Origin: Synergistaceae bacterium
GTDB taxonomy: Bacteria; Synergistota; Synergistia; Synergistales; Aminobacteriaceae
Assembly: GCA_017405525.1 (NCBI GenBank)
Contig: JAFRAH010000016.1
Coordinates: 44,285-108,284, forward strand
Direction of reading: 5' to 3'
DNA length: 64,000 nucleotides
Positions 1 to 64,000 of the stretch are shown here, one piece after another. Both the position numbers and the translations under genes were made by a program. The notes beneath the pieces were generated by a model. It searched no databases. It was not told the DNA's origin and saw only the letters and a program-made list of their open reading frames with translations. Positions within the stretch are counted from its first letter, which is position 1. Each line of letters opens with the position of its first letter.

Positions 1-83
1 AGGCGTTCACGGTCTATGTATTCGTCAACATGGGGGATAAATCTTCTTGCGGCTATGCTCTGGATCTCATCGCATATGTTCAT
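1..83 (-). CDS. 5' end of an unidentified divergent gene (partial)
   Basis: A reading frame runs off the left edge on the minus strand. From the ATG at 83 it encodes 27 codons beginning MNICDEIQSIAARRFIPHVD, with codon use like the rest of the window. The frame is open a further 19 codons upstream to a TGA at 141-143, but no other ATG, GTG or TTG lies there. No good ribosome binding site precedes the ATG. I do not recognise the family. It may be the start of a gene or a remnant. Confidence 0.35.
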   Translation of the reverse strand, partial: MNICDEIQSIAARRFIPHVDEYIDRER

Positions 84-111
84 TGTGGAATATTTCAGGA
101 GGGCATAGTTC

Positions 112-142
112 GTCCTGAGTCCTGAGTCCTGAGTCCTGAGTC
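112..142. repeat. Heptanucleotide tandem repeat, 4.4 copies
   Basis: The unit GTCCTGA occurs four times without error, followed by GTC. It sits between the divergent partial gene (start at 83) and the leuS promoter. Perfect short tandem repeats of this kind can change copy number by slippage. Here it would alter spacing upstream of the minus-strand gene. Confidence 0.9.
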
Positions 143-231
143 AATTATGGTGCTCATTCTGGATTTGTCAACCGCCTTTCTGTGGGATGAAGTGAATTAT
201 ATCATGATGCTTTGTGATTTCCGGCCTGTTG

Positions 232-237
232 TATAAT
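232..237 (+). promoter_or_regulatory. Candidate -10 box for leuS
   Basis: A perfect TATAAT lies 42 nt upstream of the leuS start. No convincing -35 hexamer is seen at 16-18 nt. I saw no T-box motif in the leader. Confidence 0.5.
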
Positions 238-279
238 TTCGCAAAACAAAAAATCTCAACTGGAGGTAAAAACTCATTC

Positions 280-2775
280 ATGCCCTACGATTTTTCTAGC
301 ATAGAATCAAAATGGCAGGAACGCTGGAACTCTTCACACTGCTTTGAATCCCACACTGACCCCTCACGCGAAAAGTTCTTCTGCCTCGAAATGTTCCCCT
401 ATCCTTCAGGTGCCCTCCACATGGGACATATACGCAACTACTCAATAGGCGACGTAATAGCCCGCTTCCTCCGCAAGAATGGCCGCAACGTACTCTACAC
501 TATAGGATTTGACTCCTTCGGTATGCCCGCAGAGAACGCCGCCATAAAGTTCAAGACCAAGCCACATGACTGGACGCTCTCGAACATTGCCTACATGACT
601 GAACAGCTCAAGCGAATGGGTTACAGCTACGACTGGAGGCGCGAGGCCATTACCTGCCTTCCTGAATATTACAGGTGGAATCAGTGGATATTCCTCCAGA
701 TGTACAAGCGCGGGATTGTCTACCAGAAAGAGGCTCCCGTGAACTGGTGCGAGACCTGCGGGACTGTCCTGGCGAATGAACAGGTTGTTGACGGCGGATG
801 CTGGAGGTGCGGCCACCCTGTCCACAAGAAAAATCTCAAGCAGTGGTTTATCAAGATCACCGATTACGCCCAGGAGTTGCTTGACGACATCGAGAAAGAC
901 CTAAATCCTGGCTGGCCTCGTCGTGTCCGTATCATGCAGACCAACTGGATAGGACGTTCAGAGGGTGCAAGGCTCTCGTTCAGGATTCCCAAGCTCGACT
1001 ATGACCTTGAGGCGTTCACGACACGTTTCGATACGGTCTACGGTATTACGTTCATTGCCCTTGCCCCTGAGCACGAGCTCGTCAAGAAAATGAAGGCCGC
1101 AATGTCCCCGGAAGATGCAGGGAAACTTGACGCTTTCGTGAAACAGGTTGCCTCTCAATCCTCAATAGAGAGATCTGACGCTGGGGCAGAGAAACTCGGC
1201 TTCAAGACCCCGTTCTATGGCATTCACCCGGTAACAGGCAAGGAGATTCCCATCTGGATAGCGAACTACATACTCATAGACTACGGCACCGGCGCAATAA
1301 TGGGAGTTCCTGCACATGACCAGCGGGATTTTGACTTCTGCCGGAAATATGGCATCCCAATAATCCCCGTAATCAACCCCTCAGACGGAACGATACTTGA
1401 CGGCGACACAATGACCCATGCCTTCGAGGAGGACGGAATAGCCTGCAACTCCGGGAAGTTCAACGGCCTCAAGACCAGCGAGGCAATCCCGGCCATGATC
1501 GACTGGGGCGAAAAGGAAGGCATCTGCAAGCGTGAGGTCAACTTCAAGCTCCGCGACTGGCTCATCTCACGTCAAAGATACTGGGGAACACCGATACCTT
1601 TCGTTTACTGCGACAAGTGCGGGGTTGTTCCTGTACCTGAAGACCAGCTCCCGGTGAAGCTCCCTGAAGATGTCGAGGTGAAGGAAGTAGGACATTCACC
1701 GCTCCTTGACCTGCCGGACTTCCTGAACACAACATGCCCTGTCTGCGGAGGCCCGGCTCGTCGTGAGGCTGACACTATGGATACGTTCTTCTGCTCGTCG
1801 TGGTACTTTGACCGCTACTGTTCGCCCGGCTGTGAGGATTCACCGTTCCACAAGGAGGACGTAGATTACTGGATGCCCGTTGACCAGTACATAGGCGGAA
1901 TCGAACATGCCTGCCTCCACCTGATTTATGCCCGCTTCTTCGCCAAGTTCCTCACTGATATAGGACTCACTGATTACCGCGAGCCCTTCAAGAACTTGCT
2001 CACTCAGGGAATGGTCATCAAGGACGGCGCGAAAATGTCGAAGTCCCTCGGAAACACCGTAGACCCCACCGAAATGGTCAGGAAGTACGGAGCTGACACA
2101 ATAAGGCTCTTCATCCTCTTTGCCGCCCCGCCCAATAATGACCTTGAGTGGTCTGACAGAAACGTTGAGGGAGCTCACAGGTTCCTCAATAGGGTGTGGC
2201 GTTACGTTGAGGAGAACGCGGAGAACCTCAGGAAGTACGGGACTAAGATTATCCCGATGAATGAGGTCAAGGGTTCGGCGTTGAGGGAGTTCAAGCGGAG
2301 GATACACACGACGATTGACAGCGTTACGCACGACATCATAGACGAGAAACAGTTCAACACAGCAATAGCCCGCCTCATGGAGCTCACGAACTCGATATAC
2401 TCACTGGGTGATGACAGCCCCGAAGCATGGGAGCTCAAGCGTGAGGCCGTTGACGTGCTCCTGAACTGTTTATCCCCCTTCTGCCCCCACATCACCGAGG
2501 AGCTCTGGGAGATTCTCGGACATGACGGGATGCTCTGCCTCGAAGCATGGCCGGTTGCCGACACGTCCGCAATGGTTCAGGACAGCGTTACGGTGGTCGT
2601 CCAGATTAACGGGAAGGTGAGGGGGAAGTTCGAGCGTCCCGCAGGAATGCCCAAAGATGAGCTCACCAAAAGCATAATGTCCGAAGAGTTCATAGCCGGG
2701 AGAATTTCAGGGAAGGAAATCGTGAAGGTTATTGCCGTCCCTGATAAGCTCGTTAATATTGTGGTTAAGGGTTAA
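280..2775 (+). CDS. leuS: Leucyl-tRNA synthetase
   Basis: Cytoplasmic class I aminoacyl-tRNA synthetase that charges tRNA-Leu. The 831-residue product is full length for the bacterial enzyme. It shows the HIGH-type motif HMGH at residues 47-50 and the KMSKS loop at 585-589. The CP1 editing insertion contains TRFDTVYG and [12 protein letters not shown]. Two zinc-type cysteine pairs are visible in each of two places (CETCG/CWRCG and CDKCG/CPVCGG). I chose ATG 280 because GGAGG lies 13 nt upstream. The frame is open back to 214, but those 22 codons overlie the -10 box at 232-237 and do not look like the family. It is followed by a strong terminator, so it is probably monocistronic. Confidence 0.97.
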
Positions 2776-2788
2776 GTTTTCGTGAAAG

Positions 2789-2822
2789 TCTCCTGCTCAT
2801 TACGGGCGGGAGATTTTTTTTT
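2789..2822 (+). terminator. Intrinsic terminator of leuS
   Basis: Stem TCTCCTGC (2789-2796) pairs with GCGGGAGA (2806-2813), one G-T pair included, and is followed by nine T. The same stem, with the same flanking TTTCGTGA sequence, ends putP at 24624-24659. Confidence 0.9.
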
Positions 2823-2828
2823 GCAGTG

Positions 2829-2834
2829 TATAAT
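2829..2834 (+). promoter_or_regulatory. Candidate -10 box for the pilin-like gene
   Basis: TATAAT lies just after the leuS terminator and 54 nt before the ATG at 2889. No clear -35 box is seen. Confidence 0.4.
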
Positions 2835-2888
2835 TCTCTTATCCTAATTATCCCAGAACAAAAGCATAAAGAAAGAAGGATGACCGTG

Positions 2889-3479
2889 ATGCGCAGGGTA
2901 AGGAATGGTTTTACTCTTGTTGAGCTGCTTATAGTGATCGTAGTAATCGGTGTTCTGGCCTCAATGCTAATTGTCGAGGCCGCCGAAATGGAATCAACGT
3001 CAAAGGCAACGCAAATAGTCAACAACCTGAAACAGCTTCAGACCGCGGCAATGTCTTGGTATTGGGATCATGAGGGGCTTCTTGTGCTGAGTGATACTGA
3101 CGGCTATACAGTAGGCGGGGTTAAAGGGCAGTCTTTGCATGAGCGGGTCAAAAAGGATGACATGGAGATAAAGAGATACCTAGCTAACCGGAACTTTTCC
3201 CTTAACAGGGGTGCTTCAGGCTATGGCGACGTAACAAAGCAGGGTCTTTATGCCGCAGTTGACGGGTATTCTGTGTATGTAGGCAAAAGCAACAGTGAGT
3301 ATTATGTGTTCTACAGGATCTCATCCGATCCGAAGAAGAGCGACAAATCAAGGCTCAGGGAAAAGCTCAAGGGTCGCGCAAAATCCGCCCGCCTCATCAC
3401 ATACGCCAATCAGAAAACTTCACCATACAACGGTGAAAATATTGTAGGAATGGTTGTAATGACGTTCAGGCAGCAATAG
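2889..3479 (+). CDS. Type IV pilin-like protein (prepilin with N-methylation signal)
   Basis: A 196-residue protein with a short basic leader followed by a class III prepilin signal: cleavage is expected after Gly7, the mature protein would start with Phe, and Glu is at mature position 5 (GFTLVELL). The first about 25 mature residues form the hydrophobic pilin helix. The rest is a unique globular domain with no cysteine pair, so it may be a pseudopilin or minor pilin. I chose the ATG at 2889 because GAAGG lies 9 nt upstream; the in-frame ATG at 2880 abuts that site. No other pilus assembly genes are nearby, so assembly must rely on genes elsewhere. It is 20 nt upstream of holA and probably shares its transcript. 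Confidence 0.85.
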   Translation: MRRVRNGFTLVELLIVIVVIGVLASMLIVEAAEMESTSKATQIVNNLKQLQTAAMSWYWDHEGLLVLSDTDGYTVGGVKGQSLHERVKKDDMEIKRYLANRNFSLNRGASGYGDVTKQGLYAAVDGYSVYVGKSNSEYYVFYRISSDPKKSDKSRLREKLKGRAKSARLITYANQKTSPYNGENIVGMVVMTFRQQ

Positions 3480-3499
3480 CTCAGGAGGGAGGCCACAAA

Positions 3500-4429
3500 A
3501 TGCCTCACATAATCGCGATAGAATACTCAGACTCACAGAGAAGGCAGCTCAAGGCAAAACTTGACGAGCTCGCAAAAAAAGGCTGGCCGTTATCCGGCAA
3601 GTATGAGGCTCAATCATTCGGGACATGGGAAAAACTTTTCGAGAACGCAATATCACCGGGCCTTTTCGCACAGCGTGAAGTTATCGTGATTGAGGAGGCC
3701 GGAGAACTCGGAGACTTCCCCGAAAGTTTAGCTCCCCTCATTGAGGACGAGGAAGCCAACACAATAATGATACTCATCTTCAGCGGGGACATGAAGACCC
3801 TCAAGCCCATCATCAAGCAAATCACCGTCATAAAGCCTGAAGCCCAAGTGCCGCCCTGGAAGCGTCAGGCATGGTTAGCCTCGCTCGCAAAAGATGAAGG
3901 CTGCAGGATTGCCCCCGAAGCCGCCCAGATGCTCGCCGAAAATATCGAGTCCCAGGAGGAATTGCGTTCGGAGCTCCTCAAGCTGGCCATGTATGCGGAC
4001 GGACGGGAGATTACCGCCGGTGATGTCTCTGCTCTCTCGTTCGATGAGGGAGGCCGGGCAATAATGACGTTCCTTGACGGAGTGTGTGCGAACAACCCCC
4101 AAGACGTAGCCCGTTCATTGGGACACCTGAGAGGTGAGCCGGTCCTTCCAGTACTTGCGGCAATCACGAACAGGTTACGGCCTGCACTGGTCATGTCTTC
4201 ATTTCAGGGGAAATACACGGATGAAGCGTTGAAGGCAATCGGACTTGACCCGGCAAAGAAGAGTTACGCCATCAACAAGGCAAAATCTGCACTGAAACTT
4301 TACGGTGCTGAACGAATAAATATATTCATGGCCAAGTCTTCAAGGCTCTCATTCCTAGAGAAGACCTCAAGGGCTGAAGGCTGGCAGGGTTTCGAGCTTG
4401 CTTTGTGGGAGCTCATGGCCAAAGTATAG
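3500..4429 (+). CDS. holA: DNA polymerase III, delta subunit
   Basis: Clamp-loader subunit that opens the beta sliding clamp during replication. The 309-residue protein has the length and layout of HolA: an N-terminal AAA-like domain without Walker motifs, containing the conserved segment VIVIEEAGELGDFPESL and ILIFSGDMKTLKPI, then helical domains with LRSELLKLAMYADGREIT, and a C-terminal segment beginning RGEPVLPVLAAITNRLRPAL. A GGAGGG ribosome site precedes the ATG. It lies between the pilin-like gene and the LD-carboxypeptidase gene on the same strand with short gaps. Confidence 0.9.
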   Translation: MPHIIAIEYSDSQRRQLKAKLDELAKKGWPLSGKYEAQSFGTWEKLFENAISPGLFAQREVIVIEEAGELGDFPESLAPLIEDEEANTIMILIFSGDMKTLKPIIKQITVIKPEAQVPPWKRQAWLASLAKDEGCRIAPEAAQMLAENIESQEELRSELLKLAMYADGREITAGDVSALSFDEGGRAIMTFLDGVCANNPQDVARSLGHLRGEPVLPVLAAITNRLRPALVMSSFQGKYTDEALKAIGLDPAKKSYAINKAKSALKLYGAERINIFMAKSSRLSFLEKTSRAEGWQGFELALWELMAKV

Positions 4430-4447
4430 ACAGGAGGAGTGTCATTC

Positions 4448-5470
4448 ATGAGGAAGTTATGTTTTGCGTTTATGTTGGTGATGCTGATGTGTCAGGTGTC
4501 TCACGCCGGGGAAGCTATGAGATTGCGGGGATATGCCCTGAAGTCCGGGGACTGCATAGGAGTCCTGGCACCGGCAAGCTACGCATCAAGTGATGACCTG
4601 GGGGCTGTGGAGCTGCTCAGGTCTCAGGGCTACAGGGTCAGGCTGGCACCTTCAGCGACGGCACTCTATGAGCATTTCGCCGGGACTGACAGGAAACGCG
4701 CGGAGGACATCAACGAGTTCTTCAGGGACGACAGCATCAAGGCCATCTTGTGCGTGAGGGGAGGCTACGGTTCGGCAAGGGTACTCGACAGGCTGGACTA
4801 CGAGATGATAGCCCGGCACCCCAAGCCGCTAATCGGGTTCAGCGACGTTACTGCACTCCATGTTGCCATTGGGGACAAGTGCGGAATGTCGACAATTCAC
4901 GGCCCCATGATGGTATCGTTCACGACACCAAGATTTGACTCGGAGTATACGCGCTCGAATTTCTTTGCCGGCCTAGCCAGCACTGAGGCAGTTGGCGAAA
5001 TCCCAATGCCCGAAGGCCGCAATCTGGAGGCAGTGATTCCCGGCCATGCTGAGGGGATAATCACAGGGGGTAATCTCACGGTCTTAACGTCCCTCGTAGG
5101 CACACCGTGGGAACTTGACGGTAGAGGCTCGCTGTTACTGCTTGAGGAAGTCGGGGAGAAGCCCTACAGGATTGACAGGATGCTTAACCAGTTATGGCAG
5201 AGCGGACTTTTGCGGAGGGTGAACGGAATAATTCTCGGTGATTTTGTGGGCTGTGAGAATGATGACGCTGATGGTGTGAATGACTTTACCCTTGATGACG
5301 TACTGAAGCACTATGCCCGAATTTCACGCAAGCCCGTAATTCGGGGGATGCCTTCAGGACACGGGGAATATAATTTCTTCCTGCCGCTCGGAATACATGC
5401 CTCGATGAATGCCAGTGAGGACGGATCAGCAAGCCTTGCTATTGACATTCCGGCCTTAATGGAGCAATAA
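4448..5470 (+). CDS. LD-carboxypeptidase, family S66, exported
   Basis: Serine peptidase that removes the terminal D-alanine from murein tetrapeptides during peptidoglycan recycling; usually cytoplasmic, but here an N-terminal signal peptide (hydrophobic core LCFAFMLVMLMCQVSHA) suggests a periplasmic location. The nucleophile is predicted to be Ser132 in GFSDVTAL. The catalytic Glu is likely in LLLEEVGEKPYRIDRML and the His in GMPSGHGEYN. At 340 residues it is near family length. The start at 4448 is chosen because AGGAGG lies 10 nt upstream; an in-frame GTG at 4439 is too close to it. It may be called LdcA-like, but the family also includes microcin self-immunity proteins. Confidence 0.88.
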   Translation: MRKLCFAFMLVMLMCQVSHAGEAMRLRGYALKSGDCIGVLAPASYASSDDLGAVELLRSQGYRVRLAPSATALYEHFAGTDRKRAEDINEFFRDDSIKAILCVRGGYGSARVLDRLDYEMIARHPKPLIGFSDVTALHVAIGDKCGMSTIHGPMMVSFTTPRFDSEYTRSNFFAGLASTEAVGEIPMPEGRNLEAVIPGHAEGIITGGNLTVLTSLVGTPWELDGRGSLLLLEEVGEKPYRIDRMLNQLWQSGLLRRVNGIILGDFVGCENDDADGVNDFTLDDVLKHYARISRKPVIRGMPSGHGEYNFFLPLGIHASMNASEDGSASLAIDIPALMEQ

Positions 5471-5476
5471 ATCTAG

Positions 5477-5482
5477 TATAAT
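5477..5482 (+). promoter_or_regulatory. Candidate -10 box for the SprA-like gene
   Basis: TATAAT lies 32 nt upstream of the ATG at 5515, just after the stop of the LD-carboxypeptidase gene. A strong AAGGAGGTG ribosome site follows at 5498-5506. Confidence 0.55.
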
Positions 5483-5514
5483 ATTCATATCCAGTACAAG
5501 GAGGTGCAACAATC

Positions 5515-6438
5515 ATGCAGGTAACATCATTGCTTTCGGCAGGATACCTTGAGCCAATGCAGAACGTTCCGCGCGTCCAAAAGCTGACTGAGAACGAGAA
5601 GGAGATAGACCAGTCCAAACAGCAAAAGGAACAGGAGATACTCGCCGAAGAACAGGCACTAAAGGCCAAGCTCGGAAGCAGTACGCAAGTTCACACGGTA
5701 TACCGCTACAGCATGGGGACTGACGGGAGACGCTACATTACCGGCGCATCAGTAACCATGAAGGGCAGTGAGGAGGACCTTAACCGTGTCAGTGGCGGCC
5801 CGGCAACCGAAGACTTGCAGAGCCAGAGGCAGGAAGCCCAAGAAGCCCGCAAGAGTGAAGACCGCGAGAACGAGCACAGCCAGAACATCATCAAGTCCGA
5901 AGCAGAGAAGCGTGAAGCCGAAGAGAAGAAGGACAAGGCCGAAGACAAGAAAGATGCCCAAATCCGGGAGCTCAAGCAGATACAGAACGAGGTCATAGCC
6001 CACGAGGCAGCTCATCAGGCGGCGGCAGGAGACTTAGGCGGCGGGGTAAGCTACACCTACACCCAGGGCCCGGACGGTCAGAACTATATCACCGGCGGCG
6101 AGGTCCCCATACGGTTCAAGGAGGGCGCGACACCTGAAGAGACTCTCAGGAACATGCAGAGAGTCCAGAACGCGGCAAGTGCCCCGGCTGATCCTTCAGG
6201 GCAGGACAGGCAGGTTGCGGCGAAGGCGGCGGCCTTGGCATCACGTGCAAGAAGTGAACTCTCACAGGAACACACCGAGTACATCGGCGAACATACAGAG
6301 ACAGTCGCGAAAGGAACACCAATAATCGAGGCAGTAAGCAGGGAGGACGAACAGCAGGACGCAGAGAAGAACGGCGTTATGTCAGTTCTTGCGTCAGTGA
6401 AGGAACTGCAGCTTCAGAGCTTGTTGCCGGCAGCATGA
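5515..6438 (+). CDS. SprA-related putative metalloprotease-like protein
   Basis: A 307-residue protein of the SprA-related family, a predicted zinc protease domain of unknown role. The HExxH motif (HEAAH) begins at residue 163 and is followed by the family signature GGVSYTYTQGPDGQNYITGG. A related sentence, YRYSMGTDGRRYITGASV, occurs near residue 65, suggesting an internal duplication. Between them lies a highly charged Lys/Glu-rich stretch (about residues 90-155) likely to form coiled coil. There is no signal peptide or membrane segment. The C-terminus ends in hydrophobic VKELQLQSLLPAA. It overlaps the next gene by 4 nt (ATGA), so the two are probably translated together. Confidence 0.75.
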   Translation: MQVTSLLSAGYLEPMQNVPRVQKLTENEKEIDQSKQQKEQEILAEEQALKAKLGSSTQVHTVYRYSMGTDGRRYITGASVTMKGSEEDLNRVSGGPATEDLQSQRQEAQEARKSEDRENEHSQNIIKSEAEKREAEEKKDKAEDKKDAQIRELKQIQNEVIAHEAAHQAAAGDLGGGVSYTYTQGPDGQNYITGGEVPIRFKEGATPEETLRNMQRVQNAASAPADPSGQDRQVAAKAAALASRARSELSQEHTEYIGEHTETVAKGTPIIEAVSREDEQQDAEKNGVMSVLASVKELQLQSLLPAA

Positions 6439-7346
6439 CAGTATTTGACCGTATGCTCAGCACGCAGGCGTTAATGTTCGTCTACGTGGTTACGGGCATA
6501 ATCATGGCTAAATGCAACATACTAAGGCACGAAGGACGTTCCAGCTTCATTAACCTGTTGCTTGATATAACGCTCCCCTGCATGATACTGAACTCGTTTA
6601 ACGTTGAGATTGGCATTGACGAGCTCATATCTGCGGGGGAGATTATGATTATTTCGGTCGTCTGTGTCTTCATTGCTTGGTTGACGGGTAAAGTCTTTTG
6701 GCGAAACCAGCCCCACGAACGCAAGGCAGTCCTTGAGTTCTCTACCCTCTTCTCGAACGCAGGGAATGCAGGGATGCCTATTGTTGCATCAGTTTTCGGG
6801 ACTGAAGGAGTGTTTTATGCCTCGTTCTACCTTCTTCCTGTCAGAATACTCATCTGGACGTTAGGGCTCTCACTTTTTGTTGACGAGAGAGACACAAAGA
6901 AACGCATCATGACGCTCCTCAAGACACCAAGCCTCGTAGTTGTCTTTATCGGGATTGCGTTAATGTTCATGCCCTTCAAGCTGCCTTCAGTTCTTTCGGT
7001 GGCAGTCAAGAACATCGGCGACATGACCGGGCCGCTCTCAATGATGATAATCGGTGCGGCATTGGGTGAGTCAAATCTCCGTGAGGCTCTCGACATTGAC
7101 GCGTTCAAGCTGACATTTGTACGTTTAGCCGTTCAGCCCCTGATATTCCTGTTCTTGTTCCGGGCACTTGGGGTTCAGGCTATCTTGTGGCAGGTTGCGG
7201 TAACGTTGACGGCCATGCCCGCGGCGGCCAACACCGAGATAATCGCCGAGATGTACGGGAAGGACTATGCATTTGCGGCGCGCTGTGTAGTCGTCTCGAC
7301 CGTCGCATCACTGTTCAGCGTCCCACTACTCACTCTTCTTTTCTGA
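6435..7346 (+). CDS. AEC (auxin efflux carrier) family transporter
   Basis: Inner-membrane permease of 303 residues with about ten hydrophobic segments in two halves. The conserved N-terminal MFVYVVTGIIMAKCNIL and the central FSTLFSNAGNAGMPIV match the AEC family, whose bacterial members move dicarboxylates or other organic anions. The substrate cannot be read from the sequence. The start overlaps the stop of the SprA-like gene. Its last 21 nt overlap the convergent end of kptA, and no terminator can be placed there. Confidence 0.88.
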   Translation: MTVFDRMLSTQALMFVYVVTGIIMAKCNILRHEGRSSFINLLLDITLPCMILNSFNVEIGIDELISAGEIMIISVVCVFIAWLTGKVFWRNQPHERKAVLEFSTLFSNAGNAGMPIVASVFGTEGVFYASFYLLPVRILIWTLGLSLFVDERDTKKRIMTLLKTPSLVVVFIGIALMFMPFKLPSVLSVAVKNIGDMTGPLSMMIIGAALGESNLREALDIDAFKLTFVRLAVQPLIFLFLFRALGVQAILWQVAVTLTAMPAAANTEIIAEMYGKDYAFAARCVVVSTVASLFSVPLLTLLF

Positions 7347-7889
7347 GCGTTCGAGATACTGAGGGGGTACTTCCTTCGTGAGCCATACGCCATTCACTGA
7401 CCTGAAGAACTTATGCCCCTCCCTGTGCATCAAGCCGGCCTTCACGGTGTAGACTATGGGTTTTCCGTGCCGCCTTCCTGTCTTCATGGCCGTGTCGTAA
7501 TCCCCCGACAAGTGAACGTAGAGCCTCGTCATTGGCCTTAACCCTTCAGCCTCGATACTGCGGGTAAATCTCTCACCTGTTCCGTGCCAGAGAATTTCGG
7601 GGGGCTCCCTCTCCTCAAGCTCAACGTCAACCTTCACTGAATGCCCCTGATTTGCTCGTATCTTTGTGCCGTCCTCACTGAATGAGTACCTTCCCTTGCT
7701 GTCAGTCGCTACGATATTGGCGAGGGTCTCAGCGTCAATCTGCCGTGTCCTGTTGATGCCCTCGATGAGTTCGTGAACGTCTGCCCAGCCGTGAGAGTCA
7801 AGAGTTACCCCGGCAATTTCGGGGTGATGACGCAATATGAGTGATATGTACCTGCTGAGTGATGAGTTCCTGTCTTTCTCCCTGCTCAT
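7326..7889 (-). CDS. kptA: RNA 2'-phosphotransferase (Tpt1/KptA family)
   Basis: Transfers a 2'-phosphate from RNA to NAD, giving ADP-ribose 1'',2''-cyclic phosphate; in eukaryotes this completes tRNA splicing, while the bacterial role is unknown. The 187-residue protein shows the family order: SRYISLILRHHPE near the N-terminus, HGWADVHELI, the NAD-binding part LWHGTGERF, then YVHLSGDYDTAMKTGRRHG and a C-terminal NGVWLTKEVPPQYL. Its AGGAGGG ribosome site (7902-7908) is the 3' arm of the terminator of the upstream symporter gene, and a TATAAT sits in the loop. It overlaps the AEC gene tail to tail. Confidence 0.93.
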   Translation of the reverse strand: MSREKDRNSSLSRYISLILRHHPEIAGVTLDSHGWADVHELIEGINRTRQIDAETLANIVATDSKGRYSFSEDGTKIRANQGHSVKVDVELEEREPPEILWHGTGERFTRSIEAEGLRPMTRLYVHLSGDYDTAMKTGRRHGKPIVYTVKAGLMHREGHKFFRSVNGVWLTKEVPPQYLERSEKKSE

Positions 7890-7892
7890 GGC

Positions 7893-7928
7893 AAAAAAAA
7901 TCCCTCCTGCTTGAATTATACAGGAGGG
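7893..7928 (-). terminator. Terminator of the DAACS gene that contains the kptA promoter box and ribosome site
   Basis: On the minus strand CCCTCCTG (7928-7921) pairs perfectly with CAGGAGGG (7909-7902), followed by A and eight T (7900-7893). The 11-nt loop contains TATAAT (7920-7915). The 3' arm is the only ribosome binding site in front of the kptA ATG at 7889, at 12-13 nt spacing. Confidence 0.85.
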
Positions 7929-7943
7929 CGTGAATTTCTCTCT

Positions 7944-9188
7944 CTATGCTGCGGCTATTCGTGCCTTCTTCAGCCAGTCCTTGCCGTCAACAAAACGCGA
8001 CACAATGAACGAAACGACATAATCCCCTGCGGCATTGATCATTGTTGCGGGAGGGTCTACGAGGTTTCCGATTGCCACGAGGATCGGGAACGCAAGCTCC
8101 ATGTGGTTCGGGAAGAACAAGGCGCAAATGATGTACTCGCCAATATATCCGCCTCCAGGTACTCCGCTCATTCCTACAGCCGAGAAGACAGCCACAAGAA
8201 CAATCATCGGGAGGTCCGAGACAGTGAGGGGCTGACCCAGTACACCCATAACGAACGCAATCTTAAGGACACACGAGAAGCATGAGCCGTCCATGTGCAT
8301 AGTAGCTCCGAGTGGAAGGACTATATCCGAAACGTCGCGGGAAATCCCAGTGTCAGCGGCGGCCTCCATGTTCGTGGGTATCGTTGCGATTGATGAGCAT
8401 GTTCCGAGCGAGACCACTGCAGGCTTGGTGATGTGCCTGAACATTTCGCGGACACCGTCAGACCCTGCACCTATCCATGCCATAACAGGGAACGCCGTAA
8501 AAATGTAGATGAAGCACACAGGGTAATACACTGCCAGAGCCCTGACGTAATCCTCCGAGATTTGGGGGCCGTAAGTTGCAACGAGGTCAGCGAAAATCGC
8601 GAAGAATGCAACAGGCGCATAGTACGTAACTATGTTCACGAACTTGAGCATTACTGCGGTGAGGCTCTCTAGGAATTTCCTCACTGGTTCGCCTGCAGTG
8701 CCGCTCAGATTTGCCGCAAACCCGAAAAGCAGCGAGAACACGATTAACGGGAGCATTGCCCGGCGTGAGAGGAGAGCAACGAAATCCTCAACCGTGAAGA
8801 AGTTGACGATCATCTGCGTCATTGTGGCGTGATTGCCGATTTCCTCGTGGGCTATGTTCGTCCATGCTGAGATTACCGGCGGGAAGATGAGTACCAGCCC
8901 GAAATATATCACTGCGGCAATTGCTCCGGTGATGACGAACGTGATGACCGTTACCCACATTATGCGGCCTGAACGCGCAAGGTCCCGTGTGTTTGCGACG
9001 GCCCCGGCAATCGAGGCGAAGACCATCGGGACGACAATGCAGAACATGAGGCGGATGAAGATAGTTCCGAGGAACGCAATGCTTGAAGAGAACTCAGGAT
9101 AGATATAGCCGGTCAGTGCGCCAAGTATCATGGCAACAACAAGAACCGTGAGGAAAAGGTAATTCCTCGCTACAGAATTGGCTTTCAT
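7944..9188 (-). CDS. Dicarboxylate/amino acid:cation symporter (DAACS family)
   Basis: Inner-membrane secondary transporter of the glutamate/dicarboxylate fold, 414 residues. The transport core is recognisable: a serine-rich hairpin GTCSSIATIPTN, the MHMDGSC segment in place of the usual NMDGT, the second hairpin GVPGGGYIG, and the NAAGD cation/substrate site near the C-terminus. The substitutions in these motifs compared with GltP make the substrate (glutamate, aspartate, serine, C4-dicarboxylate) uncertain. It has its own promoter box at 9225-9230, a CAGGAGG ribosome site and a terminator directly before kptA, so it is monocistronic. Confidence 0.9.
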   Translation of the reverse strand: MKANSVARNYLFLTVLVVAMILGALTGYIYPEFSSSIAFLGTIFIRLMFCIVVPMVFASIAGAVANTRDLARSGRIMWVTVITFVITGAIAAVIYFGLVLIFPPVISAWTNIAHEEIGNHATMTQMIVNFFTVEDFVALLSRRAMLPLIVFSLLFGFAANLSGTAGEPVRKFLESLTAVMLKFVNIVTYYAPVAFFAIFADLVATYGPQISEDYVRALAVYYPVCFIYIFTAFPVMAWIGAGSDGVREMFRHITKPAVVSLGTCSSIATIPTNMEAAADTGISRDVSDIVLPLGATMHMDGSCFSCVLKIAFVMGVLGQPLTVSDLPMIVLVAVFSAVGMSGVPGGGYIGEYIICALFFPNHMELAFPILVAIGNLVDPPATMINAAGDYVVSFIVSRFVDGKDWLKKARIAAA

Positions 9189-9224
9189 TGATTGTGCCTC
9201 CTGTGAAAATTTTTTGACGGGGAT

Positions 9225-9230
9225 ATTATA
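9225..9230 (-). promoter_or_regulatory. Candidate -10 box for the DAACS gene
   Basis: TATAAT on the minus strand, followed by a leader containing CGTCAAAAAATTTTCACAGG and the ribosome site. A nearly identical leader follows TATAAT upstream of the polysaccharide deacetylase gene (60036). Confidence 0.6.
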
Positions 9231-9252
9231 GACCAGTTAGGGGGGAAAAAAG

Positions 9253-9655
9253 CTATATTGTCCAGTCGTTGAGCTTGAGACCGTCTATCCGGGAAAATTC
9301 TTGTGTATTGTTCGTGATGAGTGTTGCGTTGTGGGTGAGGGCTGTTGCGGCTATGAGCATGTCGAGGTAACCTATCACTTGGCCTTTGCGTTCGAGTGAG
9401 GCGCGTATCTGGCCGTATGCTTTTGCCTCAAGAAAACCAAACGGGATAACCTCTTGATATGAAACTCTTTGTCTCCTTGAGAGTGTCGGCGGCTCTCTTG
9501 CTCTTGTATGCCCCGTGCATAAGCTCCCCCATGACAATACTGGGAATCTTTATGTTGCGCGGGCCGTACTCCAAGAATCTGGCATCAATGACTTCTGCAA
9601 CTTTCCCTTTGCGCATGTATTGAATGCAGATGTTCGAGTCGAGGAAGTACAGCAT
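9253..9655 (-). pseudogene. VapC-type PIN-domain toxin, frameshifted
   Basis: Two overlapping frames together encode one PIN-domain ribonuclease of about 133 residues. The first (from ATG 9655) begins MLYFLDSNICIQYM with acidic Asp6 and Glu44 (MGELMHG) and runs to TGA at 9428. The second frame continues with QEVIPFGFLEAKAYGQIR, then GYLDMLIAATAL and TNNTQEF, ending at 9253. All four acidic/polar active-site positions survive, so only a frame change of one base near 9450-9460 breaks the gene. It may be a true recent mutation or a sequencing error. It directly follows a small antitoxin-like gene. Confidence 0.8.
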
Positions 9656-9657
9656 CC

Positions 9658-9825
9658 CTAGAACCCCTCCAGAACAGGCGGCACAGCGTCAGGGTGAATT
9701 ATGAATGTCTCATCATCAATCTTGCCGCAGAAAGAGTGAATCCTCTCCCAATGAGCTTTCTTCTCCTCATCAGTCATGAGGTCTTCATCCCAGAGCTTGC
9801 GAGCCTTAAATTCTTCTTCTGTCAT
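9658..9825 (-). CDS. Small acidic protein, putative antitoxin of the PIN toxin
   Basis: A 55-residue protein beginning MTEEEFKARKLWDEDLMT and ending PDAVPPVLEGF. It is acidic in its first half and has no recognised DNA-binding domain. The ATG at 9825 is preceded by AAAGGAG 6-10 nt upstream; the frame is open further upstream but overlies the promoter and a terminator. Its stop is 2 nt before the PIN gene start, the usual order of antitoxin then toxin. The antitoxin role is inferred from position and size only. Confidence 0.6.
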   Translation of the reverse strand: MTEEEFKARKLWDEDLMTDEEKKAHWERIHSFCGKIDDETFIIHPDAVPPVLEGF

Positions 9826-9855
9826 TTTGTCTTTCTCCTTTCGTGGAATAGGCTC

Positions 9856-9861
9856 ATTATA
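9856..9861 (-). promoter_or_regulatory. Candidate -10 box for the vapBC-like pair
   Basis: TATAAT on the minus strand 10 nt after the T run of the rhaM terminator and 30 nt before the ATG at 9825. No clear -35 box. Confidence 0.5.
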
Positions 9862-9871
9862 ACACGTGCAC

Positions 9872-9904
9872 AAAAAATCCCCCTCAGTCCTGAGACCAAG
9901 GGGG
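9872..9904 (-). terminator. Intrinsic terminator of rhaM
   Basis: On the minus strand CCCCCT pairs with AGGGGG across a 14-nt interval that can itself pair in part, followed by A and six T. It closes the L-rhamnose gene group. Confidence 0.85.
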
Positions 9905-9922
9905 ACTCTCAAATTCATTCAC

Positions 9923-10240
9923 CTATTCGAGGAAGAACACCTGCTCAAGTTTCGGCTGTGCTCCCGTAACAGGATCCATCTCCATCGTCATAACGTCCTT
10001 CATGTACTCGTTCCAGCGGTCGACTACCTCACTCTGTGCCTGAGTACGTGCCGCAAACTCTATGCCCTTCTCGCACTCGTAGTAGCCGAAGAGCTCGTCG
10101 CCTACGTTCCAGATTGTGTAGTTGCTTATTCCCGCGGACTTCAGCAGGTCCTTGAGTTCAGGCCAGATATTGTCGTGCCTTCTGCGATATTCCGCAAGCA
10201 TTCCGGGCTTTAGCCTTGCCTTCCACGCGTAACGTTCCAT
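9923..10240 (-). CDS. rhaM: L-rhamnose mutarotase
   Basis: Interconverts alpha- and beta-L-rhamnopyranose so that the isomerase receives its preferred anomer. The 105-residue protein is full length and shows the family features: MERYAWKARLKPGMLAEYRRRH at the start (with the catalytic His of RRRHDNIWPEL), NYTIWNVGDELFGYYEC in the middle, and the C-terminal LEQVFFLE. A GGAAGGAG site precedes the ATG. It is the last gene of the rhamnose group, separated from the ABC importer by the acyltransferase gene. Confidence 0.95.
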   Translation of the reverse strand: MERYAWKARLKPGMLAEYRRRHDNIWPELKDLLKSAGISNYTIWNVGDELFGYYECEKGIEFAARTQAQSEVVDRWNEYMKDVMTMEMDPVTGAQPKLEQVFFLE

Positions 10241-10287
10241 GTGTGTAGCTCCTTCCTTCAGTTTTCAGCATGATAGCACATATAGGG

Positions 10288-12726
10288 TTATTCCGCGAAA
10301 ATTCTTCGGAGCATGTACGATTTCATCAGGTTGTGCATCGCGTAGGTTTCCCCCGACACAAAATTATTCTCGCCCTCAGTGAAGAACTGCCCTGTGTCAT
10401 TCCTGGAGACCATCCCGGAGATTACGCCCAAGTGTTCGCCCGCCCAGTCAGAAGCCTTGAGGCCGTAGGGACATTCACCGTCAAGCCCGAAAACTTCAGC
10501 TATCGTGTCAGTCAGGTAGAAGCCTGCGTACCATTTCCCGCCCCAGTCGTTCACGCCGGGCATGTTCACTTCAGGGGAGGGTCTGCCGTCATCAGTGCGC
10601 TCGTAGAAGTGATGTCCTGCCTTTGAGCTGTCGTAAGTGCCTAAGTCGACGCTGACCAGTGCGGTAAAAATCTTGTCGGCGTTGAAGGTTGATGCCCCCG
10701 GAAATTCCCTGCCAGCAAGTCCGTAGATTATCGCCGTGTCAATCATCCCCTCAAGTATCACGTTCATGTAGTCGATGTGAACTAGCCCATGATTTATGAC
10801 CGTACCGTCAGAGTTCAGGTTTGACCCGTGAAGAACGTCAAAGGCCGTAACGTCTTCGGGGCGTGCAGTCGAGGACATGAGGAGCTCCGTCAGTTTGTCC
10901 TGCCACTTGTGATTGTTCGGGTGCTCAGGAAGCATACACACAGCAAGCGAAAGTATCCTGGAGTTCCAGGCGTTCTCCTCGCCTTTTGTGTCGTTGTCGT
11001 GAACTAGCCTGCCGTTCTCGTCCCTGAAGTAGGGCACTCTGTAGTCATTGAAGCGGTCTGACTCACTCACGAGCATGTTGACCACATAAGAACGGTCAAT
11101 GTCCTCCAGTTCGTCCCACAAGAGCCAAGCCGCGAACGCAATATTCTCTGCCCACAATGCACTCTGCCACTGACTGCCCCAGCCTGAAGCCATGTTCGAG
11201 CAGTGAGACCTTGCCAGTGAAGCAACCAGTTTCACCGTCATGGCCTGAGCGTCCTCCTGACTTATGCCGGTTATGTCCGGGTCATAGAGGCCGAACTTGA
11301 GGGCTGAGGCCACAGTGAAGCACAGATGCCCCCAAGGACGCAATGAGTTTTCCTGCTGTGTGCTGTCTATGACGTTGGGCAGGTAAAGGTAGCGTTCATT
11401 CCGCCAGTTCGTGAATGAGGCTGAAGACTTCCTGATTTCGTTTTCCTCGAACGCCGATAATTCCCCGCTACTGTATACGAAGCTCGAAGACTTCAGGAAA
11501 GCCTGACGTTGCCCGCTGTTCCACTGAGTATTCAGAAGGTACTTGAGGTTTTTGGCGATGATGTCCGAAAGAGTGCCGGGCATTCTCTGAGTGTTTATCC
11601 TGCTCCATTCAGGGAGGCGGACAACTGAGGGAGTGATCTTGTGCCTTGCATGTGCAACCCCTAAGCCAGCTCCTGCAGCAATCACAGCAAGAAGGACAAA
11701 GGCCACGTTCAGGCGGAAGTCTGAGCTCCTTCCTGCGGCGGCCTTCAGCTTTGTGCGTGAAAATATTTCGTTGAGGAGGTAAAGCAATGCCATAGTGAGA
11801 AGGAAAATGATTAACCCTGAGAACTTGGCGTGAAGCTCAATGTGAAAGCTCCGTGCCAAAAAAGACACAAGCCTTGTCGCTGCGTGGATGACAATCTGGT
11901 TCATGCAAACATAAATGATTGAGTTTCTGCCGATGTACTGAAGGTGTGAGTCTAGTTTTGAGGTCTTAAAGTATGAGTGTATCAACTTGGAGAGGTTGAG
12001 GCCAACGATTGAAGAAACCAGCGCATTAACGAACGAAAATATCATGCCCCCCCCCCCATTGCCATAAATACCTAGTCGCATGTTCACGTAGCCATTCATG
12101 AAGATCATTGCTGTAGCTACAACCCCGGCAATAAGCGTCTGAGGCAGTGATAGCGTGAAGAGTTTTCCGTGAGTGGTGAGCAAATATCCCGCGTGGTAGA
12201 GACCAAGCCCAACACATGAAGCACCAAAAGCCCAATACAGACGGAAAGGCCAGACATGATAGGCAGTGAGCCCGAACATGGTCAACAGGATGATGATGAC
12301 GTTGCGGGTGAACTTATTGCGGACAAAGATGGAGAGCGCGTAATACATGCATTGTGTGAGGAACAAGGCAGTGAGAAACCATAAAGCCCCCGCCAATCCT
12401 AGACCTTCGGTGTTCACCAAGAGAAGATGCCTCAGCATGGAGAGGTAATCTAGTCCCCTGCGATTCATGTAGAGCCACACGAGATAGTGAAATGCCCCGA
12501 AACATACATAAGGGATTAAGAGAGTACGAGCCTTCTTCCTGACAACCGACAAATAATTACGCTCTTCAGGGTTGAAGAACATTCCCGACACGAAAAAGAA
12601 CATTGGCATGTGGAAGGCATGAATGAAGTAGTCAAACCTTCCACCAAAGCCTATATGCCCCATGACCATGAAGATTATTCCGAAAGCCCTGAAGATGTCT
12701 ACATAGTCAACCCTTCTGACACTCAT
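10288..12726 (-). CDS. Membrane acyltransferase (family 3) fused to a large C-terminal domain
   Basis: An 812-residue two-part protein. Residues about 1-345 are an acyltransferase-3 membrane domain with about ten transmembrane helices; the conserved start DIFRAFGIIFMVMGHIGFGG and FHMPMFFFVSGMFF are typical of enzymes that O-acylate surface sugars. A further hydrophobic segment near residue 360 leads to a soluble domain of about 430 residues, probably periplasmic, rich in Trp and helices (GWGSQWQSALWAENIAFAAW), which I do not recognise with certainty; it recalls alpha/alpha-toroid glycan lyases. A tract of 11 G encodes Gly224-227 between membrane helices. A loss or gain of one G would truncate the protein. 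It lies between the rhamnose importer and rhaM, but behind a terminator and with its own TAAGGAGG site. Confidence 0.8.
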   Translation of the reverse strand: MSVRRVDYVDIFRAFGIIFMVMGHIGFGGRFDYFIHAFHMPMFFFVSGMFFNPEERNYLSVVRKKARTLLIPYVCFGAFHYLVWLYMNRRGLDYLSMLRHLLLVNTEGLGLAGALWFLTALFLTQCMYYALSIFVRNKFTRNVIIILLTMFGLTAYHVWPFRLYWAFGASCVGLGLYHAGYLLTTHGKLFTLSLPQTLIAGVVATAMIFMNGYVNMRLGIYGNGGGGMIFSFVNALVSSIVGLNLSKLIHSYFKTSKLDSHLQYIGRNSIIYVCMNQIVIHAATRLVSFLARSFHIELHAKFSGLIIFLLTMALLYLLNEIFSRTKLKAAAGRSSDFRLNVAFVLLAVIAAGAGLGVAHARHKITPSVVRLPEWSRINTQRMPGTLSDIIAKNLKYLLNTQWNSGQRQAFLKSSSFVYSSGELSAFEENEIRKSSASFTNWRNERYLYLPNVIDSTQQENSLRPWGHLCFTVASALKFGLYDPDITGISQEDAQAMTVKLVASLARSHCSNMASGWGSQWQSALWAENIAFAAWLLWDELEDIDRSYVVNMLVSESDRFNDYRVPYFRDENGRLVHDNDTKGEENAWNSRILSLAVCMLPEHPNNHKWQDKLTELLMSSTARPEDVTAFDVLHGSNLNSDGTVINHGLVHIDYMNVILEGMIDTAIIYGLAGREFPGASTFNADKIFTALVSVDLGTYDSSKAGHHFYERTDDGRPSPEVNMPGVNDWGGKWYAGFYLTDTIAEVFGLDGECPYGLKASDWAGEHLGVISGMVSRNDTGQFFTEGENNFVSGETYAMHNLMKSYMLRRIFAE
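12047..12057. repeat. Homopolymeric tract of 11 C (G on the coding strand)
   Basis: An uninterrupted run of 11 C inside the acyltransferase gene. On the coding strand it reads GGG GGG GGG GGC (Gly224-227). As read here the gene is in frame. Runs of this length slip readily during replication. Confidence 0.95.
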
Positions 12727-12747
12727 AGAAACCGCCTCCTTAACGGC

Positions 12748-12783
12748 AAAAAAAAATGACCCGGCAATCTTTCAGCCAGGCCA
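12748..12783 (-). terminator. Intrinsic terminator after the rhamnose-binding protein gene
   Basis: On the minus strand TGGCCTGGC pairs with GCCGGGTCA (nine pairs with two G-T), loop of 9, then nine T. It separates the importer genes from the acyltransferase gene. Confidence 0.9.
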
Positions 12784-12798
12784 TCAATATATCACAAC

Positions 12799-13812
12799 CT
12801 AAAGAATGTTAATCCACGCGTCCACTGTCTCGTTGTTGAACGTGTTGAGCTTGTTGAGGAAGCTGATAGTCCCGCCGTCAGCAGCCCTCTCAATCGTGAG
12901 CGTCCCTACCTCGCCAGCCTCGAACGTCTCGCCTTCCTTGCCGGTAATCTGACCCTTCACGAACGCAACCGCCGCATATGATGCCGCATAACCGAGCTGT
13001 GTGGGATTCCACAGGAACGTCTCGTCAGCTATTCCCTTGTTGATGAACTCCTTCATGTCTGACGCAAGAGTGAGGCCGGTTACCTTCACGTTACGTTTTG
13101 CGTCCATGATGCACTTGCTCACTGCCGGGGCTCCTACTGTCGTGGGAACGATTATTCCCTTGAGGTTCGGGTATTTCTCAAGGAGTGCCTGTGTCTCGTT
13201 GAACGACTTGGTATATTCGTCATCGCCATAAACTACGCCGACAAACTCAATCTTCGCATATTTCGGGTCGCCGCTCTTGAGTGCCTCCTCCATGAAGGAG
13301 ATCCATAAATTCTGGTTGGGAGCTGTGGCCATTGCCGAGAGGATTGCTATCTGTCCTTCGCCGCCGATTGAGTTCACCATCGAGTCAAGCTGTGTCAGAG
13401 CGATAACCTTTGCGCTTGCGGGCTCAACGTCCAAGTCCCTGCCTTCGGGGTCAACGGGAGCGTCCCACGTTACGACCTTGATGCCAGCCTCGCGTGCCTC
13501 GTTGCAGACATCGACCAGTGAGGCCGGGTCATTCGCCGAGATGCAGAGGACATCAACACCCTGTGCTATGTAGTTCTCGATGATACGGATCTGACCGTCT
13601 GAGCTGCCATCATCCGGGCCGTCGTGCATGAACGTGAAGCCGAGCTCGTCAGCCGCCTTCTGGAAGCCAGCTACTCCCGCCTGGAAGTAGGGGTTGCCTG
13701 ACTGCTTGTAGACCACGCCGATTGTGATACCCTTTCCCGGTTTGTCCTCAGCAAATGCCGAGACCGTGAACACAAACGACAAAACCAACACTAACGCTAA
13801 AACTTTCTTCAT
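12799..13812 (-). CDS. rhaS: Sugar ABC transporter substrate-binding protein, probably rhamnose
   Basis: Periplasmic binding protein of 337 residues for an ABC importer. It starts with a standard signal peptide ending AFA before EDKPGKG, with no lipobox cysteine. The mature part is a type I (ribose/RhaS-like) binding protein: ITIGVVYKQSGNPYFQAG, GVDVLCISANDPASL, and KVVTWDAPVDPEGRDL, the last fitting the RhaS subgroup. It is the fourth gene of the importer, after the ATPase and two permeases, with a strong AGGAGGT site, and is followed by a terminator. The substrate is inferred from the flanking rhamnose enzymes. The symbol follows the rhizobial ABC naming, not the E. coli activator RhaS. Confidence 0.85.
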   Translation of the reverse strand: MKKVLALVLVLSFVFTVSAFAEDKPGKGITIGVVYKQSGNPYFQAGVAGFQKAADELGFTFMHDGPDDGSSDGQIRIIENYIAQGVDVLCISANDPASLVDVCNEAREAGIKVVTWDAPVDPEGRDLDVEPASAKVIALTQLDSMVNSIGGEGQIAILSAMATAPNQNLWISFMEEALKSGDPKYAKIEFVGVVYGDDEYTKSFNETQALLEKYPNLKGIIVPTTVGAPAVSKCIMDAKRNVKVTGLTLASDMKEFINKGIADETFLWNPTQLGYAASYAAVAFVKGQITGKEGETFEAGEVGTLTIERAADGGTISFLNKLNTFNNETVDAWINIL

Positions 13813-13829
13813 GATGATACCTCCTGAAA

Positions 13830-14909
13830 TTATGAGTTATGAGCCGCCGCAGTTTCTGCCCTTCTGCGCGCTACCCTTCTTGCGTTCTGCCAGTCCTCCA
13901 CCAAGTTGGGGACTAAGACGCTCAATATGAGGATTACGCCGACCGAGAGATTTACCGCGCTGTCAGCGAACCCGAATAATGTACCCAGTCCGAACTTCAC
14001 GACCCCGAAAATCACGAGCGATATTGCCGCACCTATGACGCTGCCCTTGCCGCCGTCCGTCGAGAAGCCCCCCAGTACTGCCGCAGCGATTGCATACATG
14101 TGGTAGCCGTCCATGATGTCCGCTTTGACGCTTGATGACGAGTTCCCCACGAAGAATATTCCCGTTACTGCGCTCATCAGCCCGGCAATCACGAAGCACC
14201 AGAACTTTATGCGGTCGGTCTGGACTCCTGAGTAGTACGTGGCTGACCTGTTCGTGCCTATCGCGAAAATCTTGCGACCGTTGCCCGTCATGTGAAGCCA
14301 CACGAAGAACACCACCGCGAACACAAGAAACACCGGCAATGACACAGGGACTTTCACGCCCGCAATGTCTATCAGCTTGTTGAGTGCCGAGAGCGAGCGG
14401 AACGTAGGATCCTTGAAGGTCAATGTTTCGCCGCCAATGATGAGGTAGCTGAAGCCCCGGAAGAACAACTGAGTAGCCAGCGTGATGATCATCGAGAAGA
14501 GCTCCTTGAACCTCGTGCACAAGAACCCGTTCAACGCCCCGCAAATGCACCCAACAGCAAGGCAGGCCATGAGTGAGAGAGTGAGAGCGACAGGCCCGGA
14601 CATTCCTCCGAGAACTGCAAGGTTGTTGTAGGTTACTCCGAGAGTTACGACGCTGAGAGTCCCTATTGCCCCGACCGAAATATCTATATCACCCATCGCG
14701 AGGATAAGCATCATTCCGAGAGTCATGAAGCTGTAGAGGAAATACGGTCTCATTGAACGGACGACATTCGCGAAGTAGAACACGGGACGGCGTGAGATAC
14801 CTGCAGCGACTCTTCCCGCGTCAACGTACCAGAACACAACGCATACTACCGCAAGGAGTACCAGCAGGAAAAATTCCCAGCTCGTAAAGAAATCACGTAT
14901 CTTCTTCAT
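13830..14909 (-). CDS. rhaQ: Rhamnose ABC transporter permease (second)
   Basis: Inner-membrane permease of 359 residues from the branched-chain/ribose (RbsC) type family, with about nine hydrophobic segments. The signature GDIDISVGAIGTLSVV corresponds to the conserved GxIDLSVG stretch, and AIAAAVLGGFSTDGGKGS to the ATPase-contact region. It pairs with the neighbouring permease; its ATG lies 2 nt after that gene's stop, a sign of coupled translation. The two permeases are assigned P and Q by order only. Confidence 0.85.
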   Translation of the reverse strand: MKKIRDFFTSWEFFLLVLLAVVCVVFWYVDAGRVAAGISRRPVFYFANVVRSMRPYFLYSFMTLGMMLILAMGDIDISVGAIGTLSVVTLGVTYNNLAVLGGMSGPVALTLSLMACLAVGCICGALNGFLCTRFKELFSMIITLATQLFFRGFSYLIIGGETLTFKDPTFRSLSALNKLIDIAGVKVPVSLPVFLVFAVVFFVWLHMTGNGRKIFAIGTNRSATYYSGVQTDRIKFWCFVIAGLMSAVTGIFFVGNSSSSVKADIMDGYHMYAIAAAVLGGFSTDGGKGSVIGAAISLVIFGVVKFGLGTLFGFADSAVNLSVGVILILSVLVPNLVEDWQNARRVARRRAETAAAHNS

Positions 14910-14911
14910 GG

Positions 14912-15916
14912 TTATATGTTCCTCCCTGCTAAGTCCTGTTTTGCTGAGATCCTCTGAAGTATCACGTTCAGGAGGATAGCGAACAGTAACAAGATGCCCT
15001 TGATGAACTCCGTAATCATTGAGTTGCCGATTCCCATCTGTGGAATTGCGCTGTCAATGAACGCAACCATCAATGCGCCGATTACGACTCCTGTGATTTT
15101 CCCGTAGCCTCCCGTAACGCTGACACCTCCGAGAACGCAAGCCGCAATCGTGAACATCTCATCACCTGTAGCAGATCCCTTCTCGATTGCCGCATAGAAC
15201 GCCAGCCACATTATCCCCGCAAGACCTGCCGATGCCCCGCAGATTGTGTGAGCAAGTACGCGTATCTTGTTGAGGTGAACCCCGCGCATCTGTGCTGCCT
15301 CAGCGTTTGAGCCCACTGCGTAGAGGTTGCGGCCTGTCCTCGTGTAGTTCAGGAACAACGCCGTAGCTATCACCACGAGAACCGCAAGCCATACTAGGAA
15401 CGGAAGACCGAAAAGCTCATGATTGATGAGGCTGTCCTTGAAGGCTTGAGTGAGCTGTGTGGGGTTGACCTTGTTCATGCCTAAGAGCCACTGCATGGGG
15501 ATTAACGCCCTCACTATGTAGCTTGTGCCTAACGTAACGATTAACGCTATAACCCGTCCGTAGCTCATCAACACGCCGTTAATTGCCCCGATTGCCGCAC
15601 CGATGGCTATTCCGAGTACGAACATGAGCAACGTGTTCTGTATCACTCCGAGTCCCATGAGCTTCCCCGCAACTGCACCAGCAAACGCAAGCACTGCCGT
15701 CGTGGATATGTCGATAGAGCCGACGAGGAGGACACAGAGCATTCCGCAGCACATGACCATGTTTATTGAGCCGTTCTTGAGGACGTTAAGCCACGAGTTG
15801 GACAGGTAGCCCGGAACCCTGACGTTCACGACCGCTAGCAGCAACGCAAGGACACCTAGCAGTGGAAGTTCCCTGTGCTCAATGAGGAATGAGTATATTG
15901 ATTTGTGTTTTGCCAT
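14912..15916 (-). CDS. rhaP: Rhamnose ABC transporter permease (first)
   Basis: Inner-membrane permease of 334 residues, RbsC-type, with LLVGSIDISTTAVLAFAG and TIAACVLGGVSVTGGYGK as conserved segments. I chose the ATG at 15916 because GGGAGGT lies 8-9 nt upstream; the open frame extends 17 codons to 15967, overlapping the ATPase gene, and those codons are basic and unlike the family. Forms a heterodimer with the next permease, by inference. Confidence 0.85.
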   Translation of the reverse strand: MAKHKSIYSFLIEHRELPLLGVLALLLAVVNVRVPGYLSNSWLNVLKNGSINMVMCCGMLCVLLVGSIDISTTAVLAFAGAVAGKLMGLGVIQNTLLMFVLGIAIGAAIGAINGVLMSYGRVIALIVTLGTSYIVRALIPMQWLLGMNKVNPTQLTQAFKDSLINHELFGLPFLVWLAVLVVIATALFLNYTRTGRNLYAVGSNAEAAQMRGVHLNKIRVLAHTICGASAGLAGIMWLAFYAAIEKGSATGDEMFTIAACVLGGVSVTGGYGKITGVVIGALMVAFIDSAIPQMGIGNSMITEFIKGILLLFAILLNVILQRISAKQDLAGRNI

Positions 15917-15932
15917 TTTCCCGGTTACCTCC

Positions 15933-17444
15933 CTATGATGCCGCTTTGCTCTGGGGCATGGCCGCATTGAGTATGATTTCCTGAGTGAGGCTCTTTGTGT
16001 CGGTGAACTCTGCCGTAACTTTTCCCTCGCTCATGACATATATACGGTCAGACATGTTGATGACCTCCGGGAGCTCTGAACTAATCATGAGGATACCCAA
16101 GCCCTGAGAGGCAAGGTCGCTCATTATCTCGTAGATTGCCGCCTTGCTCCCAACGTCAACGCCCTTTGTCGGTTCGTCAAGGATAATCATCTTCGGATTT
16201 GCCGCCAACTGTTTCGCCACAACTACCTTCTGCTGATTGCCGCCCGATAATGCCCCCGTGAGTGTGTCGGTGTCGGGTGCCTTAATCGCAAGCAAGTCCT
16301 TCATGCCGTCAGAGAGCTCATACTCCTTCTTGCGGCTGATGAATATACCGTTCTGGCATTCTTTGGCCATGACTGGGAGGGAGATGTTGTGATTGATTGA
16401 CCACTGGAGCAACAAGCCGTCCTTCTGCCTGTCTTCTGGGAGATAGCCGAGTCCTTTGGCCATCATCTGGGTAGGTGTATGTCCGTGAATCTCCTCGCCC
16501 CTGAAGATGATTTTGCCGCTGTCAGGCTGGTGAACCCCGAACACTGCCTCCATGACCTCAGTACGTCCTGCACCGACAAGCCCGGTCAAGCCCACGATTT
16601 CCCCGGCCTTCACGTTGATGTTCACGTCCCGGAAGAATCCCGTCCTGCTCAAGTTCTCAAGCCTCAACAGCTCTTCTCCCACCTGAGCCTCTTTCTTGGG
16701 GTAGAGCTGGTTGATGTCCCTCCCAACCATCTGGTGAATGAGGAATGACTGTTCAACCTCGTGCAAGTTCCACGTCCCTATGTATTGGGCATCCCTGAAG
16801 ACCGTAACGCGTTCAGCAAGCCCGTACATGTCCTCGAAACGGTGGGAGATTAGGATTATCCCGGTGCCCTGATCCCTGAGTCGCAACGCAATCTTGTAGA
16901 GTGCTTCTGCCTCACGCTGGGACAATGCCGCAGTAGGCTCGTCCATGATGAGGATTTTTGCGTTCATGGAGAGTGCTTTTGCGATCTCGACTAGCTGTTG
17001 CTGAGCCACCGACAATGACCCGACCGACACCGTAGGGCTGAAGTCAGCATCAACAGCCTCAAGTAGCTTCTTGGCTTCGCGGTTCATTCTTGCCCAGTCG
17101 ATGAAGGGGCCTATCTTGAACTCATGGCCTGCAAAAATATTCTCTGCCACGCTCAAATCAGGGTAGCTTGCGGCGTGCTGATAGATTGCGGCAATCCCAC
17201 GTTCCTGAGCAATCACAGGGTCAGACATCACCACGCGTTCACCGTTGAGGATAATCTCGCCACCGTCAGGCTGATGCGCTCCAGTGATGACCTTGATGAA
17301 CGTCGACTTCCCTGCACCGTTCTCACCTGCAAGGGCGTGGATTTCCCCGGCCTTCAGGTTGAAGTGGACATTGTCGAGAGCCTTAACGCCGGGAAAAATC
17401 TTCGTGATGCCGTTCAACTCTAATATGTATTCAGATTTCGGCAT
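15933..17444 (-). CDS. rhaT: Sugar ABC transporter ATPase with two nucleotide-binding domains
   Basis: Cytoplasmic ATPase of 503 residues that powers the importer. It has two ABC domains as usual for RbsA/RhaT proteins. The first has Walker A GENGAGKST, signature SVAQQQ and Walker B ILIMDEPTAAL. The second has the degenerate loop GLVGAGRTE, signature LSGGNQQKVVVAKQL and Walker B IILDEPTKGVD. It lies 12 nt after fucO and 16 nt before the first permease. The symbol denotes the ABC-type RhaT, not the E. coli proton symporter. Confidence 0.9.
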   Translation of the reverse strand: MPKSEYILELNGITKIFPGVKALDNVHFNLKAGEIHALAGENGAGKSTFIKVITGAHQPDGGEIILNGERVVMSDPVIAQERGIAAIYQHAASYPDLSVAENIFAGHEFKIGPFIDWARMNREAKKLLEAVDADFSPTVSVGSLSVAQQQLVEIAKALSMNAKILIMDEPTAALSQREAEALYKIALRLRDQGTGIILISHRFEDMYGLAERVTVFRDAQYIGTWNLHEVEQSFLIHQMVGRDINQLYPKKEAQVGEELLRLENLSRTGFFRDVNINVKAGEIVGLTGLVGAGRTEVMEAVFGVHQPDSGKIIFRGEEIHGHTPTQMMAKGLGYLPEDRQKDGLLLQWSINHNISLPVMAKECQNGIFISRKKEYELSDGMKDLLAIKAPDTDTLTGALSGGNQQKVVVAKQLAANPKMIILDEPTKGVDVGSKAAIYEIMSDLASQGLGILMISSELPEVINMSDRIYVMSEGKVTAEFTDTKSLTQEIILNAAMPQSKAAS

Positions 17445-17456
17445 GTCCTCACCCCG

Positions 17457-18605
17457 CTACATCATGCTTCTGTAGAGAGCCTTTATCTCCTCGACGTTCG
17501 TATCTCTTGGGTTGCCGGGGCAGCAAGCATCAGCAAATGCCGAATCACTCAGGAACTGTACATCTTCCTCCTTGAGTATTCCCTTGAGGTCTGCAGGAAT
17601 CCCAACGTCAGCAGAGAGCTTCTTTACTGCCGCAATTGTCGCCTCGCAAGCCTCATCGTCCGTCATGTCGCCGATACCCTCAACGCCCATAGCCTTGCCG
17701 ATTGCCCTGTAGCGTTTTCCTGCCGCCGGAGCGTTGTATTCGAGGCCATAGGGGAGGATTATTGCGCAGGCCACACCGTGGGGAGTGTCATAGAGTGCTG
17801 AGAGTCCGTGAGCCATGCTGTGGACGATTCCGAGTCCTACATTCGAGAAACCCATACCTGCCACATACTGGCCGAGTGCCATACCCTCGCGGCCTTCAGG
17901 TGTCCCGGCAACCGCACCCCTCAGGCTGTGGGAGATGAGCTCAATAGCCTTCAGGTGGAACATGTCCGAGATCTCGCAATGTCCCTTCGTGATGTAGCCC
18001 TCGATTGCGTGGGTTAATGCGTCCATTCCTGTTGAGGCGGTGAGTCCTTTGGGCATTGAGGCCATCATGTCGGGGTCAACTACTGCGATTTCGGGAATGT
18101 CATTCGTGTCGACACATACGAACTTGCGCTTCTTCTCCACGTCCGTAATCACGTAGTTGATGGTAACCTCTGCGGCTGTTCCTGCTGTCGTTGGTACTGC
18201 TATCGTGAAGACAGCGTGCTTCTTCGTGGGAGCGACACCCTCAAGGCTCCTAACGTCAGCAAACTCCGGGTTGTTGATGATGATTCCGACTGCCTTAGCT
18301 GTGTCCATTGCCGAGCCCCCGCCGATTGCCACGATTGAGTCAGCCCCGGCCTTCTTGAACGCCGCTACACCGTCCTGAACGTTCTTGATTGTAGGGTTGG
18401 GCTTTATGTCGCTGTAGATCTCGTAGGCTATTCCTGCCTTGTCGAGGAGCTCAGTAACCTTCTGTGCAACCCCGAACTTCAGCAGGCTTGCATCCGTGCA
18501 GACGAGGACTTTCGTTTTCCCGCGTGCCTTGAGGTCATTGGGGATATTCTCGATTGCTCCCTTGCCATGATACGATATGTTGTTGAGTACTATACGGCTT
18601 GACAT
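17457..18605 (-). CDS. fucO: Lactaldehyde reductase (iron-dependent alcohol dehydrogenase)
   Basis: Reduces L-lactaldehyde, made by rhamnulose-1-phosphate cleavage, to L-1,2-propanediol with NADH. The 382-residue protein matches FucO closely in AIGGGSAMDTAKAVGIIINN, NPEFADVRSLEGVAPT, IPTTAGTAAEVTINYVITD and the metal ligands in DALTHAIEGY and HSMAHGLSALYDTPHGV. It sits between rhaD and the importer ATPase in one transcription unit, which supports a role in anaerobic rhamnose use. Confidence 0.94.
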   Translation of the reverse strand: MSSRIVLNNISYHGKGAIENIPNDLKARGKTKVLVCTDASLLKFGVAQKVTELLDKAGIAYEIYSDIKPNPTIKNVQDGVAAFKKAGADSIVAIGGGSAMDTAKAVGIIINNPEFADVRSLEGVAPTKKHAVFTIAVPTTAGTAAEVTINYVITDVEKKRKFVCVDTNDIPEIAVVDPDMMASMPKGLTASTGMDALTHAIEGYITKGHCEISDMFHLKAIELISHSLRGAVAGTPEGREGMALGQYVAGMGFSNVGLGIVHSMAHGLSALYDTPHGVACAIILPYGLEYNAPAAGKRYRAIGKAMGVEGIGDMTDDEACEATIAAVKKLSADVGIPADLKGILKEEDVQFLSDSAFADACCPGNPRDTNVEEIKALYRSMM

Positions 18606-18625
18606 TGTGATTATTCCTCCTGTCT

Positions 18626-19438
18626 CTAAGATAAGTAGCCTTCCCTTGCCTTGACACCGAACCTGCCTTCAAGCAAGTGCATCTGCTCATCCGTTATTGT
18701 GTTCACCAGCGGGAGGTGAGCTATCTTCATGTAGATTTCCGCTGCCTTTTCCGCCGTCTCAATGAGCCCGAAAGCCTCGTCAATGTCAACGCCTGCCCCG
18801 TAAAGTCCGTGCTGAGCCCAAACAACGAGCCTAGCAGTCCTCATCTTCTGTGCTGTAGCCTCGCCTATCTCGTTAGTCCCGCAGAGCATCCACGGAAGGA
18901 CATTAACGCCGTCCGGGAAAACTACGATGCATTCAGTGCACATCTGCCAGAGCGTCCGGGTAAATGCCTTCTCGTCGAGTGAGTGTACGTAGGTCATGGC
19001 CAGCAGGTTAGTGGGGTGGCAGTGCATCACTACCCTGTTCGAGGGGTTGACGCTGAGCCTTGCGGCGTGGCTCATCATGTGCGCGGGGAACTCGCTCGTG
19101 AACTTCCCCCCGTCAGTGAAGCCCCATAAGAGCCGGGCATTCTCTCCTCCGTCAACAATCTTCACGAGGCCGAGATTCACGCCGGGGTCATACTGTACGT
19201 TCTTGAAGTATTTTCCCGTCCCGGTAACGAGGAAGTATTTTCCCTCAAGTTCGGGAGCCTTGAAGCCTGTCGGTATTGTCCTGATTACGCGGTTGATGTC
19301 GCCATATTCCGAGACTTCTTCCTCACTGAGCATCAGGGAGATATTCCCGCCGTTTCGTTCGTCCCAGCCGTGAGCGTACATGTTCGTTGTCGTCCTGACC
19401 ATCTCGACAAGGAACGGGGCTGTGAGTATGTCCTTCAT
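18626..19438 (-). CDS. rhaD: Rhamnulose-1-phosphate aldolase
   Basis: Zinc-dependent class II aldolase that splits L-rhamnulose 1-phosphate into dihydroxyacetone phosphate and L-lactaldehyde. The 270-residue protein is full length. Diagnostic parts are GWDERNGGNISLML near the N-terminus, the zinc ligands in RVVMHCHPTNLLA, and VVWAQHGLYGAGVDIDEAFGL. Gap of 6 nt to rhaA upstream and 20 nt to fucO downstream. Confidence 0.95.
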   Translation of the reverse strand: MKDILTAPFLVEMVRTTTNMYAHGWDERNGGNISLMLSEEEVSEYGDINRVIRTIPTGFKAPELEGKYFLVTGTGKYFKNVQYDPGVNLGLVKIVDGGENARLLWGFTDGGKFTSEFPAHMMSHAARLSVNPSNRVVMHCHPTNLLAMTYVHSLDEKAFTRTLWQMCTECIVVFPDGVNVLPWMLCGTNEIGEATAQKMRTARLVVWAQHGLYGAGVDIDEAFGLIETAEKAAEIYMKIAHLPLVNTITDEQMHLLEGRFGVKAREGYLS

Positions 19439-19444
19439 GGCCGT

Positions 19445-20701
19445 TTACCCCCTCTTGCTGAGTACGTCGCGCTCGTACTGTTCGACCTTCGGGAACCATT
19501 CGCCGTCAAGTGGTTTCCCGCAGACCCTGCAATACTCCTCCCAGACATCACCGAACGGCATAGTCTTGAGCTCTTCCTGTGCAACCATGAGCTTGCTGAA
19601 CTCGCCCTTGTCCTGCATGGCCTTCAAGTCATCGTTGGGCTGAAGGAGTGCATAGAGCAGTGCCTTCTGAGCGTTCCTGTAGCCGGTTGTCCAGGCAGAT
19701 ATACGGTTTATTGACGCGTCGAAATAGTCGAGGGCAATATTCACTCGTCCCTCAAGACCTCCGCACCTCACTATCTCGCGGGCAATCTCCTTCATCTCAT
19801 CGTCAAAGAGCACAACATGATCCGAGTCCCATCTCACAGGGCGCGTAACGTGAAGGGCAATCTCCGGGAAGAACGCAAGCAATGCCGGTATCTTGTCGCT
19901 CACTACTTCGGTGGGGTGGTAATGCCCGTTGTCCATGAGGGGAATGCACTTGTCCATGTTCATCGCGGCATAGCTCAGGGCAAACTCAGCACTTCCTACC
20001 GTATAAGCCTCAACGCCAATTCCGAAAACCTTGCTCTCAATGCAGGGCTTGACCTTCCTGAAGTCGTAGGGCTCTGAGAGTATTGCGTCAATTGCCTCAC
20101 GGTATCTTTTGCGCGGGCCTAACCTGTCGCCGGGAATGTCCTTGAAGCCGTCGCCTGTCCATATGTTCATGACGCAGGGCTGACCTAACTCATCAGCAAG
20201 GTACGTGCTTATGCGAATACATGCCTTGCCGTGCTCAATCCAGAAGTTCCGGGTATCCTCATTGGGTGATGAGAGTGTGAGGGGGTCGCATTTGGGGTGT
20301 GAGAAGAACGTGGGGTTGAAGTCGCAGCCTAGTCCCCTGTCCTTGCAGAAGGCCGCCCATTTCGCGAAGTGCTTGGGTTCGAGCTTGTCCCTGTCTGCCC
20401 ATTCAGTGCCCTCAAAGATTGCGTAGCTTGCGTGCAAATTCATCTTTGGCGTTCCGGGAATGAGGCTCATAACCTCGTCAAGGTCTGCCATCAATTCATC
20501 AGGAGTCCTTGCGCGTCCGGGGTAATTCCCTGTGGTCTGGATGCCCCCGGTTAATGGCTTGCTTGGGTCGGTGTCGAACCCACGAACGTCGTCGCCCTGC
20601 CAGCAGTGGAGCGAGACAGGTACACCCTTCAGCTTATTGATTGCCGCGTCGGTGTCAATTCCGAGAGCTGAATACTTCTTCTTTGCTTCCGTGTAACTCA
20701 T
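19445..20701 (-). CDS. rhaA: L-rhamnose isomerase
   Basis: Manganese-dependent isomerase converting L-rhamnose to L-rhamnulose. The 418-residue protein matches RhaA along its length: VPVSLHCWQGDDVRGFD, NLHASYAIFEG, LGCDFNPTFFSHPKCD, NIWTGDGFKDIPGDRLGPR and RWDSDHVVLFDDE. Its ATG follows the rhaB stop by 2 nt, and the GGAGG ribosome site lies within the last codons of rhaB, so translation is likely coupled. Confidence 0.97.
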   Translation of the reverse strand: MSYTEAKKKYSALGIDTDAAINKLKGVPVSLHCWQGDDVRGFDTDPSKPLTGGIQTTGNYPGRARTPDELMADLDEVMSLIPGTPKMNLHASYAIFEGTEWADRDKLEPKHFAKWAAFCKDRGLGCDFNPTFFSHPKCDPLTLSSPNEDTRNFWIEHGKACIRISTYLADELGQPCVMNIWTGDGFKDIPGDRLGPRKRYREAIDAILSEPYDFRKVKPCIESKVFGIGVEAYTVGSAEFALSYAAMNMDKCIPLMDNGHYHPTEVVSDKIPALLAFFPEIALHVTRPVRWDSDHVVLFDDEMKEIAREIVRCGGLEGRVNIALDYFDASINRISAWTTGYRNAQKALLYALLQPNDDLKAMQDKGEFSKLMVAQEELKTMPFGDVWEEYCRVCGKPLDGEWFPKVEQYERDVLSKRG

Positions 20702-20703
20702 GA

Positions 20704-21981
20704 TTACTTTACCGCCTCCATTTGTATTTTGAGATTGCCCAGTGCTGTAGCCTCAATCGGTAGGGCAATAACTTTCTTTCCTGTTGCCTGTTCAGTCAGT
20801 GAGTTGAGGAACTTGTTCTTTGCTCCCCCGCCAACTATGTAGATGCTCTGATACTTCCTGCCCGTAACTCTCTCTATCTCGTCAACGGCCTTATTGTAGG
20901 TCAACGCTAAAGACCTGTAGGCACACCTGAAGTAGCCTGCAGTACATTTCGGGGGGTGAGGGAGCTTAGCGTCAAAGGCTGACTTCATGCTTTCTGGAGC
21001 CATGAACACCTTATCGTTTGCATCAACTGTGTGGTCAAAGTGGTTCTCTTCTGCCTCACTGACGATTTCCCCGAAGTCTTTTCCGGGGCACAACTCATCA
21101 CGTAACCTGTTGATGAGCCACATACCCATAATGTTCTTGAGGTAGCGGGTGTAATTCACTCCTCCCTCATTCGTGAAGTTTGCGGCCATGCTCTCAGGTG
21201 TGGTTATTGGCTTGGGTATCTTCACACCGAGCAAGCTCCATGTTCCCGACGAGATATATATTTCGTCGCCCTCCATAGGGATACCCTCAACCGCGCTGGC
21301 TGTGTCGTGTGTCGCGCAAAGAACGCACTGAATGCCCCTGTACGTTCCCAGCTTAGTGCCCGGCATACTGAGCTCACCGAATAGATGTGCCGGAAGTCCC
21401 AGCCCCGCGATGATCTCAGAGTCATACGTCCCTGACTCAGCGTTGATCATCCCGCCTGTCGTAGCGTTCGTGTATTCGTGGGACTTAACCCCGCAAAGCT
21501 TGTACATGAGGTATTCGGGCATCATGAGGAAGTCAGTAACACCCTCAAGCCTTCCTGCAGTTTTGTCCGCATAGAGCTGGTAGATTGTGTTGAACGTCTG
21601 GAACTGAATGCCTGTCCTGCCGTAAAGCTCAGGGAACGGGATTTTTGCGTGAACTTCAGGGATTGCCCTTTCGGTTCGGGTATCGCGGTATGCATAGCAC
21701 GGGAGAACTTCATCATCACCCTTCATGAGGACGTAATCAACCCCCCACGTGTCCACCGAGAGGCTGGCTATCTCCGGGTAATCCTTGAGTGCCTCATCTA
21801 TTCCGTGCTTGACGTGCGAGAGGAGAGCCTCAATGTCCCACGTAAGATGTCCTTCACGTTCAGTTACTCCGTTCGGGAAGCGGTAGAGCTCCTTCGTCAT
21901 GACCGAGCCGTCTTTGTCCATCCAGCCGAGAAGATGACGGCCTGAAGATGCTCCTATGTCTACAGCAAGGTAATACTTCAT
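20704..21981 (-). CDS. rhaB: Rhamnulokinase with a short C-terminus
   Basis: ATP-dependent FGGY-family kinase that phosphorylates L-rhamnulose at O1. The 425-residue protein shows AVDIGASSGRHLLGW, SLSVDTWGVDYVLM, HDTASAVEG, YISSGTWSLLGV and the ATP-site sequence YIVGGGAKNKFLN. It stops just after the conserved EATALGN, about 50-60 residues before the end of the E. coli enzyme (489 residues). First gene of the rhamnose unit; the AraC-type regulator gene lies directly upstream on the same strand. Whether the truncation affects activity is not known. Confidence 0.93.
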   Translation of the reverse strand: MKYYLAVDIGASSGRHLLGWMDKDGSVMTKELYRFPNGVTEREGHLTWDIEALLSHVKHGIDEALKDYPEIASLSVDTWGVDYVLMKGDDEVLPCYAYRDTRTERAIPEVHAKIPFPELYGRTGIQFQTFNTIYQLYADKTAGRLEGVTDFLMMPEYLMYKLCGVKSHEYTNATTGGMINAESGTYDSEIIAGLGLPAHLFGELSMPGTKLGTYRGIQCVLCATHDTASAVEGIPMEGDEIYISSGTWSLLGVKIPKPITTPESMAANFTNEGGVNYTRYLKNIMGMWLINRLRDELCPGKDFGEIVSEAEENHFDHTVDANDKVFMAPESMKSAFDAKLPHPPKCTAGYFRCAYRSLALTYNKAVDEIERVTGRKYQSIYIVGGGAKNKFLNSLTEQATGKKVIALPIEATALGNLKIQMEAVK

Positions 21982-22107
21982 GAATATCTTTGCTCCTCTG
22001 CTGAAGTAGTCTCAGGAAATATTTTATTGTTATGGAATTTTTTGATGCTGTAATTATGGATTAACGGTGTGTGAAATTCAATGAGTGGTTAAACGCAAAA
22101 AGTATCG

Positions 22108-23058
22108 TTATGTGCAATCCCGGTAGTGCTTGGGGGTCTTCCCGTAGTACTGGCAGAAGAGCTTGTGGAAGTGTGTCATGTTCTCATAGCCCACCATCAT
22201 GGCAATGTCGTCTATCCTTTCCTCAGTGTTGAGTAAGAACCATGCCGCTTGTGAGAGCCTCTTTTCCTGGAGGAGCTCCGTAAAGTTCTTGCCTGTCTTC
22301 TTCCTTATGAGGCGTGAAAGTGTCGTGTGCCCATAGTGCAGGAGCCCGGCTATCTCGTTGAGGCTGCCTGTCCTGTAGTTGTCCTCGATGTAACGCAAGA
22401 CCTTCATGATTACGTTTTCGGACTCATAGGAGAACTCGAGGGTGTCGGTGCATTCGAGGAGCTCAACGAACAGCAGCCCCATAGTGAGCTGATAGATGCC
22501 TCGCTTGTTTGAGGGCTGGGTTATGAGTATCCACAGCAGGTTTTCGACCAAGTTCTGGACTGGCAGAACATCAGCAACCTTGAAGTAGAGATAGCCTGAG
22601 CCCCTCTCGCCTGTAATGCAGCTGAGTATGAAGTGCCTTAGTGGTGTCTCCTCATTGCCCAAGAACGACAGGACACCGTGGAAGAAGTCGGGCTTCACGA
22701 TGAAGTTGACGGCAATGTCATTCTTCCCTGCCGCCTCAATCTCCTGCCTTGCGTGCTGGCTCAACATAAGTAGCTCCCCCTGCCTCAAGGTTATTGGCGT
22801 TCCGTTGACGATGTGCCTTGTGCTGCCCTTGCACATGTAGACGAACTCGACGTAATCATGAGTATGTTCGGGGAAATTGATGAAGCGTGTATGAGGGCGT
22901 ATCATTATGTTTTTCCCGCGAGGTAGTAACTTATCGCCGCTGATTATGTCCCTGTCTCCGGCCATGTAAATATCACGGTCAATGATCTTGCGGCCTGAGA
23001 GTATTTCCTTCTCTTCCTCTGTGATGACGCTTAGGTGTTGCATAATCTTTTCATTCAT
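22108..23058 (-). CDS. AraC-family transcriptional regulator, probably of the rhamnose genes
   Basis: DNA-binding activator of 316 residues. The N-terminal half is a cupin sugar-sensing domain (INFPEHTHDYVEFVYMCKG, then PITLRQGELLMLSQHARQEI). The C-terminal about 100 residues hold two helix-turn-helix units (GSLNEIAGLLHYGHTTLSRLIRKKTG and RIDDIAMMVGYENMTHFHKLFCQYYGKTPKHYR in pieces), as in RhaS/RhaR. It lies 126 nt upstream of rhaB, same strand. No good ribosome site precedes the ATG at 23058. The target is inferred from position. Confidence 0.85.
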   Translation of the reverse strand: MNEKIMQHLSVITEEEKEILSGRKIIDRDIYMAGDRDIISGDKLLPRGKNIMIRPHTRFINFPEHTHDYVEFVYMCKGSTRHIVNGTPITLRQGELLMLSQHARQEIEAAGKNDIAVNFIVKPDFFHGVLSFLGNEETPLRHFILSCITGERGSGYLYFKVADVLPVQNLVENLLWILITQPSNKRGIYQLTMGLLFVELLECTDTLEFSYESENVIMKVLRYIEDNYRTGSLNEIAGLLHYGHTTLSRLIRKKTGKNFTELLQEKRLSQAAWFLLNTEERIDDIAMMVGYENMTHFHKLFCQYYGKTPKHYRDCT

Positions 23059-23086
23059 GCAGATATGATAACAAACTCGTGAAAAC

Positions 23087-23115
23087 TTGCACGGCCTTTA
23101 ACGGTATGATATATT
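23087..23115 (+). promoter_or_regulatory. Sigma-70 type promoter of putP
   Basis: TTGCAC (23087-23092), 17-nt spacer, TATATT (23110-23115). It lies in the 90-nt gap between the divergent regulator gene and putP. Confidence 0.7.
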
Positions 23116-23148
23116 CCAACGAATTTTTTCAGAACAGGAGATTTTGCA

Positions 23149-24606
23149 TTGAACATTCAGGAAGTAAGCGTATTCATAATCTATCTCGTATTCATGCTGG
23201 CAATAGGCGTGTGGTTCTTCTTCCGCGACAAGAACCAGACGGAAAAGGGCTATTTCCTTGGCGACCGAAAGATGGGCCCGTGGGTTGCCGCACTCTCAGC
23301 CGGAGCCTCAGATATGAGCGCGTGGGTATTGATGGGGCTTCCCACGTCAATATACGCCTTGGGTCTCGGTCAGGTGTGGATAGCTGTCGGTCTTGCTGTG
23401 GGGTATTCCCTGAGCTGGATCTACGAGGCACCCCGCCTGCGTACGTTCTCGATTGAGGCCAACGACTCAATCACCGTCCCTCAGTACCTCACCAACAGGT
23501 TCATGTCCCAGTCGAAGGCATTGCAGCTCATCTCTGCGGCAGTCTTCCTTGTAGCCTACACGATATATGCGGCATCGAGCATCAAGGCTTGCGGAACACT
23601 CTTCAACACCGTAACAGGGATCGAGACGACAACGGCCATGTACCTTGCGGCAGTAATCGTTATCAGCTACACGTTCTTGGGGGGCTTCTCGGCTGTCTCA
23701 TGGACTGACTTCTTCCAGGGAATGCTTGTGTTGCTGGCAATGCTCATAGTTCCCATTGTTGCGGCAGGAATGCTTGAGGCCGGGGCATCGGCTAAAATCG
23801 ACACTCCCAACTACTGGAACGTCTTTTCGTCATGGCAGGATATAGTCTCAGGGCTTGGCTGGGGGCTTGGCTACTTCGGAATGCCCCACATAATCATCCG
23901 CTTCATGTCGATAAACTCACAGAAGGAGCTCAGGAAGTCGGCTAAAATCGGAATCTCATGGACGGTGATAATCCTGACGTTCGCGGTACTTGTCGGAGTG
24001 GTCGGGCGCATGTTCATAGGCTTTGACGAGAACGTGAACAGCAATTCCCTTGTGTTTGTGGTAATGACAAGGAGGATATTCCCGGCTCTTGTGTCAGGGC
24101 TTCTTCTTTCGGCGGTATTGGCGGCGGCAATGAGCACGGCAGACAGTCAGTTACTTGCGGCGGCTTCAGCTTTTGCGTCGGATGTCTATCACCCTGTAAT
24201 TCGCGGGAACAAGGCGAGCAACCGTGAGATGCTCTGGGCAGGGCGTATAGTTGTCCTGGCGATTGCTGTTGCGGCACTGATGATAGCGTCAAGTCCCAAT
24301 GCAGGCTCGATAATGTCCCTCGTCTCGAACGCATGGGGAGTATTCGGTGCGGCATTCGGCCCGGCAATAATGCTCAGCCTCTTCTGGAAGCGCGCAACTT
24401 TCGCCGGGGCATCAGCGGGAATATTCGTCGGTGCTGTCGTGGATATAGCTTGGCTGACGTACATGGCCGATACTGGGGTCTACGAGATAATACCGGGGTT
24501 CTTTGCGGGATTAGTGGTTGCGGTTGTAGTATCGCTCATCACGCCCAAGCCCACGAAGGAAGTTGAGGAGCTCTTTGACCGTGCACTTAAGGCGGCTGAA
24601 GAATAG
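23149..24606 (+). CDS. putP: Sodium/proline symporter
   Basis: Inner-membrane sodium:proline symporter of the SSS family, 485 residues and about 13 transmembrane segments. Conserved segments include GYFLGDRKMGPWVAALSAGASDMSAW, split around the sodium site residues, SITVPQYLTNRF, and the helix AAAMSTADSQLLAAASAFASD. The start is a TTG at 23149 with CAGGAG 8 nt upstream; no ATG is in range. It has its own promoter and terminator. No proline catabolic genes are adjacent. Confidence 0.92.
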   Translation: MNIQEVSVFIIYLVFMLAIGVWFFFRDKNQTEKGYFLGDRKMGPWVAALSAGASDMSAWVLMGLPTSIYALGLGQVWIAVGLAVGYSLSWIYEAPRLRTFSIEANDSITVPQYLTNRFMSQSKALQLISAAVFLVAYTIYAASSIKACGTLFNTVTGIETTTAMYLAAVIVISYTFLGGFSAVSWTDFFQGMLVLLAMLIVPIVAAGMLEAGASAKIDTPNYWNVFSSWQDIVSGLGWGLGYFGMPHIIIRFMSINSQKELRKSAKIGISWTVIILTFAVLVGVVGRMFIGFDENVNSNSLVFVVMTRRIFPALVSGLLLSAVLAAAMSTADSQLLAAASAFASDVYHPVIRGNKASNREMLWAGRIVVLAIAVAALMIASSPNAGSIMSLVSNAWGVFGAAFGPAIMLSLFWKRATFAGASAGIFVGAVVDIAWLTYMADTGVYEIIPGFFAGLVVAVVVSLITPKPTKEVEELFDRALKAAEE

Positions 24607-24623
24607 AGCTTGTGATTTCGTGA

Positions 24624-24659
24624 GGGTCTCCTGCAGTTTATGCGGGAGGCTCTTTTTTT
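24624..24659 (+). terminator. Intrinsic terminator of putP
   Basis: TCTCCTGC (24627-24634) pairs with GCGGGAGG (24642-24649), followed by CTC and seven T. Stem and upstream flank resemble the leuS terminator. Confidence 0.88.
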
Positions 24660-24669
24660 GTGTGCGGGC

Positions 24670-24702
24670 AAAAAAAATACCCCCCGTGAAATTTACGGGA
24701 GG
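24670..24702 (-). terminator. Intrinsic terminator of rpsT
   Basis: On the minus strand CCTCCCGT pairs with ACGGGGGG (one mismatch), 7-nt loop, then TA and eight T. Confidence 0.85.
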
Positions 24703-24719
24703 TAGTGATATTCTCTTGT

Positions 24720-24986
24720 CTATGCGTTCATGGACTTCATACGGCGGGCCATGAGTTCCTTGCGTCTTGCGGCTGTGTTCCTGTGCATTACTCCCTTGAC
24801 CACTGCCTTATCGATTACGCTCTGGGCAACGTTGAAGCTCTTTGCGGCATCTTCTGCGTTCCCTGCGTCAACGGCCTCAAGAAGTCTCTTTACTGCGGTC
24901 TTGCACCTTGAAGTCCAGTACTTATTGTAGAGCCTGTTGCGTTCAGATATTCTTACGCGTCTTTCTGCTGATTTCTTGTTGGGCAT
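24720..24986 (-). CDS. rpsT: Ribosomal protein S20
   Basis: Small-subunit ribosomal protein of 88 residues, rich in Lys and Arg, starting MPNKKSAERRVRISERNRL with the conserved TAVKRLLEAVDAG and the C-terminal KGVMHRNTAARRKELMAR. The ATG at 24986 has TCAGGAG upstream; the longer open frame runs into tRNA-Leu and is not real. The tRNA ends 26 nt before the start codon on the same strand, so both are probably on one transcript. Confidence 0.96.
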   Translation of the reverse strand: MPNKKSAERRVRISERNRLYNKYWTSRCKTAVKRLLEAVDAGNAEDAAKSFNVAQSVIDKAVVKGVMHRNTAARRKELMARRMKSMNA

Positions 24987-25012
24987 AAATATTCTCCTGA
25001 TTCCTATAGTGA

Positions 25013-25098
25013 TGGTGCCGGAGGGGAGACTCGAACTCCCACAGAGTTGCCCCCGGCGGATTTTGAGTCCGCTGCGTCTACCATTCCGCCACTCCGGC
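25013..25098 (-). tRNA. tRNA-Leu (anticodon CAA)
   Basis: An 86-nt gene with acceptor stem GCCGGAG/CTCCGGC, a D arm, anticodon stem GCGGA/TCCGC around the loop CTCAAAA (anticodon CAA), a long variable arm typical of class II tRNAs, the T loop TTCGAGT, discriminator A, and an encoded CCA end. It would read UUG codons. Confidence 0.97.
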
Positions 25099-25115
25099 AA
25101 TTATTGATTGTGCAT

Positions 25116-25144
25116 AAAATACACTTGCTTTAGTGTTTTGTCAA
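25116..25144 (-). promoter_or_regulatory. Promoter of tRNA-Leu and rpsT
   Basis: On the minus strand TTGACA (25144-25139), 17-nt spacer, TATTTT (25121-25116), 17 nt upstream of the tRNA 5' end. The -35 box begins 2 nt after the manC stop codon. Confidence 0.7.
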
Positions 25145-25146
25145 AC

Positions 25147-26208
25147 CTATACCCTGTCATTCATTCCGTTATCCTTGAGGTACTTCACGGCCTTGCGAAC
25201 TTCTTGGGATGCTCCCCTTCTCGTGATGAACAACGTATCGGGCGTATCAACCACAACAATATCATTCACGAGGTTGAGGACGGTTAATTTACCTGTTGAG
25301 TGTACGAGGCAGTTCCGGCTCTCAAGCATCACAGCCTCACCTACCGCGACATTCCCCCGTTCGTCGCACTCCAGAACGTCATCATGAAGTGCGTCCCATG
25401 AACCGACATCCGACCACCCCGAATTAGCCATCGGGACGACAGCCACACGTTCAGCCTTCTCCATTAGGGCATTGTCGAAAGATATATTCTTGACGGCCGC
25501 GAAATTTTCCCGGACTTTCCCATTTGAGGACAGCCCGAAAAGTTCAGGGTCAGCACGTTCAAGCTCACGGGATAAACTTTCAGGGGTAAAGATGAATATT
25601 CCTCCGTTCCAGAGATAGACACCCTCAGAAAGATATTTTTGCGCCGTCTTCAGGTCTGGTTTCTCGACGAACGCCTCAGCCTCAAAGTAACCGCCCTCAA
25701 ATTCCCGGCCCTGACGAATATACCCGAACCCCGTATCAGGTCTCACTGGAGCAATCCCCAACGTAGCGATATAGCCATCACGTGCTGCCTTAACGCCAAT
25801 TTTCAGGGCATCGGTGAAGGCTTTTGTGTTCCTGATGAATGCATCGCTCGGCACAACCACCATAACATCATCATCACTTGCACCCTGTGATCTCAGTTCC
25901 TCGACCGCCAGTAATATAGCCGGTGCAGTTCCGCGCGCAAAAGGCTCCTCAATGATGAACCCATCCGGCAGGTTGTCAGCACCTAAAATCTCTCCTGACT
26001 GGGACATAACTAGGTCATGCCACTTTGCCCCTGAGATGACCCGGAGATACTCAATCGGTATCATGTTCAGCATTCGGAGGGCTGTGGTCTGTAGTAACGT
26101 CTTGTCCCCGTGAAGACGCAAAAACTGCTTGGGGAAATTCTCGCGCGATAACGGCCATAACCTCGTGCCACTTCCGCCGCTGAGTATAAGCCCGTAAACA
26201 TTGCTCAT
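25147..26208 (-). CDS. manC: Mannose-1-phosphate guanylyltransferase
   Basis: Makes GDP-mannose from mannose 1-phosphate and GTP, a precursor of surface polysaccharides. The 353-residue protein is a single nucleotidyltransferase domain without the isomerase domain of the bifunctional form. It has LSGGSGTRLWPLSRENFPKQF in conserved order (the loop GGSGTRLWP and the Lys of PKQF), RPDTGFGYI, AFVEKPD and WNGGIFIFT. It starts 1 nt after the M23 peptidase gene and is probably in the same operon. Confidence 0.92.
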   Translation of the reverse strand: MSNVYGLILSGGSGTRLWPLSRENFPKQFLRLHGDKTLLQTTALRMLNMIPIEYLRVISGAKWHDLVMSQSGEILGADNLPDGFIIEEPFARGTAPAILLAVEELRSQGASDDDVMVVVPSDAFIRNTKAFTDALKIGVKAARDGYIATLGIAPVRPDTGFGYIRQGREFEGGYFEAEAFVEKPDLKTAQKYLSEGVYLWNGGIFIFTPESLSRELERADPELFGLSSNGKVRENFAAVKNISFDNALMEKAERVAVVPMANSGWSDVGSWDALHDDVLECDERGNVAVGEAVMLESRNCLVHSTGKLTVLNLVNDIVVVDTPDTLFITRRGASQEVRKAVKYLKDNGMNDRV

Positions 26209-26209
26209 T

Positions 26210-27121
26210 CTAGTTCACCTGCTTCTGTTCGCCCTTCTTGAGCATTTGGGTTATGCTCGTCGACAGCAAGGGTATAGGGTCAACGAACTGCCCGCCAAGA
26301 ACTAGGCTGTAATGAAGGTGAGGCCCTGTAACTCTTCCTGTTGCCCCTGACTTCGCGACTATCTGGCCTTTCTCGACCTTATCGCCCTTCTTCACGAGAA
26401 TATTGCTGAGGTGGAAGAACACCGTAATTACCCCGTTCCCTGAGTCAATATAGACACTCCCGCCCGCGTAGTAGTGGAAGCCCGCAAGTACTACAGTCCC
26501 TGCAAACGGTGCTCGTACGTTTGTCCCTGTTACTGCCCTAATGTCCGCCCCATTATGCCCGGCTCTTGGCTGTCCGTTGTAGACCCGGCTCTTCCCGTAG
26601 GTACTCGTGAGGGTTATGCTGCTCAATGGAGGCTGTGGGGGGGTAGTCCATCTGCGGGCTGAGGTCATCGTTCGTAGTGCTGTACCTATGAGTTTCTGCT
26701 CGTTCCGTATTCTTGTGAGCTCCTTCTTGGGCGGGTTGACCATCTTGGGGCTGACGGTCAGGTTTTCTTTCGGGTACTGCCTCGCCTTGAGGAATATGTT
26801 ACCTGAAGCCTTGTACTGTTTCCCTCCCTGAATGAACTCGAAAAGTATCTTGTACGTTCCAGGCTTTATGTTCCTCACGTCCGAGCCAAGAAGTCCGTAG
26901 GAGATCCTCCCTGCACCTCCCTGCTCAACGTCAAGGGCTATGCTCCTGTTCATCCATGTTACTGTAGGTGAAGAGTAGGCGGCTGTCGAAGTTATGGAGA
27001 CCGCGAAGGCCTGTCCAATGTCCCAGCTTGAGGGGAAATTCACCCATGAGGACGCAAAAGATGATGATGCCGTGAAGATTACGGCAAGAATGACGGCGGC
27101 GAATAGTCTTTCTCTGCGCAT
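26210..27121 (-). CDS. Exported M23-family peptidoglycan peptidase
   Basis: A 303-residue exported protein with a signal peptide (AAVILAVIFTASSSFAS). Residues about 185-290 form a LytM/M23 zinc endopeptidase domain with the first ligand pair in AGHNGADI and the second motif HLHYSL; the central His is in FFHLSNIL. The N-terminal part is a beta-rich domain of unknown role. Catalytic residues appear complete, so an active murein hydrolase is likely. It lies between punA-like and manC genes with gaps of 12 and 1 nt. A run of seven G occurs near 26637 outside the motifs. Confidence 0.88.
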   Translation of the reverse strand: MRRERLFAAVILAVIFTASSSFASSWVNFPSSWDIGQAFAVSITSTAAYSSPTVTWMNRSIALDVEQGGAGRISYGLLGSDVRNIKPGTYKILFEFIQGGKQYKASGNIFLKARQYPKENLTVSPKMVNPPKKELTRIRNEQKLIGTALRTMTSARRWTTPPQPPLSSITLTSTYGKSRVYNGQPRAGHNGADIRAVTGTNVRAPFAGTVVLAGFHYYAGGSVYIDSGNGVITVFFHLSNILVKKGDKVEKGQIVAKSGATGRVTGPHLHYSLVLGGQFVDPIPLLSTSITQMLKKGEQKQVN

Positions 27122-27133
27122 TGTAGTGTGTGC

Positions 27134-27952
27134 TCACTCCTGATTTAGTTTGTCGATAAGTGCAATAATGATTTCCGAGAGCCTGCGTGAAAACTTCTTC
27201 ATGACCTCGATAACTTCCTGACCGCTCAAAGTTTTTTCCGGGTCAATTCCTGCGGCCATGTTTGCGGCACATGACAGCCCTGCAACCCTCATTCCCATAG
27301 CATTGGCCGTGATGACTTCCGGGACGGTCGACATTCCCACGAGGTCAGCACCCATTATAGCCAGCATTCGGATTTCTGCCGGTGTCTCGAACGAAGGCCC
27401 GTTCATTGCGGCGTAAACTCCCTGCCTCAGTCCCAAACCAGCGAGGAACTCCAGCATTTCCGGGTCATATGCCCTGCTCATGTCTGGGAAGCGTTCATTC
27501 CACCTGTCATCGTTCGGGCCTGAAAGAGGGTTGCCGCCCATTAGGTTGATGTGGTCTTTCAGTGCTATCACTTCACCGGGGCTGTAGCTCGTGTTTATTG
27601 CTCCTGATGCGTTGGTGGCTATGTATTCCTGAGCTCCCATCATCCTGACTACTCTCACCGGGAAAGTTACTGCCTTCATGGAATATCCTTCGTAGCAGTG
27701 AACTCTACCTTGAAGGAGAATTACCGGCCTTCCGTGAATTTTCCCGGCAATGATTTTCCCGGCATGACTTGGAGCTGTTGAGCCCGGCCAGTTGGGGATG
27801 TCCTTTGCGTTAAGGGTAATGCCCTCCTCAATAACTGCGGCAATATCTCCTAGACCTGAGCCGGTTACTATGGCTGTCTTTGGTGTGAACGGTATGAATT
27901 TCCTGATGTTCTCCAATGCGTCAAGTGCTTCATCATAATCATAGTTAGGCAT
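27134..27952 (-). CDS. punA: Purine nucleoside phosphorylase
   Basis: Phosphorolyses guanosine and inosine for purine salvage. The 272-residue protein fits the trimeric PNP family: AIVTGSGLGDIA (phosphate loop), VILLQGRVHCYEGYSM, ATNASGAIN, AAMNGPSFETPAEIRM and VGMSTVPEVITANAMGM, the last with Asn of the base site. I chose ATG 27952, preceded by AAGGGAGGTGA; the open frame upstream reaches 28087 and overlaps the divergent gene. First gene of a group with M23 peptidase and manC. Confidence 0.92.
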   Translation of the reverse strand: MPNYDYDEALDALENIRKFIPFTPKTAIVTGSGLGDIAAVIEEGITLNAKDIPNWPGSTAPSHAGKIIAGKIHGRPVILLQGRVHCYEGYSMKAVTFPVRVVRMMGAQEYIATNASGAINTSYSPGEVIALKDHINLMGGNPLSGPNDDRWNERFPDMSRAYDPEMLEFLAGLGLRQGVYAAMNGPSFETPAEIRMLAIMGADLVGMSTVPEVITANAMGMRVAGLSCAANMAAGIDPEKTLSGQEVIEVMKKFSRRLSEIIIALIDKLNQE

Positions 27953-28052
27953 AAAACTAATCACCTCCCTTAATGTTTCAAGTATTCTAGCATAAGGCCA
28001 TGATACAATTACGGCCATCGCATAAATTCTTGAAGGAGGGCGAAATTCGTTC

Positions 28053-28442
28053 ATGTCAGAGAAACAGGAGAGGGCTGTAGAGCTCAAGAACAGGACGGGA
28101 GATTCACACTACAATTGCTGCCAGGCAGTAGCTTGCGTGTTCAGTGAGGAGGCCGGGGTTGATGGGGCGACACTCAGGAAGTTAGGGGCTGGTTTCGGCT
28201 TGGGGATGGGAGGAATGGAAGCAACCTGTGGTGCATTGTGCGGGGCTCAGATGATTTTGGGGCTCATGAAGTATCAGGGCAAACCAATACGGAACGAGGC
28301 AAAAGAGCTCTGCCGGGCATTCACGGAGAAGTGCGGAGCGTCAATCTGCCGGGAGATTAAGGGAGTTGGGACGGGCAAGGTGCTTTGCTCGTGTGATGAC
28401 TGCGTGAGGAATGCCGTTGAACTTGTCGAGGGGATGATATAG
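28053..28442 (+). CDS. C-GCAxxG-C-C family protein
   Basis: A 129-residue cytoplasmic protein of a small cysteine-rich family, probably redox-active or metal-binding. Conserved features are NCCQAVACVF near residue 25, the glycine-rich GAGFGLGMGGMEATCGALCGA in two parts, and the C-terminal CSCDDCVRNAVE. An AAGGAGGG ribosome site precedes the ATG. It is a single plus-strand gene between two minus-strand groups. The function is not established. Confidence 0.8.
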   Translation: MSEKQERAVELKNRTGDSHYNCCQAVACVFSEEAGVDGATLRKLGAGFGLGMGGMEATCGALCGAQMILGLMKYQGKPIRNEAKELCRAFTEKCGASICREIKGVGTGKVLCSCDDCVRNAVELVEGMI

Positions 28443-28445
28443 GGC

Positions 28446-29276
28446 TTACCTTCTCCCTTTTTGTCCGGGCAGTGGCTTGGCGATAATCTTCTGCCACAAC
28501 GAAATATATTGCTCGTGAAGAAACGTAGGATAGTCCCTGCTCAAGTCTGGGCGTTCCCACTTGTACACGTCAGCCCTCCCGGACAAGTAACGCCTGAGAG
28601 CCGCCGGTGTGTCGTCATCGATAATTATTGCCGCACTCTGGGCTCTTGCGTTCTCCAAGTACTCACGAAGCCCCGCAAAATTTCCCTTCTGCCACCGCTC
28701 AATACCTTCCGGCCTGTCAACCTTGCACCCTGCCGCCCGCAACAATACTCCTGCCGAGCCGCTGAAGTCGCAAACAGCTACATCCTTCAAGACCTGCCCG
28801 ACAAGTACAGAACTCGACATTCTGGCCTGAAACTCAGCAAGCCGCCGCTGGTAGTATGGGTAGTTCTGAGCGTCCCACTCTGATAGTACGGTCAATACCC
28901 TCTGAGCAACGAACGGGATAACTGACGGGTCATATAGTGAGCTTGTGCTTACAGGAAAAGGTGAGTAGAGATACTTGACTGTGAACTTGCCCTGTGTCTT
29001 TATGCCGGAAGCCTGAGCGTCATTCTCATCGAGGGCAATGATTTTCGTCCCGTCCTCAAGTTCCCGCAAGACCTTTCCGCGCTCATTCATCACTAAGTCG
29101 CCGTTAGCGTTCCAGATTCTTATGGGTGTAACGCTGACTTCCGGGCCGCCAATGAACGAGGCAAGGAGGGCAAGCCATGGGTGAGTAACAGCAACATCGA
29201 GCTTGTCATCACACCAGCCTGCTCCTCCTGAAAGAAATATTATTCCCAGTATCAGGGAGATCAGTCTAGTCGCCAA
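28446..29276 (-). CDS. Exported protein resembling a degenerate metal-ABC binding protein (TroA fold)
   Basis: A 276-residue protein with a signal peptide (LISLILGIIFLSGGAGWC, ending in Cys but without a clear lipobox). The start of the mature part, VAVTHPWLALLASFIGGPEVSVTPI, reads like the first strand of ZnuA/TroA binding proteins, and VLKDVAVCDFSGSAGVLLRAAGC like the second domain. The usual metal-binding histidines are missing. No metal transporter genes adjoin it; its start overlaps rnc by 11 nt. I regard the assignment as tentative and do not assign a ligand. Confidence 0.5.
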   Translation of the reverse strand: MATRLISLILGIIFLSGGAGWCDDKLDVAVTHPWLALLASFIGGPEVSVTPIRIWNANGDLVMNERGKVLRELEDGTKIIALDENDAQASGIKTQGKFTVKYLYSPFPVSTSSLYDPSVIPFVAQRVLTVLSEWDAQNYPYYQRRLAEFQARMSSSVLVGQVLKDVAVCDFSGSAGVLLRAAGCKVDRPEGIERWQKGNFAGLREYLENARAQSAAIIIDDDTPAALRRYLSGRADVYKWERPDLSRDYPTFLHEQYISLWQKIIAKPLPGQKGRR

Positions 29277-29997
29277 ATTTCCCCCTCAAGTCTTCAAGCA
29301 TGAGCTGAGCAGTTTTTGCCTCAGCACCTTTCCGGGTCCTGTCAGTCTCGACATGCTCAAAGCCATTCATGTAGAGCCTCACGGTAAAGACCGGGGCATG
29401 TGATGGGCCCTCAACGTTCAGGAGCTCATAGTTTGGCAGGGGCATTCCGCGAGCCTGAAGCCACATCTGGAGCTCTGACTTTGGGTTATGCATTGCCGAC
29501 TGTTCTTCAGCATCGTTGAGGAAGAGTTTCTTGATCACTCTCTCAGCAGAAGCCACGCCGCCGTCAAGACATATTGCGCCAAGAACAGCCTCCATTGCAT
29601 CAGCGCATACGGATTTTGGCAGCGAGTCGGACTTCAGAGCATGGCCGTGAAGGATCATGTAGGGGATATTCAGAGCCTGAGCCTTCCTGTAGAGTGTATC
29701 TGCCTTGACGAGTTCGGCACGCATTTTCGTGAGTTCGCCCTCGTCAGCATCAGGGTACATTCTGTAGAGCGTCCTTGCAGTAATGAAGCTGAGTATAGAG
29801 TCGCCGAGAAATTCAAGCCTCTCGTTGTTCTGGAACAGCCCGTACTCATTGGCGAAAGACGAATGGCACAGAGCCTCCTCAAGAAGGAGAGTATCATCGA
29901 ACCTGTAGCCCAGATTGTCCTCAAGTGCCGAAATATCCCGCTCGTCAATTCTGGCCTTACTTCTCAGCGGGCCATGTTCCTCGTCAAATTTTGCCAT
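29266..29997 (-). CDS. rnc: Ribonuclease III
   Basis: Endonuclease cutting double-stranded RNA in rRNA and mRNA processing. The 243-residue protein has the RNase III signature NERLEFLGDS at residues 58-67, the second acidic site in CADAMEAVLGAI, and a C-terminal double-stranded RNA-binding domain beginning NPKSELQMWLQ. The ATG at 29997 is the likely start; a TTG at 30012 is possible. Either start overlaps the end of fabF, and no strong ribosome site is visible, so translation is likely coupled to fabF. Confidence 0.95.
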   Translation of the reverse strand: MAKFDEEHGPLRSKARIDERDISALEDNLGYRFDDTLLLEEALCHSSFANEYGLFQNNERLEFLGDSILSFITARTLYRMYPDADEGELTKMRAELVKADTLYRKAQALNIPYMILHGHALKSDSLPKSVCADAMEAVLGAICLDGGVASAERVIKKLFLNDAEEQSAMHNPKSELQMWLQARGMPLPNYELLNVEGPSHAPVFTVRLYMNGFEHVETDRTRKGAEAKTAQLMLEDLRGKFGD

Positions 29998-31237
29998 AAC
30001 GCTCAAACGCAAGCACCCCGTTATGCCCGCCGAAACCGAAGCTGTTCACCAGCAGCCTGTCTACGTTCCTGTTCACGCCCTGCCCCGTGGAAATGTTGAT
30101 GTCGCATTCAGGGTCAGGAGTCTCGTAGTTCAGCGTGGGATGAATGTAGCCCTCCTCGATTGCCTGCAATGATGCAATGACCTCAAGACCACCGGCAGCA
30201 CCGAGACAGTGCCCAATCATTGACTTTGTTGATGTTACTGTGATGTTCGGGGCATAATCGCCAAAGACGCGGTTAATCATCCCGGCCTCCATCTTATCAT
30301 TGAGCCCTGTAGATGTCCCGTGAGCATTGATGTAGTCGACCTGTGATTTCTCCCAACCTGACATGCTGAGTGCCCTTTCTGTGGCGTAAGCTGCTCCTTT
30401 TGCCTCCGGGTCAGGTGCTGTGATGTGCCCTGCGTCGCATGAAGTACCATAGCCCGTGAACTCCGCGTAAATGTGAGCCCCGCGTGCTAGTGCATGTTCG
30501 AGCTCCTCAAGCACCACAACGCCAGCACCCTCGCCCATGACGAAGCCATCACGATTGAGGTCGAACGGCCTTGATGCGTGCTCCGGGTCATCGTTGCGGG
30601 TTGAGAGTGCCTTCATTGACGCGAAGCCTGCAATCGCTATCGTCCTTAGTGCCGCCTCAGTTCCGCCGGAAATAATCACGTCAGCATCATCACGGATTAT
30701 TGCGTGATATGCCTCGCCCATCGAGTGGAGGGAGGTAGCGCATGCCGTAACCACGCAAAGATTAGGGCCTTTCGCACCGAGAACTATTGCGACGTAGGCA
30801 GTGCTCATGTTGCTTATCATCATTGGGATGAAGTAGGGGCTGACTCTCCTTGAGCCTTTCTCGCGCATTATCCCGAAGTTGTTGAAGGATGTCTCGATTC
30901 CTCCCTGACCTGTGCCGATATACACGCCTAATCTGTAGGGGTCAACGCTCTTAACGTCAAGACCTGAGTCCTCTACTGCAAGTTTTGCCGCCGCAACCGC
31001 AAACTGTATTGCCCTGTCTGAACGTTTGGCCTCTTTCCCCGGCATGTAGACTGAAGGGTCAAAGTCCTTTATCTCCGCTCCGAAGGTAACTGGGCAGTCG
31101 CCTAAGTCAAACGTTGTGATGTGTGATATTCCGTTCTTGCCGTCCCTGAGAGCCTGCCAGTAATCTTTTTTCCCGGTTGCTATGGGGCTCACCGGGCCTA
31201 ATCCTGTAACTACTACTCTGCGTTTCTTGTCTGTCAA
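29984..31237 (-). CDS. fabF: Beta-ketoacyl-ACP synthase II
   Basis: Condensing enzyme that elongates acyl-ACP with malonyl-ACP. The product of about 417 residues shows VVVTGLGPVSPIA at the start, the nucleophile Cys166 in CVVTACATSLH, and the two histidine motifs NAHGTSTGLND and SMIGHCLGAAG. I prefer the TTG at 31237, with AGGAG 10 nt upstream; the GTG at 31246 is 1 nt from that site. It follows acpP after 80-90 nt that contain a hairpin. Confidence 0.95.
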   Translation of the reverse strand: MTDKKRRVVVTGLGPVSPIATGKKDYWQALRDGKNGISHITTFDLGDCPVTFGAEIKDFDPSVYMPGKEAKRSDRAIQFAVAAAKLAVEDSGLDVKSVDPYRLGVYIGTGQGGIETSFNNFGIMREKGSRRVSPYFIPMMISNMSTAYVAIVLGAKGPNLCVVTACATSLHSMGEAYHAIIRDDADVIISGGTEAALRTIAIAGFASMKALSTRNDDPEHASRPFDLNRDGFVMGEGAGVVVLEELEHALARGAHIYAEFTGYGTSCDAGHITAPDPEAKGAAYATERALSMSGWEKSQVDYINAHGTSTGLNDKMEAGMINRVFGDYAPNITVTSTKSMIGHCLGAAGGLEVIASLQAIEEGYIHPTLNYETPDPECDINISTGQGVNRNVDRLLVNSFGFGGHNGVLAFERYGKI

Positions 31238-31265
31238 GTAATTCACGCTCCTCTATATACAAAGA

Positions 31266-31298
31266 GGGGGACAGAACCGATGAACAAGTCCTTCCCCC
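31266..31298 (-). other. Intergenic hairpin between acpP and fabF
   Basis: On the minus strand GGGGGA-A-GGAC and GTTC-TG-TCCCCC form a stem with a small internal mismatch and a loop of about 10 nt. No T run follows, so it is not a standard terminator. It may stabilise the acpP mRNA or mark a processing site. Confidence 0.5.
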
Positions 31299-31326
31299 GT
31301 TAAACGGCCTGTGATAAATAGCCTTG

Positions 31327-31578
31327 TTACTCCTCCACGCCGATTTTGCTGAGCGTGTAGTTCATTGCCTCGCCTACTGATGTGAGCTTCTCCGCGTCCT
31401 CGTCAGGTATCTCGATGTCAAATTCCTCCTCGATGCCCATGATGAGTTCAACGATGTCAAGCGAGTCTGCACCAAGATCCTCGACAAAGGTCTTTTCCGG
31501 CGTTACCTGGTCTTCCTCAACGTCAAGGCGGTCTGATACTATGGCCTTCAGTTTCGCTACAACTTCTTCTTTCGTCAT
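31327..31578 (-). CDS. acpP: Acyl carrier protein
   Basis: An 83-residue acidic carrier. The 4'-phosphopantetheine site is Ser39 in [22 protein letters not shown] ribosome site precedes the ATG, stronger than those of the neighbours, fitting the high level of ACP needed. It lies between fabG and fabF as in many bacterial fab operons. Confidence 0.97.
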
Positions 31579-31621
31579 GTCGTTTCACCTCCCTTCAGGG
31601 GTTAATGTCATTGCTGATACA

Positions 31622-32353
31622 TTAAACCATTGTCATGCCCCCGTCAACTGCGAGGACCTGGCCGGTTATATATGAGCTGTCTTCACGTGCAAAGAATGCC
31701 GCTGCCTTTGCCACTTCCTGGGGGCTGCCTATCCTTCCGACTGGTATAGTCCTGAGTATTGCCTCCTTGACTTCGGGTTTCAGTATATCAGTCATTCCCG
31801 TATCGATAAAGCCGGGAGCTATTGCGTTTGCGGTTATCCCCCTGCCTGCATACTCACGAGCTACTGACTTCGTGAACCCGATTATGCCTGCCTTCGAGGC
31901 TGAATAGTTGCACTGTCCTGCGTTCCCTATGAGCCCGACTACTGACGCTATATTGATGATGCGGCCGTAGCGTGCTTTTGCCATGTCCTTGATGGCTATC
32001 TGTGTGCAGTAAAAGCATGATGTCAGGTTGGTGTTGAGGACTGCCTGCCAATCTTCCGGCTTCATCCGCATGAGCAACGTATCACGGGTAATTCCGGCAT
32101 TGTTGACGAGAACGCTCACTGTTCCGAGTGATGCCCTAGCTTCGGCGAACATCCTTGCGGCCTCGTCGTGAATGCTGACGTCTGCCCTGAATGTCTCTGC
32201 CTGAACTCCCAGCGTCCTAGCCTCAACACAAAGGCTCTCTGCGCTCTCTGCACTGTGGTTGTAGTTTATGGCAACGTCAAAGCCATTCCGGGCAAGCTCT
32301 AAGGTTATTGCCCTGCCTATACCTTTTGCGGCTCCTGTTACGAGTGCAAGCAT
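31622..32353 (-). CDS. fabG: 3-oxoacyl-ACP reductase
   Basis: NADPH-dependent short-chain dehydrogenase, 243 residues, for the first reduction of the elongation cycle. It has the nucleotide motif TGAAKGIGRA, the NNAGITRD stretch, catalytic YSASK and the C-terminal ITGQVLAVDGGMTM. I chose ATG 32353, with GGAGTGAT upstream; the open frame continues into fabD. Gap of 5 nt after fabD. Confidence 0.96.
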   Translation of the reverse strand: MLALVTGAAKGIGRAITLELARNGFDVAINYNHSAESAESLCVEARTLGVQAETFRADVSIHDEAARMFAEARASLGTVSVLVNNAGITRDTLLMRMKPEDWQAVLNTNLTSCFYCTQIAIKDMAKARYGRIINIASVVGLIGNAGQCNYSASKAGIIGFTKSVAREYAGRGITANAIAPGFIDTGMTDILKPEVKEAILRTIPVGRIGSPQEVAKAAAFFAREDSSYITGQVLAVDGGMTMV

Positions 32354-32358
32354 GTCTA

Positions 32359-33309
32359 TCACTCCTGAAGTAGTTTGCGTAATTCTTCGAGCTTTGAGGG
32401 TGTTGATGCTGATACTGTAACTGCACCCTTGATGCATTTCTTGATGAGACCTGAGAGGACTTCACCGGGCCCGACCTCATAGAATGCATTAACCCCAAGC
32501 TCAGCGGACATATACGCGGCTGAATTTTCCCATAGTACCGGGCTGAACGTCTGGGCGTAAAGGCTCTGCTGAATTTCTGCGGGAGATTTTACGGGTTTTG
32601 CGTTCACGTTGGCGATAATATCATACTTTGCCTCATTCCACGAAATTTTTGCGAATTCCTCGCGTAACTTTTCGGCGGCGGGCTTCATGTAGATGCTGTG
32701 GAACGGTGCGCTGACACTGAGCTTTACGGCTCTCCTGACACCGAAAGTTTTTGCCTGGGATATTGCCTTGTCGATGTACTCACTCAGCCCTGAGATCACG
32801 ATTTGGCCGGGGCAGTTGTAGTTTGCCGGCCTGACTTCGCCACCCGGTGCAACGGTCTCACAGAGCTTCACGGCATCATCAGGTTTTGCGCCGATAAGTG
32901 CCGCCATTCCTCCGAGACCTTCGGGGACTGCTTCCTGCATGAGCCTTCCGCGTTCACGTACGAGCCTGACAGCGTCCCAGAACGAGATTACCCCGGACGC
33001 GCAAAGTGCCGTATATTCTCCGAGACTGTGCCCGGCCATGCATACGGGGGAAATTTCCGCTCCCATCTCGTCAGTCAACACCCTCAAGGCGGCAATGCTC
33101 ACGGTCATTATTGCGGGCTGTGCGTTCTTCGTGAGGGTGAGCTCATCCTCCGGGCCAGCAAAGATTAGACTCGTCAGGTGTGAGGAAAGAGCATCATCTG
33201 CCTCCTCAAAGACAGCCTTAGCGCATGGGAAGGTCTCGAAGATTTCACGACCCATTCCGACAGACTGAGAGCCCTGACCGGGAAAACACAGTGCATATTT
33301 GCCGGGCAT
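32359..33309 (-). CDS. fabD: Malonyl-CoA-ACP transacylase
   Basis: Moves malonyl groups from CoA to ACP. The 316-residue protein has GQGSQSVGMG at residues 11-20, the nucleophile Ser95 in AGHSLGEYTAL, and the histidine in SAPFHSIYM. Its ATG overlaps the fabK stop by one base (TGATG), so the two are coupled. Confidence 0.96.
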   Translation of the reverse strand: MPGKYALCFPGQGSQSVGMGREIFETFPCAKAVFEEADDALSSHLTSLIFAGPEDELTLTKNAQPAIMTVSIAALRVLTDEMGAEISPVCMAGHSLGEYTALCASGVISFWDAVRLVRERGRLMQEAVPEGLGGMAALIGAKPDDAVKLCETVAPGGEVRPANYNCPGQIVISGLSEYIDKAISQAKTFGVRRAVKLSVSAPFHSIYMKPAAEKLREEFAKISWNEAKYDIIANVNAKPVKSPAEIQQSLYAQTFSPVLWENSAAYMSAELGVNAFYEVGPGEVLSGLIKKCIKGAVTVSASTPSKLEELRKLLQE

Positions 33310-34268
33310 CAGGCTTTCACCTCACCTATACGCGACAAGATTCTTTCGGCCTCGCTGAACATGTTATCGATGATGACCTTTGCGGGCAAAATCTCGTTGA
33401 CCATGGCCGCACTCTGTCCTGACATGAGGGAGCCCCAGTCAGTGTCGCCGTCAACAACAGCAGCTCTCAGCTTGCCCGTACCCAGTGCCTCAATCTCCGA
33501 CGCGGGGGCACGTTCAGCCTCCAAACGCTCGAACTCAGCAGTGAGCTTGTTGCGCAGACACCTCACAGGATGCCCCAAGCTCTGGCCGGTTATTGCGGTG
33601 CTCCTGTCGCGTGCGTCAAGTACTGCCTTCTTGTAGTTCATGTGAACGGTGCATTCCTCGCAGCATATGAACCTCGTACCTACCTGCACACCCTCAGCAC
33701 CCAGTGCAAACGCGGCGACAACTCCCCTTCCGTCAGCGACACCTCCCGCACAGATCACCGGGATCTTCACGGCCTGTGAGATCTGAGGAGTGAGCACCAT
33801 TGTGGTGAGCTCGCCAATATGACCGCCTGCCTCCATACCTTCAGCGACGACGGCATCAGCTCCCTGCTTCTCGACACGCCGGGCCTGAGTTACTGACGCT
33901 ACTACGGGGATTACGATTGTACCGAGCGGCTTCAGTCGTTCGAGGAATTTCCCCGGACTTCCTGCACCTGTCGTTACTACAGGGACTTTCTGCTTCACTG
34001 CTACCTCAAGTGCTGCCTCAGCAGTCGGGGACATGAGCATGATGTTCAACCCGAAAGGTCTTCCGGGCTCGATTAGCTTTTTGGCCTTGATGATTTCCTG
34101 TTCGAGGATTTCAGGGGGGGTGTTTGCGGCGGCGATTACTCCGAGACCTCCGGCATTGCTGACGGCTGAAGCTAGTTCGGCATTCGCTACCCAAGCCATT
34201 CCGCCCTGAATGATTGGGTATTTCGTTCCCAACAACTTGCAGACGCGGTTATCTTCTCTCAGTAACAT
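33309..34268 (-). CDS. fabK: Enoyl-ACP reductase II (FMN-dependent)
   Basis: Flavoprotein catalysing the last reduction of the cycle; it replaces FabI and is resistant to triclosan in other bacteria. The 319-residue protein starts with LLGTKYPIIQGGMAWV, has VVTTGAGSPGKFLE, AVVAEGMEAGGHIGE and PVICAGGVADGRG, the flavin phosphate site GAEGVQVGTRF, all typical of FabK. The related nitronate monooxygenases are less likely given its place inside a fab operon. Confidence 0.93.
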   Translation of the reverse strand: MLLREDNRVCKLLGTKYPIIQGGMAWVANAELASAVSNAGGLGVIAAANTPPEILEQEIIKAKKLIEPGRPFGLNIMLMSPTAEAALEVAVKQKVPVVTTGAGSPGKFLERLKPLGTIVIPVVASVTQARRVEKQGADAVVAEGMEAGGHIGELTTMVLTPQISQAVKIPVICAGGVADGRGVVAAFALGAEGVQVGTRFICCEECTVHMNYKKAVLDARDRSTAITGQSLGHPVRCLRNKLTAEFERLEAERAPASEIEALGTGKLRAAVVDGDTDWGSLMSGQSAAMVNEILPAKVIIDNMFSEAERILSRIGEVKA

Positions 34269-34280
34269 TTTTTCACCTCT

Positions 34281-35267
34281 CTATATTTCACGGTTTATCT
34301 GGGCTGTTCCGTCCTCAGCTATGAATTTCCTTGCGGCTGATATTGCGCTCACTATTGCCGGGGATTTTGACCGTCCATGTGCCTTTAAGACAGCTCCCTT
34401 AACCCCAAGCAACGGAGTCCCGCCGTATTTCTCGTAGTTGAAGCGCGACAGTAATTTCTTCACGACCGGGGCAAGCAATAACATTCCTGCTTTGGCCATG
34501 AATGACTTTCTGACCTCATCAGTGAGCATTGACTTCAAGCCCTGAATTAACCCTTCTCCGAGCTTTAGGGCTATATTCCCGTTGAAGCCATCACAGACGA
34601 TAACATCAGCCTTCCCGAAAAATACTTCATTGCCCTCAATGTACCCCTTGAAGTTGAGGCTGTCCTTCTTCTCCATGAGCTCGCGGGCGGCCAAGACGGT
34701 ATCATCACCCTTAATGTCTTCGCTACCGTTTGAGAGCAGCTTAACTTCAGGATTGCCCACACCCAGAATCTTCCGGGAATAGACACTGCCCATCAATGCG
34801 AACTGAAGCAAATTCTCAGGCTTGCACCTGACTGTTGCACCGACATCGAGCATGAACGAGACATTTGACGTTGACGGTACGGGAATACCCAAAGCCGGGC
34901 GGTCAATCCCCTCAATCCTGCCGACAACAAGGACACCTCCCGCAACGATTGCCCCGGTACTCCCTGCACTGATGCAACCCTGTGCGTCCCCGCGCCTGAC
35001 CATCTCCATAGCAACACGTAGGCTTGAGTCCTTCTTCTTGCGTATGGCGTTGGCGGGGTGTTCGTCGGGGTCAATGACTTCATCAGCCTGTTCAATGTGT
35101 ATTCTTGGGTGAGGTGAAAGACAGGACTTTATGCGTTCCGTGTCGCCTGTAAGGATTATCTCAATGTCTTCATATTCCCTGCAAGCCTCGGAAGCTCCCT
35201 TGCAGATTTCGGCGGGGGCGTTGTCTCCTCCCATTGCGTCAAGTGCGATTGTGATTTTTCCGCTCAA
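34281..35267 (-). CDS. plsX: Phosphate acyltransferase PlsX
   Basis: Converts acyl-ACP to acyl-phosphate, the first step towards phosphatidic acid with PlsY. The 328-residue protein begins ITIALDAMGGDNAP and contains ISAGSTGAIVAGG, RPALGIPVP, and FVGKADVIVCDGFNGNIALK-like sequence (here FFGKADVIVCDGFNGN). The start is a TTG at 35267, close behind fapR (3 nt), with GGAGGCAGGTGA as ribosome site inside the fapR end. Confidence 0.95.
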   Translation of the reverse strand: MSGKITIALDAMGGDNAPAEICKGASEACREYEDIEIILTGDTERIKSCLSPHPRIHIEQADEVIDPDEHPANAIRKKKDSSLRVAMEMVRRGDAQGCISAGSTGAIVAGGVLVVGRIEGIDRPALGIPVPSTSNVSFMLDVGATVRCKPENLLQFALMGSVYSRKILGVGNPEVKLLSNGSEDIKGDDTVLAARELMEKKDSLNFKGYIEGNEVFFGKADVIVCDGFNGNIALKLGEGLIQGLKSMLTDEVRKSFMAKAGMLLLAPVVKKLLSRFNYEKYGGTPLLGVKGAVLKAHGRSKSPAIVSAISAARKFIAEDGTAQINREI

Positions 35268-35270
35268 GTT

Positions 35271-35846
35271 CTATTCACCTGCCTCCTGTTCGAGTATCTC
35301 AATGATGAAGCGTCCTACAAAAATTTCCTTGTCCCCTGCCCTTGTCCTGACACTGACGATTCTTCTGCCCTCATGATTCACGCCGACCTTAGCCCGCGCA
35401 ATTAGGACATCGCCGACGTGGGCATGACCCTTGTACTCCCCGCGCATTGAGCCGATTATGACCTTTGCGGCATTTATGGCGGCAACAGCAATCGATCCTG
35501 CCTGAGCATAGACGTAGTTATCGCTGACTATGTCCGTGAACCTGAAGGCCATATCCCTAGCGGTGCGCAAGACTGAGAGGGCCCATTTGTCTGGCTCAAG
35601 CTCTAGGAGTTCGCCGATGACTTCGCCGGGGCTGAGGGACTGGAGCTTGCTCATTGCGTTTTGTGCCATTGTCCTTATGCGTTCCCGGAGTTCAGGGACA
35701 CCCATAAGTGCGCGGTCAAGCCTCACTGTAGAGATGCTGACATTCAGGCGGGAAGCTAATTCGCTGTCGGTCATCATGGGATTTTCGGCGAGTATCTTCG
35801 CGAGCCTGTCCTGCCTTAATTTTCTGCCGGGATTATCTTTTAGCAC
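35271..35846 (-). CDS. fapR: Fatty acid biosynthesis repressor FapR
   Basis: Repressor of fatty acid and phospholipid genes that is released by malonyl-CoA (known from Bacillus). The 191-residue protein has an N-terminal DeoR-like helix-turn-helix (MTDSELASRLNVSISTVRLDR) and a C-terminal hot-dog domain with INAAKVIIGSMRGEYKG, HAHVGDVLIA and GRFIIEILE. The start is GTG at 35846. It is first in the fap-pls-fab operon. A candidate operator overlaps the start codon. Confidence 0.93.
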   Translation of the reverse strand: MLKDNPGRKLRQDRLAKILAENPMMTDSELASRLNVSISTVRLDRALMGVPELRERIRTMAQNAMSKLQSLSPGEVIGELLELEPDKWALSVLRTARDMAFRFTDIVSDNYVYAQAGSIAVAAINAAKVIIGSMRGEYKGHAHVGDVLIARAKVGVNHEGRRIVSVRTRAGDKEIFVGRFIIEILEQEAGE

Positions 35847-35856
35847 CTGATTATAT
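35840..35856. promoter_or_regulatory. Candidate FapR operator overlapping the fapR start codon
   Basis: The sequence TTAGCACCTGATTATAT agrees, as I remember it, with the left half and centre of the Bacillus FapR box (TTAGTACCTGATACTAA) at 11 of the first 12 bases; the right half is poor. It covers the GTG start and the -10-like region of fapR, a position expected for autoregulation. Confidence 0.4.
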
Positions 35857-35918
35857 TACCTCACTGCAAATTTGAATGCCGAAAAGTATATTTTCCCTTT
35901 CGTTTTTCGTCAAGCCTG

Positions 35919-35924
35919 TATAAT
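35919..35924 (+). promoter_or_regulatory. Candidate -10 box for the ferredoxin gene
   Basis: TATAAT 21 nt upstream of the ATG at 35946, followed by AAAGGAGGT. No clear -35 box. Confidence 0.5.
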
Positions 35925-35945
35925 CTCACAAAAGGAGGTAGCTCA

Positions 35946-36146
35946 ATGCCAAAACGTTTTGCTGAAGTGAACGAATCTTATTGTGTGTCTTGTGGTGCGT
36001 GTATGTCCGTGTGTCCAAAGGGGGCAATAAAAATCGTGAAGGGATGTTATGCGTTTGTCGACAGGAATTTTTGCGTGGGCTGTGGAATTTGTGCCCGTAC
36101 CTGCCCGGCTGGAGCAATCGAGGTGAAGGCTCATGAAGTGGCGTAA
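35946..36146 (+). CDS. Ferredoxin with two 4Fe-4S clusters
   Basis: A 66-residue electron carrier with two cysteine motifs, CVSCGACMSVCPKGA and CVGCGICARTCPAGA, each typical of a 4Fe-4S cluster. The 3' end overlaps the next gene by 14 nt, so both products are probably made together and may form one electron-transfer unit. Confidence 0.93.
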   Translation: MPKRFAEVNESYCVSCGACMSVCPKGAIKIVKGCYAFVDRNFCVGCGICARTCPAGAIEVKAHEVA

Positions 36147-36720
36147 TTGGTTGTGGCTCTGGCCGGTAGTCTATTTCGCGCTCGGAATGTTCAACATACT
36201 CTTTGCGTGGCTCGGAATGATTGACTTCATGCTGCCGTTGCTCTTTGCGATTTTTGGGGGCAACAAGAATTTCTGCAACTATTACTGCGGAAGGGGAATG
36301 CTATTTTCGTTCCTGCCCAAAAAGTTCAAGTGCTCAAGTGGTAAACTTGCCCCCCGCTGGCTCTCGTCCCAATGGTTCAGGTATGTCTTCCTCGTGTTCT
36401 TCATGGGAATGTTCGCGAATGTCTGCTGGCAGTCATGGCTCGTCTTCGGGGGCGTTGCGTCAGTGAGTGAGGCTGTGAGGCTGCTCTGGGTGTTCCGGGT
36501 TCCTTGGGGCTGGGCATATACTGCCGGGAACGTCCCGGGCTGGGTCGCACAGTTCAGCTTCGGGCTCTATGGCTTGATGCTCACGAGTGCGATTATCGGG
36601 CTGGCAGTGATGGCGTTGTACAGGCCAAGAACTTGGTGCACCTTCTGCCCAATGGGTACGATGACACAGGCAATCTGCAAGCTCAAAGCCACCAAAACCA
36701 AGAAAATACCCCTCCCATGA
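36133..36720 (+). CDS. NapH/NosR-like membrane 4Fe-4S protein
   Basis: A 195-residue inner-membrane protein with four or five hydrophobic segments and two short cysteine motifs, FCNYYCGRG (about residue 48) and WCTFCPMGT (about residue 175). These match the NapH/NosR/CcoG type domain, but the usual C-terminal ferredoxin domain is missing; the overlapping upstream ferredoxin may supply it. Start ATG 36133 lies within the ferredoxin gene. Substrate and partner are unknown. A terminator overlaps its last codons. Confidence 0.75.
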   Translation: MKWRNWLWLWPVVYFALGMFNILFAWLGMIDFMLPLLFAIFGGNKNFCNYYCGRGMLFSFLPKKFKCSSGKLAPRWLSSQWFRYVFLVFFMGMFANVCWQSWLVFGGVASVSEAVRLLWVFRVPWGWAYTAGNVPGWVAQFSFGLYGLMLTSAIIGLAVMALYRPRTWCTFCPMGTMTQAICKLKATKTKKIPLP

Positions 36721-36742
36721 AAGAGAGGGGCAAAACTTTTTT
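36709..36742. terminator. Terminator between convergent genes
   Basis: CCCCTC (36709-36714) pairs with GAGGGG (36725-36730), then CAAAAC and six T on the plus strand. On the minus strand the stem is followed by TATTTTC, so it may work both ways. It overlaps the last codons of the NapH-like gene. Confidence 0.7.
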
Positions 36743-36744
36743 CT

Positions 36745-37737
36745 CTATCCCTGCAGATTTTTGAACCGTTTGTGAACATAATACAAGAAGCAGGGATTTT
36801 TCCACACATTACCGCCGAGCGAGTATATATAGCTGATGTCTTTTCCGTTTTTCCACAGCACATAAGGCAGGCTCAATTGGTCTCTGTGCGTGAAGCGTTC
36901 TATCTCTTTCCACCAGTCATTCATGATTCCGTGAAGCTCTATGTCGTTGCACTTGCGGATAATCACCGGGGATTCAGGAAGCCCGAAATGTTCCGGCATA
37001 CCCTGACTCCTGTAGAAGTCCATTTGCTGACGTGTTGCCTCGTATGTCAGAACCCCGCCCGCAAAACAAGCGGCTGCCTCGTCATATATGCAGTCCCTTA
37101 AGTAATGCATGTGCATTGCTATAGTTCTTCCGTCGTCAATCAGTGAATACACGAGGGGTTTTATGTCGCAAGTGATTCTAAATGAGCCGTCAATATATAC
37201 TGTGTAGTCGTAACCTTCCGGGAGTATTTCGTCAGGATGGAGCTTGATGTATCTCTGTTTCTTCACATTGCTGAGTCCGTCAAGCCGCGCGGGAACAGGT
37301 ATAGCCCTCCATGTATGCCCCCCCCCCCCCCTATGTGTAATTACTGCAGAGGAATCCGTAACAACGTAATAATCAATATCATCATCAATGTATACGGGAT
37401 CTTTCAAGTCATCATAGCCGCCGGTTATAACAGTGTAGACAGCAATTTTTGCATCGGGGAATTTCTTTTGCGTTGGGGTAAAGATATTCATGCTTTCAGG
37501 TGTCCTGTTTGCGTTCCTCAAACGCCGTATGTAGTCGTTCGTGCAGTAATCGTAGCGGGCTTTTAGTTTGCCGTATATCTTCCTCAACGGCCAAGTGAAA
37601 AGCAGAAACGGGTTCTTCATGGCTTTCTTTATGCGTGATGACATGCTCATGCCTGCTATTGTTTTGAGGTCTTTCTCCTGCCGCCTCAAAAACTCACCGT
37701 ATACCTCAAATACAACATCGTTAATGCTTGTACTCAT
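36745..37737 (-). CDS. DUF616 family glycosyltransferase-like protein, with a poly-G tract
   Basis: A 330-residue protein matching the DUF616 (TOD1/MUCI70 hydrolase or glycosyltransferase-like) family: KIAVYTVITGGYDDLKDP, IDYYVVTDSSA, RYIKLHPDEILPEGYDYTVYIDGSFRI in pieces, RDCIYDEA, and RDQLSLPYVLWK. Family members sit in capsule and glycan loci; a role in surface sugar assembly is inferred. A tract of 14 G encodes Arg136-Gly140 (HRGGGGHTW), in an area where relatives have a few ordinary residues. The gene is in frame as read. It stands alone between two terminators, with a GTGAGGTGA ribosome site. Confidence 0.82.
   Translation of the reverse strand: MSTSINDVVFEVYGEFLRRQEKDLKTIAGMSMSSRIKKAMKNPFLLFTWPLRKIYGKLKARYDYCTNDYIRRLRNANRTPESMNIFTPTQKKFPDAKIAVYTVITGGYDDLKDPVYIDDDIDYYVVTDSSAVITHRGGGGHTWRAIPVPARLDGLSNVKKQRYIKLHPDEILPEGYDYTVYIDGSFRITCDIKPLVYSLIDDGRTIAMHMHYLRDCIYDEAAACFAGGVLTYEATRQQMDFYRSQGMPEHFGLPESPVIIRKCNDIELHGIMNDWWKEIERFTHRDQLSLPYVLWKNGKDISYIYSLGGNVWKNPCFLYYVHKRFKNLQG
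37318..37331. repeat. Homopolymeric tract of 14 C (G on the coding strand)
   Basis: An uninterrupted run of 14 C in the DUF616 gene, reading A-GG GGG GGG GGG GGG on the coding strand (Arg then four Gly). A run of this length is very prone to slippage, and to miscounting in sequencing. Confidence 0.95.
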
Positions 37738-37771
37738 AGTTTCACCTCACAGCACATAATTTTATCAGAAA

Positions 37772-37795
37772 CCCCTCCCGTAACTCAGAGAGGGG
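37772..37795 (-). terminator. Probable terminator of dhaK
   Basis: On the minus strand CCCCTC pairs with GAGGGG, 12-nt loop, followed by TTTCTG. The T run is weak. Confidence 0.55.
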
Positions 37796-37811
37796 CAACA
37801 ACCTTCAAGTC

Positions 37812-38807
37812 CTAGAACTGGACGAACGCCGGAGTATCTGCCGGGGCATTCAGGAACTTCTTGAGCTCGTCATCAAGTTTCAGGAGGGTGATCGAGAAGC
37901 CTTCCATGTCGAGGGAAGTCATGTAGTTACCCACATACGTCCGCGCTGTCTTGATGCCCTTGCTGTCCAGTACTTCCTTCACGTGCCGGTTCGCAACGAA
38001 AAGCTCCATCAACGGAGTACCGCCCATACCGTTCACCATCACTGCAACCTCATCACCTGCCGCGTATATTCCCTCAGCAAGGATTTTCCCAAGCAACTTG
38101 TCGGCTATTCCGTTCACGTCAGAGATCTTCTCCCTGTGTGTTCCGGGCTCCCCGTGAATGCCGATGCCTATCTCTATCTCGTCATCAGCAAGCTCAAAGC
38201 TCGGTTTCCCCGCCGCAGGTACTGTGCAGGCATTAACCGCCATTCCCATTGAGCGGACGTTCGCTATGACCTTCTCCGCTACCCTCTTCACTTCCGGGAG
38301 AGAGAGCCCGGCCTCAGCACTTGCACCCGCTATCTTGTGGACAAAGACAGTCCCGGCTATTCCCCTGCGTCCTGTCGTCCATGTCGAGTTCTCCACTGCC
38401 ACGTCATCCGCAACTATGACCTGCTCAACGTCAATTCCCTCATCTTTGGCCATGTCAGCCGCCATCTCGAAGTTCATTACGTCGCCCGTGTAGTTCTTGA
38501 TGACGAGGAGGACTCCCTTTCCGCCGTTGACCGCCTTCACTGCCTCGTAGACCTGATCGGGTGTAGGGGACGTGAAGACCTCACCGGCAACAGCACCGTC
38601 AAGCATTCCGCGCCCGACAAAGCCCCCGTGTGAAGGTTCATGGCCTGAGCCGCCGCCAGACACAAGCGCAACCTTGCCCGGATTACCGCCCGAACGAACT
38701 AGGACGTTGAAGCCCTCAAGCCTCTTCACGTACTGGGGAAATGCCGCAGTCATTCCGTCAAGCATCTCATCTACTATGCTGTCTACTTTGTTGATTAACT
38801 TCTTCAT
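37812..38807 (-). CDS. dhaK: Dihydroxyacetone kinase subunit DhaK
   Basis: Substrate-binding subunit of the PTS-dependent dihydroxyacetone kinase, 331 residues. It shows LVSGGGSGHEPSHGGFVGRGMLDGAV in conserved pieces, KNYTGDVMNFE, and the His that binds dihydroxyacetone covalently in GIGIHGEPG. Third gene of dhaL-dhaM-dhaK, 15 nt after dhaM. Confidence 0.96.
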   Translation of the reverse strand: MKKLINKVDSIVDEMLDGMTAAFPQYVKRLEGFNVLVRSGGNPGKVALVSGGGSGHEPSHGGFVGRGMLDGAVAGEVFTSPTPDQVYEAVKAVNGGKGVLLVIKNYTGDVMNFEMAADMAKDEGIDVEQVIVADDVAVENSTWTTGRRGIAGTVFVHKIAGASAEAGLSLPEVKRVAEKVIANVRSMGMAVNACTVPAAGKPSFELADDEIEIGIGIHGEPGTHREKISDVNGIADKLLGKILAEGIYAAGDEVAVMVNGMGGTPLMELFVANRHVKEVLDSKGIKTARTYVGNYMTSLDMEGFSITLLKLDDELKKFLNAPADTPAFVQF

Positions 38808-38822
38808 GATTTATTGCCCTCC

Positions 38823-39218
38823 TTATAGTTTGTTGGCCTCCCGCGATTCTTCCGCCGCCGAAAGCACCGCGTCAACACTTCCTCCACCTGCCGCCTCAAC
38901 AACCGCACACACAGCACCCTCAACAATAGGAGCATCAGCTATCACCGCGTTGATCTCGCGCCCCTCGTCCTCCAGGAGCTCTATTGCCGCCTCAGCACTC
39001 ATTATTGCGCTCCCTATGTCCGCAAGTATCACCACGCCATCGCCTGAGTCTGCCTCGACGATTGCGTCAGCGATTCGTTGTGCGTCAGTACCTGTTGAGC
39101 CGTCCTCAAGTCCTCCTGCAGGGATTAACCCCTCAATTCCCTGTGCCATCTCGCGGGCTAAATCACAAACCCCTTCGGCTATCTTCCAGCTGTGAGACAC
39201 TATTACGATGCCTACCAT
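38823..39218 (-). CDS. dhaM: Dihydroxyacetone kinase phosphotransfer subunit DhaM (EIIA only)
   Basis: A 131-residue PTS EIIA-type protein that passes phosphate to DhaL-ADP. The phospho-accepting His is His9 in VIVSHSWKIAEGV. It is the short single-domain form; the E. coli protein carries extra HPr and EI-like domains. General PTS proteins from elsewhere are therefore needed. Four nt separate it from dhaL. Confidence 0.93.
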   Translation of the reverse strand: MVGIVIVSHSWKIAEGVCDLAREMAQGIEGLIPAGGLEDGSTGTDAQRIADAIVEADSGDGVVILADIGSAIMSAEAAIELLEDEGREINAVIADAPIVEGAVCAVVEAAGGGSVDAVLSAAEESREANKL

Positions 39219-39222
39219 GTCG

Positions 39223-39846
39223 TTACTTCCCCTTTATGTAGTCGCGTATTGCCTCAAGCGTAATCATGGCCGATGTTGCCCCCGGATCCTGATGGCCTAT
39301 GCTCCGTTCACCGAGATAGCTCGCTCGTCCCTTCGTGGCTATTATGGTCTTTGTGTACTCGACACCTTCACGGGCTGCCTCACATGCCGCATCAAGTGCC
39401 CCGGCCATGTCTGCACCCTCGTAGAGCCTCCGGGAAAATGCCGTGCTTGCCGGGATGATGGCATCAAGCATTGTCTTCTCACCCTCTACAGCTTTTCCGC
39501 GCTTCTGGATACCAGCGATTGCCGCCTCAAAGACCGCCTTCATGTCTTCGGGAGTGAGTTCGGTCTTTCCTGCCGTGATTTTCCCCGCCTCCATGTATGC
39601 AGTGCCATAGAGCGGCCCGGATGCCCCGCCGACTTTCGAGAGGAGGGTCATTCCTGCCTTCTTGAGCGTTGCGCCGATGTCCGTATCTTCGGGGGTAAGT
39701 TTCTCCATTACTGCCTGAAAGCCCCGTGCCATGTTTATGCCGTGATCTGAGTCGCCTATCTCGCGGTCTAGTTCAGTGAGAAGGTCTTTGTTCGCCGTGA
39801 TACGTTCTGAGATGAGGGAGATGCATTCATATATTCCGCCAGGCAT
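39223..39846 (-). CDS. dhaL: Dihydroxyacetone kinase ADP-binding subunit DhaL
   Basis: A 207-residue helical subunit holding ADP, which is phosphorylated by DhaM. Nucleotide and magnesium ligands lie in REIGDSDHGINMARGF; further conserved parts are GGASGPLYGTA and ATKGRASYLGERSIGHQDPGA in pieces. First gene of the operon with a CGGAGG site 11 nt before the ATG. Its product step yields dihydroxyacetone phosphate. Confidence 0.95.
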   Translation of the reverse strand: MPGGIYECISLISERITANKDLLTELDREIGDSDHGINMARGFQAVMEKLTPEDTDIGATLKKAGMTLLSKVGGASGPLYGTAYMEAGKITAGKTELTPEDMKAVFEAAIAGIQKRGKAVEGEKTMLDAIIPASTAFSRRLYEGADMAGALDAACEAAREGVEYTKTIIATKGRASYLGERSIGHQDPGATSAMITLEAIRDYIKGK

Positions 39847-40048
39847 TTAGTGATTAAGCCTCCGTATAAATTATTTGGGATGAGCAAGATATTACACCAA
39901 AAATTTTTTGAGGCAACGTACACTTTCCATAACCCGGTAATTCGCAAAAACGCAAAAATTCCTTATTCCCAAATATATATTTTGCCCGTAAAATTCTGAG
40001 CATCCACAAAAAATTTACTTTCACACACAGAAGGGAGATACTCGCTCA
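39847..40048. promoter_or_regulatory. Divergent control region between dhaL and the permease gene
   Basis: A 202-nt AT-rich gap. A perfect 9-bp inverted pair, TATTTGGGA (39872-39880) and TCCCAAATA (39967-39975), flanks most of it; each copy is near one of the two divergent starts. CGCAAAAA/CGCAAAAA direct repeats lie near 39945-39958. No certain -35/-10 pair could be chosen for either direction. Confidence 0.4.
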
Positions 40049-41446
40049 ATGGATTATGCAATCGGTATAATTCTCCTCCTTACGTTCTTTGCCCTCGCCT
40101 GGTACTGCATCAAGGGCTTCAACCTGATGATCGGCTTCCTCGTCATCACCATTCTGTGGACTGTCCTGCCTCTCGCCGGAACCCTCTTCGTCCCGCAGGC
40201 TTTCCTCGACGCTAACCCAATCCTTAAGTTCGGAGCCGGGACAGGAAAAACCCTCGTCCAGATACTCAACAGTATATACCAGTCAGCACCTGAAGGCTGG
40301 GGAACTACCCTCGTCAATGTCTGCTGGGGTGCATGGTTCGGCAGGGTCTTAATGGACACAGGAATTGCCTCGACACTCATACGCAAGACCGTAGAGCTCG
40401 GAGGAGACAAGCCCGCAGTAACTATCTCACTGCTTAACCTCGTTACTGCTCTCATCTTCACGTCAATGACAGGTGCAGGCCCCGTTATCGCAATCGGCGT
40501 TATCGTACTTCCTATCCTCATGTCGCTGGGTGTACCGAAGGCTATTGCTATGTTCTCCTTCATGGGAGCTGTGGCCGCCGGAATATACCTTAACCCCGTG
40601 AACTTTGCGCAGTACCGTGCATTCTTCATCAAGCCCTCAGACATGCCCGACTTCACGCTTGGCTGGTATGCCTCACACTGGGGATATGCCGCACTCGCTA
40701 TCATGCTGGTAGTTACGACACTCCTCGCACTGTTCTATCTCGGACGCTCAAAGACACGCAGGCAGTGGGCAGCCCAGACAAGGACACCTCAAGCAGCACA
40801 GAAAGATGCACCGATATACACGCTCATTCTCCCGGTAGTGCCAGTAATCCTGAACATAGCCTTCAACTTCTCGGTAATCGGCGGCTTCGTCATTGCAGGT
40901 TTCGCGGCATTGTTCCTTTGCGGCAGAATGTCAGGGACCTTCAGGGAGAACTGCCAGCTCGTCAACAAGCTCTACTATGAGGGCGTTGTGGACACTGCAC
41001 CGCTCGTAGGCTTCCTGCTCACCCTCCCGATGTTCAACTCAGTGGCGGCCTATGCATCACCATACTTCAACGTCGTAATCGGCGGGGTCATGCCAACGTC
41101 AGAACTGGTTGTGTGCGTGGTCTTTGCGGCACTGCTCTTCATGGGACTGTTCAGAGGCCCGATGACTCTGGTCGGCTGCGGGGCGGCTACCCTCGGCGTG
41201 CTCTCGAACGTGGCGAAATTCTCCGTGCCGTTCCTTTACGGCGTGTTCGCTATCCCGACAATAACCGTCAATATCGGCTCATGCATCACTCAGTCATGGG
41301 TTGCCTGGGGACTTGCCTACACGAAAGTTGAATCCCGCGACTTCCTGAAGCTCTCAATACCCAATGCCTACGCTACAGGTATTCTCCAGTATGCCGCAGT
41401 CTATCTCTTCCTTGCGGGTCTGGGCAGTGCATGGATGGCGGGCTAA
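40049..41446 (+). CDS. Permease of the ion-transporter superfamily (GntP/CitM-like), substrate unknown
   Basis: Inner-membrane protein of 465 residues with about 12 hydrophobic segments. It has two related halves; SMTGAGPVIAIGVIVLPILMSLGV and FRGPMTLVGCGAATLGVLS look like the re-entrant loops of GntP- and citrate-type carriers. The long loop SKTRRQWAAQTRTPQAAQKD separates the halves. It is first in a row with a HyuA-like ATPase and sugar-acid type enzymes, so an organic or sugar acid is a likely substrate; this is inference. A GAAGGGAG site precedes the ATG. Confidence 0.8.
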   Translation: MDYAIGIILLLTFFALAWYCIKGFNLMIGFLVITILWTVLPLAGTLFVPQAFLDANPILKFGAGTGKTLVQILNSIYQSAPEGWGTTLVNVCWGAWFGRVLMDTGIASTLIRKTVELGGDKPAVTISLLNLVTALIFTSMTGAGPVIAIGVIVLPILMSLGVPKAIAMFSFMGAVAAGIYLNPVNFAQYRAFFIKPSDMPDFTLGWYASHWGYAALAIMLVVTTLLALFYLGRSKTRRQWAAQTRTPQAAQKDAPIYTLILPVVPVILNIAFNFSVIGGFVIAGFAALFLCGRMSGTFRENCQLVNKLYYEGVVDTAPLVGFLLTLPMFNSVAAYASPYFNVVIGGVMPTSELVVCVVFAALLFMGLFRGPMTLVGCGAATLGVLSNVAKFSVPFLYGVFAIPTITVNIGSCITQSWVAWGLAYTKVESRDFLKLSIPNAYATGILQYAAVYLFLAGLGSAWMAG

Positions 41447-41467
41447 ACTCAGGGAGGAAAAATCACA

Positions 41468-43606
41468 ATGCCAGAGAATGAACGCCGCAGTGTCCGTATG
41501 GGTATAGACGTAGGAGGTACATACACCAAGTGCGTCGCAATGGACAACCTTACGCACGAGATAATCGGCAAGAATGAAGTCAAGACTACACACGATGACA
41601 AGGACGGAGTGGCCGCAGGAGTAGTCCAGTCGTTCCGCAACTGCATGGCCGAGAATGGCATTAAGCCTGAAGATGTCGTGTTTGTCGCCCACTCAACGAC
41701 ACAGGCAACTAACGCATTCATTGAGGGGGACGTGGCTAATGTAGGAGTTTTCGGGGTAGCAGGAGGATGGTTCGAGAGCTTCCTGGCAAGAAGGCAGCTC
41801 GCACTCAAGGACATAGTGCTTGACCCAAAGACCCAGAAAGTCATCAAGGTCTTCAACGCTTTTGCCCGCAAGAAGGAGCTTACCCCTGAGCTCGTGAACA
41901 GCACAGTAGATGACCTCATCGCCAAGGGTTCGCAGGTAATAGTTGCGTCAATGGCCTTTGGTGTCGACAGCATGGACGAGGAACAGATGATACATGATGC
42001 CGCCGCGTCAAAGAACGTCCCTGCAACAATGGCATCTGACATAACGAAACTCTACGGCCTCACAAGAAGGACACGTACCGCCGCAATTAACGCCTCGATA
42101 CTGCCCAAGATGATAGCCACAGCAAACGCCACTGAAAGCTCAGTGAGGAAGGCCGGGGTTACAGTCCCGTTGATGATAATGCGCGGGGACGGCGGAGTAA
42201 TGGAGATCTCGGAGATGAGGAAACGCCCAATACTCACGGCACTGTCAGGCCCTGCGGCTTCGGTCATGGGATCATTGATGTATCTCCGTGCCTCGAACGC
42301 AATATATTTCGAGGTCGGCGGAACTACAACCAACATCGGCGTAATCAAGAACGGAAGGCCGGGTGTCGACTATGCACAGATAGGCGGCCATGATACATAC
42401 ATAAGCTCCCTTGACGTTAGGATACTCGGCTGTGCGGGCGGCTCAATGGTTCGCATAAACGACAAGGAAGTTGTTGACGTTGGCCCAAGAAGTGCACACA
42501 TTGCAGGGTGTGAATATGCCTGCTTCACTCCTGAAGAGGAGATAGTTGACCCGCAGATTGAGCTCATCAGTCCCAAGCCCGGAGACCCAGGAGACTATGT
42601 AGTTATCCGCCTCAAGAGCGGCAAGAAGATCTGCTTCACGAATACTGACGCGGCTAATGTGCTTGGTCTCATTGACGAGAAGTATTTTGCACACGGGAAC
42701 GCTTCAGCCGCAAGAAAGGCCATGCAGCCGGTAGCCGACAAGCTCGGAATTACCGTTGAGGAGCTCGCCACCCAGATACTGGAGAAGGACTACGAGAAAG
42801 TCAGCGCGTGCATCAACGCATTGGCCGACAAGTACCAGTTAGACCAGGAGAGCATGAAGTTGGTGGGTTGTGGCGGAGGAGCTGCCTCACTCGTCCCGTA
42901 TTGCGCGGAGAAGATGGGCTTGCAGTACAGTATCCCCGAAAACGCAGAAGTAATCTCGTCAATCGGTGTTGCCCTCTCAATGGTCCGGGACGTTGTCGAG
43001 CGCGTCATCCCCAACCCTACGCAGGAAGACATCAGGGATCTCAAGAAGGAGGCTGTTGATGCCGCAGTGAGTTCGGGAGCATCACCTGACACTGTAGAGG
43101 TGCACATAGAGATAGACAGCCAGACCGGGAAAGTTACGGCGATTGCTACGGGCTCAACGGAAGTGAAGACGACTGACCTCCTCAAGGAATGCGACGAGGC
43201 AGAGGCAGAACAGTTAGCGCGTGAGGATTTCGGCTCAAAGGTCAGCAACATACACCTTGCCGCAAAAACCGACAAGTTCTACGTCTATCAGGGCGACAAA
43301 GACGAAAAGCACCCCGTCCGCATTGTCGACAAGAAGGGATTTATCCGCGTCCAGTGCTCACAGGCTGAAGTGGTCAAGTGTAAGGTCAGCGAATACCTCG
43401 ATGAAGTCCGCAGGTTGTGGGAGGATACCGCAGTGTTCAAGACCGACAGCATATTACGGCCTGACTATTTCGTGTGCTTCGGGCCCCGTGTCAGCGACTA
43501 CAGCGCAGTTGACCTCGACCACATAGAGCTCTTGATGGATCTCGACATTGGCGACCGTGATTCGGATGAGGAGATCATCATTGTCGGCTCAATAACCGAA
43601 GTCTAG
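41468..43606 (+). CDS. Hydantoinase/oxoprolinase A-family ATPase with an extra C-terminal domain
   Basis: A 712-residue cytoplasmic protein. Residues about 10-530 form a HyuA-type actin-fold ATPase: MGIDVGGTYTKCVAMD, VAHSTTQATNAFIEGDVANVG, MRGDGGVMEISEM, LSGPAASVMGSL, FEVGGTTTNIGVI and VGCGGGAASLVPYCAEKMG. Relatives open lactam or hydantoin rings, or carboxylate ketones, with ATP and usually need a HyuB partner, which is absent here. The C-terminal about 180 residues are an alpha/beta region I cannot assign. Placed 21 nt after the permease gene. The substrate is unknown. Confidence 0.8.
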   Translation: MPENERRSVRMGIDVGGTYTKCVAMDNLTHEIIGKNEVKTTHDDKDGVAAGVVQSFRNCMAENGIKPEDVVFVAHSTTQATNAFIEGDVANVGVFGVAGGWFESFLARRQLALKDIVLDPKTQKVIKVFNAFARKKELTPELVNSTVDDLIAKGSQVIVASMAFGVDSMDEEQMIHDAAASKNVPATMASDITKLYGLTRRTRTAAINASILPKMIATANATESSVRKAGVTVPLMIMRGDGGVMEISEMRKRPILTALSGPAASVMGSLMYLRASNAIYFEVGGTTTNIGVIKNGRPGVDYAQIGGHDTYISSLDVRILGCAGGSMVRINDKEVVDVGPRSAHIAGCEYACFTPEEEIVDPQIELISPKPGDPGDYVVIRLKSGKKICFTNTDAANVLGLIDEKYFAHGNASAARKAMQPVADKLGITVEELATQILEKDYEKVSACINALADKYQLDQESMKLVGCGGGAASLVPYCAEKMGLQYSIPENAEVISSIGVALSMVRDVVERVIPNPTQEDIRDLKKEAVDAAVSSGASPDTVEVHIEIDSQTGKVTAIATGSTEVKTTDLLKECDEAEAEQLAREDFGSKVSNIHLAAKTDKFYVYQGDKDEKHPVRIVDKKGFIRVQCSQAEVVKCKVSEYLDEVRRLWEDTAVFKTDSILRPDYFVCFGPRVSDYSAVDLDHIELLMDLDIGDRDSDEEIIIVGSITEV

Positions 43607-43620
43607 CAGTAAATCACCTG

Positions 43621-43650
43621 CCCCTCTCAGTCTCAACGGGAGGGGTATAT
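43621..43650 (+). terminator. Possible terminator after the HyuA-like gene
   Basis: CCCCTC (43621-43626) pairs with GAGGGG (43640-43645), then TATATTTCT. The T run is weak. The 3' arm GGGAGGGG is also the only ribosome-site-like sequence before the ATG at 43660, 14 nt away. Confidence 0.5.
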
Positions 43651-43659
43651 TTCTATCCT

Positions 43660-44427
43660 ATGGACTGGCAATATATACGCGAAAAATGGAAGCCAATAGC
43701 TGAAGGGTTGTTCGGCAAGCAGAAATCACCGCGCTATGAACGCCCTCACTATGCGTTGCGCCCGGTTGAGTACATTCTTGAACGCCTCGTGAATATCCCG
43801 GAGCTCGACTGGAGGCACTATGCTTTCTCCCGTGAACCCCTCAACGGAAAATTCACCCCCTCACAGCGTCTTGACTGGATGAGGAAGTCCCTCGAATGCG
43901 GAAGAGATTATGCCCGTCGGATGGCCTCAGAGTTCGGGAGTGATGACCCGGAGGTTATCGCCCGGAAGCTCGGCCTCAAGGTGAGTTACCCCCAATACCC
44001 GGAGAAGACTGACAGGGTACTCTTCGCGGAGTTCGTGATGCCCGACCGCGTAAACATCTTCATGGACGCAGTGAGACGCGCGGAAAAATTACTGCAGAGG
44101 CACGCAGTGAGGAGGCTGCTCGGCGAAAAACTGAACCTCTCAAAGGTCATCTTGTCGCATGAGATATTCCACCACGTGGAGGACAAGTACAGCAGCGAGA
44201 TATTCACACGAACCGAAAAGGTCAGGCTCTGGAGCTTGGGGCCACTGCACAATGACTCCGGGATATTCGCGCTTGGTGAGATTGCCGCAATGTCGTTCGC
44301 CAAGGAGCTCAATCACCTGCCTTATTCGCCGTATATCCTTGACGTGTTCCTAATGTATGATTATTCAGCAGAAGAAGCCGGGGGGCTCTATGAGGAGATT
44401 ATGGAGCTCTCAGGGCTTAAGCCATAA
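43660..44427 (+). CDS. Predicted HExxH metallopeptidase, ImmA/IrrE-like
   Basis: A 255-residue cytoplasmic protein without signal peptide. It has HEIFHH with the HExxH motif at residues 167-171, and a possible third ligand Glu207 in GEIAAMSFAKEL, which recalls the E..AN.FA..LL signature of the M78 ImmA/IrrE family. The N-terminal 120 residues do not match a family known to me and contain no DNA-binding motif. It lies between the HyuA-like gene and dlgD, 17 nt before the latter, so it is part of this catabolic locus. It could process a regulator or an enzyme, or be a hydrolase for a non-peptide substrate. Confidence 0.6.
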   Translation: MDWQYIREKWKPIAEGLFGKQKSPRYERPHYALRPVEYILERLVNIPELDWRHYAFSREPLNGKFTPSQRLDWMRKSLECGRDYARRMASEFGSDDPEVIARKLGLKVSYPQYPEKTDRVLFAEFVMPDRVNIFMDAVRRAEKLLQRHAVRRLLGEKLNLSKVILSHEIFHHVEDKYSSEIFTRTEKVRLWSLGPLHNDSGIFALGEIAAMSFAKELNHLPYSPYILDVFLMYDYSAEEAGGLYEEIMELSGLKP

Positions 44428-44444
44428 AGGAGCTGGTTAATTTT

Positions 44445-45488
44445 ATGAGCATAAAGATCCCGTTTGAAGAAATGAAATCGACCGCAAAAAAAGCCTTCCT
44501 CAATCTCGGACTTACTGAGGAACAGGCCGAAACTTGCGCACATATTCACGCGTCATCAAGTGCTGACGGAGTAGAGAGCCACGGAATGAACAGGATACCC
44601 CGTTTTGCCGAATACGTCAGGAAGGGCTGGGTAAACATTCACGGAAAGCCCCGCCTCGTCAAGGCCAAAGGTGCAGCAGAGAACTATGACGGTGAACTAG
44701 GTATCGGCATCATCAACGCCCTGTTCTGCTCCGAACGCGCCATGAAGCTGGCGGATGAGCACGGTATAGGTCTCGTTGCACTCAGGAACACGACACACTG
44801 GATGAGGGGAGGCACTTACGCGTGGAAGATGGCTGAGGCTGGCTACGTCGGCATCAGCTGGATCAACACCGAAAGCTGTATGCCCATGTGGGGGAGCGAC
44901 ACAAAGAGCGTCGGGAATAACCCATTCTGTATCGCAATCCCTAGGGAGGACGGGCAGATTGTCGTTGATATGGCCATGAGCCAATACGCTTATGGGAAGC
45001 TGGGGGTTTACAGGCTTGCAGGAAAGAAGCTGCCTTACCCCGGAGGTTTCGACAAGGACGGGAATTTGACCGATGACCCCGAAGCTATCGAGGACTCAAT
45101 GCGTATACTCCCAACGGGCTACTGGAAGGGTACGAGCCTCGCAATAGCCCTCGACATTGCCGCCGCCGCAATCTCGAACGGTCTCTGTGGCTCAGACATG
45201 GACGCAAACAACAACGGAAGCTGTACGGGATGCTCACAGATATTCATCGCGATAGACCCCTACATGTTTGGGGACAAGGAAGAAATTCAGGCCATGATGA
45301 ACCGAAGGGTAGCCATTGCAGACGCGGCACACCCGATTGACCCCAAGCACCCGGTGAAGTGCCCCGGCGAAAGCACCATAGAACGCCGCAAGAAGAGCAT
45401 GAAGGAGGGCGTTGCTGTCGACGAGAACATCTGGGAACAGGTCTGCGCAATCGCTGAGGGTAAAGACCTTTCAGGACACATAGAGTAG
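44445..45488 (+). CDS. dlgD: 2,3-diketo-L-gulonate reductase-like dehydrogenase (Ldh2/DlgD family)
   Basis: NAD(P)-dependent reductase of 347 residues. In E. coli DlgD (YiaK) reduces 2,3-diketo-L-gulonate to 3-keto-L-gulonate. The match covers the whole length: SHGMNRIPRFAEYV, HGIGLVALRNTTHWMRGGTYAW, MPMWGSDTKSVGNNPF, VDMAMSQYAYGKL, RLAGKKLPYPGGFD, RILPTGYWKGTSLAIALD and QIFIAID. It is followed 18 nt later by a YiaL-family gene, as in the E. coli yia operon. Closely related enzymes act on malate, lactate and ureidoglycolate, so the exact substrate should be taken with care. Confidence 0.85.
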   Translation: MSIKIPFEEMKSTAKKAFLNLGLTEEQAETCAHIHASSSADGVESHGMNRIPRFAEYVRKGWVNIHGKPRLVKAKGAAENYDGELGIGIINALFCSERAMKLADEHGIGLVALRNTTHWMRGGTYAWKMAEAGYVGISWINTESCMPMWGSDTKSVGNNPFCIAIPREDGQIVVDMAMSQYAYGKLGVYRLAGKKLPYPGGFDKDGNLTDDPEAIEDSMRILPTGYWKGTSLAIALDIAAAAISNGLCGSDMDANNNGSCTGCSQIFIAIDPYMFGDKEEIQAMMNRRVAIADAAHPIDPKHPVKCPGESTIERRKKSMKEGVAVDENIWEQVCAIAEGKDLSGHIE

Positions 45489-45506
45489 AGGAGGCTCACA
45501 CGGAAA

Positions 45507-45959
45507 ATGTTTAGCTGTAATGTTTCACTGGCAACGAAATATGACTACCTCGCCGAAAAATTCAGGGCTGGCTACAAGTGGCTTTCTGAGACCGACATTA
45601 AGGCACTCAATGACGGGAAATACAGCATCATGGGTGATGACGTTGTGGCTGACGTTCAGAGCTACACGACAGAACCGGCAGAGAAGCGCAGGTTTGAGAC
45701 ACACGACAAGTTCTTTGACATTCAGTACATGGCCGAAGGGTGCGAGTTCTTTGGTGTGTGCACTCGTGAAGGGTTGAAGCTCAAGGAGTCCCGCCCGGCA
45801 AATGATGTCGAGTTCTACGATGACCCGGAGAATTTCAGCATGGTCTTTCTCGGCGAAGGGGATCTTATCGTCGTTGCCCCTGAAGATGCCCACAAGCCCC
45901 GCTGTGCAGTCAATGCCCCGGCAAAAGTCAAGAAGGTAGTAATCAAGGTAAGAGTGTAA
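45507..45959 (+). CDS. YhcH/YjgK/YiaL family protein
   Basis: A 150-residue double-stranded beta-helix (cupin-type) protein. Conserved parts are the HDKFFDIQYMAEGCEFFGV segment and the metal-site-like APEDAHKPRCAV with the C-terminal KKVVIKVRV. Family members accompany sialic acid and hexonate genes and are thought to be sugar anomerases or isomerases. GGAGG lies 12 nt before the ATG. A second, diverged copy is at 50252-50752. Confidence 0.87.
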   Translation: MFSCNVSLATKYDYLAEKFRAGYKWLSETDIKALNDGKYSIMGDDVVADVQSYTTEPAEKRRFETHDKFFDIQYMAEGCEFFGVCTREGLKLKESRPANDVEFYDDPENFSMVFLGEGDLIVVAPEDAHKPRCAVNAPAKVKKVVIKVRV

Positions 45960-45988
45960 CAATCAATCAAGAAAAGAGGTAAATCATC

Positions 45989-46681
45989 ATGCAGGTAGTT
46001 TATGACATGGGTAACGGTTTGCGTCTCGTAGATCTCTCGAAGCTCGTAGACCCCGCAACAGAAACAAGACGCTGCAAGCTCCACAGGTTCAACACAGGCG
46101 GCCCTATCCCGGACTTTCACACGAACGTTGACATCATGACGCATCTCGGAACACACGCAGAATGCCCCTACCACCACAATGACGACTGGCCGGACGTTAC
46201 GGGAATCCCACTGACCACGTTTGTGGGACGCGGCGTTTACGTGGACTTCAAGGAGACGTGCGCGAAGAGGGCTCACATTTCGGCGGCAGATTTAGACCGC
46301 GAAGGCAAGAAGATACGTGAGGGCGACATCGTCATAATCGACTCGTCCTACAAGCTCAACCCCTTCACTCCCGACACGAACACCGACAAAGACCAGAGGC
46401 TCTTAGTGAACGGCGAAACAGCAGAGTGGTTCAAGGCCAAAAAGGTCAAGGCTGTAGGATTTGGCGACGGCGTGTCAATCGAGAACTGCAACGAGGACGT
46501 GAAACCCTTCCACGATATTTTGCTGGCTGAGGGAATAATCTTCATCGAGGTGCTGAAGAACCTTGAGCAGCTGAAGCGTGATGTCTTCTTCATGTCGTTC
46601 TCACCCCTCCCGATTGTTGGGCTTGATTCGAGTCCCGTTCATGCCTACGCGATTGAAGGGCTCGCGGAGTTCTCGGAATGA
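45989..46681 (+). CDS. Cyclase-family metal-dependent hydrolase
   Basis: A 230-residue protein of the KynB/cyclase family. The signature HxGTHxxxPxH appears as THLGTHAECPYHH, with further conserved DLSKLVDPAT, GDIVIIDSS and VKAVGFGDGVSIE. Family members hydrolyse kynurenine formamide, isatin and similar bonds using Zn or Mn. Combined with the HyuA-like ATPase, it suggests a ring-opening or amide/lactone cleavage step. The gene overlaps the next by 4 nt. Confidence 0.85.
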   Translation: MQVVYDMGNGLRLVDLSKLVDPATETRRCKLHRFNTGGPIPDFHTNVDIMTHLGTHAECPYHHNDDWPDVTGIPLTTFVGRGVYVDFKETCAKRAHISAADLDREGKKIREGDIVIIDSSYKLNPFTPDTNTDKDQRLLVNGETAEWFKAKKVKAVGFGDGVSIENCNEDVKPFHDILLAEGIIFIEVLKNLEQLKRDVFFMSFSPLPIVGLDSSPVHAYAIEGLAEFSE

Positions 46682-47589
46682 GGATCGCAGTAATTGGCGC
46701 GGGAGCTATGGGCTCGATTTACGGCGGAAGGCTCTCGCTGAAGAATGACGTTTACCTCATCGACACCAACCCTGCGGTGATTGAGGCAGTGAACACCGGC
46801 GGACTTGTCCTTGAGGAGAACGGGCAGGACAACACCTACAGCCCGAAGGCATTAACCAGCGCGGCAGGACTTGAGCCCGTTGACTTGGTTATCCTGTTCG
46901 TGAAGGCTCTCTACTCGAAGGCGGCACTCAGCGGAAACAGGAACATCATCGGCCCTGACACGTACCTTATGACCCTGCAGAACGGCTCAGGCCATGAGGA
47001 CATACTCTCGGAGTTCGCGACGACCGAGCGCATAATCATCGGCACAACTGAGGACAACGGAGCAGTTCTTTCTCCGGGACACATCAGACACGGCGGCAAA
47101 GGCAACACCAACATCGGAATGCTCGTTCCTGACACTCAGGGTTTCCTGCCCAAAGTGAAGGAATGCTTTGACGCTTGCGGTTTCAACGTGAAGATACACA
47201 GCAACATTCAGCAACTCATCTGGAACAAGCTCTTCGTGAACGTTGCCCTCAGTGCAGTAACAGGCATCCTAAAGTGTGAGATCGGCTACGTCTACGAGAA
47301 CGAGAATGCTTTTGCCCTCACCAAGTCGCTGCTGCATGAGGCCGTAACTGTTGCCCACGCTTTGGGACTTGAGGCTGACGAGGCGGCAATAACTGACGAG
47401 ATCATAGGCGTGTGCACGAACTCCCCCCACGGCGTAACGTCAATATGTGCTGACCTCCGGGCAGGCAGGAAGACGGAAGTAGCCACGATAAGCGGCTCAG
47501 TAGTGAGGGCGGCGGAAAAGTGCGGGGTTGATGTCCCGTGCCACAAGTTCATCGTGAACATCATCCACGCAATGGAAAACATGAAGTGA
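46678..47589 (+). CDS. Ketopantoate reductase family protein (ApbA/PanE-like)
   Basis: A 303-residue NADPH-dependent 2-keto acid reductase. The N-terminal Rossmann motif is IAVIGAGAMGSIYGGRL; ILFVKALYSKAA and LMTLQNGSGHED follow, and the catalytic Lys is in IWNKLFVNVALSAVTGIL. Members outside pantothenate synthesis reduce other branched 2-keto acids. Its place in a catabolic row makes a dedicated 2-keto acid likely; true PanE activity is not excluded. Confidence 0.83.
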   Translation: MRIAVIGAGAMGSIYGGRLSLKNDVYLIDTNPAVIEAVNTGGLVLEENGQDNTYSPKALTSAAGLEPVDLVILFVKALYSKAALSGNRNIIGPDTYLMTLQNGSGHEDILSEFATTERIIIGTTEDNGAVLSPGHIRHGGKGNTNIGMLVPDTQGFLPKVKECFDACGFNVKIHSNIQQLIWNKLFVNVALSAVTGILKCEIGYVYENENAFALTKSLLHEAVTVAHALGLEADEAAITDEIIGVCTNSPHGVTSICADLRAGRKTEVATISGSVVRAAEKCGVDVPCHKFIVNIIHAMENMK

Positions 47590-47601
47590 GGCGGAAAAAT
47601 C

Positions 47602-48624
47602 ATGAAAGCAGTAAGGATTGTAGAACCCTTCAAGGTGGAGTGCATTGACGTACCCAAACCAGAACCCAAAGAAGGCCAGGCATTGCTCAAGATTGAGGCG
47701 GCAGGAATATGCGGCTCGGACATCGGGGCATTCAGGGGGACAAACAACCTCGTGAGTTATCCCCGGATTATCGGCCATGAACTTGCCGGTACTGTCATCA
47801 GCATACCGTCAGACAACCCCAAAGGCATCAAGCCCGGCGACCGTGTTGTGGCTGAACCGTACATGTTCTGCGGTCATTGCTACCCCTGCAGGATTGGCCG
47901 GACGAACTGCTGCACCGACATGCACACTCTGGGAGTTCACACTGACGGCGGAATGTGCGAGTACTTCTGTCACCCCGCGAAAATGCTCGTGAAAGTTCCC
48001 GACGGCATGACGTGGGAGCAGGCGGCAATGGCTGAACCACTCACTATAAGCCTTCACGGTATCCACAGGGCGGAGCTCAAGGCCGGGGAGTTCTGCGCAG
48101 TTACGGGGGCCGGGCCGATTGGTCTTGCGGCGGCAATGGCGGCTCAGGCTTACGGCGCGCACGCAATATTGATTGACATCGTGCAGGAACGTCTTGATTT
48201 CGCGAAGAACAGTGCAGGCATCGAGTACGTCATCAACTCAGCGAATGAAGACCCTGTAGCGCGAATCCGTGAGATTACCGGCGGGGACATGGCCCAAGTG
48301 GTGGTTGAGTGTTCGGGGGCTAATCCGGCGATACGTTCGGCACTCGTGGATTACGTCTCACATGCCGGGCGCATAACCCTCACAGGCTGGCCGAAGAAAG
48401 AAACGAGCCTTCCCACTGACCTCATCACCAAGAAGGAAGTAGACATCAGGGGAGGAAGAAACAGTGCGGGAGAATTTGAGGAGGCACTTGAGCTCATTCA
48501 TTCACGGCGCGTTGACATGGAGAAGATGCTCACCAAGACCGTAACACCTGATGAAGCACCTGCAGTAATCGTTGACATCGAGAAGAACCCCGGAAACTAC
48601 ATGAAGGTTGTCGTGAAATTCTAG
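47602..48624 (+). CDS. Zinc-dependent hexonate (L-galactonate/L-idonate-type) dehydrogenase
   Basis: Medium-chain alcohol dehydrogenase of 340 residues. Catalytic zinc ligands are in AAGICGSDIGAF and IIGHELAGTV; structural zinc cysteines are in CGHCYPCRIGRTNCC. The NAD motif is VTGAGPIGLAAAMAA. GVHTDGGMCEYF and KKEVDIRGGRNSAGEFEEAL resemble E. coli LgoD/YjjN, which oxidises L-galactonate and L-gulonate at C5. Last gene of the plus-strand row, followed by a two-way terminator. Confidence 0.82.
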   Translation: MKAVRIVEPFKVECIDVPKPEPKEGQALLKIEAAGICGSDIGAFRGTNNLVSYPRIIGHELAGTVISIPSDNPKGIKPGDRVVAEPYMFCGHCYPCRIGRTNCCTDMHTLGVHTDGGMCEYFCHPAKMLVKVPDGMTWEQAAMAEPLTISLHGIHRAELKAGEFCAVTGAGPIGLAAAMAAQAYGAHAILIDIVQERLDFAKNSAGIEYVINSANEDPVARIREITGGDMAQVVVECSGANPAIRSALVDYVSHAGRITLTGWPKKETSLPTDLITKKEVDIRGGRNSAGEFEEALELIHSRRVDMEKMLTKTVTPDEAPAVIVDIEKNPGNYMKVVVKF

Positions 48625-48628
48625 GGTC

Positions 48629-48670
48629 AAAAAAAAATGCCCCCTGCTTTTGTGGCGGGGGGTTTATTGT
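48629..48670. terminator. Bidirectional terminator
   Basis: GCCCCCTGC and GCGGGGGG form a stem with one bulge. On the plus strand it is followed by TTTATTGTTTG, on the minus strand by A and nine T. It separates the convergent zinc dehydrogenase and SDR genes. Confidence 0.88.
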
Positions 48671-48675
48671 TTGTC

Positions 48676-49419
48676 TTACTGTCTCGCCGTCAGACCACCG
48701 TCAACGCACAAGACCTGCCCGGTAATGAAGTCCGCCGCCTGACTGCACAGGAACAACGCCGCCGAAGCAATATCACTTTTCTGGCCTATTCGTCCCAAAG
48801 GTATCCTGTCAGTCAACGACCTGTAGAACGCCTCATCGTCAAGCTGGAATGAGTTTATCGCCGTCCTAACGAACGTAGGGGCTATAGCGTTCACGTTTAT
48901 GTTGTACTTTCCCCATTCACAGGCTAGCTGTTTCGTGTACATGTTCACAGCTCCCTTGCTCGTGCAATAGGCTATGTAGTCCTTGTCGGTGCCGATTATG
49001 CTTTTGACTGACGAGAGGTTGAGGATTTTCCCGGATCTCTGGGGAATCATGAAGCGTCTTCCTGTCTCGCGGGTTATCGTGTGCATGGCCGTAACGTTCA
49101 GCCCCATAACGTCAAGGAATGAGTCAGTGTCGTAATCTTCGGCGGGCTTGAGTATGTTCTTCCCTGCACAGTTCACGAGAATATCAACCGTCCCGAATTT
49201 CCCAGCAATCTCGTCGAGCATCTCCACGATGTCGTCCTCGTCGTTAAGGTCGCAGCTCCTTCCGTTTATGCCCTCGACATTTCCGGCATTCCTCCCGCAG
49301 GCTATGACCTCAGCACCGCACTGCCTGAATGCCTCGGCTATCTCGCTCCCTAGTCCCCCAGTCCCGCCGGTGATTAGTGCTGTCTTTCCCTCAAGCGTGA
49401 ATATCTCCCTGTAGTTCAT
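48676..49419 (-). CDS. Short-chain dehydrogenase, gluconate 5-dehydrogenase-like
   Basis: A 247-residue SDR oxidoreductase with the nucleotide motif ITGGTGGLGSEIA, NCAGKNI, catalytic Ser in NLSSVKS and YCTSK, and the C-terminal ITGQVLCVDGGLTA. The N-terminal REIFTLEGKTALITGG resembles IdnO/gluconate 5-dehydrogenase. It overlaps the M28 peptidase gene by 4 nt and is the last of a minus-strand group starting at flagellin or YhcH. Confidence 0.8.
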   Translation of the reverse strand: MNYREIFTLEGKTALITGGTGGLGSEIAEAFRQCGAEVIACGRNAGNVEGINGRSCDLNDEDDIVEMLDEIAGKFGTVDILVNCAGKNILKPAEDYDTDSFLDVMGLNVTAMHTITRETGRRFMIPQRSGKILNLSSVKSIIGTDKDYIAYCTSKGAVNMYTKQLACEWGKYNINVNAIAPTFVRTAINSFQLDDEAFYRSLTDRIPLGRIGQKSDIASAALFLCSQAADFITGQVLCVDGGLTARQ

Positions 49420-50252
49420 GTTATGAGCCTCCTGAATATCTCTGTGAGTGAGAATTTCTGCGTGTCCTGCTGTGCCGTCATGGCCTCCGAAAGATAGCTG
49501 TAGACCTTCTGCATTGCTTCAGGCTGTACATAATCGGGGCTGTCCTTTTCTCCGCCGTGCATCGTCTGCAGTATCTCCATCTGCGAAAATATCATCTCGA
49601 ACTCCGGGGGCTGTCCCAGCAGCCTGTCGCCGAATGACGCAAGAGCCTTCATGTATTGCACGTCCCACTTAGGCACGATTGAGACGCTCAGGACAGGAAC
49701 GTGATACTTCCTGAACACTGCATCATCGCCGGGGGGAATGTACCTCGTGATTTGGGCGTTGTGCCTCCTGAGTATCTCCCTGCCAGTGAACCTCCTGAAG
49801 GCCGGTTTATGTTCGTGTCCTTTTCCGCAGACTATGATGCTGTCCCCATAGCCGCAAACGTCAAGGCACAAAACCCCCGCAACGTCCTTCACGTTATGGG
49901 TTTCACACCAGAGACTTGCGCCGGTGTTCCCGTATTCCTCGCCGTCAGTCAGGAGGAACTCAGCACCCACCCCCGAAGCCTCAAGACTGCCCCGAAGGTC
50001 TATCAGTATGCAGACTGCGGCCATGTTGTCATTTGCACCGGGGCTGTCCCTGAAGTTGTCGTAGTGTGCCGAGAAGACAAGGCAGCCTTCACCGCCGCCG
50101 CATGAGCTGAACGAGAAGTTGACGGTGCGGCCTGAAGTGTCCTCCTCGCGGGAAAACTCTATGCCCTCCATCGAGAGAACACAAGCCAGTGCCTCCCTCC
50201 TTATGCGGGGGGCTTCCTGAGACAGTTCCAGAAGGTGCCGGGATATTCCCAT
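49416..50252 (-). CDS. M28-family zinc aminopeptidase-like protein, cytoplasmic
   Basis: A 278-residue hydrolase. Zinc ligands are likely in FSAHYDNFRDSPGANDN (His and Asp), the catalytic Glu pair in TDGEEYGNTG, and Asp in LCLDVCGYGD. There is no signal peptide. I chose ATG 50252, which overlaps the YhcH stop (TGATG); the open frame upstream lies within the YhcH gene. Its role in a sugar-acid locus is not obvious; M28 enzymes also include carboxypeptidases and N-acyl amidohydrolase-like members. Confidence 0.75.
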   Translation of the reverse strand: MGISRHLLELSQEAPRIRREALACVLSMEGIEFSREEDTSGRTVNFSFSSCGGGEGCLVFSAHYDNFRDSPGANDNMAAVCILIDLRGSLEASGVGAEFLLTDGEEYGNTGASLWCETHNVKDVAGVLCLDVCGYGDSIIVCGKGHEHKPAFRRFTGREILRRHNAQITRYIPPGDDAVFRKYHVPVLSVSIVPKWDVQYMKALASFGDRLLGQPPEFEMIFSQMEILQTMHGGEKDSPDYVQPEAMQKVYSYLSEAMTAQQDTQKFSLTEIFRRLIT

Positions 50253-50752
50253 CAAAGGCAGGCCGAAAGCGGAACCTTGATTACTATCTTGCGGATTTTT
50301 GCGGGAATGCCGTTTACTGCGATTGCCGGAACGTGAACATCCCACGGGAAATATACCGCGAACGTCCCAACCTCAAGCGGAATTATCCCCTCGCGAATTT
50401 CCGGGTTGTCCTCGTAGAAGAGTATATCCCTCGCTGTGGCTAGGAGATCCTCGCTCACGGTATTAGTGCCGTCGTCGTTGTAGTATGCGGCGTTCTCAGG
50501 GCCTCCGTCTGCAAGGAACTGGACATCAATATATTTTCTGTGGATTTCGGGGCGGAGTTCATTTCGGGGTTTTGTCTCAAGGTCAAGAACCTGAAGGATC
50601 ATTTCAGTACCGTCAAGGTTAATGTCGAATTTTCCGGGCTCATGTGCCTTCATGTCGTTATCTCTCAGGTACTTTAGGGCTGCCGAAAGCGGCGAAGGGA
50701 GAAGTTTTAACTGTGTCTCAAAGAACTCATTGTGAACATTTCCGTAAAGCAT
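50252..50752 (-). CDS. YhcH/YjgK/YiaL family protein (second copy)
   Basis: A 166-residue cupin-type protein, longer than the copy at 45507. Conserved parts are EIHRKYIDVQFLADGGPE, FAVYFPWDVHVPAI and IRKIVIKVPL. Probable sugar anomerase. Its GAGGAGG ribosome site directly follows and partly overlaps the flagellin stop codon, so it would be translated behind flagellin. It overlaps the M28 gene by one base. Confidence 0.85.
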   Translation of the reverse strand: MLYGNVHNEFFETQLKLLPSPLSAALKYLRDNDMKAHEPGKFDINLDGTEMILQVLDLETKPRNELRPEIHRKYIDVQFLADGGPENAAYYNDDGTNTVSEDLLATARDILFYEDNPEIREGIIPLEVGTFAVYFPWDVHVPAIAVNGIPAKIRKIVIKVPLSACL

Positions 50753-50767
50753 TAACGTTTTTCCTCC

Positions 50768-52453
50768 TCATTGTGTATTTCCCAGAAGGCTGAACACCGC
50801 TTCAGGCTGTTGATTAGCCTGTGCAAGCATGGCATTTTCCGCACGGCTCAGTATCTGGAACTCTATATACCTCATCGTTGACTTGGCATAATCCGCGTCA
50901 GTTATCCTTGAACGTGAATCAGTGAGGTTCTCCCCCGAAATGGCAAGGCTCGACATCGAATGCTCCAAACTGTTGCCGTATGAGACTATCTGCGTCCTCT
51001 GCTTCACTATGCTGTCGATTGCCTCATCAATGTACGTTATTGATCGCTGGGCAAGCTCCCTCGTCATTATGTTCACGCGGTCAACCCCAAGCATCTCAGC
51101 CGAAACATTCCCGAACTGAACGGAAAATGTCTCGTCCTGATTTGTCCCGGTCTGGAAGGTTATTCCGTTGTCCGCAAGGTGAATGTTGGCTGTGTATGTC
51201 CCTGTTGAGGTCATGAGGTACTGCTTTCCCTGTTCGTTCCATGACGCTGATGTCCCTGCCATAGGGTCAAAATCAACGTCAATATTCGGGTGAATTATCC
51301 CGTTGAGCTCATGGCCGGTTATCTTCATGTCCGACACCACAACTTCACCAGTATGTGCGTCATACACTGAGACCGTGAAGCTGCCTTCCTGTGATTCCTG
51401 TATTGTGTTGAGACCCAAAGCATGGAGAACGTCATCATTGCCCGCAAAATATATCTCGCCCTCCCTGCCCTGAACTGCGCTCCGTATTACTATCGTTGTC
51501 CTTATGTCGTAGCCTGTGATGTTCCCGTCGTCGCCATACATGGCCGAACGTGAATACACTGACTCAGGGGTCAGCTCCGTACCGTCCGAGAGTGTCGCGA
51601 AGTGCCCGGCATCATCCGTGTATACTGTCTGGCCGAGACCGAAGGCTATTGCGTCGTTGAGTTTGCCCGCTACGTCCTTTAGTGTGTCCTCACCGTAGAG
51701 CGTAAGGCTTGCAGTTTTGCCGTTGCCCTGTATCACCGTGAGCTTCTGGGGTTCTGAGACGATGAACGTGCCTTCAGACGTTCGGAACTGGTCTATCTCA
51801 CGCAGTGCCTTGTCGTAATACACCTCAATATCCCCGCCGTCTGACTCTATAATCATTGTTTCTGCCGCACTCATGATGTTGGTCTTCTGGATCTGAGACT
51901 TGCCGGGGTCTGAACGTACCTCTATCCTGTAATTTGACTCAGCGTTGGTTTTACGGCCTTCCTCGTCTATCGTGAGAAGTCCGCCTTTTACCCGCACCTT
52001 CACTTTTGGGTCGCTGGCTGACCACAAAGCTCCTGCAGATCCGTCAAGCAGCTTCCTCGTGTTGAAGTCCGTATACTCTGATATTCTGTTGAGCTGATCC
52101 CTGAGACCTTCAAGCTCTTCTTGGGCGTGTATCCTGTCCTGTGAGGTCAGGCTGTCATTCCCGGCCTGAACTGAAAGCTCCCTCATCCTGTGAAGGAGGT
52201 CGTTAGTGTCCCCTAATGCACCCTCAGCAACCCGGAGCATTGATATACCGTCTTGGGCATTCTTTACGGCCATGTCATAGCCCTTAATCTGTGAACGCAT
52301 CTTCTCGCTTATGGCAAGTCCAGCGGCATCATCAGAGGCTGAATTTATCTTGAGCCCTGACGCAAGGGGCTGAATTGACTTGCTCATCATGTCATCCGCT
52401 GCTTTTGTAGCATTGAGGGCTGACAAGGCTATAAGGTTGTTGTTTATGATCAT
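50768..52453 (-). CDS. fliC: Flagellin
   Basis: Filament protein of 561 residues, exported by the flagellar type III apparatus. The N-terminal D0/D1 part begins MIINNNLIALSALNATKAAD and includes LHRMRELSVQAGNDSLT, the zone recognised by TLR5 in other flagellins. The C-terminal D1/D0 part has ENLTDSRSRITDADYAKS and MLAQANQQPEAVFSLLG. The middle about 320 residues form variable domains with one Flagellin_IN-like unit (LTLYGEDTLKDVAGKLNDAI). I chose ATG 52453 with AAGGGA 9 nt upstream. No other flagellar genes are in the window. Confidence 0.95.
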   Translation of the reverse strand: MIINNNLIALSALNATKAADDMMSKSIQPLASGLKINSASDDAAGLAISEKMRSQIKGYDMAVKNAQDGISMLRVAEGALGDTNDLLHRMRELSVQAGNDSLTSQDRIHAQEELEGLRDQLNRISEYTDFNTRKLLDGSAGALWSASDPKVKVRVKGGLLTIDEEGRKTNAESNYRIEVRSDPGKSQIQKTNIMSAAETMIIESDGGDIEVYYDKALREIDQFRTSEGTFIVSEPQKLTVIQGNGKTASLTLYGEDTLKDVAGKLNDAIAFGLGQTVYTDDAGHFATLSDGTELTPESVYSRSAMYGDDGNITGYDIRTTIVIRSAVQGREGEIYFAGNDDVLHALGLNTIQESQEGSFTVSVYDAHTGEVVVSDMKITGHELNGIIHPNIDVDFDPMAGTSASWNEQGKQYLMTSTGTYTANIHLADNGITFQTGTNQDETFSVQFGNVSAEMLGVDRVNIMTRELAQRSITYIDEAIDSIVKQRTQIVSYGNSLEHSMSSLAISGENLTDSRSRITDADYAKSTMRYIEFQILSRAENAMLAQANQQPEAVFSLLGNTQ

Positions 52454-52497
52454 GGCAATCATTCCCTTGATGATTAAGATACTGGATATTGTGTTAA

Positions 52498-52505
52498 TTA
52501 TCGGG
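52498..52505 (-). promoter_or_regulatory. Possible sigma-28 -10 element for flagellin
   Basis: CCCGATAA on the minus strand matches seven of eight bases of the enterobacterial flagellar consensus GCCGATAA and lies 44 nt upstream of the flagellin ATG. No good TAAA box is found 15 nt further upstream. Confidence 0.35.
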
Positions 52506-52534
52506 TAAAGAGCCCAAAAAATAAATCGCATGTT

Positions 52535-52563
52535 TTGACATAAAATATGAATTTCTGTATCAT
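52535..52563 (+). promoter_or_regulatory. Sigma-70 type promoter of the opp operon
   Basis: TTGACA (52535-52540), 17-nt spacer, TATCAT (52558-52563), 42 nt before the TTG start of the binding-protein gene. Confidence 0.75.
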
Positions 52564-52605
52564 GCTTTACATCTCACAATACAATTCATTAGGAGGCTGT
52601 TCACT

Positions 52606-54108
52606 TTGAGAAAGTTTTATGCCTTTTCCATTGCGTTACTTCTCGTTATGTCTCTTGCAGGGGCATCAATGGCGAAAGATACCCTAGTGGTTGCCGACCA
52701 GTACGACGCAACAACCCTCGACCCTATTGGGCACAACGACTACCCCACTTCACGAGCCTGCTCACACATCTATGATACTCTCGTGTTCCTCAACCCTGAC
52801 GGTACATTGAGGCCGGGGCTTGCCGAGAGCTGGGAGTTCCTCTCAGATACTGCCTACAAGATGAATTTGCGGAAGGGTGTAAAGTTCCACAACGGCGATG
52901 AAATGACTGCGGCGGACGTGAAATTTTCCCTTGAGCGCGCAAATACACCGGCAGGCTCACACATTCACACCTACTCTCAGGATTTGGACTACGTCGAGAT
53001 TGTGGACGACTACACGGTCATCATCCACCTCAAGAAAGTAAATTACCCGTTCTTCTCGTCCCTCGTTCACAGCTGGGGCAATATCGTCTGCAAGAAGGTA
53101 GTTGAGGCGGCGGGCGATGACTACGGAATGAACCCGGTAGGCACCGGCCCGTTCAAGTTCAAGGAATGGGCAAAAGGTGATCACTATACCTTTGAGCGTT
53201 TCGACGACTACTGGGGGAACAAGGCAAAGTTCCAGACCCTCATAGTGCGTTCAATCCCTGAGCCTACGAACAGGACAATAGAGCTTGAGACGGGAGCAGT
53301 GGACATTGCCTACCCCGTAACGACAATCGAGCTTGGACGCATTCAGGACAACCCAGAGCTTGAACTTCAGCGCAAGGTCATCCCCTCGACCACCTACATG
53401 GGCTTCAACGTCCACAAAGCACCGTTCGATGACCTCCGCGTGAGGCAGGCTATCTTTGCCCTTCTTGACACCGTGAACATTCAGCGTGCAGTCTTCAGGG
53501 GAGTGGGTGGAACTCCCAGGAGCTTAATCCCTTCAGCCACAAAGTACTCAATCAACAATGAGCTTCCCGCGCATGAAAGGAACGTAGAGCTAGCCAAGAA
53601 ACTTTTTGCTGAGGCAGGAGTAGATCCGTCAACGTTGAAGTTCATCATCAGGTCAAACGAGCGCAAGGAACGTATAGACATGGCCACGATAATACAGGCA
53701 CAGCTCCTCGAACTCGGAATACAGACAGAGATAATGCAGCAGGAATGGGGCGCGTACCTCAACGTCCTTCAGCAGAAACAGCATGATGTGTTCCTTCTTG
53801 GGTGGGGTCTCTCAGTGCCTGACCCGGATTATGCGGTCGCCGGGCTTCTTGAGAGCAATGCAGGGACGAACTACACGACGTTCTCAGACCCGAAACTTGA
53901 CGAGATGCTTGCGAGGGGCAGGAGCCTTCCCGATGGTGAGGAACGCGCGAAGGTCTACCGTGATATGCAGCTCTACATCAATGAGCAGCTCCCGATGATT
54001 TACCTGCACAATGACGAGGCAATCGCAGGCGTGAGGAAAGTCGTGAAGGGATTTGAGGTTGACCCGTTCGAGGTGCATTCATTCAGGAACGTTTATTTTG
54101 AGGAGTAA
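52606..54108 (+). CDS. Peptide ABC transporter substrate-binding protein
   Basis: Periplasmic binding protein of 500 residues, SBP_bac_5 (Opp/Dpp) family. The signal peptide ends GASMA before KDTLVVAD; there is no lipobox cysteine. Conserved parts are ATTLDPIGHNDYPT, LAESWEFLSDTAYKMNLRKGVKFHNGD in pieces, and NPVGTGPFKFKEW. The start is TTG 52606 with AGGAGG 9 nt upstream. A hairpin with a short T run follows, which may set higher expression of this gene than of the permeases. Peptides are the likely ligand because pepT ends the operon. Confidence 0.9.
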   Translation: MRKFYAFSIALLLVMSLAGASMAKDTLVVADQYDATTLDPIGHNDYPTSRACSHIYDTLVFLNPDGTLRPGLAESWEFLSDTAYKMNLRKGVKFHNGDEMTAADVKFSLERANTPAGSHIHTYSQDLDYVEIVDDYTVIIHLKKVNYPFFSSLVHSWGNIVCKKVVEAAGDDYGMNPVGTGPFKFKEWAKGDHYTFERFDDYWGNKAKFQTLIVRSIPEPTNRTIELETGAVDIAYPVTTIELGRIQDNPELELQRKVIPSTTYMGFNVHKAPFDDLRVRQAIFALLDTVNIQRAVFRGVGGTPRSLIPSATKYSINNELPAHERNVELAKKLFAEAGVDPSTLKFIIRSNERKERIDMATIIQAQLLELGIQTEIMQQEWGAYLNVLQQKQHDVFLLGWGLSVPDPDYAVAGLLESNAGTNYTTFSDPKLDEMLARGRSLPDGEERAKVYRDMQLYINEQLPMIYLHNDEAIAGVRKVVKGFEVDPFEVHSFRNVYFEE

Positions 54109-54141
54109 CACCCTTTCAGCGTAACACCCAAAGCAATCATG

Positions 54142-54180
54142 ACGGCAGGACATCACGACAAAAGCCTGCCGTTAATTTTT
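54142..54180 (+). terminator. Attenuating hairpin between the binding-protein and permease genes
   Basis: ACGGCAGG (54142-54149) pairs perfectly with CCTGCCGT (54165-54172), followed by TAATTTTT. Such leaky terminators are common after the first gene of ABC importer operons. Confidence 0.75.
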
Positions 54181-54202
54181 ACCCACATAAGGAAGTGATT
54201 TC

Positions 54203-55132
54203 ATGCTCAAGTATATTTTGCGGCGTATATTGATGCTTATTCCCGTATTATTGGGCGTGGCATTCTGTGTATTCACGCTGCTCTACTTCACTCCGGGCGA
54301 CCCCGCAAGAATGGTTCTCGGAGACCTTGCGACTGACGAGGCGATAAAGGAGTTCCGCGACAAGGAGGGACTCAATGATCCGTTCCTCGTACAGTTCGGC
54401 AATTACGTCTGGAAGGCTGTAGCTCATGGGGACATTGGGAGGTCGTACAGCTCAAAGCGTCCCGTGATGCAGGAGATAATGACGGCATTCCCCTACACGC
54501 TGAAACTCTCGGCGTTCGCAATGATTATCGCCATCATAATCGGAATACCCTGCGGAATAATCTCGGCCATAAAACAATATTCATGGTTCGACACAATAAC
54601 GATGATTTTCGCCATGATTGGGCTCTCAATGCCTGTCTTCTGGCTCGGCTTGCTGTTGATACTGTTCTTTGCGGTGCGTCTGAGGTGGCTGCCGTCGTCG
54701 GGGTTCTCGACCTTCAAGGCAATGATACTCCCCTCTGTGGCACTGGCGGCACAATCAATCTCAATGGTTACGCGAATGACCCGGTCATCAATGCTTGAGG
54801 TCGTGAGGGCTGACTACATTCGGACGGCGCGGGCAAAAGGCCAAAAGGAGAGCATAGTTATCGGTGTCCATGCTCTGAGGAACGCATTAATCCCTGTAGT
54901 AACTCTTTGCGGCCTCCAGTTCGGGCAGTTATTGTCGGGGGCAATACTCACTGAGAGCATCTTTGCCGTTCCGGGAGTGGGCAGGCTCATGGTGAACGCG
55001 ATAATGAGCCGGGATTACCCCATGGTTCAGGGTGGGGTTCTCTTCATCGCAATAACATTCAGCATCGTGAATTTGCTCGTTGACCTGCTATATGCCTACA
55101 TTGACCCGCGCATTAAGGCAGAACTCAAGTAG
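54203..55132 (+). CDS. oppB: Peptide ABC transporter permease (OppB/DppB type)
   Basis: Inner-membrane permease of 309 residues with six hydrophobic segments. It begins MLKYILRRILMLIPVLLGV with FTLLYFTPGDPARMVLG and has the ATPase-contact EAA loop ADYIRTARAKGQKESIVIGVHALRNAL in pieces. It pairs with the next permease. AAGGAAG precedes the ATG. Confidence 0.93.
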   Translation: MLKYILRRILMLIPVLLGVAFCVFTLLYFTPGDPARMVLGDLATDEAIKEFRDKEGLNDPFLVQFGNYVWKAVAHGDIGRSYSSKRPVMQEIMTAFPYTLKLSAFAMIIAIIIGIPCGIISAIKQYSWFDTITMIFAMIGLSMPVFWLGLLLILFFAVRLRWLPSSGFSTFKAMILPSVALAAQSISMVTRMTRSSMLEVVRADYIRTARAKGQKESIVIGVHALRNALIPVVTLCGLQFGQLLSGAILTESIFAVPGVGRLMVNAIMSRDYPMVQGGVLFIAITFSIVNLLVDLLYAYIDPRIKAELK

Positions 55133-55147
55133 GAGGGAGGAAAAATC

Positions 55148-56029
55148 ATGACAGACGAAAAGATTATCCCTGAGCTTGTGCGCAAGAGAAGAAGCCCGTT
55201 TGTTGACGTGTTATTGAGGCTGAGCAAAAGCCCTCTGGCAATGTTCGGACTGGCAATAATATTCGTTCTTGTGTTCTGCGCAATCTTCGCGGAAGTAATC
55301 TCACCATACAGCCCCATAAAGCAGGACTTGATGCACATGTTCGAGACACCTTCAGCGTCCCACTGGCTCGGAACTGACGAGTTCGGCCGGGACATTCTCA
55401 GCAGGCTCATCTACGGTGCGAGGGTCTCACTTCAGGTTGGGTTTATTGCTGTGGGAATTGCCCTCATCACCGGCGGAATGCTGGGGGCAGTCTCAGGGTA
55501 CTACAGCGGACGGCTCGACAACTGCATCATGCGTGTGATGGATGTGCTCCTGTCGATACCTCAGACGTTGCTGGCAATCGCTATTGTTGCGGCACTTGGG
55601 CCGAGTCTCATGAACCTGATGATAGCTGTCGGGATCTCGGCAGTCCCAACCTATGCGCGAATAGTCCGGGGCTCTGTGCTCTCAATCCGTAGCATGGAGT
55701 TCATCGAGGCAGCACGTGCGGCAGGAAGCTCTGACCTCCGAATAATCCTCCGGCACATAATCCCAAACTCAATGGCTCCCATAATCGTTCAGTCAACGTT
55801 AGGTGTTGCGTCGGCAATCCTGAATGCGGCTGGGCTGTCGTTCATCGGCTTGGGCATTCAGCCGCCAAATCCTGAATGGGGGGCTATGTTGTCGGGAGGA
55901 AGGCAGTACATACGCGACTACCCGCACATGACGCTTTACCCCGGACTGGCGATAATGCTGACGATTCTTGCGCTGAACTTTTTGGGGGACGGCCTGCGTG
56001 ATGCGCTTGACCCGAAGCTGAAGAGGTGA
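55148..56029 (+). CDS. oppC: Peptide ABC transporter permease (OppC/DppC type)
   Basis: Inner-membrane permease of 293 residues, with a cytoplasmic N-terminus and six hydrophobic segments. HWLGTDEFGRDILSRLIYGARVSL and the EAA loop EFIEAARAAGSSDLRIILRHIIPNSMAPI (in pieces) are typical, as is the C-terminal GDGLRDALDPKLKR. Gap of 15 nt after oppB. Confidence 0.93.
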   Translation: MTDEKIIPELVRKRRSPFVDVLLRLSKSPLAMFGLAIIFVLVFCAIFAEVISPYSPIKQDLMHMFETPSASHWLGTDEFGRDILSRLIYGARVSLQVGFIAVGIALITGGMLGAVSGYYSGRLDNCIMRVMDVLLSIPQTLLAIAIVAALGPSLMNLMIAVGISAVPTYARIVRGSVLSIRSMEFIEAARAAGSSDLRIILRHIIPNSMAPIIVQSTLGVASAILNAAGLSFIGLGIQPPNPEWGAMLSGGRQYIRDYPHMTLYPGLAIMLTILALNFLGDGLRDALDPKLKR

Positions 56030-56034
56030 TGACG

Positions 56035-57027
56035 ATGAACGAGACTATGCTAGATATTCGGGACTTGACGATACACTACGAGGTTGAAGGCGGGATTGTA
56101 CACGCTGTTGAAGGACTCAACCTGACACTTGGGCGCGGCGAATCACTCGGCTTTGTTGGCGAGACAGGAGCAGGGAAAACCACAACCGCACTCGGAATAA
56201 TGAGGCTGATACCCAACCCGCCCGGCAAAATCAAGTCCGGGGAAATCATCTTCAACGGTGAAAATCTCCTCACCAAGTCCGAAGCAGAGATGCGGAAAAT
56301 CAGGGGGGCTAAAATCGCTATGATCTTCCAGGACCCAATGACGAGCCTTAACCCCGTTATTACTGTGGACAAGCAGATTGCAGAGATGATTAGCCTTCAC
56401 AGGAACGTCTCACACTCTGAGGCACTCAAACTTGCGGGCGACATGCTGGAACTTGTAGGGATACGCCGCGAGAGAATGCACGATTACCCCCACCAGTTCT
56501 CCGGGGGAATGAAGCAGAGAGTAGTTATCGCGATTGCCCTTGCCTGCGACCCGGAATTGCTGATTGCCGACGAGCCTACTACTGCCCTTGACGTTACGAT
56601 ACAGGCTCAAGTCCTCGAACTCATGAAGGAGCTCAAGCAGAAATTCTCGGCCTCAATGATACTCATCACCCATGACTTGGGTATCGTTGCCGACATCTGC
56701 GACAAAGTAGCCATAATGTACGCTGGCCGTGTGGTCGAATACGCCGACAAAAGAGCACTCTACACCAACCCCGTGCACCCGTATACGCGAGGGCTGTTCC
56801 GTTCTGTGCCGGACATTGACGAGGACGTTGACGAACTTCCAGTGATTCCGGGACTCATGCCTGACCCGGTGAATTTGCCTTCAGGTTGTGCGTTTCACCC
56901 CCGCTGCAGCATGGCCACAGAGGAATGTGCGAAAGTCAGGCCTGACATGCAGGAGGCTGAACCTGGACATTATGCGGCGTGCCCTGTGTGCATCAGGAAG
57001 TTCATGAATGGGGAGGCGTTATCATGA
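56035..57027 (+). CDS. oppD: Peptide ABC transporter ATPase (OppD/DppD type)
   Basis: ATPase of 330 residues. Walker [11 protein letters not shown], signature FSGGMKQRV, Walker [14 protein letters not shown], and the C-terminal oligopeptide domain with cysteines in [16 protein letters not shown] and HYAACPVC, which in relatives bind an iron-sulfur cluster. I chose ATG 56035, 7 nt behind AGAGGTGA, though ATG 56029 is in frame. It overlaps oppF by 4 nt. Confidence 0.93.
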
Positions 57028-58019
57028 GCGGGTCATATATTCGTGTCGAGAACCTCAAGAAGTATTTTGCCACCAAACGGGGAATGCTCCATGCTGTCGA
57101 TGATGTCAGCTTTGAGATAAAGAAGGGCGAGACTTTGGGGCTTGTCGGTGAGTCAGGCTGTGGGAAGTCAACGTTAGGACGCTGCTTAATCCGGTTACTT
57201 GACAGCACGGCGGGTAAAGTCCTCCTCAAGGACAACGAAGGCGGCGGCTACACTGACATCACGAAGGCATCACCGCGCGAGATGAAGGAACTCCGCAAGA
57301 GGGTGCAGATAGTGTTTCAGGATCCCTATTCGTGCCTTAACCCTAGGCTTTCGGTGTGGGAGCTCATAGCCGAACCCCTCATAGTGAACGGAATATACTC
57401 CGACAAGAATGAGATGCGCAGGCGTATTCGCTCATTGATGGACACTGTAGGGCTTGCTGAGCGTCTGGAGAACAGTTACCCCCATGAACTTGACGGAGGA
57501 CGTAGGCAGAGAATAGGCATTGCACGTTCCCTTGCACTCAACCCGGAATTTATCGTTCTTGATGAGCCGGTCTCAGCGTTGGACGTTTGCATACAGGCGC
57601 AAATCTTGAACCTCCTCAATGACCTTCAGAAGGAATTTGCCTACACCTACGTGTTCATATCCCATAACCTGAGTGTAGTCCGTCATGTCTCGGACAGAAT
57701 AGCAGTAATGTACCTCGGCCAGATAGTGGAGCTCTCGGAGTACAGGGAGCTATTCAGCACGCCACTTCACCCGTACACGCAGGCCTTATTGTCCGCAATA
57801 CCCCTCGCAAAACTGGACGTTAAGCGCGAACGTATTATACTTGAAGGCGACGTGCCAAGCCCTATTGAGCCTCCTGAAGCCTGCCGTTTCGCCGGTAGAT
57901 GCCGTTACGCGAAGGACATCTGCAGGAATACACCCCCTGCGCTGAAGGAGATTCTGCCGGGACATTTCGCGGCATGTCATTATGCAAAGGAGAATATGCA
58001 GAATGTACACAACGCTTGA
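57024..58019 (+). CDS. oppF: Peptide ABC transporter ATPase (OppF/DppF type)
   Basis: Second ATPase of the importer, 331 residues. Walker [12 protein letters not shown], a signature reading [14 protein letters not shown] instead of LSGGQ, and Walker [14 protein letters not shown]. The C-terminal cysteines are in [14 protein letters not shown]. The start at 57024 overlaps the oppD stop and has GGGAGG upstream; the longer frame from 56979 lies inside oppD. Confidence 0.93.
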
Positions 58020-59235
58020 ACACTTCCTGAAGTACGTAACGTATGACACACAGTCGGACGAGAAAGCCGGATTAGCCGGGAAAGTCCCAAGCACCGACAC
58101 ACAGTGGGAGTTAGCCCGTGAGATGGAACGTGAACTCAACGAGCGCGGCCTCAAGGACGTATCAGTGAGTGAGCATTGCTACGTCATGGGAACACTCCCG
58201 GCAAACACAGCCCGGAAAATCCCCGCAATCGGATTCATCACACACATGGACACAGCCGCCGAAGCCTCCGGGAAAAACGTTAAGCCCCGCGTCGTGAAGA
58301 ACTATGACGGCGGTAATATCGTCCTCAATGACGCGCTGAAGGTCATAATGTCCCCTGATGATTTCCCGTTCCTGAAGGACTATGTCGGCCATGACCTAGT
58401 GGTTACTGACGGGACGACTTTACTGGGAGCTGACGACAAGGCAGGAATGGCTGAAGTCATGGGTGCAATCGACTGGCTCATAGAGCACCCGGAATTTGAG
58501 CACGGGGACGTGAAGGTTGCCTTTACGCCTGACGAGGAGATAAGCGAGCTTGCGAGTCATCTCGACATTGAGGCATTCGGGGCAGATTTTGCGTACACAC
58601 TTGACGGCGGGGCACTCGGTGAGATCAGCTACGAGAACTTCAACGCCGCCAGCGCAACCGTAAAGATACATGGCCGCTCAGTGCATCCGGGCTCGGCTAA
58701 GGGCTTGATGGTCAGTGCCGTAACTCTTGGGTGTGAGTTCCTCTCTATGCTCCCTCCCTACGAGACACCGGCAACTACAGAGAAATACGAGGGCTACTAC
58801 CACTGCCTGACGTTCAACGGCGACACTGAGAATGCAGAGCTCCACTTCATCATCAGGGATCACGACATGACGAAGTTCGAGGGACGCAAGAAGTTCTTCA
58901 CTGATTGTGTCGAATGGATGCGGAGGAAGTACGGGGCTGAACGCTTGGAGCTTGAGATGCATGACCAGTACTACAACATGCGCGAGAAAGTGAAGGATCA
59001 TATGGACATTGTGGAGCTCCCGGTGAAGGCCATGAAGGCAATCGGCATCACTCCATACTTTAAGGCCATGAGGGGCGGCACTGACGGTTCGGCGTTGTCA
59101 TGGCGGGGGCTCATCACTCCTAACCTGTTCATCGGCGGCCATAACTATCACGGACGCTTTGAGTTCGTATCGGTGCAGGTGATGGAGAAGGCAACTGAGA
59201 CCGTCCTGAAAATTCTTGAGCTTGCCGGGAAATAG
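58003..59235 (+). CDS. pepT: Peptidase T (tripeptide aminopeptidase)
   Basis: Cytoplasmic dizinc peptidase of 410 residues that cleaves tripeptides, family M20. Zinc ligands are in GFITHMDTAAEASG and LGADDKAG; the catalytic Glu is in TPDEEI; the conserved YTLDGGALGEISYENFNAA is diagnostic. The start ATG 58003 has AAAGGAG upstream and lies 17 nt inside oppF. Its position behind the importer suggests that incoming tripeptides are cut at once. Confidence 0.96.
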   Translation: MYTTLEHFLKYVTYDTQSDEKAGLAGKVPSTDTQWELAREMERELNERGLKDVSVSEHCYVMGTLPANTARKIPAIGFITHMDTAAEASGKNVKPRVVKNYDGGNIVLNDALKVIMSPDDFPFLKDYVGHDLVVTDGTTLLGADDKAGMAEVMGAIDWLIEHPEFEHGDVKVAFTPDEEISELASHLDIEAFGADFAYTLDGGALGEISYENFNAASATVKIHGRSVHPGSAKGLMVSAVTLGCEFLSMLPPYETPATTEKYEGYYHCLTFNGDTENAELHFIIRDHDMTKFEGRKKFFTDCVEWMRRKYGAERLELEMHDQYYNMREKVKDHMDIVELPVKAMKAIGITPYFKAMRGGTDGSALSWRGLITPNLFIGGHNYHGRFEFVSVQVMEKATETVLKILELAGK

Positions 59236-59252
59236 GACATGAAACGCGTTGT

Positions 59253-59287
59253 CCCCCTGCGCGTAAAATCAGGGGGAATTATTTTTT
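59253..59287 (+). terminator. Intrinsic terminator of the opp-pepT operon
   Basis: CCCCCTG (59253-59259) pairs with CAGGGGG (59270-59276), followed by AATTATTTTTT. Confidence 0.9.
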
Positions 59288-59317
59288 GGGGAGGAATAAC
59301 AATAAGAGACGGCCGGA

Positions 59318-59998
59318 TTACGTGTTCCCGCTGTTCCACATGTCCTCAAGCCGGATTATTGTGAACCCCCTACGCTTCAAGCCCTCAATCACTCTTGGGA
59401 GTGCCTCTACAGTGTTGGGCATTCCCGAATGCATCAGGATAATATCACCGTTTCGTGCACTCCCTATCACTAGGTTATAGATCTCCTCAGCAGGCCGCCC
59501 GGTATAGTCGGCAGTGTTGAGCGACCAAAGCCCAAGAGGAAGATTCATCCGTCTCATTGCGTTGAATATCTCCATGTTGAAGTGCCCTCCAGGTGGCCGC
59601 AAAAATCTCGTCTTCCGTATCCCTAAACGTTCAAGGACTTCATCGCACCGTTCAGCCTGACGCACAATATGAGCCGTATGATCCTGATAGAGTCTTGGAT
59701 GAGTGTATGTGTGGTTGGCGAGCTCGTAGCCCTGTCGGTGGAGCATCAATGTGATGTTGCTGAAGCGTTCGGCGAATTTCCCCACGAGGAAGAACGTTGC
59801 CTTAACGTCATAGCTACTTAGTATTGCGTCAAGTTCCTGCATTCCTGTTTCTCTTGGGCCGTCATCGAATGTGATTACTACTTCCTTGATGAATGGGTTG
59901 CCTTTGGCGATTCCATATTTGGCGCGCTCGTCAGACAATGGCCCCCACTCTATGACTATGAACAGTGCCAAGATTACCAGCATTGATTTACGTAGCAT
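59318..59998 (-). CDS. Polysaccharide deacetylase (NodB family), membrane-anchored or exported
   Basis: A 226-residue carbohydrate esterase 4 protein with an N-terminal hydrophobic segment (SMLVILALFIVIEW). Metal and catalytic motifs are complete: TFDDGP, HTYTH, RPPGGHF, and ILMHSG near the end. Likely substrates are N-acetylated sugars in peptidoglycan or a surface glycan. Promoter box at 60036-60041; it stands alone. Confidence 0.9.
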   Translation of the reverse strand: MLRKSMLVILALFIVIEWGPLSDERAKYGIAKGNPFIKEVVITFDDGPRETGMQELDAILSSYDVKATFFLVGKFAERFSNITLMLHRQGYELANHTYTHPRLYQDHTAHIVRQAERCDEVLERLGIRKTRFLRPPGGHFNMEIFNAMRRMNLPLGLWSLNTADYTGRPAEEIYNLVIGSARNGDIILMHSGMPNTVEALPRVIEGLKRRGFTIIRLEDMWNSGNT

Positions 59999-60035
59999 GA
60001 AAAATTCTCCCGTGTGAAAAATTTTTGACGGCCTG

Positions 60036-60041
60036 ATTATA
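60036..60041 (-). promoter_or_regulatory. Candidate -10 box for the polysaccharide deacetylase gene
   Basis: TATAAT on the minus strand, 8 nt after the T run of the metQ terminator, followed by a CGTCAAAAATTTTTCACA leader like that of the DAACS gene. Confidence 0.6.
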
Positions 60042-60049
60042 GCATTGGT

Positions 60050-60084
60050 AAAAAAATTACCCCCTCAGCTCAAAGCCAAGGGGG
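60050..60084 (-). terminator. Intrinsic terminator of the metNIQ operon
   Basis: On the minus strand CCCCCTTGGC pairs with GCTGAGGGGG (ten pairs with two G-T), 5-nt loop, then TAA and seven T. Its stem is closely like that of the rhaM terminator. Confidence 0.9.
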
Positions 60085-60099
60085 CAATGAATTTCCCTG

Positions 60100-60927
60100 T
60101 TACTTCCTGAAGGGTGCAAGCAAATCCTCATCCCATCCTACAGGTCTGAAGAACCCTCCGTAAAGCTCCGCAAGATGTGCCTTCATCGTCTCGCTCTGGT
60201 AGGCTGCTACTACCTTGCTGTATACCTCAAGTTTTGCGGGGTCAGAAAGGTCTGCAGTACGTGCCGCAATAAGATTCCAATACTCTTTTTCCCGCGCCTG
60301 GTCAGCAAACACCGCATCACTTGCCTTCAGTCCATAGTCGAGGGCGTAAGTGTCATTGATGACCCCTGCCGCAATGTCAGGCAACGCTGAAGGTATCGTG
60401 TTTGCCGCAAGCTCCTGTATCGTTATCTTCTTGCTGTAGCTGGCTATGTCCTCCTTCGTGGGGTTGAAGCCTGCTCCCTCGCGTAACGTTATGAGCCCTG
60501 AAGTCGCGAGTACCTTTATTGCGCGGCCTCCGTTTGTCGGGTCATTAGGGATTGCGATAACGTCCCCGTCCTTGATCTCGTCGAGGCTCTTGATCTTGAT
60601 GGAGTAGAGATTGAGCGGCACTACGAACGTGTTGGCTATGTTCGTCAGCTTGTAGCCCCTGCTCTCAAGTTCATCGGCGAAATATATCCTGTGCTGGAAG
60701 CCGTTAAGGTCAATATCTCCGTCAGCAAGTGCCCTGTTCGGCGTAACGTAGTCGGTGAACTGTATCACTTCAAGGGTGATGCCTTCCTTCGCCAGCATGT
60801 CCTTGACCGGCTGCCACATCTCATCGTAGACGCTCCCGGTAACTCCGAGCCTCACGGTTACGTCAGCTCCTGCACTCAATGCCAGAGCAAAAACTAGTAC
60901 CAACGACAGCAAAAACTTTCTTGCCAT
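60100..60927 (-). CDS. metQ: D-methionine ABC transporter substrate-binding protein
   Basis: Periplasmic NlpA/MetQ-family protein of 275 residues. The signal peptide ends LSAGA before DVTVRLGV, and the usual lipobox cysteine is missing, so the protein is probably soluble. Conserved parts are QFTDYVTPNRALADGDIDLNGFQH in pieces, VVPLNLYSIKIKSLDE, IAIPNDPTNGGRA and VINDTYALDYGL. ATG 60927 has AAAGGA upstream. It is separated from metI by a cupin gene. Confidence 0.92.
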   Translation of the reverse strand: MARKFLLSLVLVFALALSAGADVTVRLGVTGSVYDEMWQPVKDMLAKEGITLEVIQFTDYVTPNRALADGDIDLNGFQHRIYFADELESRGYKLTNIANTFVVPLNLYSIKIKSLDEIKDGDVIAIPNDPTNGGRAIKVLATSGLITLREGAGFNPTKEDIASYSKKITIQELAANTIPSALPDIAAGVINDTYALDYGLKASDAVFADQAREKEYWNLIAARTADLSDPAKLEVYSKVVAAYQSETMKAHLAELYGGFFRPVGWDEDLLAPFRK

Positions 60928-60998
60928 AACTGAATTACATCCTTTCGTGAAAATATCTATCAACACACGGAATAAACATCATCCCGTTATGTCCCTGA

Positions 60999-61334
60999 TC
61001 AGTCCTGCAGGAAGTCCTGACGCACTGGGGTGAATATGTCGAGGAGTTTTCCCGCCTCAATACACAAAGTGCCGTGAACGCATCCGCCCGGAACTACAAC
61101 CGAGTCGCCCGCAGAAAGTTCAACGCTCTCACCATCTGCCGAGTACCTGAAGCGTCCCGAAAGAACGTAGCTGCACTGAGTGTGTGGGTGTGAATGCTCC
61201 GTCCCCACAGCCCCCGCCTCAAATCCTACCTCAACGGCCATCATGTCATCATTCCAAGCAAGGACTCGCCTTGTAGTTCCTTCGCCCAAGTCCTGAAGAA
61301 TAGTATCACTATGACGCGAAAATGCAGCCTTCAT
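60999..61334 (-). CDS. Small cupin protein, KdgF-like
   Basis: A 111-residue single cupin. The first motif is TEHSHPHTQCSYVLSGRF, the second GDSVVVPGGCVHG, and the end LDIFTPVRQDFL is close to KdgF, which opens unsaturated uronates in other bacteria. Its ATG overlaps the metI stop (TAATG). Its presence inside a methionine operon is unusual; a sulfur or amino acid related role is equally possible. Confidence 0.75.
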   Translation of the reverse strand: MKAAFSRHSDTILQDLGEGTTRRVLAWNDDMMAVEVGFEAGAVGTEHSHPHTQCSYVLSGRFRYSADGESVELSAGDSVVVPGGCVHGTLCIEAGKLLDIFTPVRQDFLQD

Positions 61335-62011
61335 TAGTGAGTGTTCCTCCTAGCCAAATATTCACCGAGCCACTGGACGACACTAACGCCCGCAACAAGT
61401 ACTCCCACAACAACCCACGTAATGTCCTGCATGTTCCTGTCATGGCCGTAACGTATCGCGAAATCACCCAGCCCCCCGGCACCCACAGCCCCGGCCATCG
61501 CGGTCAGTCCCAAGAGGCTGATGATGGTTATCGTTACTGCGCGGATTATCGGTGCAAGGCTCTCACGCAAATATACCCGGAATATCACCTCAAACGGGCT
61601 TGACCCCATCGAGAGGGCAGCCTCAACAAGTCCCTTGTCGGTCTGTGCAAGCGCGCTCTCAACCTGACGCGAGAAGAACGGCGTTGCTCCGAATACTAGG
61701 GGAACTATAACACCACGAACGTATATTGCAGTGCCCATAATTGCGCGTGAAAGTGGCATTAGTGCAGTCAGCAATATGATGAATGGGATTGAGCGGAAAA
61801 GGTTAATGATCTTGTCGAGCACCTGATAGACTGGCCGGTTCTCCATGATTCCGCCGGGTTTCGTTACGGTCAGGATTATCCCGAATATCAGCCCAAGCAC
61901 GAAGATTATTGCCCCCGACCATACCTCCATCAACAACGTATCACCGCAGGCCTTCCAGAACTCCGGCAGTCTACGCATAAGGTTCGGCAACAGCGCGTTA
62001 AGCTCTGGCAT
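61334..62011 (-). CDS. metI: D-methionine ABC transporter permease
   Basis: Inner-membrane permease of 225 residues with five hydrophobic segments. The EAA loop reads EAALSMGSSPFEVIFRVYL, and FRSIPFIILL and AGAVGAGGLGDFAIRYG are typical of MetI. The start overlaps metN by 14 nt. Confidence 0.95.
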   Translation of the reverse strand: MPELNALLPNLMRRLPEFWKACGDTLLMEVWSGAIIFVLGLIFGIILTVTKPGGIMENRPVYQVLDKIINLFRSIPFIILLTALMPLSRAIMGTAIYVRGVIVPLVFGATPFFSRQVESALAQTDKGLVEAALSMGSSPFEVIFRVYLRESLAPIIRAVTITIISLLGLTAMAGAVGAGGLGDFAIRYGHDRNMQDITWVVVGVLVAGVSVVQWLGEYLARRNTH

Positions 62012-63035
62012 CCTGAATCACCTCCACACGAATATTTTTCTCCCTGTAGTACTTCATGGCACGTTCTATTCTCTCGCTCTCACCGTTGAAGATTACGACA
62101 GTCCCGCCAACCATGACCCCCGCAACAATCTCGACATCAGCAAGAATAATGTTGATCTCAAGGTCAAATGCACGTGATGCGTATGATATTAGGGGTTCCG
62201 ACACATCGGCATGAATATACACCAGCCGGGCCATGACCTCGCCGGGCTTTAGCCTGACCATTGGGGACTCGTCCTTGATGAGCGTCTCAATCTTTGAGAG
62301 GTTTGACGTTGTTCGGACAAAGTTGCGCGTAACCTGATGCTTAGGGCTTGAGAATATCTCGAAGACATCGCCGGACTCTATGATTTTCCCCGCGTCCATA
62401 ACCGCCGCACGCCTGCATATGTTCTTCACTACCTCCATCTCATGGGTAATCACTACGATGGTCAGGCCCAGCTTCCGGTTCAAGTCCTTGAGGAGCTGGA
62501 GGATTGCCCCGGTTGTCTGGGGGTCTAACGCACTCGTAGCCTCATCACAGAGCAGTATACCCGGATCATTGGCGAGGGCACGGGCGATTGCTACCCTCTG
62601 TTTCTGGCCGCCTGAGAGTTCGGAGGGGTAAGCGTTCTCCTTGTCGGGAATGTCCACCAGTGCGAGGAGCTCACGGACTTTTGCGCGCACCTGTTCGCGT
62701 GTCATGTTTCGGAGGGGGTAGGCTACGTTCTGGAGGACTGTACGGGAGGGCATGAGGTTGAACTGCTGGAAGATCATTCCGATTTTCGTGCGTGCCTTGT
62801 AGAGTTCTTTGGGCTTGAGGGCGGTCATCTCCACGCCGTCGATTTTGACGCTGCCGGAGTCCGGGCGTTCGAGGAGGTTGATACAGCGGACGAGGGTTGA
62901 TTTTCCTGCTCCAGAGAAGCCGATAATCCCGAAGATTTCGCCGTTGTTTATCTTGAGTGATACGTCATTGACCGCATGAATTGCGCTGTTCTTGTCAGCA
63001 TGGAAGTTCTTTACTACGTGTTCAAGTTCAATCAA
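61998..63035 (-). CDS. metN: Methionine ABC transporter ATPase with NIL domain
   Basis: ATPase of 345 residues. Walker A GFSGAGKST, signature LSGGQKQRVAIARAL, Walker B LLCDEATSALDP. The C-terminal about 75 residues form the NIL domain that senses methionine and inhibits transport in relatives. The start is TTG 63035, 11 nt behind AGGAGG. First gene of metN-metI-cupin-metQ. Confidence 0.95.
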   Translation of the reverse strand: MIELEHVVKNFHADKNSAIHAVNDVSLKINNGEIFGIIGFSGAGKSTLVRCINLLERPDSGSVKIDGVEMTALKPKELYKARTKIGMIFQQFNLMPSRTVLQNVAYPLRNMTREQVRAKVRELLALVDIPDKENAYPSELSGGQKQRVAIARALANDPGILLCDEATSALDPQTTGAILQLLKDLNRKLGLTIVVITHEMEVVKNICRRAAVMDAGKIIESGDVFEIFSSPKHQVTRNFVRTTSNLSKIETLIKDESPMVRLKPGEVMARLVYIHADVSEPLISYASRAFDLEINIILADVEIVAGVMVGGTVVIFNGESERIERAMKYYREKNIRVEVIQDARA

Positions 63036-63068
63036 TCGTTCTCAAACCTCCTGTGAAAATTTCGATAT

Positions 63069-63074
63069 ATTATA
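63069..63074 (-). promoter_or_regulatory. Candidate -10 box for metNIQ
   Basis: TATAAT on the minus strand, 33 nt before the TTG start, followed by GAAATTTTCACAGGAGG. The leader is too short for a SAM riboswitch. Confidence 0.55.
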
Positions 63075-63131
63075 CAGAACCACGCAAAATTTACTTCATT
63101 ACCCGTCAAAGGAACAGGAGTGAACAGGGCA

Positions 63132-63168
63132 TAAAAATGGACGACCTCCAATAGTTCGGAAGCCGCCC
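63132..63168 (-). terminator. Intrinsic terminator of the PEP carboxykinase gene
   Basis: On the minus strand GGGCGGCTTCC pairs with GGAGGTCGTCC (eleven pairs, three of them G-T), 8-nt loop, then ATTTTTAT. Confidence 0.75.
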
Positions 63169-63191
63169 GTTGTTTTCGTGTGTTCTAGTCT

Positions 63192-64000
63192 CTAGCCAAT
63201 CTCGGCAATGAGTTTCTCGACAGCCTCGCGTGCATCATCCGGGAGCTTGTCGATACCGCCCCTCTCGGTCTCGCGGGACTTGATGAAGTTCAGCCTGTCC
63301 TGGAACCTCTTGCGGAGCTGAGTCCTGTACTCGTCATTCTTGAGGTCAGCGTCAAAGCCCGGAATCTCCATGATCTTTATGCCGGTCAGATTCCCGAAAG
63401 GTTTCCACTCAGCTTTGCCCTCAACTATGCGCTCAATGATCATGAGTGTGTTCTCTTTGCCTACAGGCTTGCCCATGAAGTTGCCCGTGTTGAGGATGTA
63501 GCAGTCGACACCGTCAGAGATGAGAGCCTTGAACCTCTCGTAGTCCATGCTGAGCGGGTAAGTCCTGAACGGGTTAGCATAGGGCTCACAGACCAGTGCG
63601 TCAGGGTCAACGCCTGGTGCTAAGTTCTCTGCACTCGTTCTCTTTGTGGCCAGTGTTGCGCCAAGAACCGAAGCCAGCGACGGGCCTTCAAGTTTCAGCA
63701 CGGGCGGCAGTGTCGGGTCTCTCATCAGCCAGAATATAGCGTTGAGGGGCTCGTCAATCCTGTCGACTCTGTTGGGCGACCACAGGCGGGACTTTATGGC
63801 TCTTCCGTTGCCGTTGCGGATGTCTTCAGTTACAGCTATGAGCTTTCCGTCAGGTGTCTTGATGCAGCCGCAGTTCTGGAGGGTCAGTATGAACTTGTTA
63901 TCCGGGCATCCGATGGGGTAATCTGCAACCTTGTCGAAGTATGTCGGCTCAAGGGCGATTGCGTACTTGTCCTTCACGTTGACGACGAACGCATCATCAT
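63192..64000 (-). CDS. pckA: Phosphoenolpyruvate carboxykinase (ATP), C-terminal part
   Basis: The last 269 or so residues of a protein that begins beyond the right edge; the frame is open to position 64000 (DDAFVVNVKDKYAIALEP), so the internal GTG at 63977 is not the start. The region resembles the C-terminal part of ATP-dependent PEP carboxykinases: LNAIFWLMRDPTLPPV, a lysine-rich TKRTSAENL, YANPFRTYP, and CYILNTGNFMGKPVGKENTLM. The P-loop and metal site lie outside the window or in NGNGRAIKSRLW. The enzyme interconverts oxaloacetate and PEP. Followed by a terminator. Confidence 0.75.
   Translation of the reverse strand, partial: DDAFVVNVKDKYAIALEPTYFDKVADYPIGCPDNKFILTLQNCGCIKTPDGKLIAVTEDIRNGNGRAIKSRLWSPNRVDRIDEPLNAIFWLMRDPTLPPVLKLEGPSLASVLGATLATKRTSAENLAPGVDPDALVCEPYANPFRTYPLSMDYERFKALISDGVDCYILNTGNFMGKPVGKENTLMIIERIVEGKAEWKPFGNLTGIKIMEIPGFDADLKNDEYRTQLRKRFQDRLNFIKSRETERGGIDKLPDDAREAVEKLIAEIG

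What the first reader, a model, noticed from the sequence alone, without database searches (positions are those of the whole stretch)
37318..37331. Fourteen-base poly-G tract inside a DUF616 glycosyltransferase-like gene: probable phase-variation switch
The run encodes Arg-Gly-Gly-Gly-Gly at residues 136-140. Change by one or two bases shifts the frame before the conserved YIDGS and RDQLSLPYVLWK parts and gives a truncated protein. The DUF616 gene is alone between terminators and likely acts on a surface sugar. Long G/C runs are otherwise absent from this 64-kb window (longest others are seven), so chance is a poor explanation. Phase variation by poly-G is known in Campylobacter, Helicobacter and Neisseria; I am not aware of it being described for Synergistota.
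Basis: partly seen in the sequence, partly recalled or inferred. Interest (0 to 1): 0.7.

Follow-up and report, generated by a model that had tools for sequence, protein, structure and literature searches.

The report
Poly-G switch with shared flanking motif
In a Synergistaceae bacterium, a run of 14 G's inside a predicted sugar-transferase gene is one of 23 such runs in the genome, and a change in its length would likely switch the gene off or on, as runs in other predicted surface-sugar genes of that genome already break the reading frame; in this genus many of the runs share a short upstream DNA motif whose role is unknown.

Summary
The G14 tract is real (window 37318-37331), and poly-G phase variation is its best explanation, but it is one part of a whole system. 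The genome holds 23 G/C runs of 9 or more (15 of 11 or more; 0.8 expected). Fifteen of the 23 lie in glycan- or envelope-type genes. By an ORF criterion, 13 of 18 intragenic tracts break the frame in the assembly and 5, both window tracts among them, keep it. A 99% identical DUF616 protein has three tract glycines instead of four; a sister species' contig ends inside the tract; a metagenomic homologue ends in an out-of-frame tail after GGG; 19 of 28 aligned homologues lack the glycine run. Unexpected: in this genus a degenerate motif (about TACGTAATTTTAC, often GTA-N4-TAC) lies upstream of many tracts in unrelated genes (77 of 141 against 6-9 in control windows), not in other genera; it is weaker in this genome. 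Fifteen of 58 other tracts lie in promoter-like -35/-10 spacers. MutS and MutL are present. No paper found on poly-G phase variation in this phylum. Switching within one culture is untested.

The parts
36745..37737 (-). DUF616 / TOD1_MUCI70 gene, 330 aa, predicted GT-A glycosyltransferase; in frame (ON) in this assembly
   Evidence: ORF; Pfam PF04765 above cut-off; model of the 99% identical P0001 matches GT-A glycosyltransferases
37318..37331 (-). G14 tract (C14 on +), encodes the end of R136 and G137-G140
37337..37344 (-). GTAATTAC, palindromic copy of the upstream motif, five bases before the tract on the coding strand; PWM score only 7.3
   Evidence: read; motif statistics; score
36707..36732 (-). 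terminator-like hairpin after the gene
   Evidence: consensus scan only
37772..37793 (-). terminator-like hairpin between the upstream gene and the DUF616 gene
   Evidence: consensus scan only
10288..12726 (-). second tract gene: 812-aa protein with an acyltransferase-3 domain; in frame (ON) in this assembly
   Evidence: ORF; Pfam PF01757, E 4.3e-24
12047..12057 (-).

Best explanation
The G14 tract is likely a slipped-strand phase-variation switch: gain or loss of G's during replication would shift the frame of this predicted glycosyltransferase at residue 136 and so switch it off or on, and the tract is one of 23 poly-G tracts in the genome. Shown by sequence: the tract, its excess over chance, the set of tracts mostly in glycan- or envelope-type genes, frame breaks at many of them in the assemblies, length differences at homologous tract positions, promoter-like hexamers around some tracts outside ORFs, and an upstream motif confined to this genus. 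Inferred: that lengths change by replication slippage, that this happens within one population, that the enzyme decorates a surface glycan, and that the result is a mixed population facing phage or host. The motif probably marks tracts for something (growth, instability or protein binding); what is unknown.
For: 23 runs of 9 or more in G000, 15 of 11 or more against 0.8 expected; 15 of 23 in glycan- or envelope-type genes; strict intragenic tracts 13 OFF and 5 ON in G000, 58 OFF and 20 ON of 78 in four genomes; in five OFF loci matching Pfam families lie on both sides of the tract (the LicD downstream half is below its cut-off); P0001 is 99% identical with RGGGH for RGGGGH; P0122 carries an out-of-frame tail after YRGGG; the G047 contig ends inside the tract; the C12:93366 gene has G11, G12, G7, G7 and G11 in five species, the last with a broken frame; the permease gene has 9-18 G at its end in 19 of 30 loci read; stops in the other frames are enriched just after tracts.
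Against: All lengths come from consensus assemblies, where long homopolymers can be miscalled; no reads were available. The shorter DUF616 tract is inferred from protein only. P0123, the same-species acyltransferase, has the same number of glycines as the window. Both window genes are ON here. MutS and MutL are present, so no simple repair defect explains instability. Only the G strand was tested as sense; 11 of 141 tracts have an open frame of 150 codons or more on the C strand.
Confidence: 0.85

Rival explanations
1. Transcriptional or translational slippage: RNA polymerase or the ribosome slips on the G run, so every cell makes a mixture of in-frame and shifted product whatever the DNA length; the tract is a dosage device and not a heritable switch.
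For: Long homopolymers are known slip sites for RNA polymerase (passage of PMC3711429, names homopolymers of eight or more); many genes stay split at the tract in assemblies (58 of 78 strict intragenic).
Against: Stops in the other frames are enriched right after the tract (37% against 17% of frames within 3 codons), which suits an OFF state; 15 of 58 tracts outside the strict intragenic set lie in promoter-like spacers, where slippage of this kind cannot act.
Confidence: 0.15
2. Sequencing or assembly artefact: poly-G from two-colour chemistry, or miscalled lengths.
For: Six of 59 G039 tracts lie within 60 bp of a contig end (my count; 0.18 expected), and one such tract has G23 at the very end.
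Against: Most tracts lie inside contigs with open frames or matching domains on both sides; orthologous tracts occur at the same place in independent genomes; the motif transfers between genomes. Exact lengths may still be wrong.
Confidence: 0.04
3. A neutral glycine loop: the run is tolerated protein sequence and its length does not matter.
For: The run lies in a loop of variable length and lower model confidence; both window genes are in frame.
Against: The run is pure GGG codons; 7 of 28 aligned homologues have GGG or more there, 19 do not and 2 start after it; other tract genes in the same genome are frame-broken at the tract.
Confidence: 0.05
4. For the motif only: it is an antisense -10-like promoter element (or a by-product of AT-rich flanks) and has nothing to do with tract instability.
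For: In the other strand the motif reads like TAAAAT/TAATTT; tracts outside ORFs have real -10-like hexamers in the same place; GC falls to about 0.3 within 10 bp of intragenic tracts.
Against: None of 78 intragenic tracts has 11 of 12 promoter matches, two reach 10; the motif beats shuffles of the same flanks (AUC 0.68-0.92); TACGTA is enriched about 40-fold in intragenic flanks.
Confidence: 0.35

Closest known systems
Poly-G/C phase-variable genes (phasomes) of Campylobacter, Helicobacter and Neisseria
   Same: G runs of about 7 or more inside surface-glycan genes and in promoters, ON and OFF lengths, tens per genome (PMC6321876 and PMC2823697, passages; abstracts in listing).
   Different: Another phylum, about 52% GC in the window, MutS and MutL present, and an upstream motif shared by tracts in unrelated genes. 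The words 'motif' and 'consensus' do not occur in PMC2823697 and 'motif' not in PMC6321876.
Promoter-spacer poly-G/C switches such as Neisseria porA
   Same: Tract between -35-like and -10-like hexamers in 15 of 58 tracts outside the strict intragenic set; porA promoter poly-G is named in the abstract listing of PMC3639595.
   Different: Spacings here are 18-23; expression not measured. The window tracts are not of this type.
TOD1/MUCI70 (DUF616) glycosyltransferase-like family
   Same: Pfam match above cut-off and GT-A-like model.
   Different: A poly-G tract in a variable loop; acceptor and donor unknown.
Site-specific DNA inversion in Synergistetes
   Same: A form of phase variation reported as putative in 1 of 2 Synergistetes species (PMC5903667, one passage).
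   Different: Inversion, not tract slippage.

Membership tests
Simple-sequence-repeat contingency locus, poly-G type | G/C run of 7-8 or more in an ORF or promoter | tested here: met
   G14 and G11 in the window; length rule from PMC6321876 passages
Simple-sequence-repeat contingency locus, poly-G type | More such tracts than chance gives | tested here: met
   15 runs of 11 or more against 0.8 expected
Simple-sequence-repeat contingency locus, poly-G type | A length change would alter the frame, with ON and OFF alleles seen in nature | tested here: met
   For the set: 13 OFF, 5 ON in G000; C12:93366 gene ON in G000 and broken in G040. For DUF616 itself ON alleles only; an OFF allele only in a homologue (P0122)
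Simple-sequence-repeat contingency locus, poly-G type | Length variation within one species | tested here: inconclusive
   P0001 implies a tract three bases shorter, from protein only; P0123 shows none for the acyltransferase
Simple-sequence-repeat contingency locus, poly-G type | High-rate reversible switching in a population | not testable with these tools
   no reads or cultures
Simple-sequence-repeat contingency locus, poly-G type | Genes of surface structures | tested here: met
   15 of 23 by Pfam name; surface location itself inferred
TOD1_MUCI70 (PF04765, DUF616) | Profile match above the curated cut-off | tested here: met
   60.3 bits against 21.4
TOD1_MUCI70 (PF04765, DUF616) | GT-A-like fold | tested here: met
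   Foldseek best hits GT6, GT8, LARGE1, probability 1.00, best row TM 0.40/0.53; moderate similarity
TOD1_MUCI70 (PF04765, DUF616) | Glycosyltransferase activity on a surface glycan | not testable with these tools
   no assay

The most novel reading that the evidence does not exclude
In this genus poly-G switches are built and kept unstable by a dedicated system: a trans-acting factor (for example a nickase, a polymerase or a replication-blocking protein) recognises the GTA-N4-TAC / TACGTAATTTTAC element beside the tract and creates, lengthens or destabilises the G run at chosen genes despite intact mismatch repair genes. Element and tract together form a contingency cassette, and slippage is directed rather than passive.
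Probability: 0.25. Interest if true: 0.9.

Novelty: new variant of a known kind. Interest (0 to 1): 0.64.

Why it matters
It extends poly-G phasomes to Synergistota, with 2 to 59 tracts per genome in 43 genomes of one genus, so surface glycans of these bacteria are probably as mixed as those of Campylobacter. More surprising, tracts in unrelated genes share an upstream DNA motif, which plain slippage does not need. If the motif acts in cis, it makes an open question testable: how cells choose where hypermutable tracts arise, and how these stay unstable when mismatch repair genes are present.

Tried and rejected
Rejected: a single isolated tract (23 in the genome); loss of MutS or MutL as the cause (matches in G000 and in 76 and 73 of 81 family genomes); a conserved glycine linker; the motif as a property of any poly-G tract (38 genomes of other genera of the family: 4 forward places against 5 control; G070 with 32 tracts gives 1; the 104 genomes outside the family, summed by eye: 12 against 11, and 16 against 33 on the over-counted strand); the motif as mere AT-richness (beats shuffles of the same flanks, AUC 0.68-0.92).

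Against the motif: it is weaker in the window's own genome (GTA[AT] in 12 of 23 against 12 of 115 control windows; AUC 0.74-0.76 there; trained on G000 alone another consensus comes out, with AUC 0.66-0.79). Motif-like sites without a tract are common: of 95 sites scoring 12 or more in the tract loci, 29 have a run of 9 or more close by. The window's two tracts score only 7.3 and 7.7, below the best 25 window sites, none of which is at a tract. The 'found in 89-98%' fraction of the EM models says little, since control windows give similar fractions with far lower likelihood.

Led nowhere: the genome-contig scan gave one MAG only. Papers: 'phase variation' with Synergistota 0, with Synergistaceae 0, with Synergistetes 7; of the seven I saw passages of two (PMC5903667: putative inversions in 1 of 2 Synergistetes species; PMC3711429: 218 frame transitions in two Synergistetes genomes) and only the listing of five. 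Searches were unspecific; searches showed no paper on a motif beside poly-G tracts in what was listed. Passages only: PMC2823697, PMC6321876, PMC11868660, PMC2831843.

Rows dropped: one search holds 141 tracts (G000 23, G023 49, G039 59, G060 10 of 24). One search used 136 away from locus ends. One search used 133 after removing like flanks. 'Strict intragenic' means 35 or more open codons on both sides (78). One search scanned 86 pieces of 60 codons or more from G023, G039 and G060. Alignment A2 used 28 of the 122 proteins listed. For the permease 30 loci were read; the search had matches in 43 genomes.

Full report
OBSERVATION. The tract is C14 on the + strand at 37318-37331, G14 on the coding strand of ORF 36745-37737. 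It encodes the last two bases of AGG (R136) and four GGG codons. The statement that no other G/C run exceeds seven is wrong: C11 lies at 12047-12057 in the acyltransferase-3 gene 10288-12726 (-). By an order-3 model from the window, with its long runs taken out, 0.0004 runs of 14 or more are expected per window; per genome 0.8 of 11 or more (15 seen) and 0.013 of 14 or more (4 seen). At 9 or more the excess is modest, 23 against 13.

WHAT IT SITS IN. The gene matches TOD1_MUCI70 (PF04765), E 2.6e-16. A model of the 99% identical P0001 has mean pLDDT 81.7; its best solved matches are GT6, GT8 and LARGE1-type GT-A glycosyltransferases, Foldseek probability 1.00, best row TM 0.40 by query and 0.53 by target. 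This supports a GT-A fold, not a substrate. The tract falls in a loop (mean pLDDT 70 for residues 131-140, above 90 on both sides) that varies in length and sequence among 28 aligned proteins. Terminator-like hairpins lie on both sides of the gene (consensus only).

IS THE TRACT VARIABLE? P0001, standing for 11 member sequences, has RGGGH where the window has RGGGGH, and one further difference. This implies a tract three bases shorter, but only protein was seen. P0002, P0003, P0022, P0025 and P0122 have three to five glycines at the same place; 19 of the 28 aligned have no GGG there and two (P0024, P0031) start after it. P0122 ends in a tail after YRGGG whose NTTTQFTLTA resembles TTTQYILTA, the window gene read in another frame, so it looks like an OFF allele of a related gene. 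P0025 starts MGGGAWQ and belongs to a contig of 63.7 kb, as expected for the downstream half of an OFF gene. In G047 (81% identical over residues 1-136) the contig stops after ACACATAGG, two bases into the tract; by name this is a red deer Synergistales MAG. G020 (58%) and G050 (51%) have intact homologues with neither tract nor GTAATTAC at that place. The acyltransferase orthologue in G037 (56%) and homologues P0124-P0128 lack the other tract; the 99% identical P0123 has the same four glycines as the window.

THE WHOLE SET. G000 (2.17 Mb, 43 contigs) has 23 runs of 9 or more. Pfam names of the genes: GT2; GT1 (two); GT4/GT1; FucT_N with GT10; GT11; LicD; pyruvyl transferase (two); hexapeptide transferase; acyltransferase-3; TOD1_MUCI70; cytidylyltransferase with GFO/IDH; sulfatase; CDP-alcohol transferase: 15 of 23 of glycan or envelope type. 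The others: an amino-acid permease, a protein with a weak MACPF match, three ORFs without Pfam match, and three tracts in no ORF. By the ORF criterion 18 tracts are intragenic, 13 OFF and 5 ON. In five OFF loci (LicD, GT10, GT2, GT4/GT1, one pyruvyl transferase) one family, or the N- and C-terminal families of one enzyme, match on the two sides; the LicD downstream half is below its cut-off. In four genomes together 58 of 78 are OFF and 20 ON. Stops in the other frames are enriched right after the tract: 37% against 17% of frames within 3 codons. In G023, G039 and G060, 86 pieces gave 89 Pfam families, led by GT2 (7), Caps_synth (5) and a GT2-like family (5). Only the G strand was tested as sense; 11 of 141 tracts have an open frame of 150 codons or more on the C strand. 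In the family, runs of 9 or more number 826 in 43 genomes of the genus (2 to 59 each) and 351 in 38 others (0 to 32).

HOMOLOGOUS TRACTS. The C12:93366 gene (G11) has homologues in four other genomes of 43, with G12, G7, G7 and G11 at the same place; the last has a broken frame, and one G7 copy is split over two contigs. The permease search had matches in 43 of 43 genomes; of 30 loci read, 19 carry a run of 9-18 G at the C-terminal end, one has a run elsewhere and 10 have none.

PROMOTER ARM. Of 58 tracts outside the strict intragenic set, 15 lie between TTGACA-like and TATAAT-like hexamers with 11 or 12 of 12 matches and spacings of 18-23; of 78 intragenic tracts none reaches 11 and two reach 10. 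Length changes would alter promoter spacing; the effect is untested.

THE MOTIF. In the 32 bases upstream of 136 tracts a motif TacGTAAtTtt is found, log-likelihood ratio 285 against 77 in control windows and 78 in shuffles, alike in intragenic and non-ORF sets. [CA]GTA[AT][AT] occurs within 28 bases upstream of 77 of 141 tracts and in 6-9 of 141 in four control windows; TACGTA in 29 against 0-1; GTA-N1-6-TAC in 43 against 1-3. Of 45 such dyads, 31 have a loop of 4 or 5 and 22 end 5-7 bases before the tract. Learned in one species, it separates tract flanks in others with AUC 0.66-0.93 against upstream windows and 0.68-0.92 against shuffles. It lies in two codon phases and encodes many peptides. 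GTAA-N5-15-G9 in 185 Synergistota genomes is enriched in this genus (43 genomes: 126 forward against 14 control_reverse; 409 against 72 on the over-counted strand) and not in the 38 other genomes of the family (4 against 5; 8 against 2) nor outside it (12 against 11; 16 against 33; by eye). It is weaker in G000 (12 of 23 with GTA[AT], 12 of 115 control windows), and motif-like sites without tracts are common.

MECHANISM. Most likely replication slippage on the G run shifts the frame. For this gene an out-of-frame length would end the protein 11 or 17 codons after the tract, before the conserved YIDGS and RDQLSLPYVLWK stretches, and so would abolish the enzyme (inferred). MutS and MutL genes are present, so slippage escapes repair or is promoted; the motif is a candidate for that, unproven.

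LIMITS. Consensus assemblies only; homopolymer miscalls are possible. Six of 59 G039 tracts lie within 60 bp of a contig end (counted; 0.18 expected), which fits mixed lengths or poor coverage. Absence of poly-G phase variation in this phylum from print rests in one open-access library; an inversion type is reported as putative for one Synergistetes species (PMC5903667).

Noticed in passing
window 12047-12057: Second long tract (G11 on the coding strand) in an acyltransferase-3 gene whose relatives lack it.
   Followed up: yes
L043 4999-5012 region and window 37332-37344: Two unrelated tract genes of G000 (DUF616 and the C12:93366 gene) share the 13 bases GTAATTACACATA directly before the G run, as if flank and tract had been copied together.
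   Followed up: partly
L044 (G000 C15:6142-6151); L179-L208: A tract at the end of an amino-acid permease gene, 11 bases before the apparent start of a second permease, recurs in 19 of 30 loci of the genus (9-18 G); it may tune or fuse the second gene.
   Followed up: partly
L037, L048, L059, L062, L073, L123, L130, L154 and others: Tracts in -35/-10 spacers of promoter-like sequences, spacing 18-23.
   Followed up: partly
window 37812-39846 (-): Three ORFs upstream look like DhaK, DhaM and DhaL (named by recall, not scanned); the DhaK-like neighbour is kept next to the DUF616 gene in G047 (L052).
   Followed up: no
L037 5735-8437 (-): 901-aa tract gene with a weak MACPF match (E 6.7e-5), tract G10 near its start; in frame in the assembly. 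Not pursued.
   Followed up: no
L081, L144, L149, L156, L167, L170, L183, L052: Several contigs end at or within 60 bp of a poly-G tract.
   Followed up: partly
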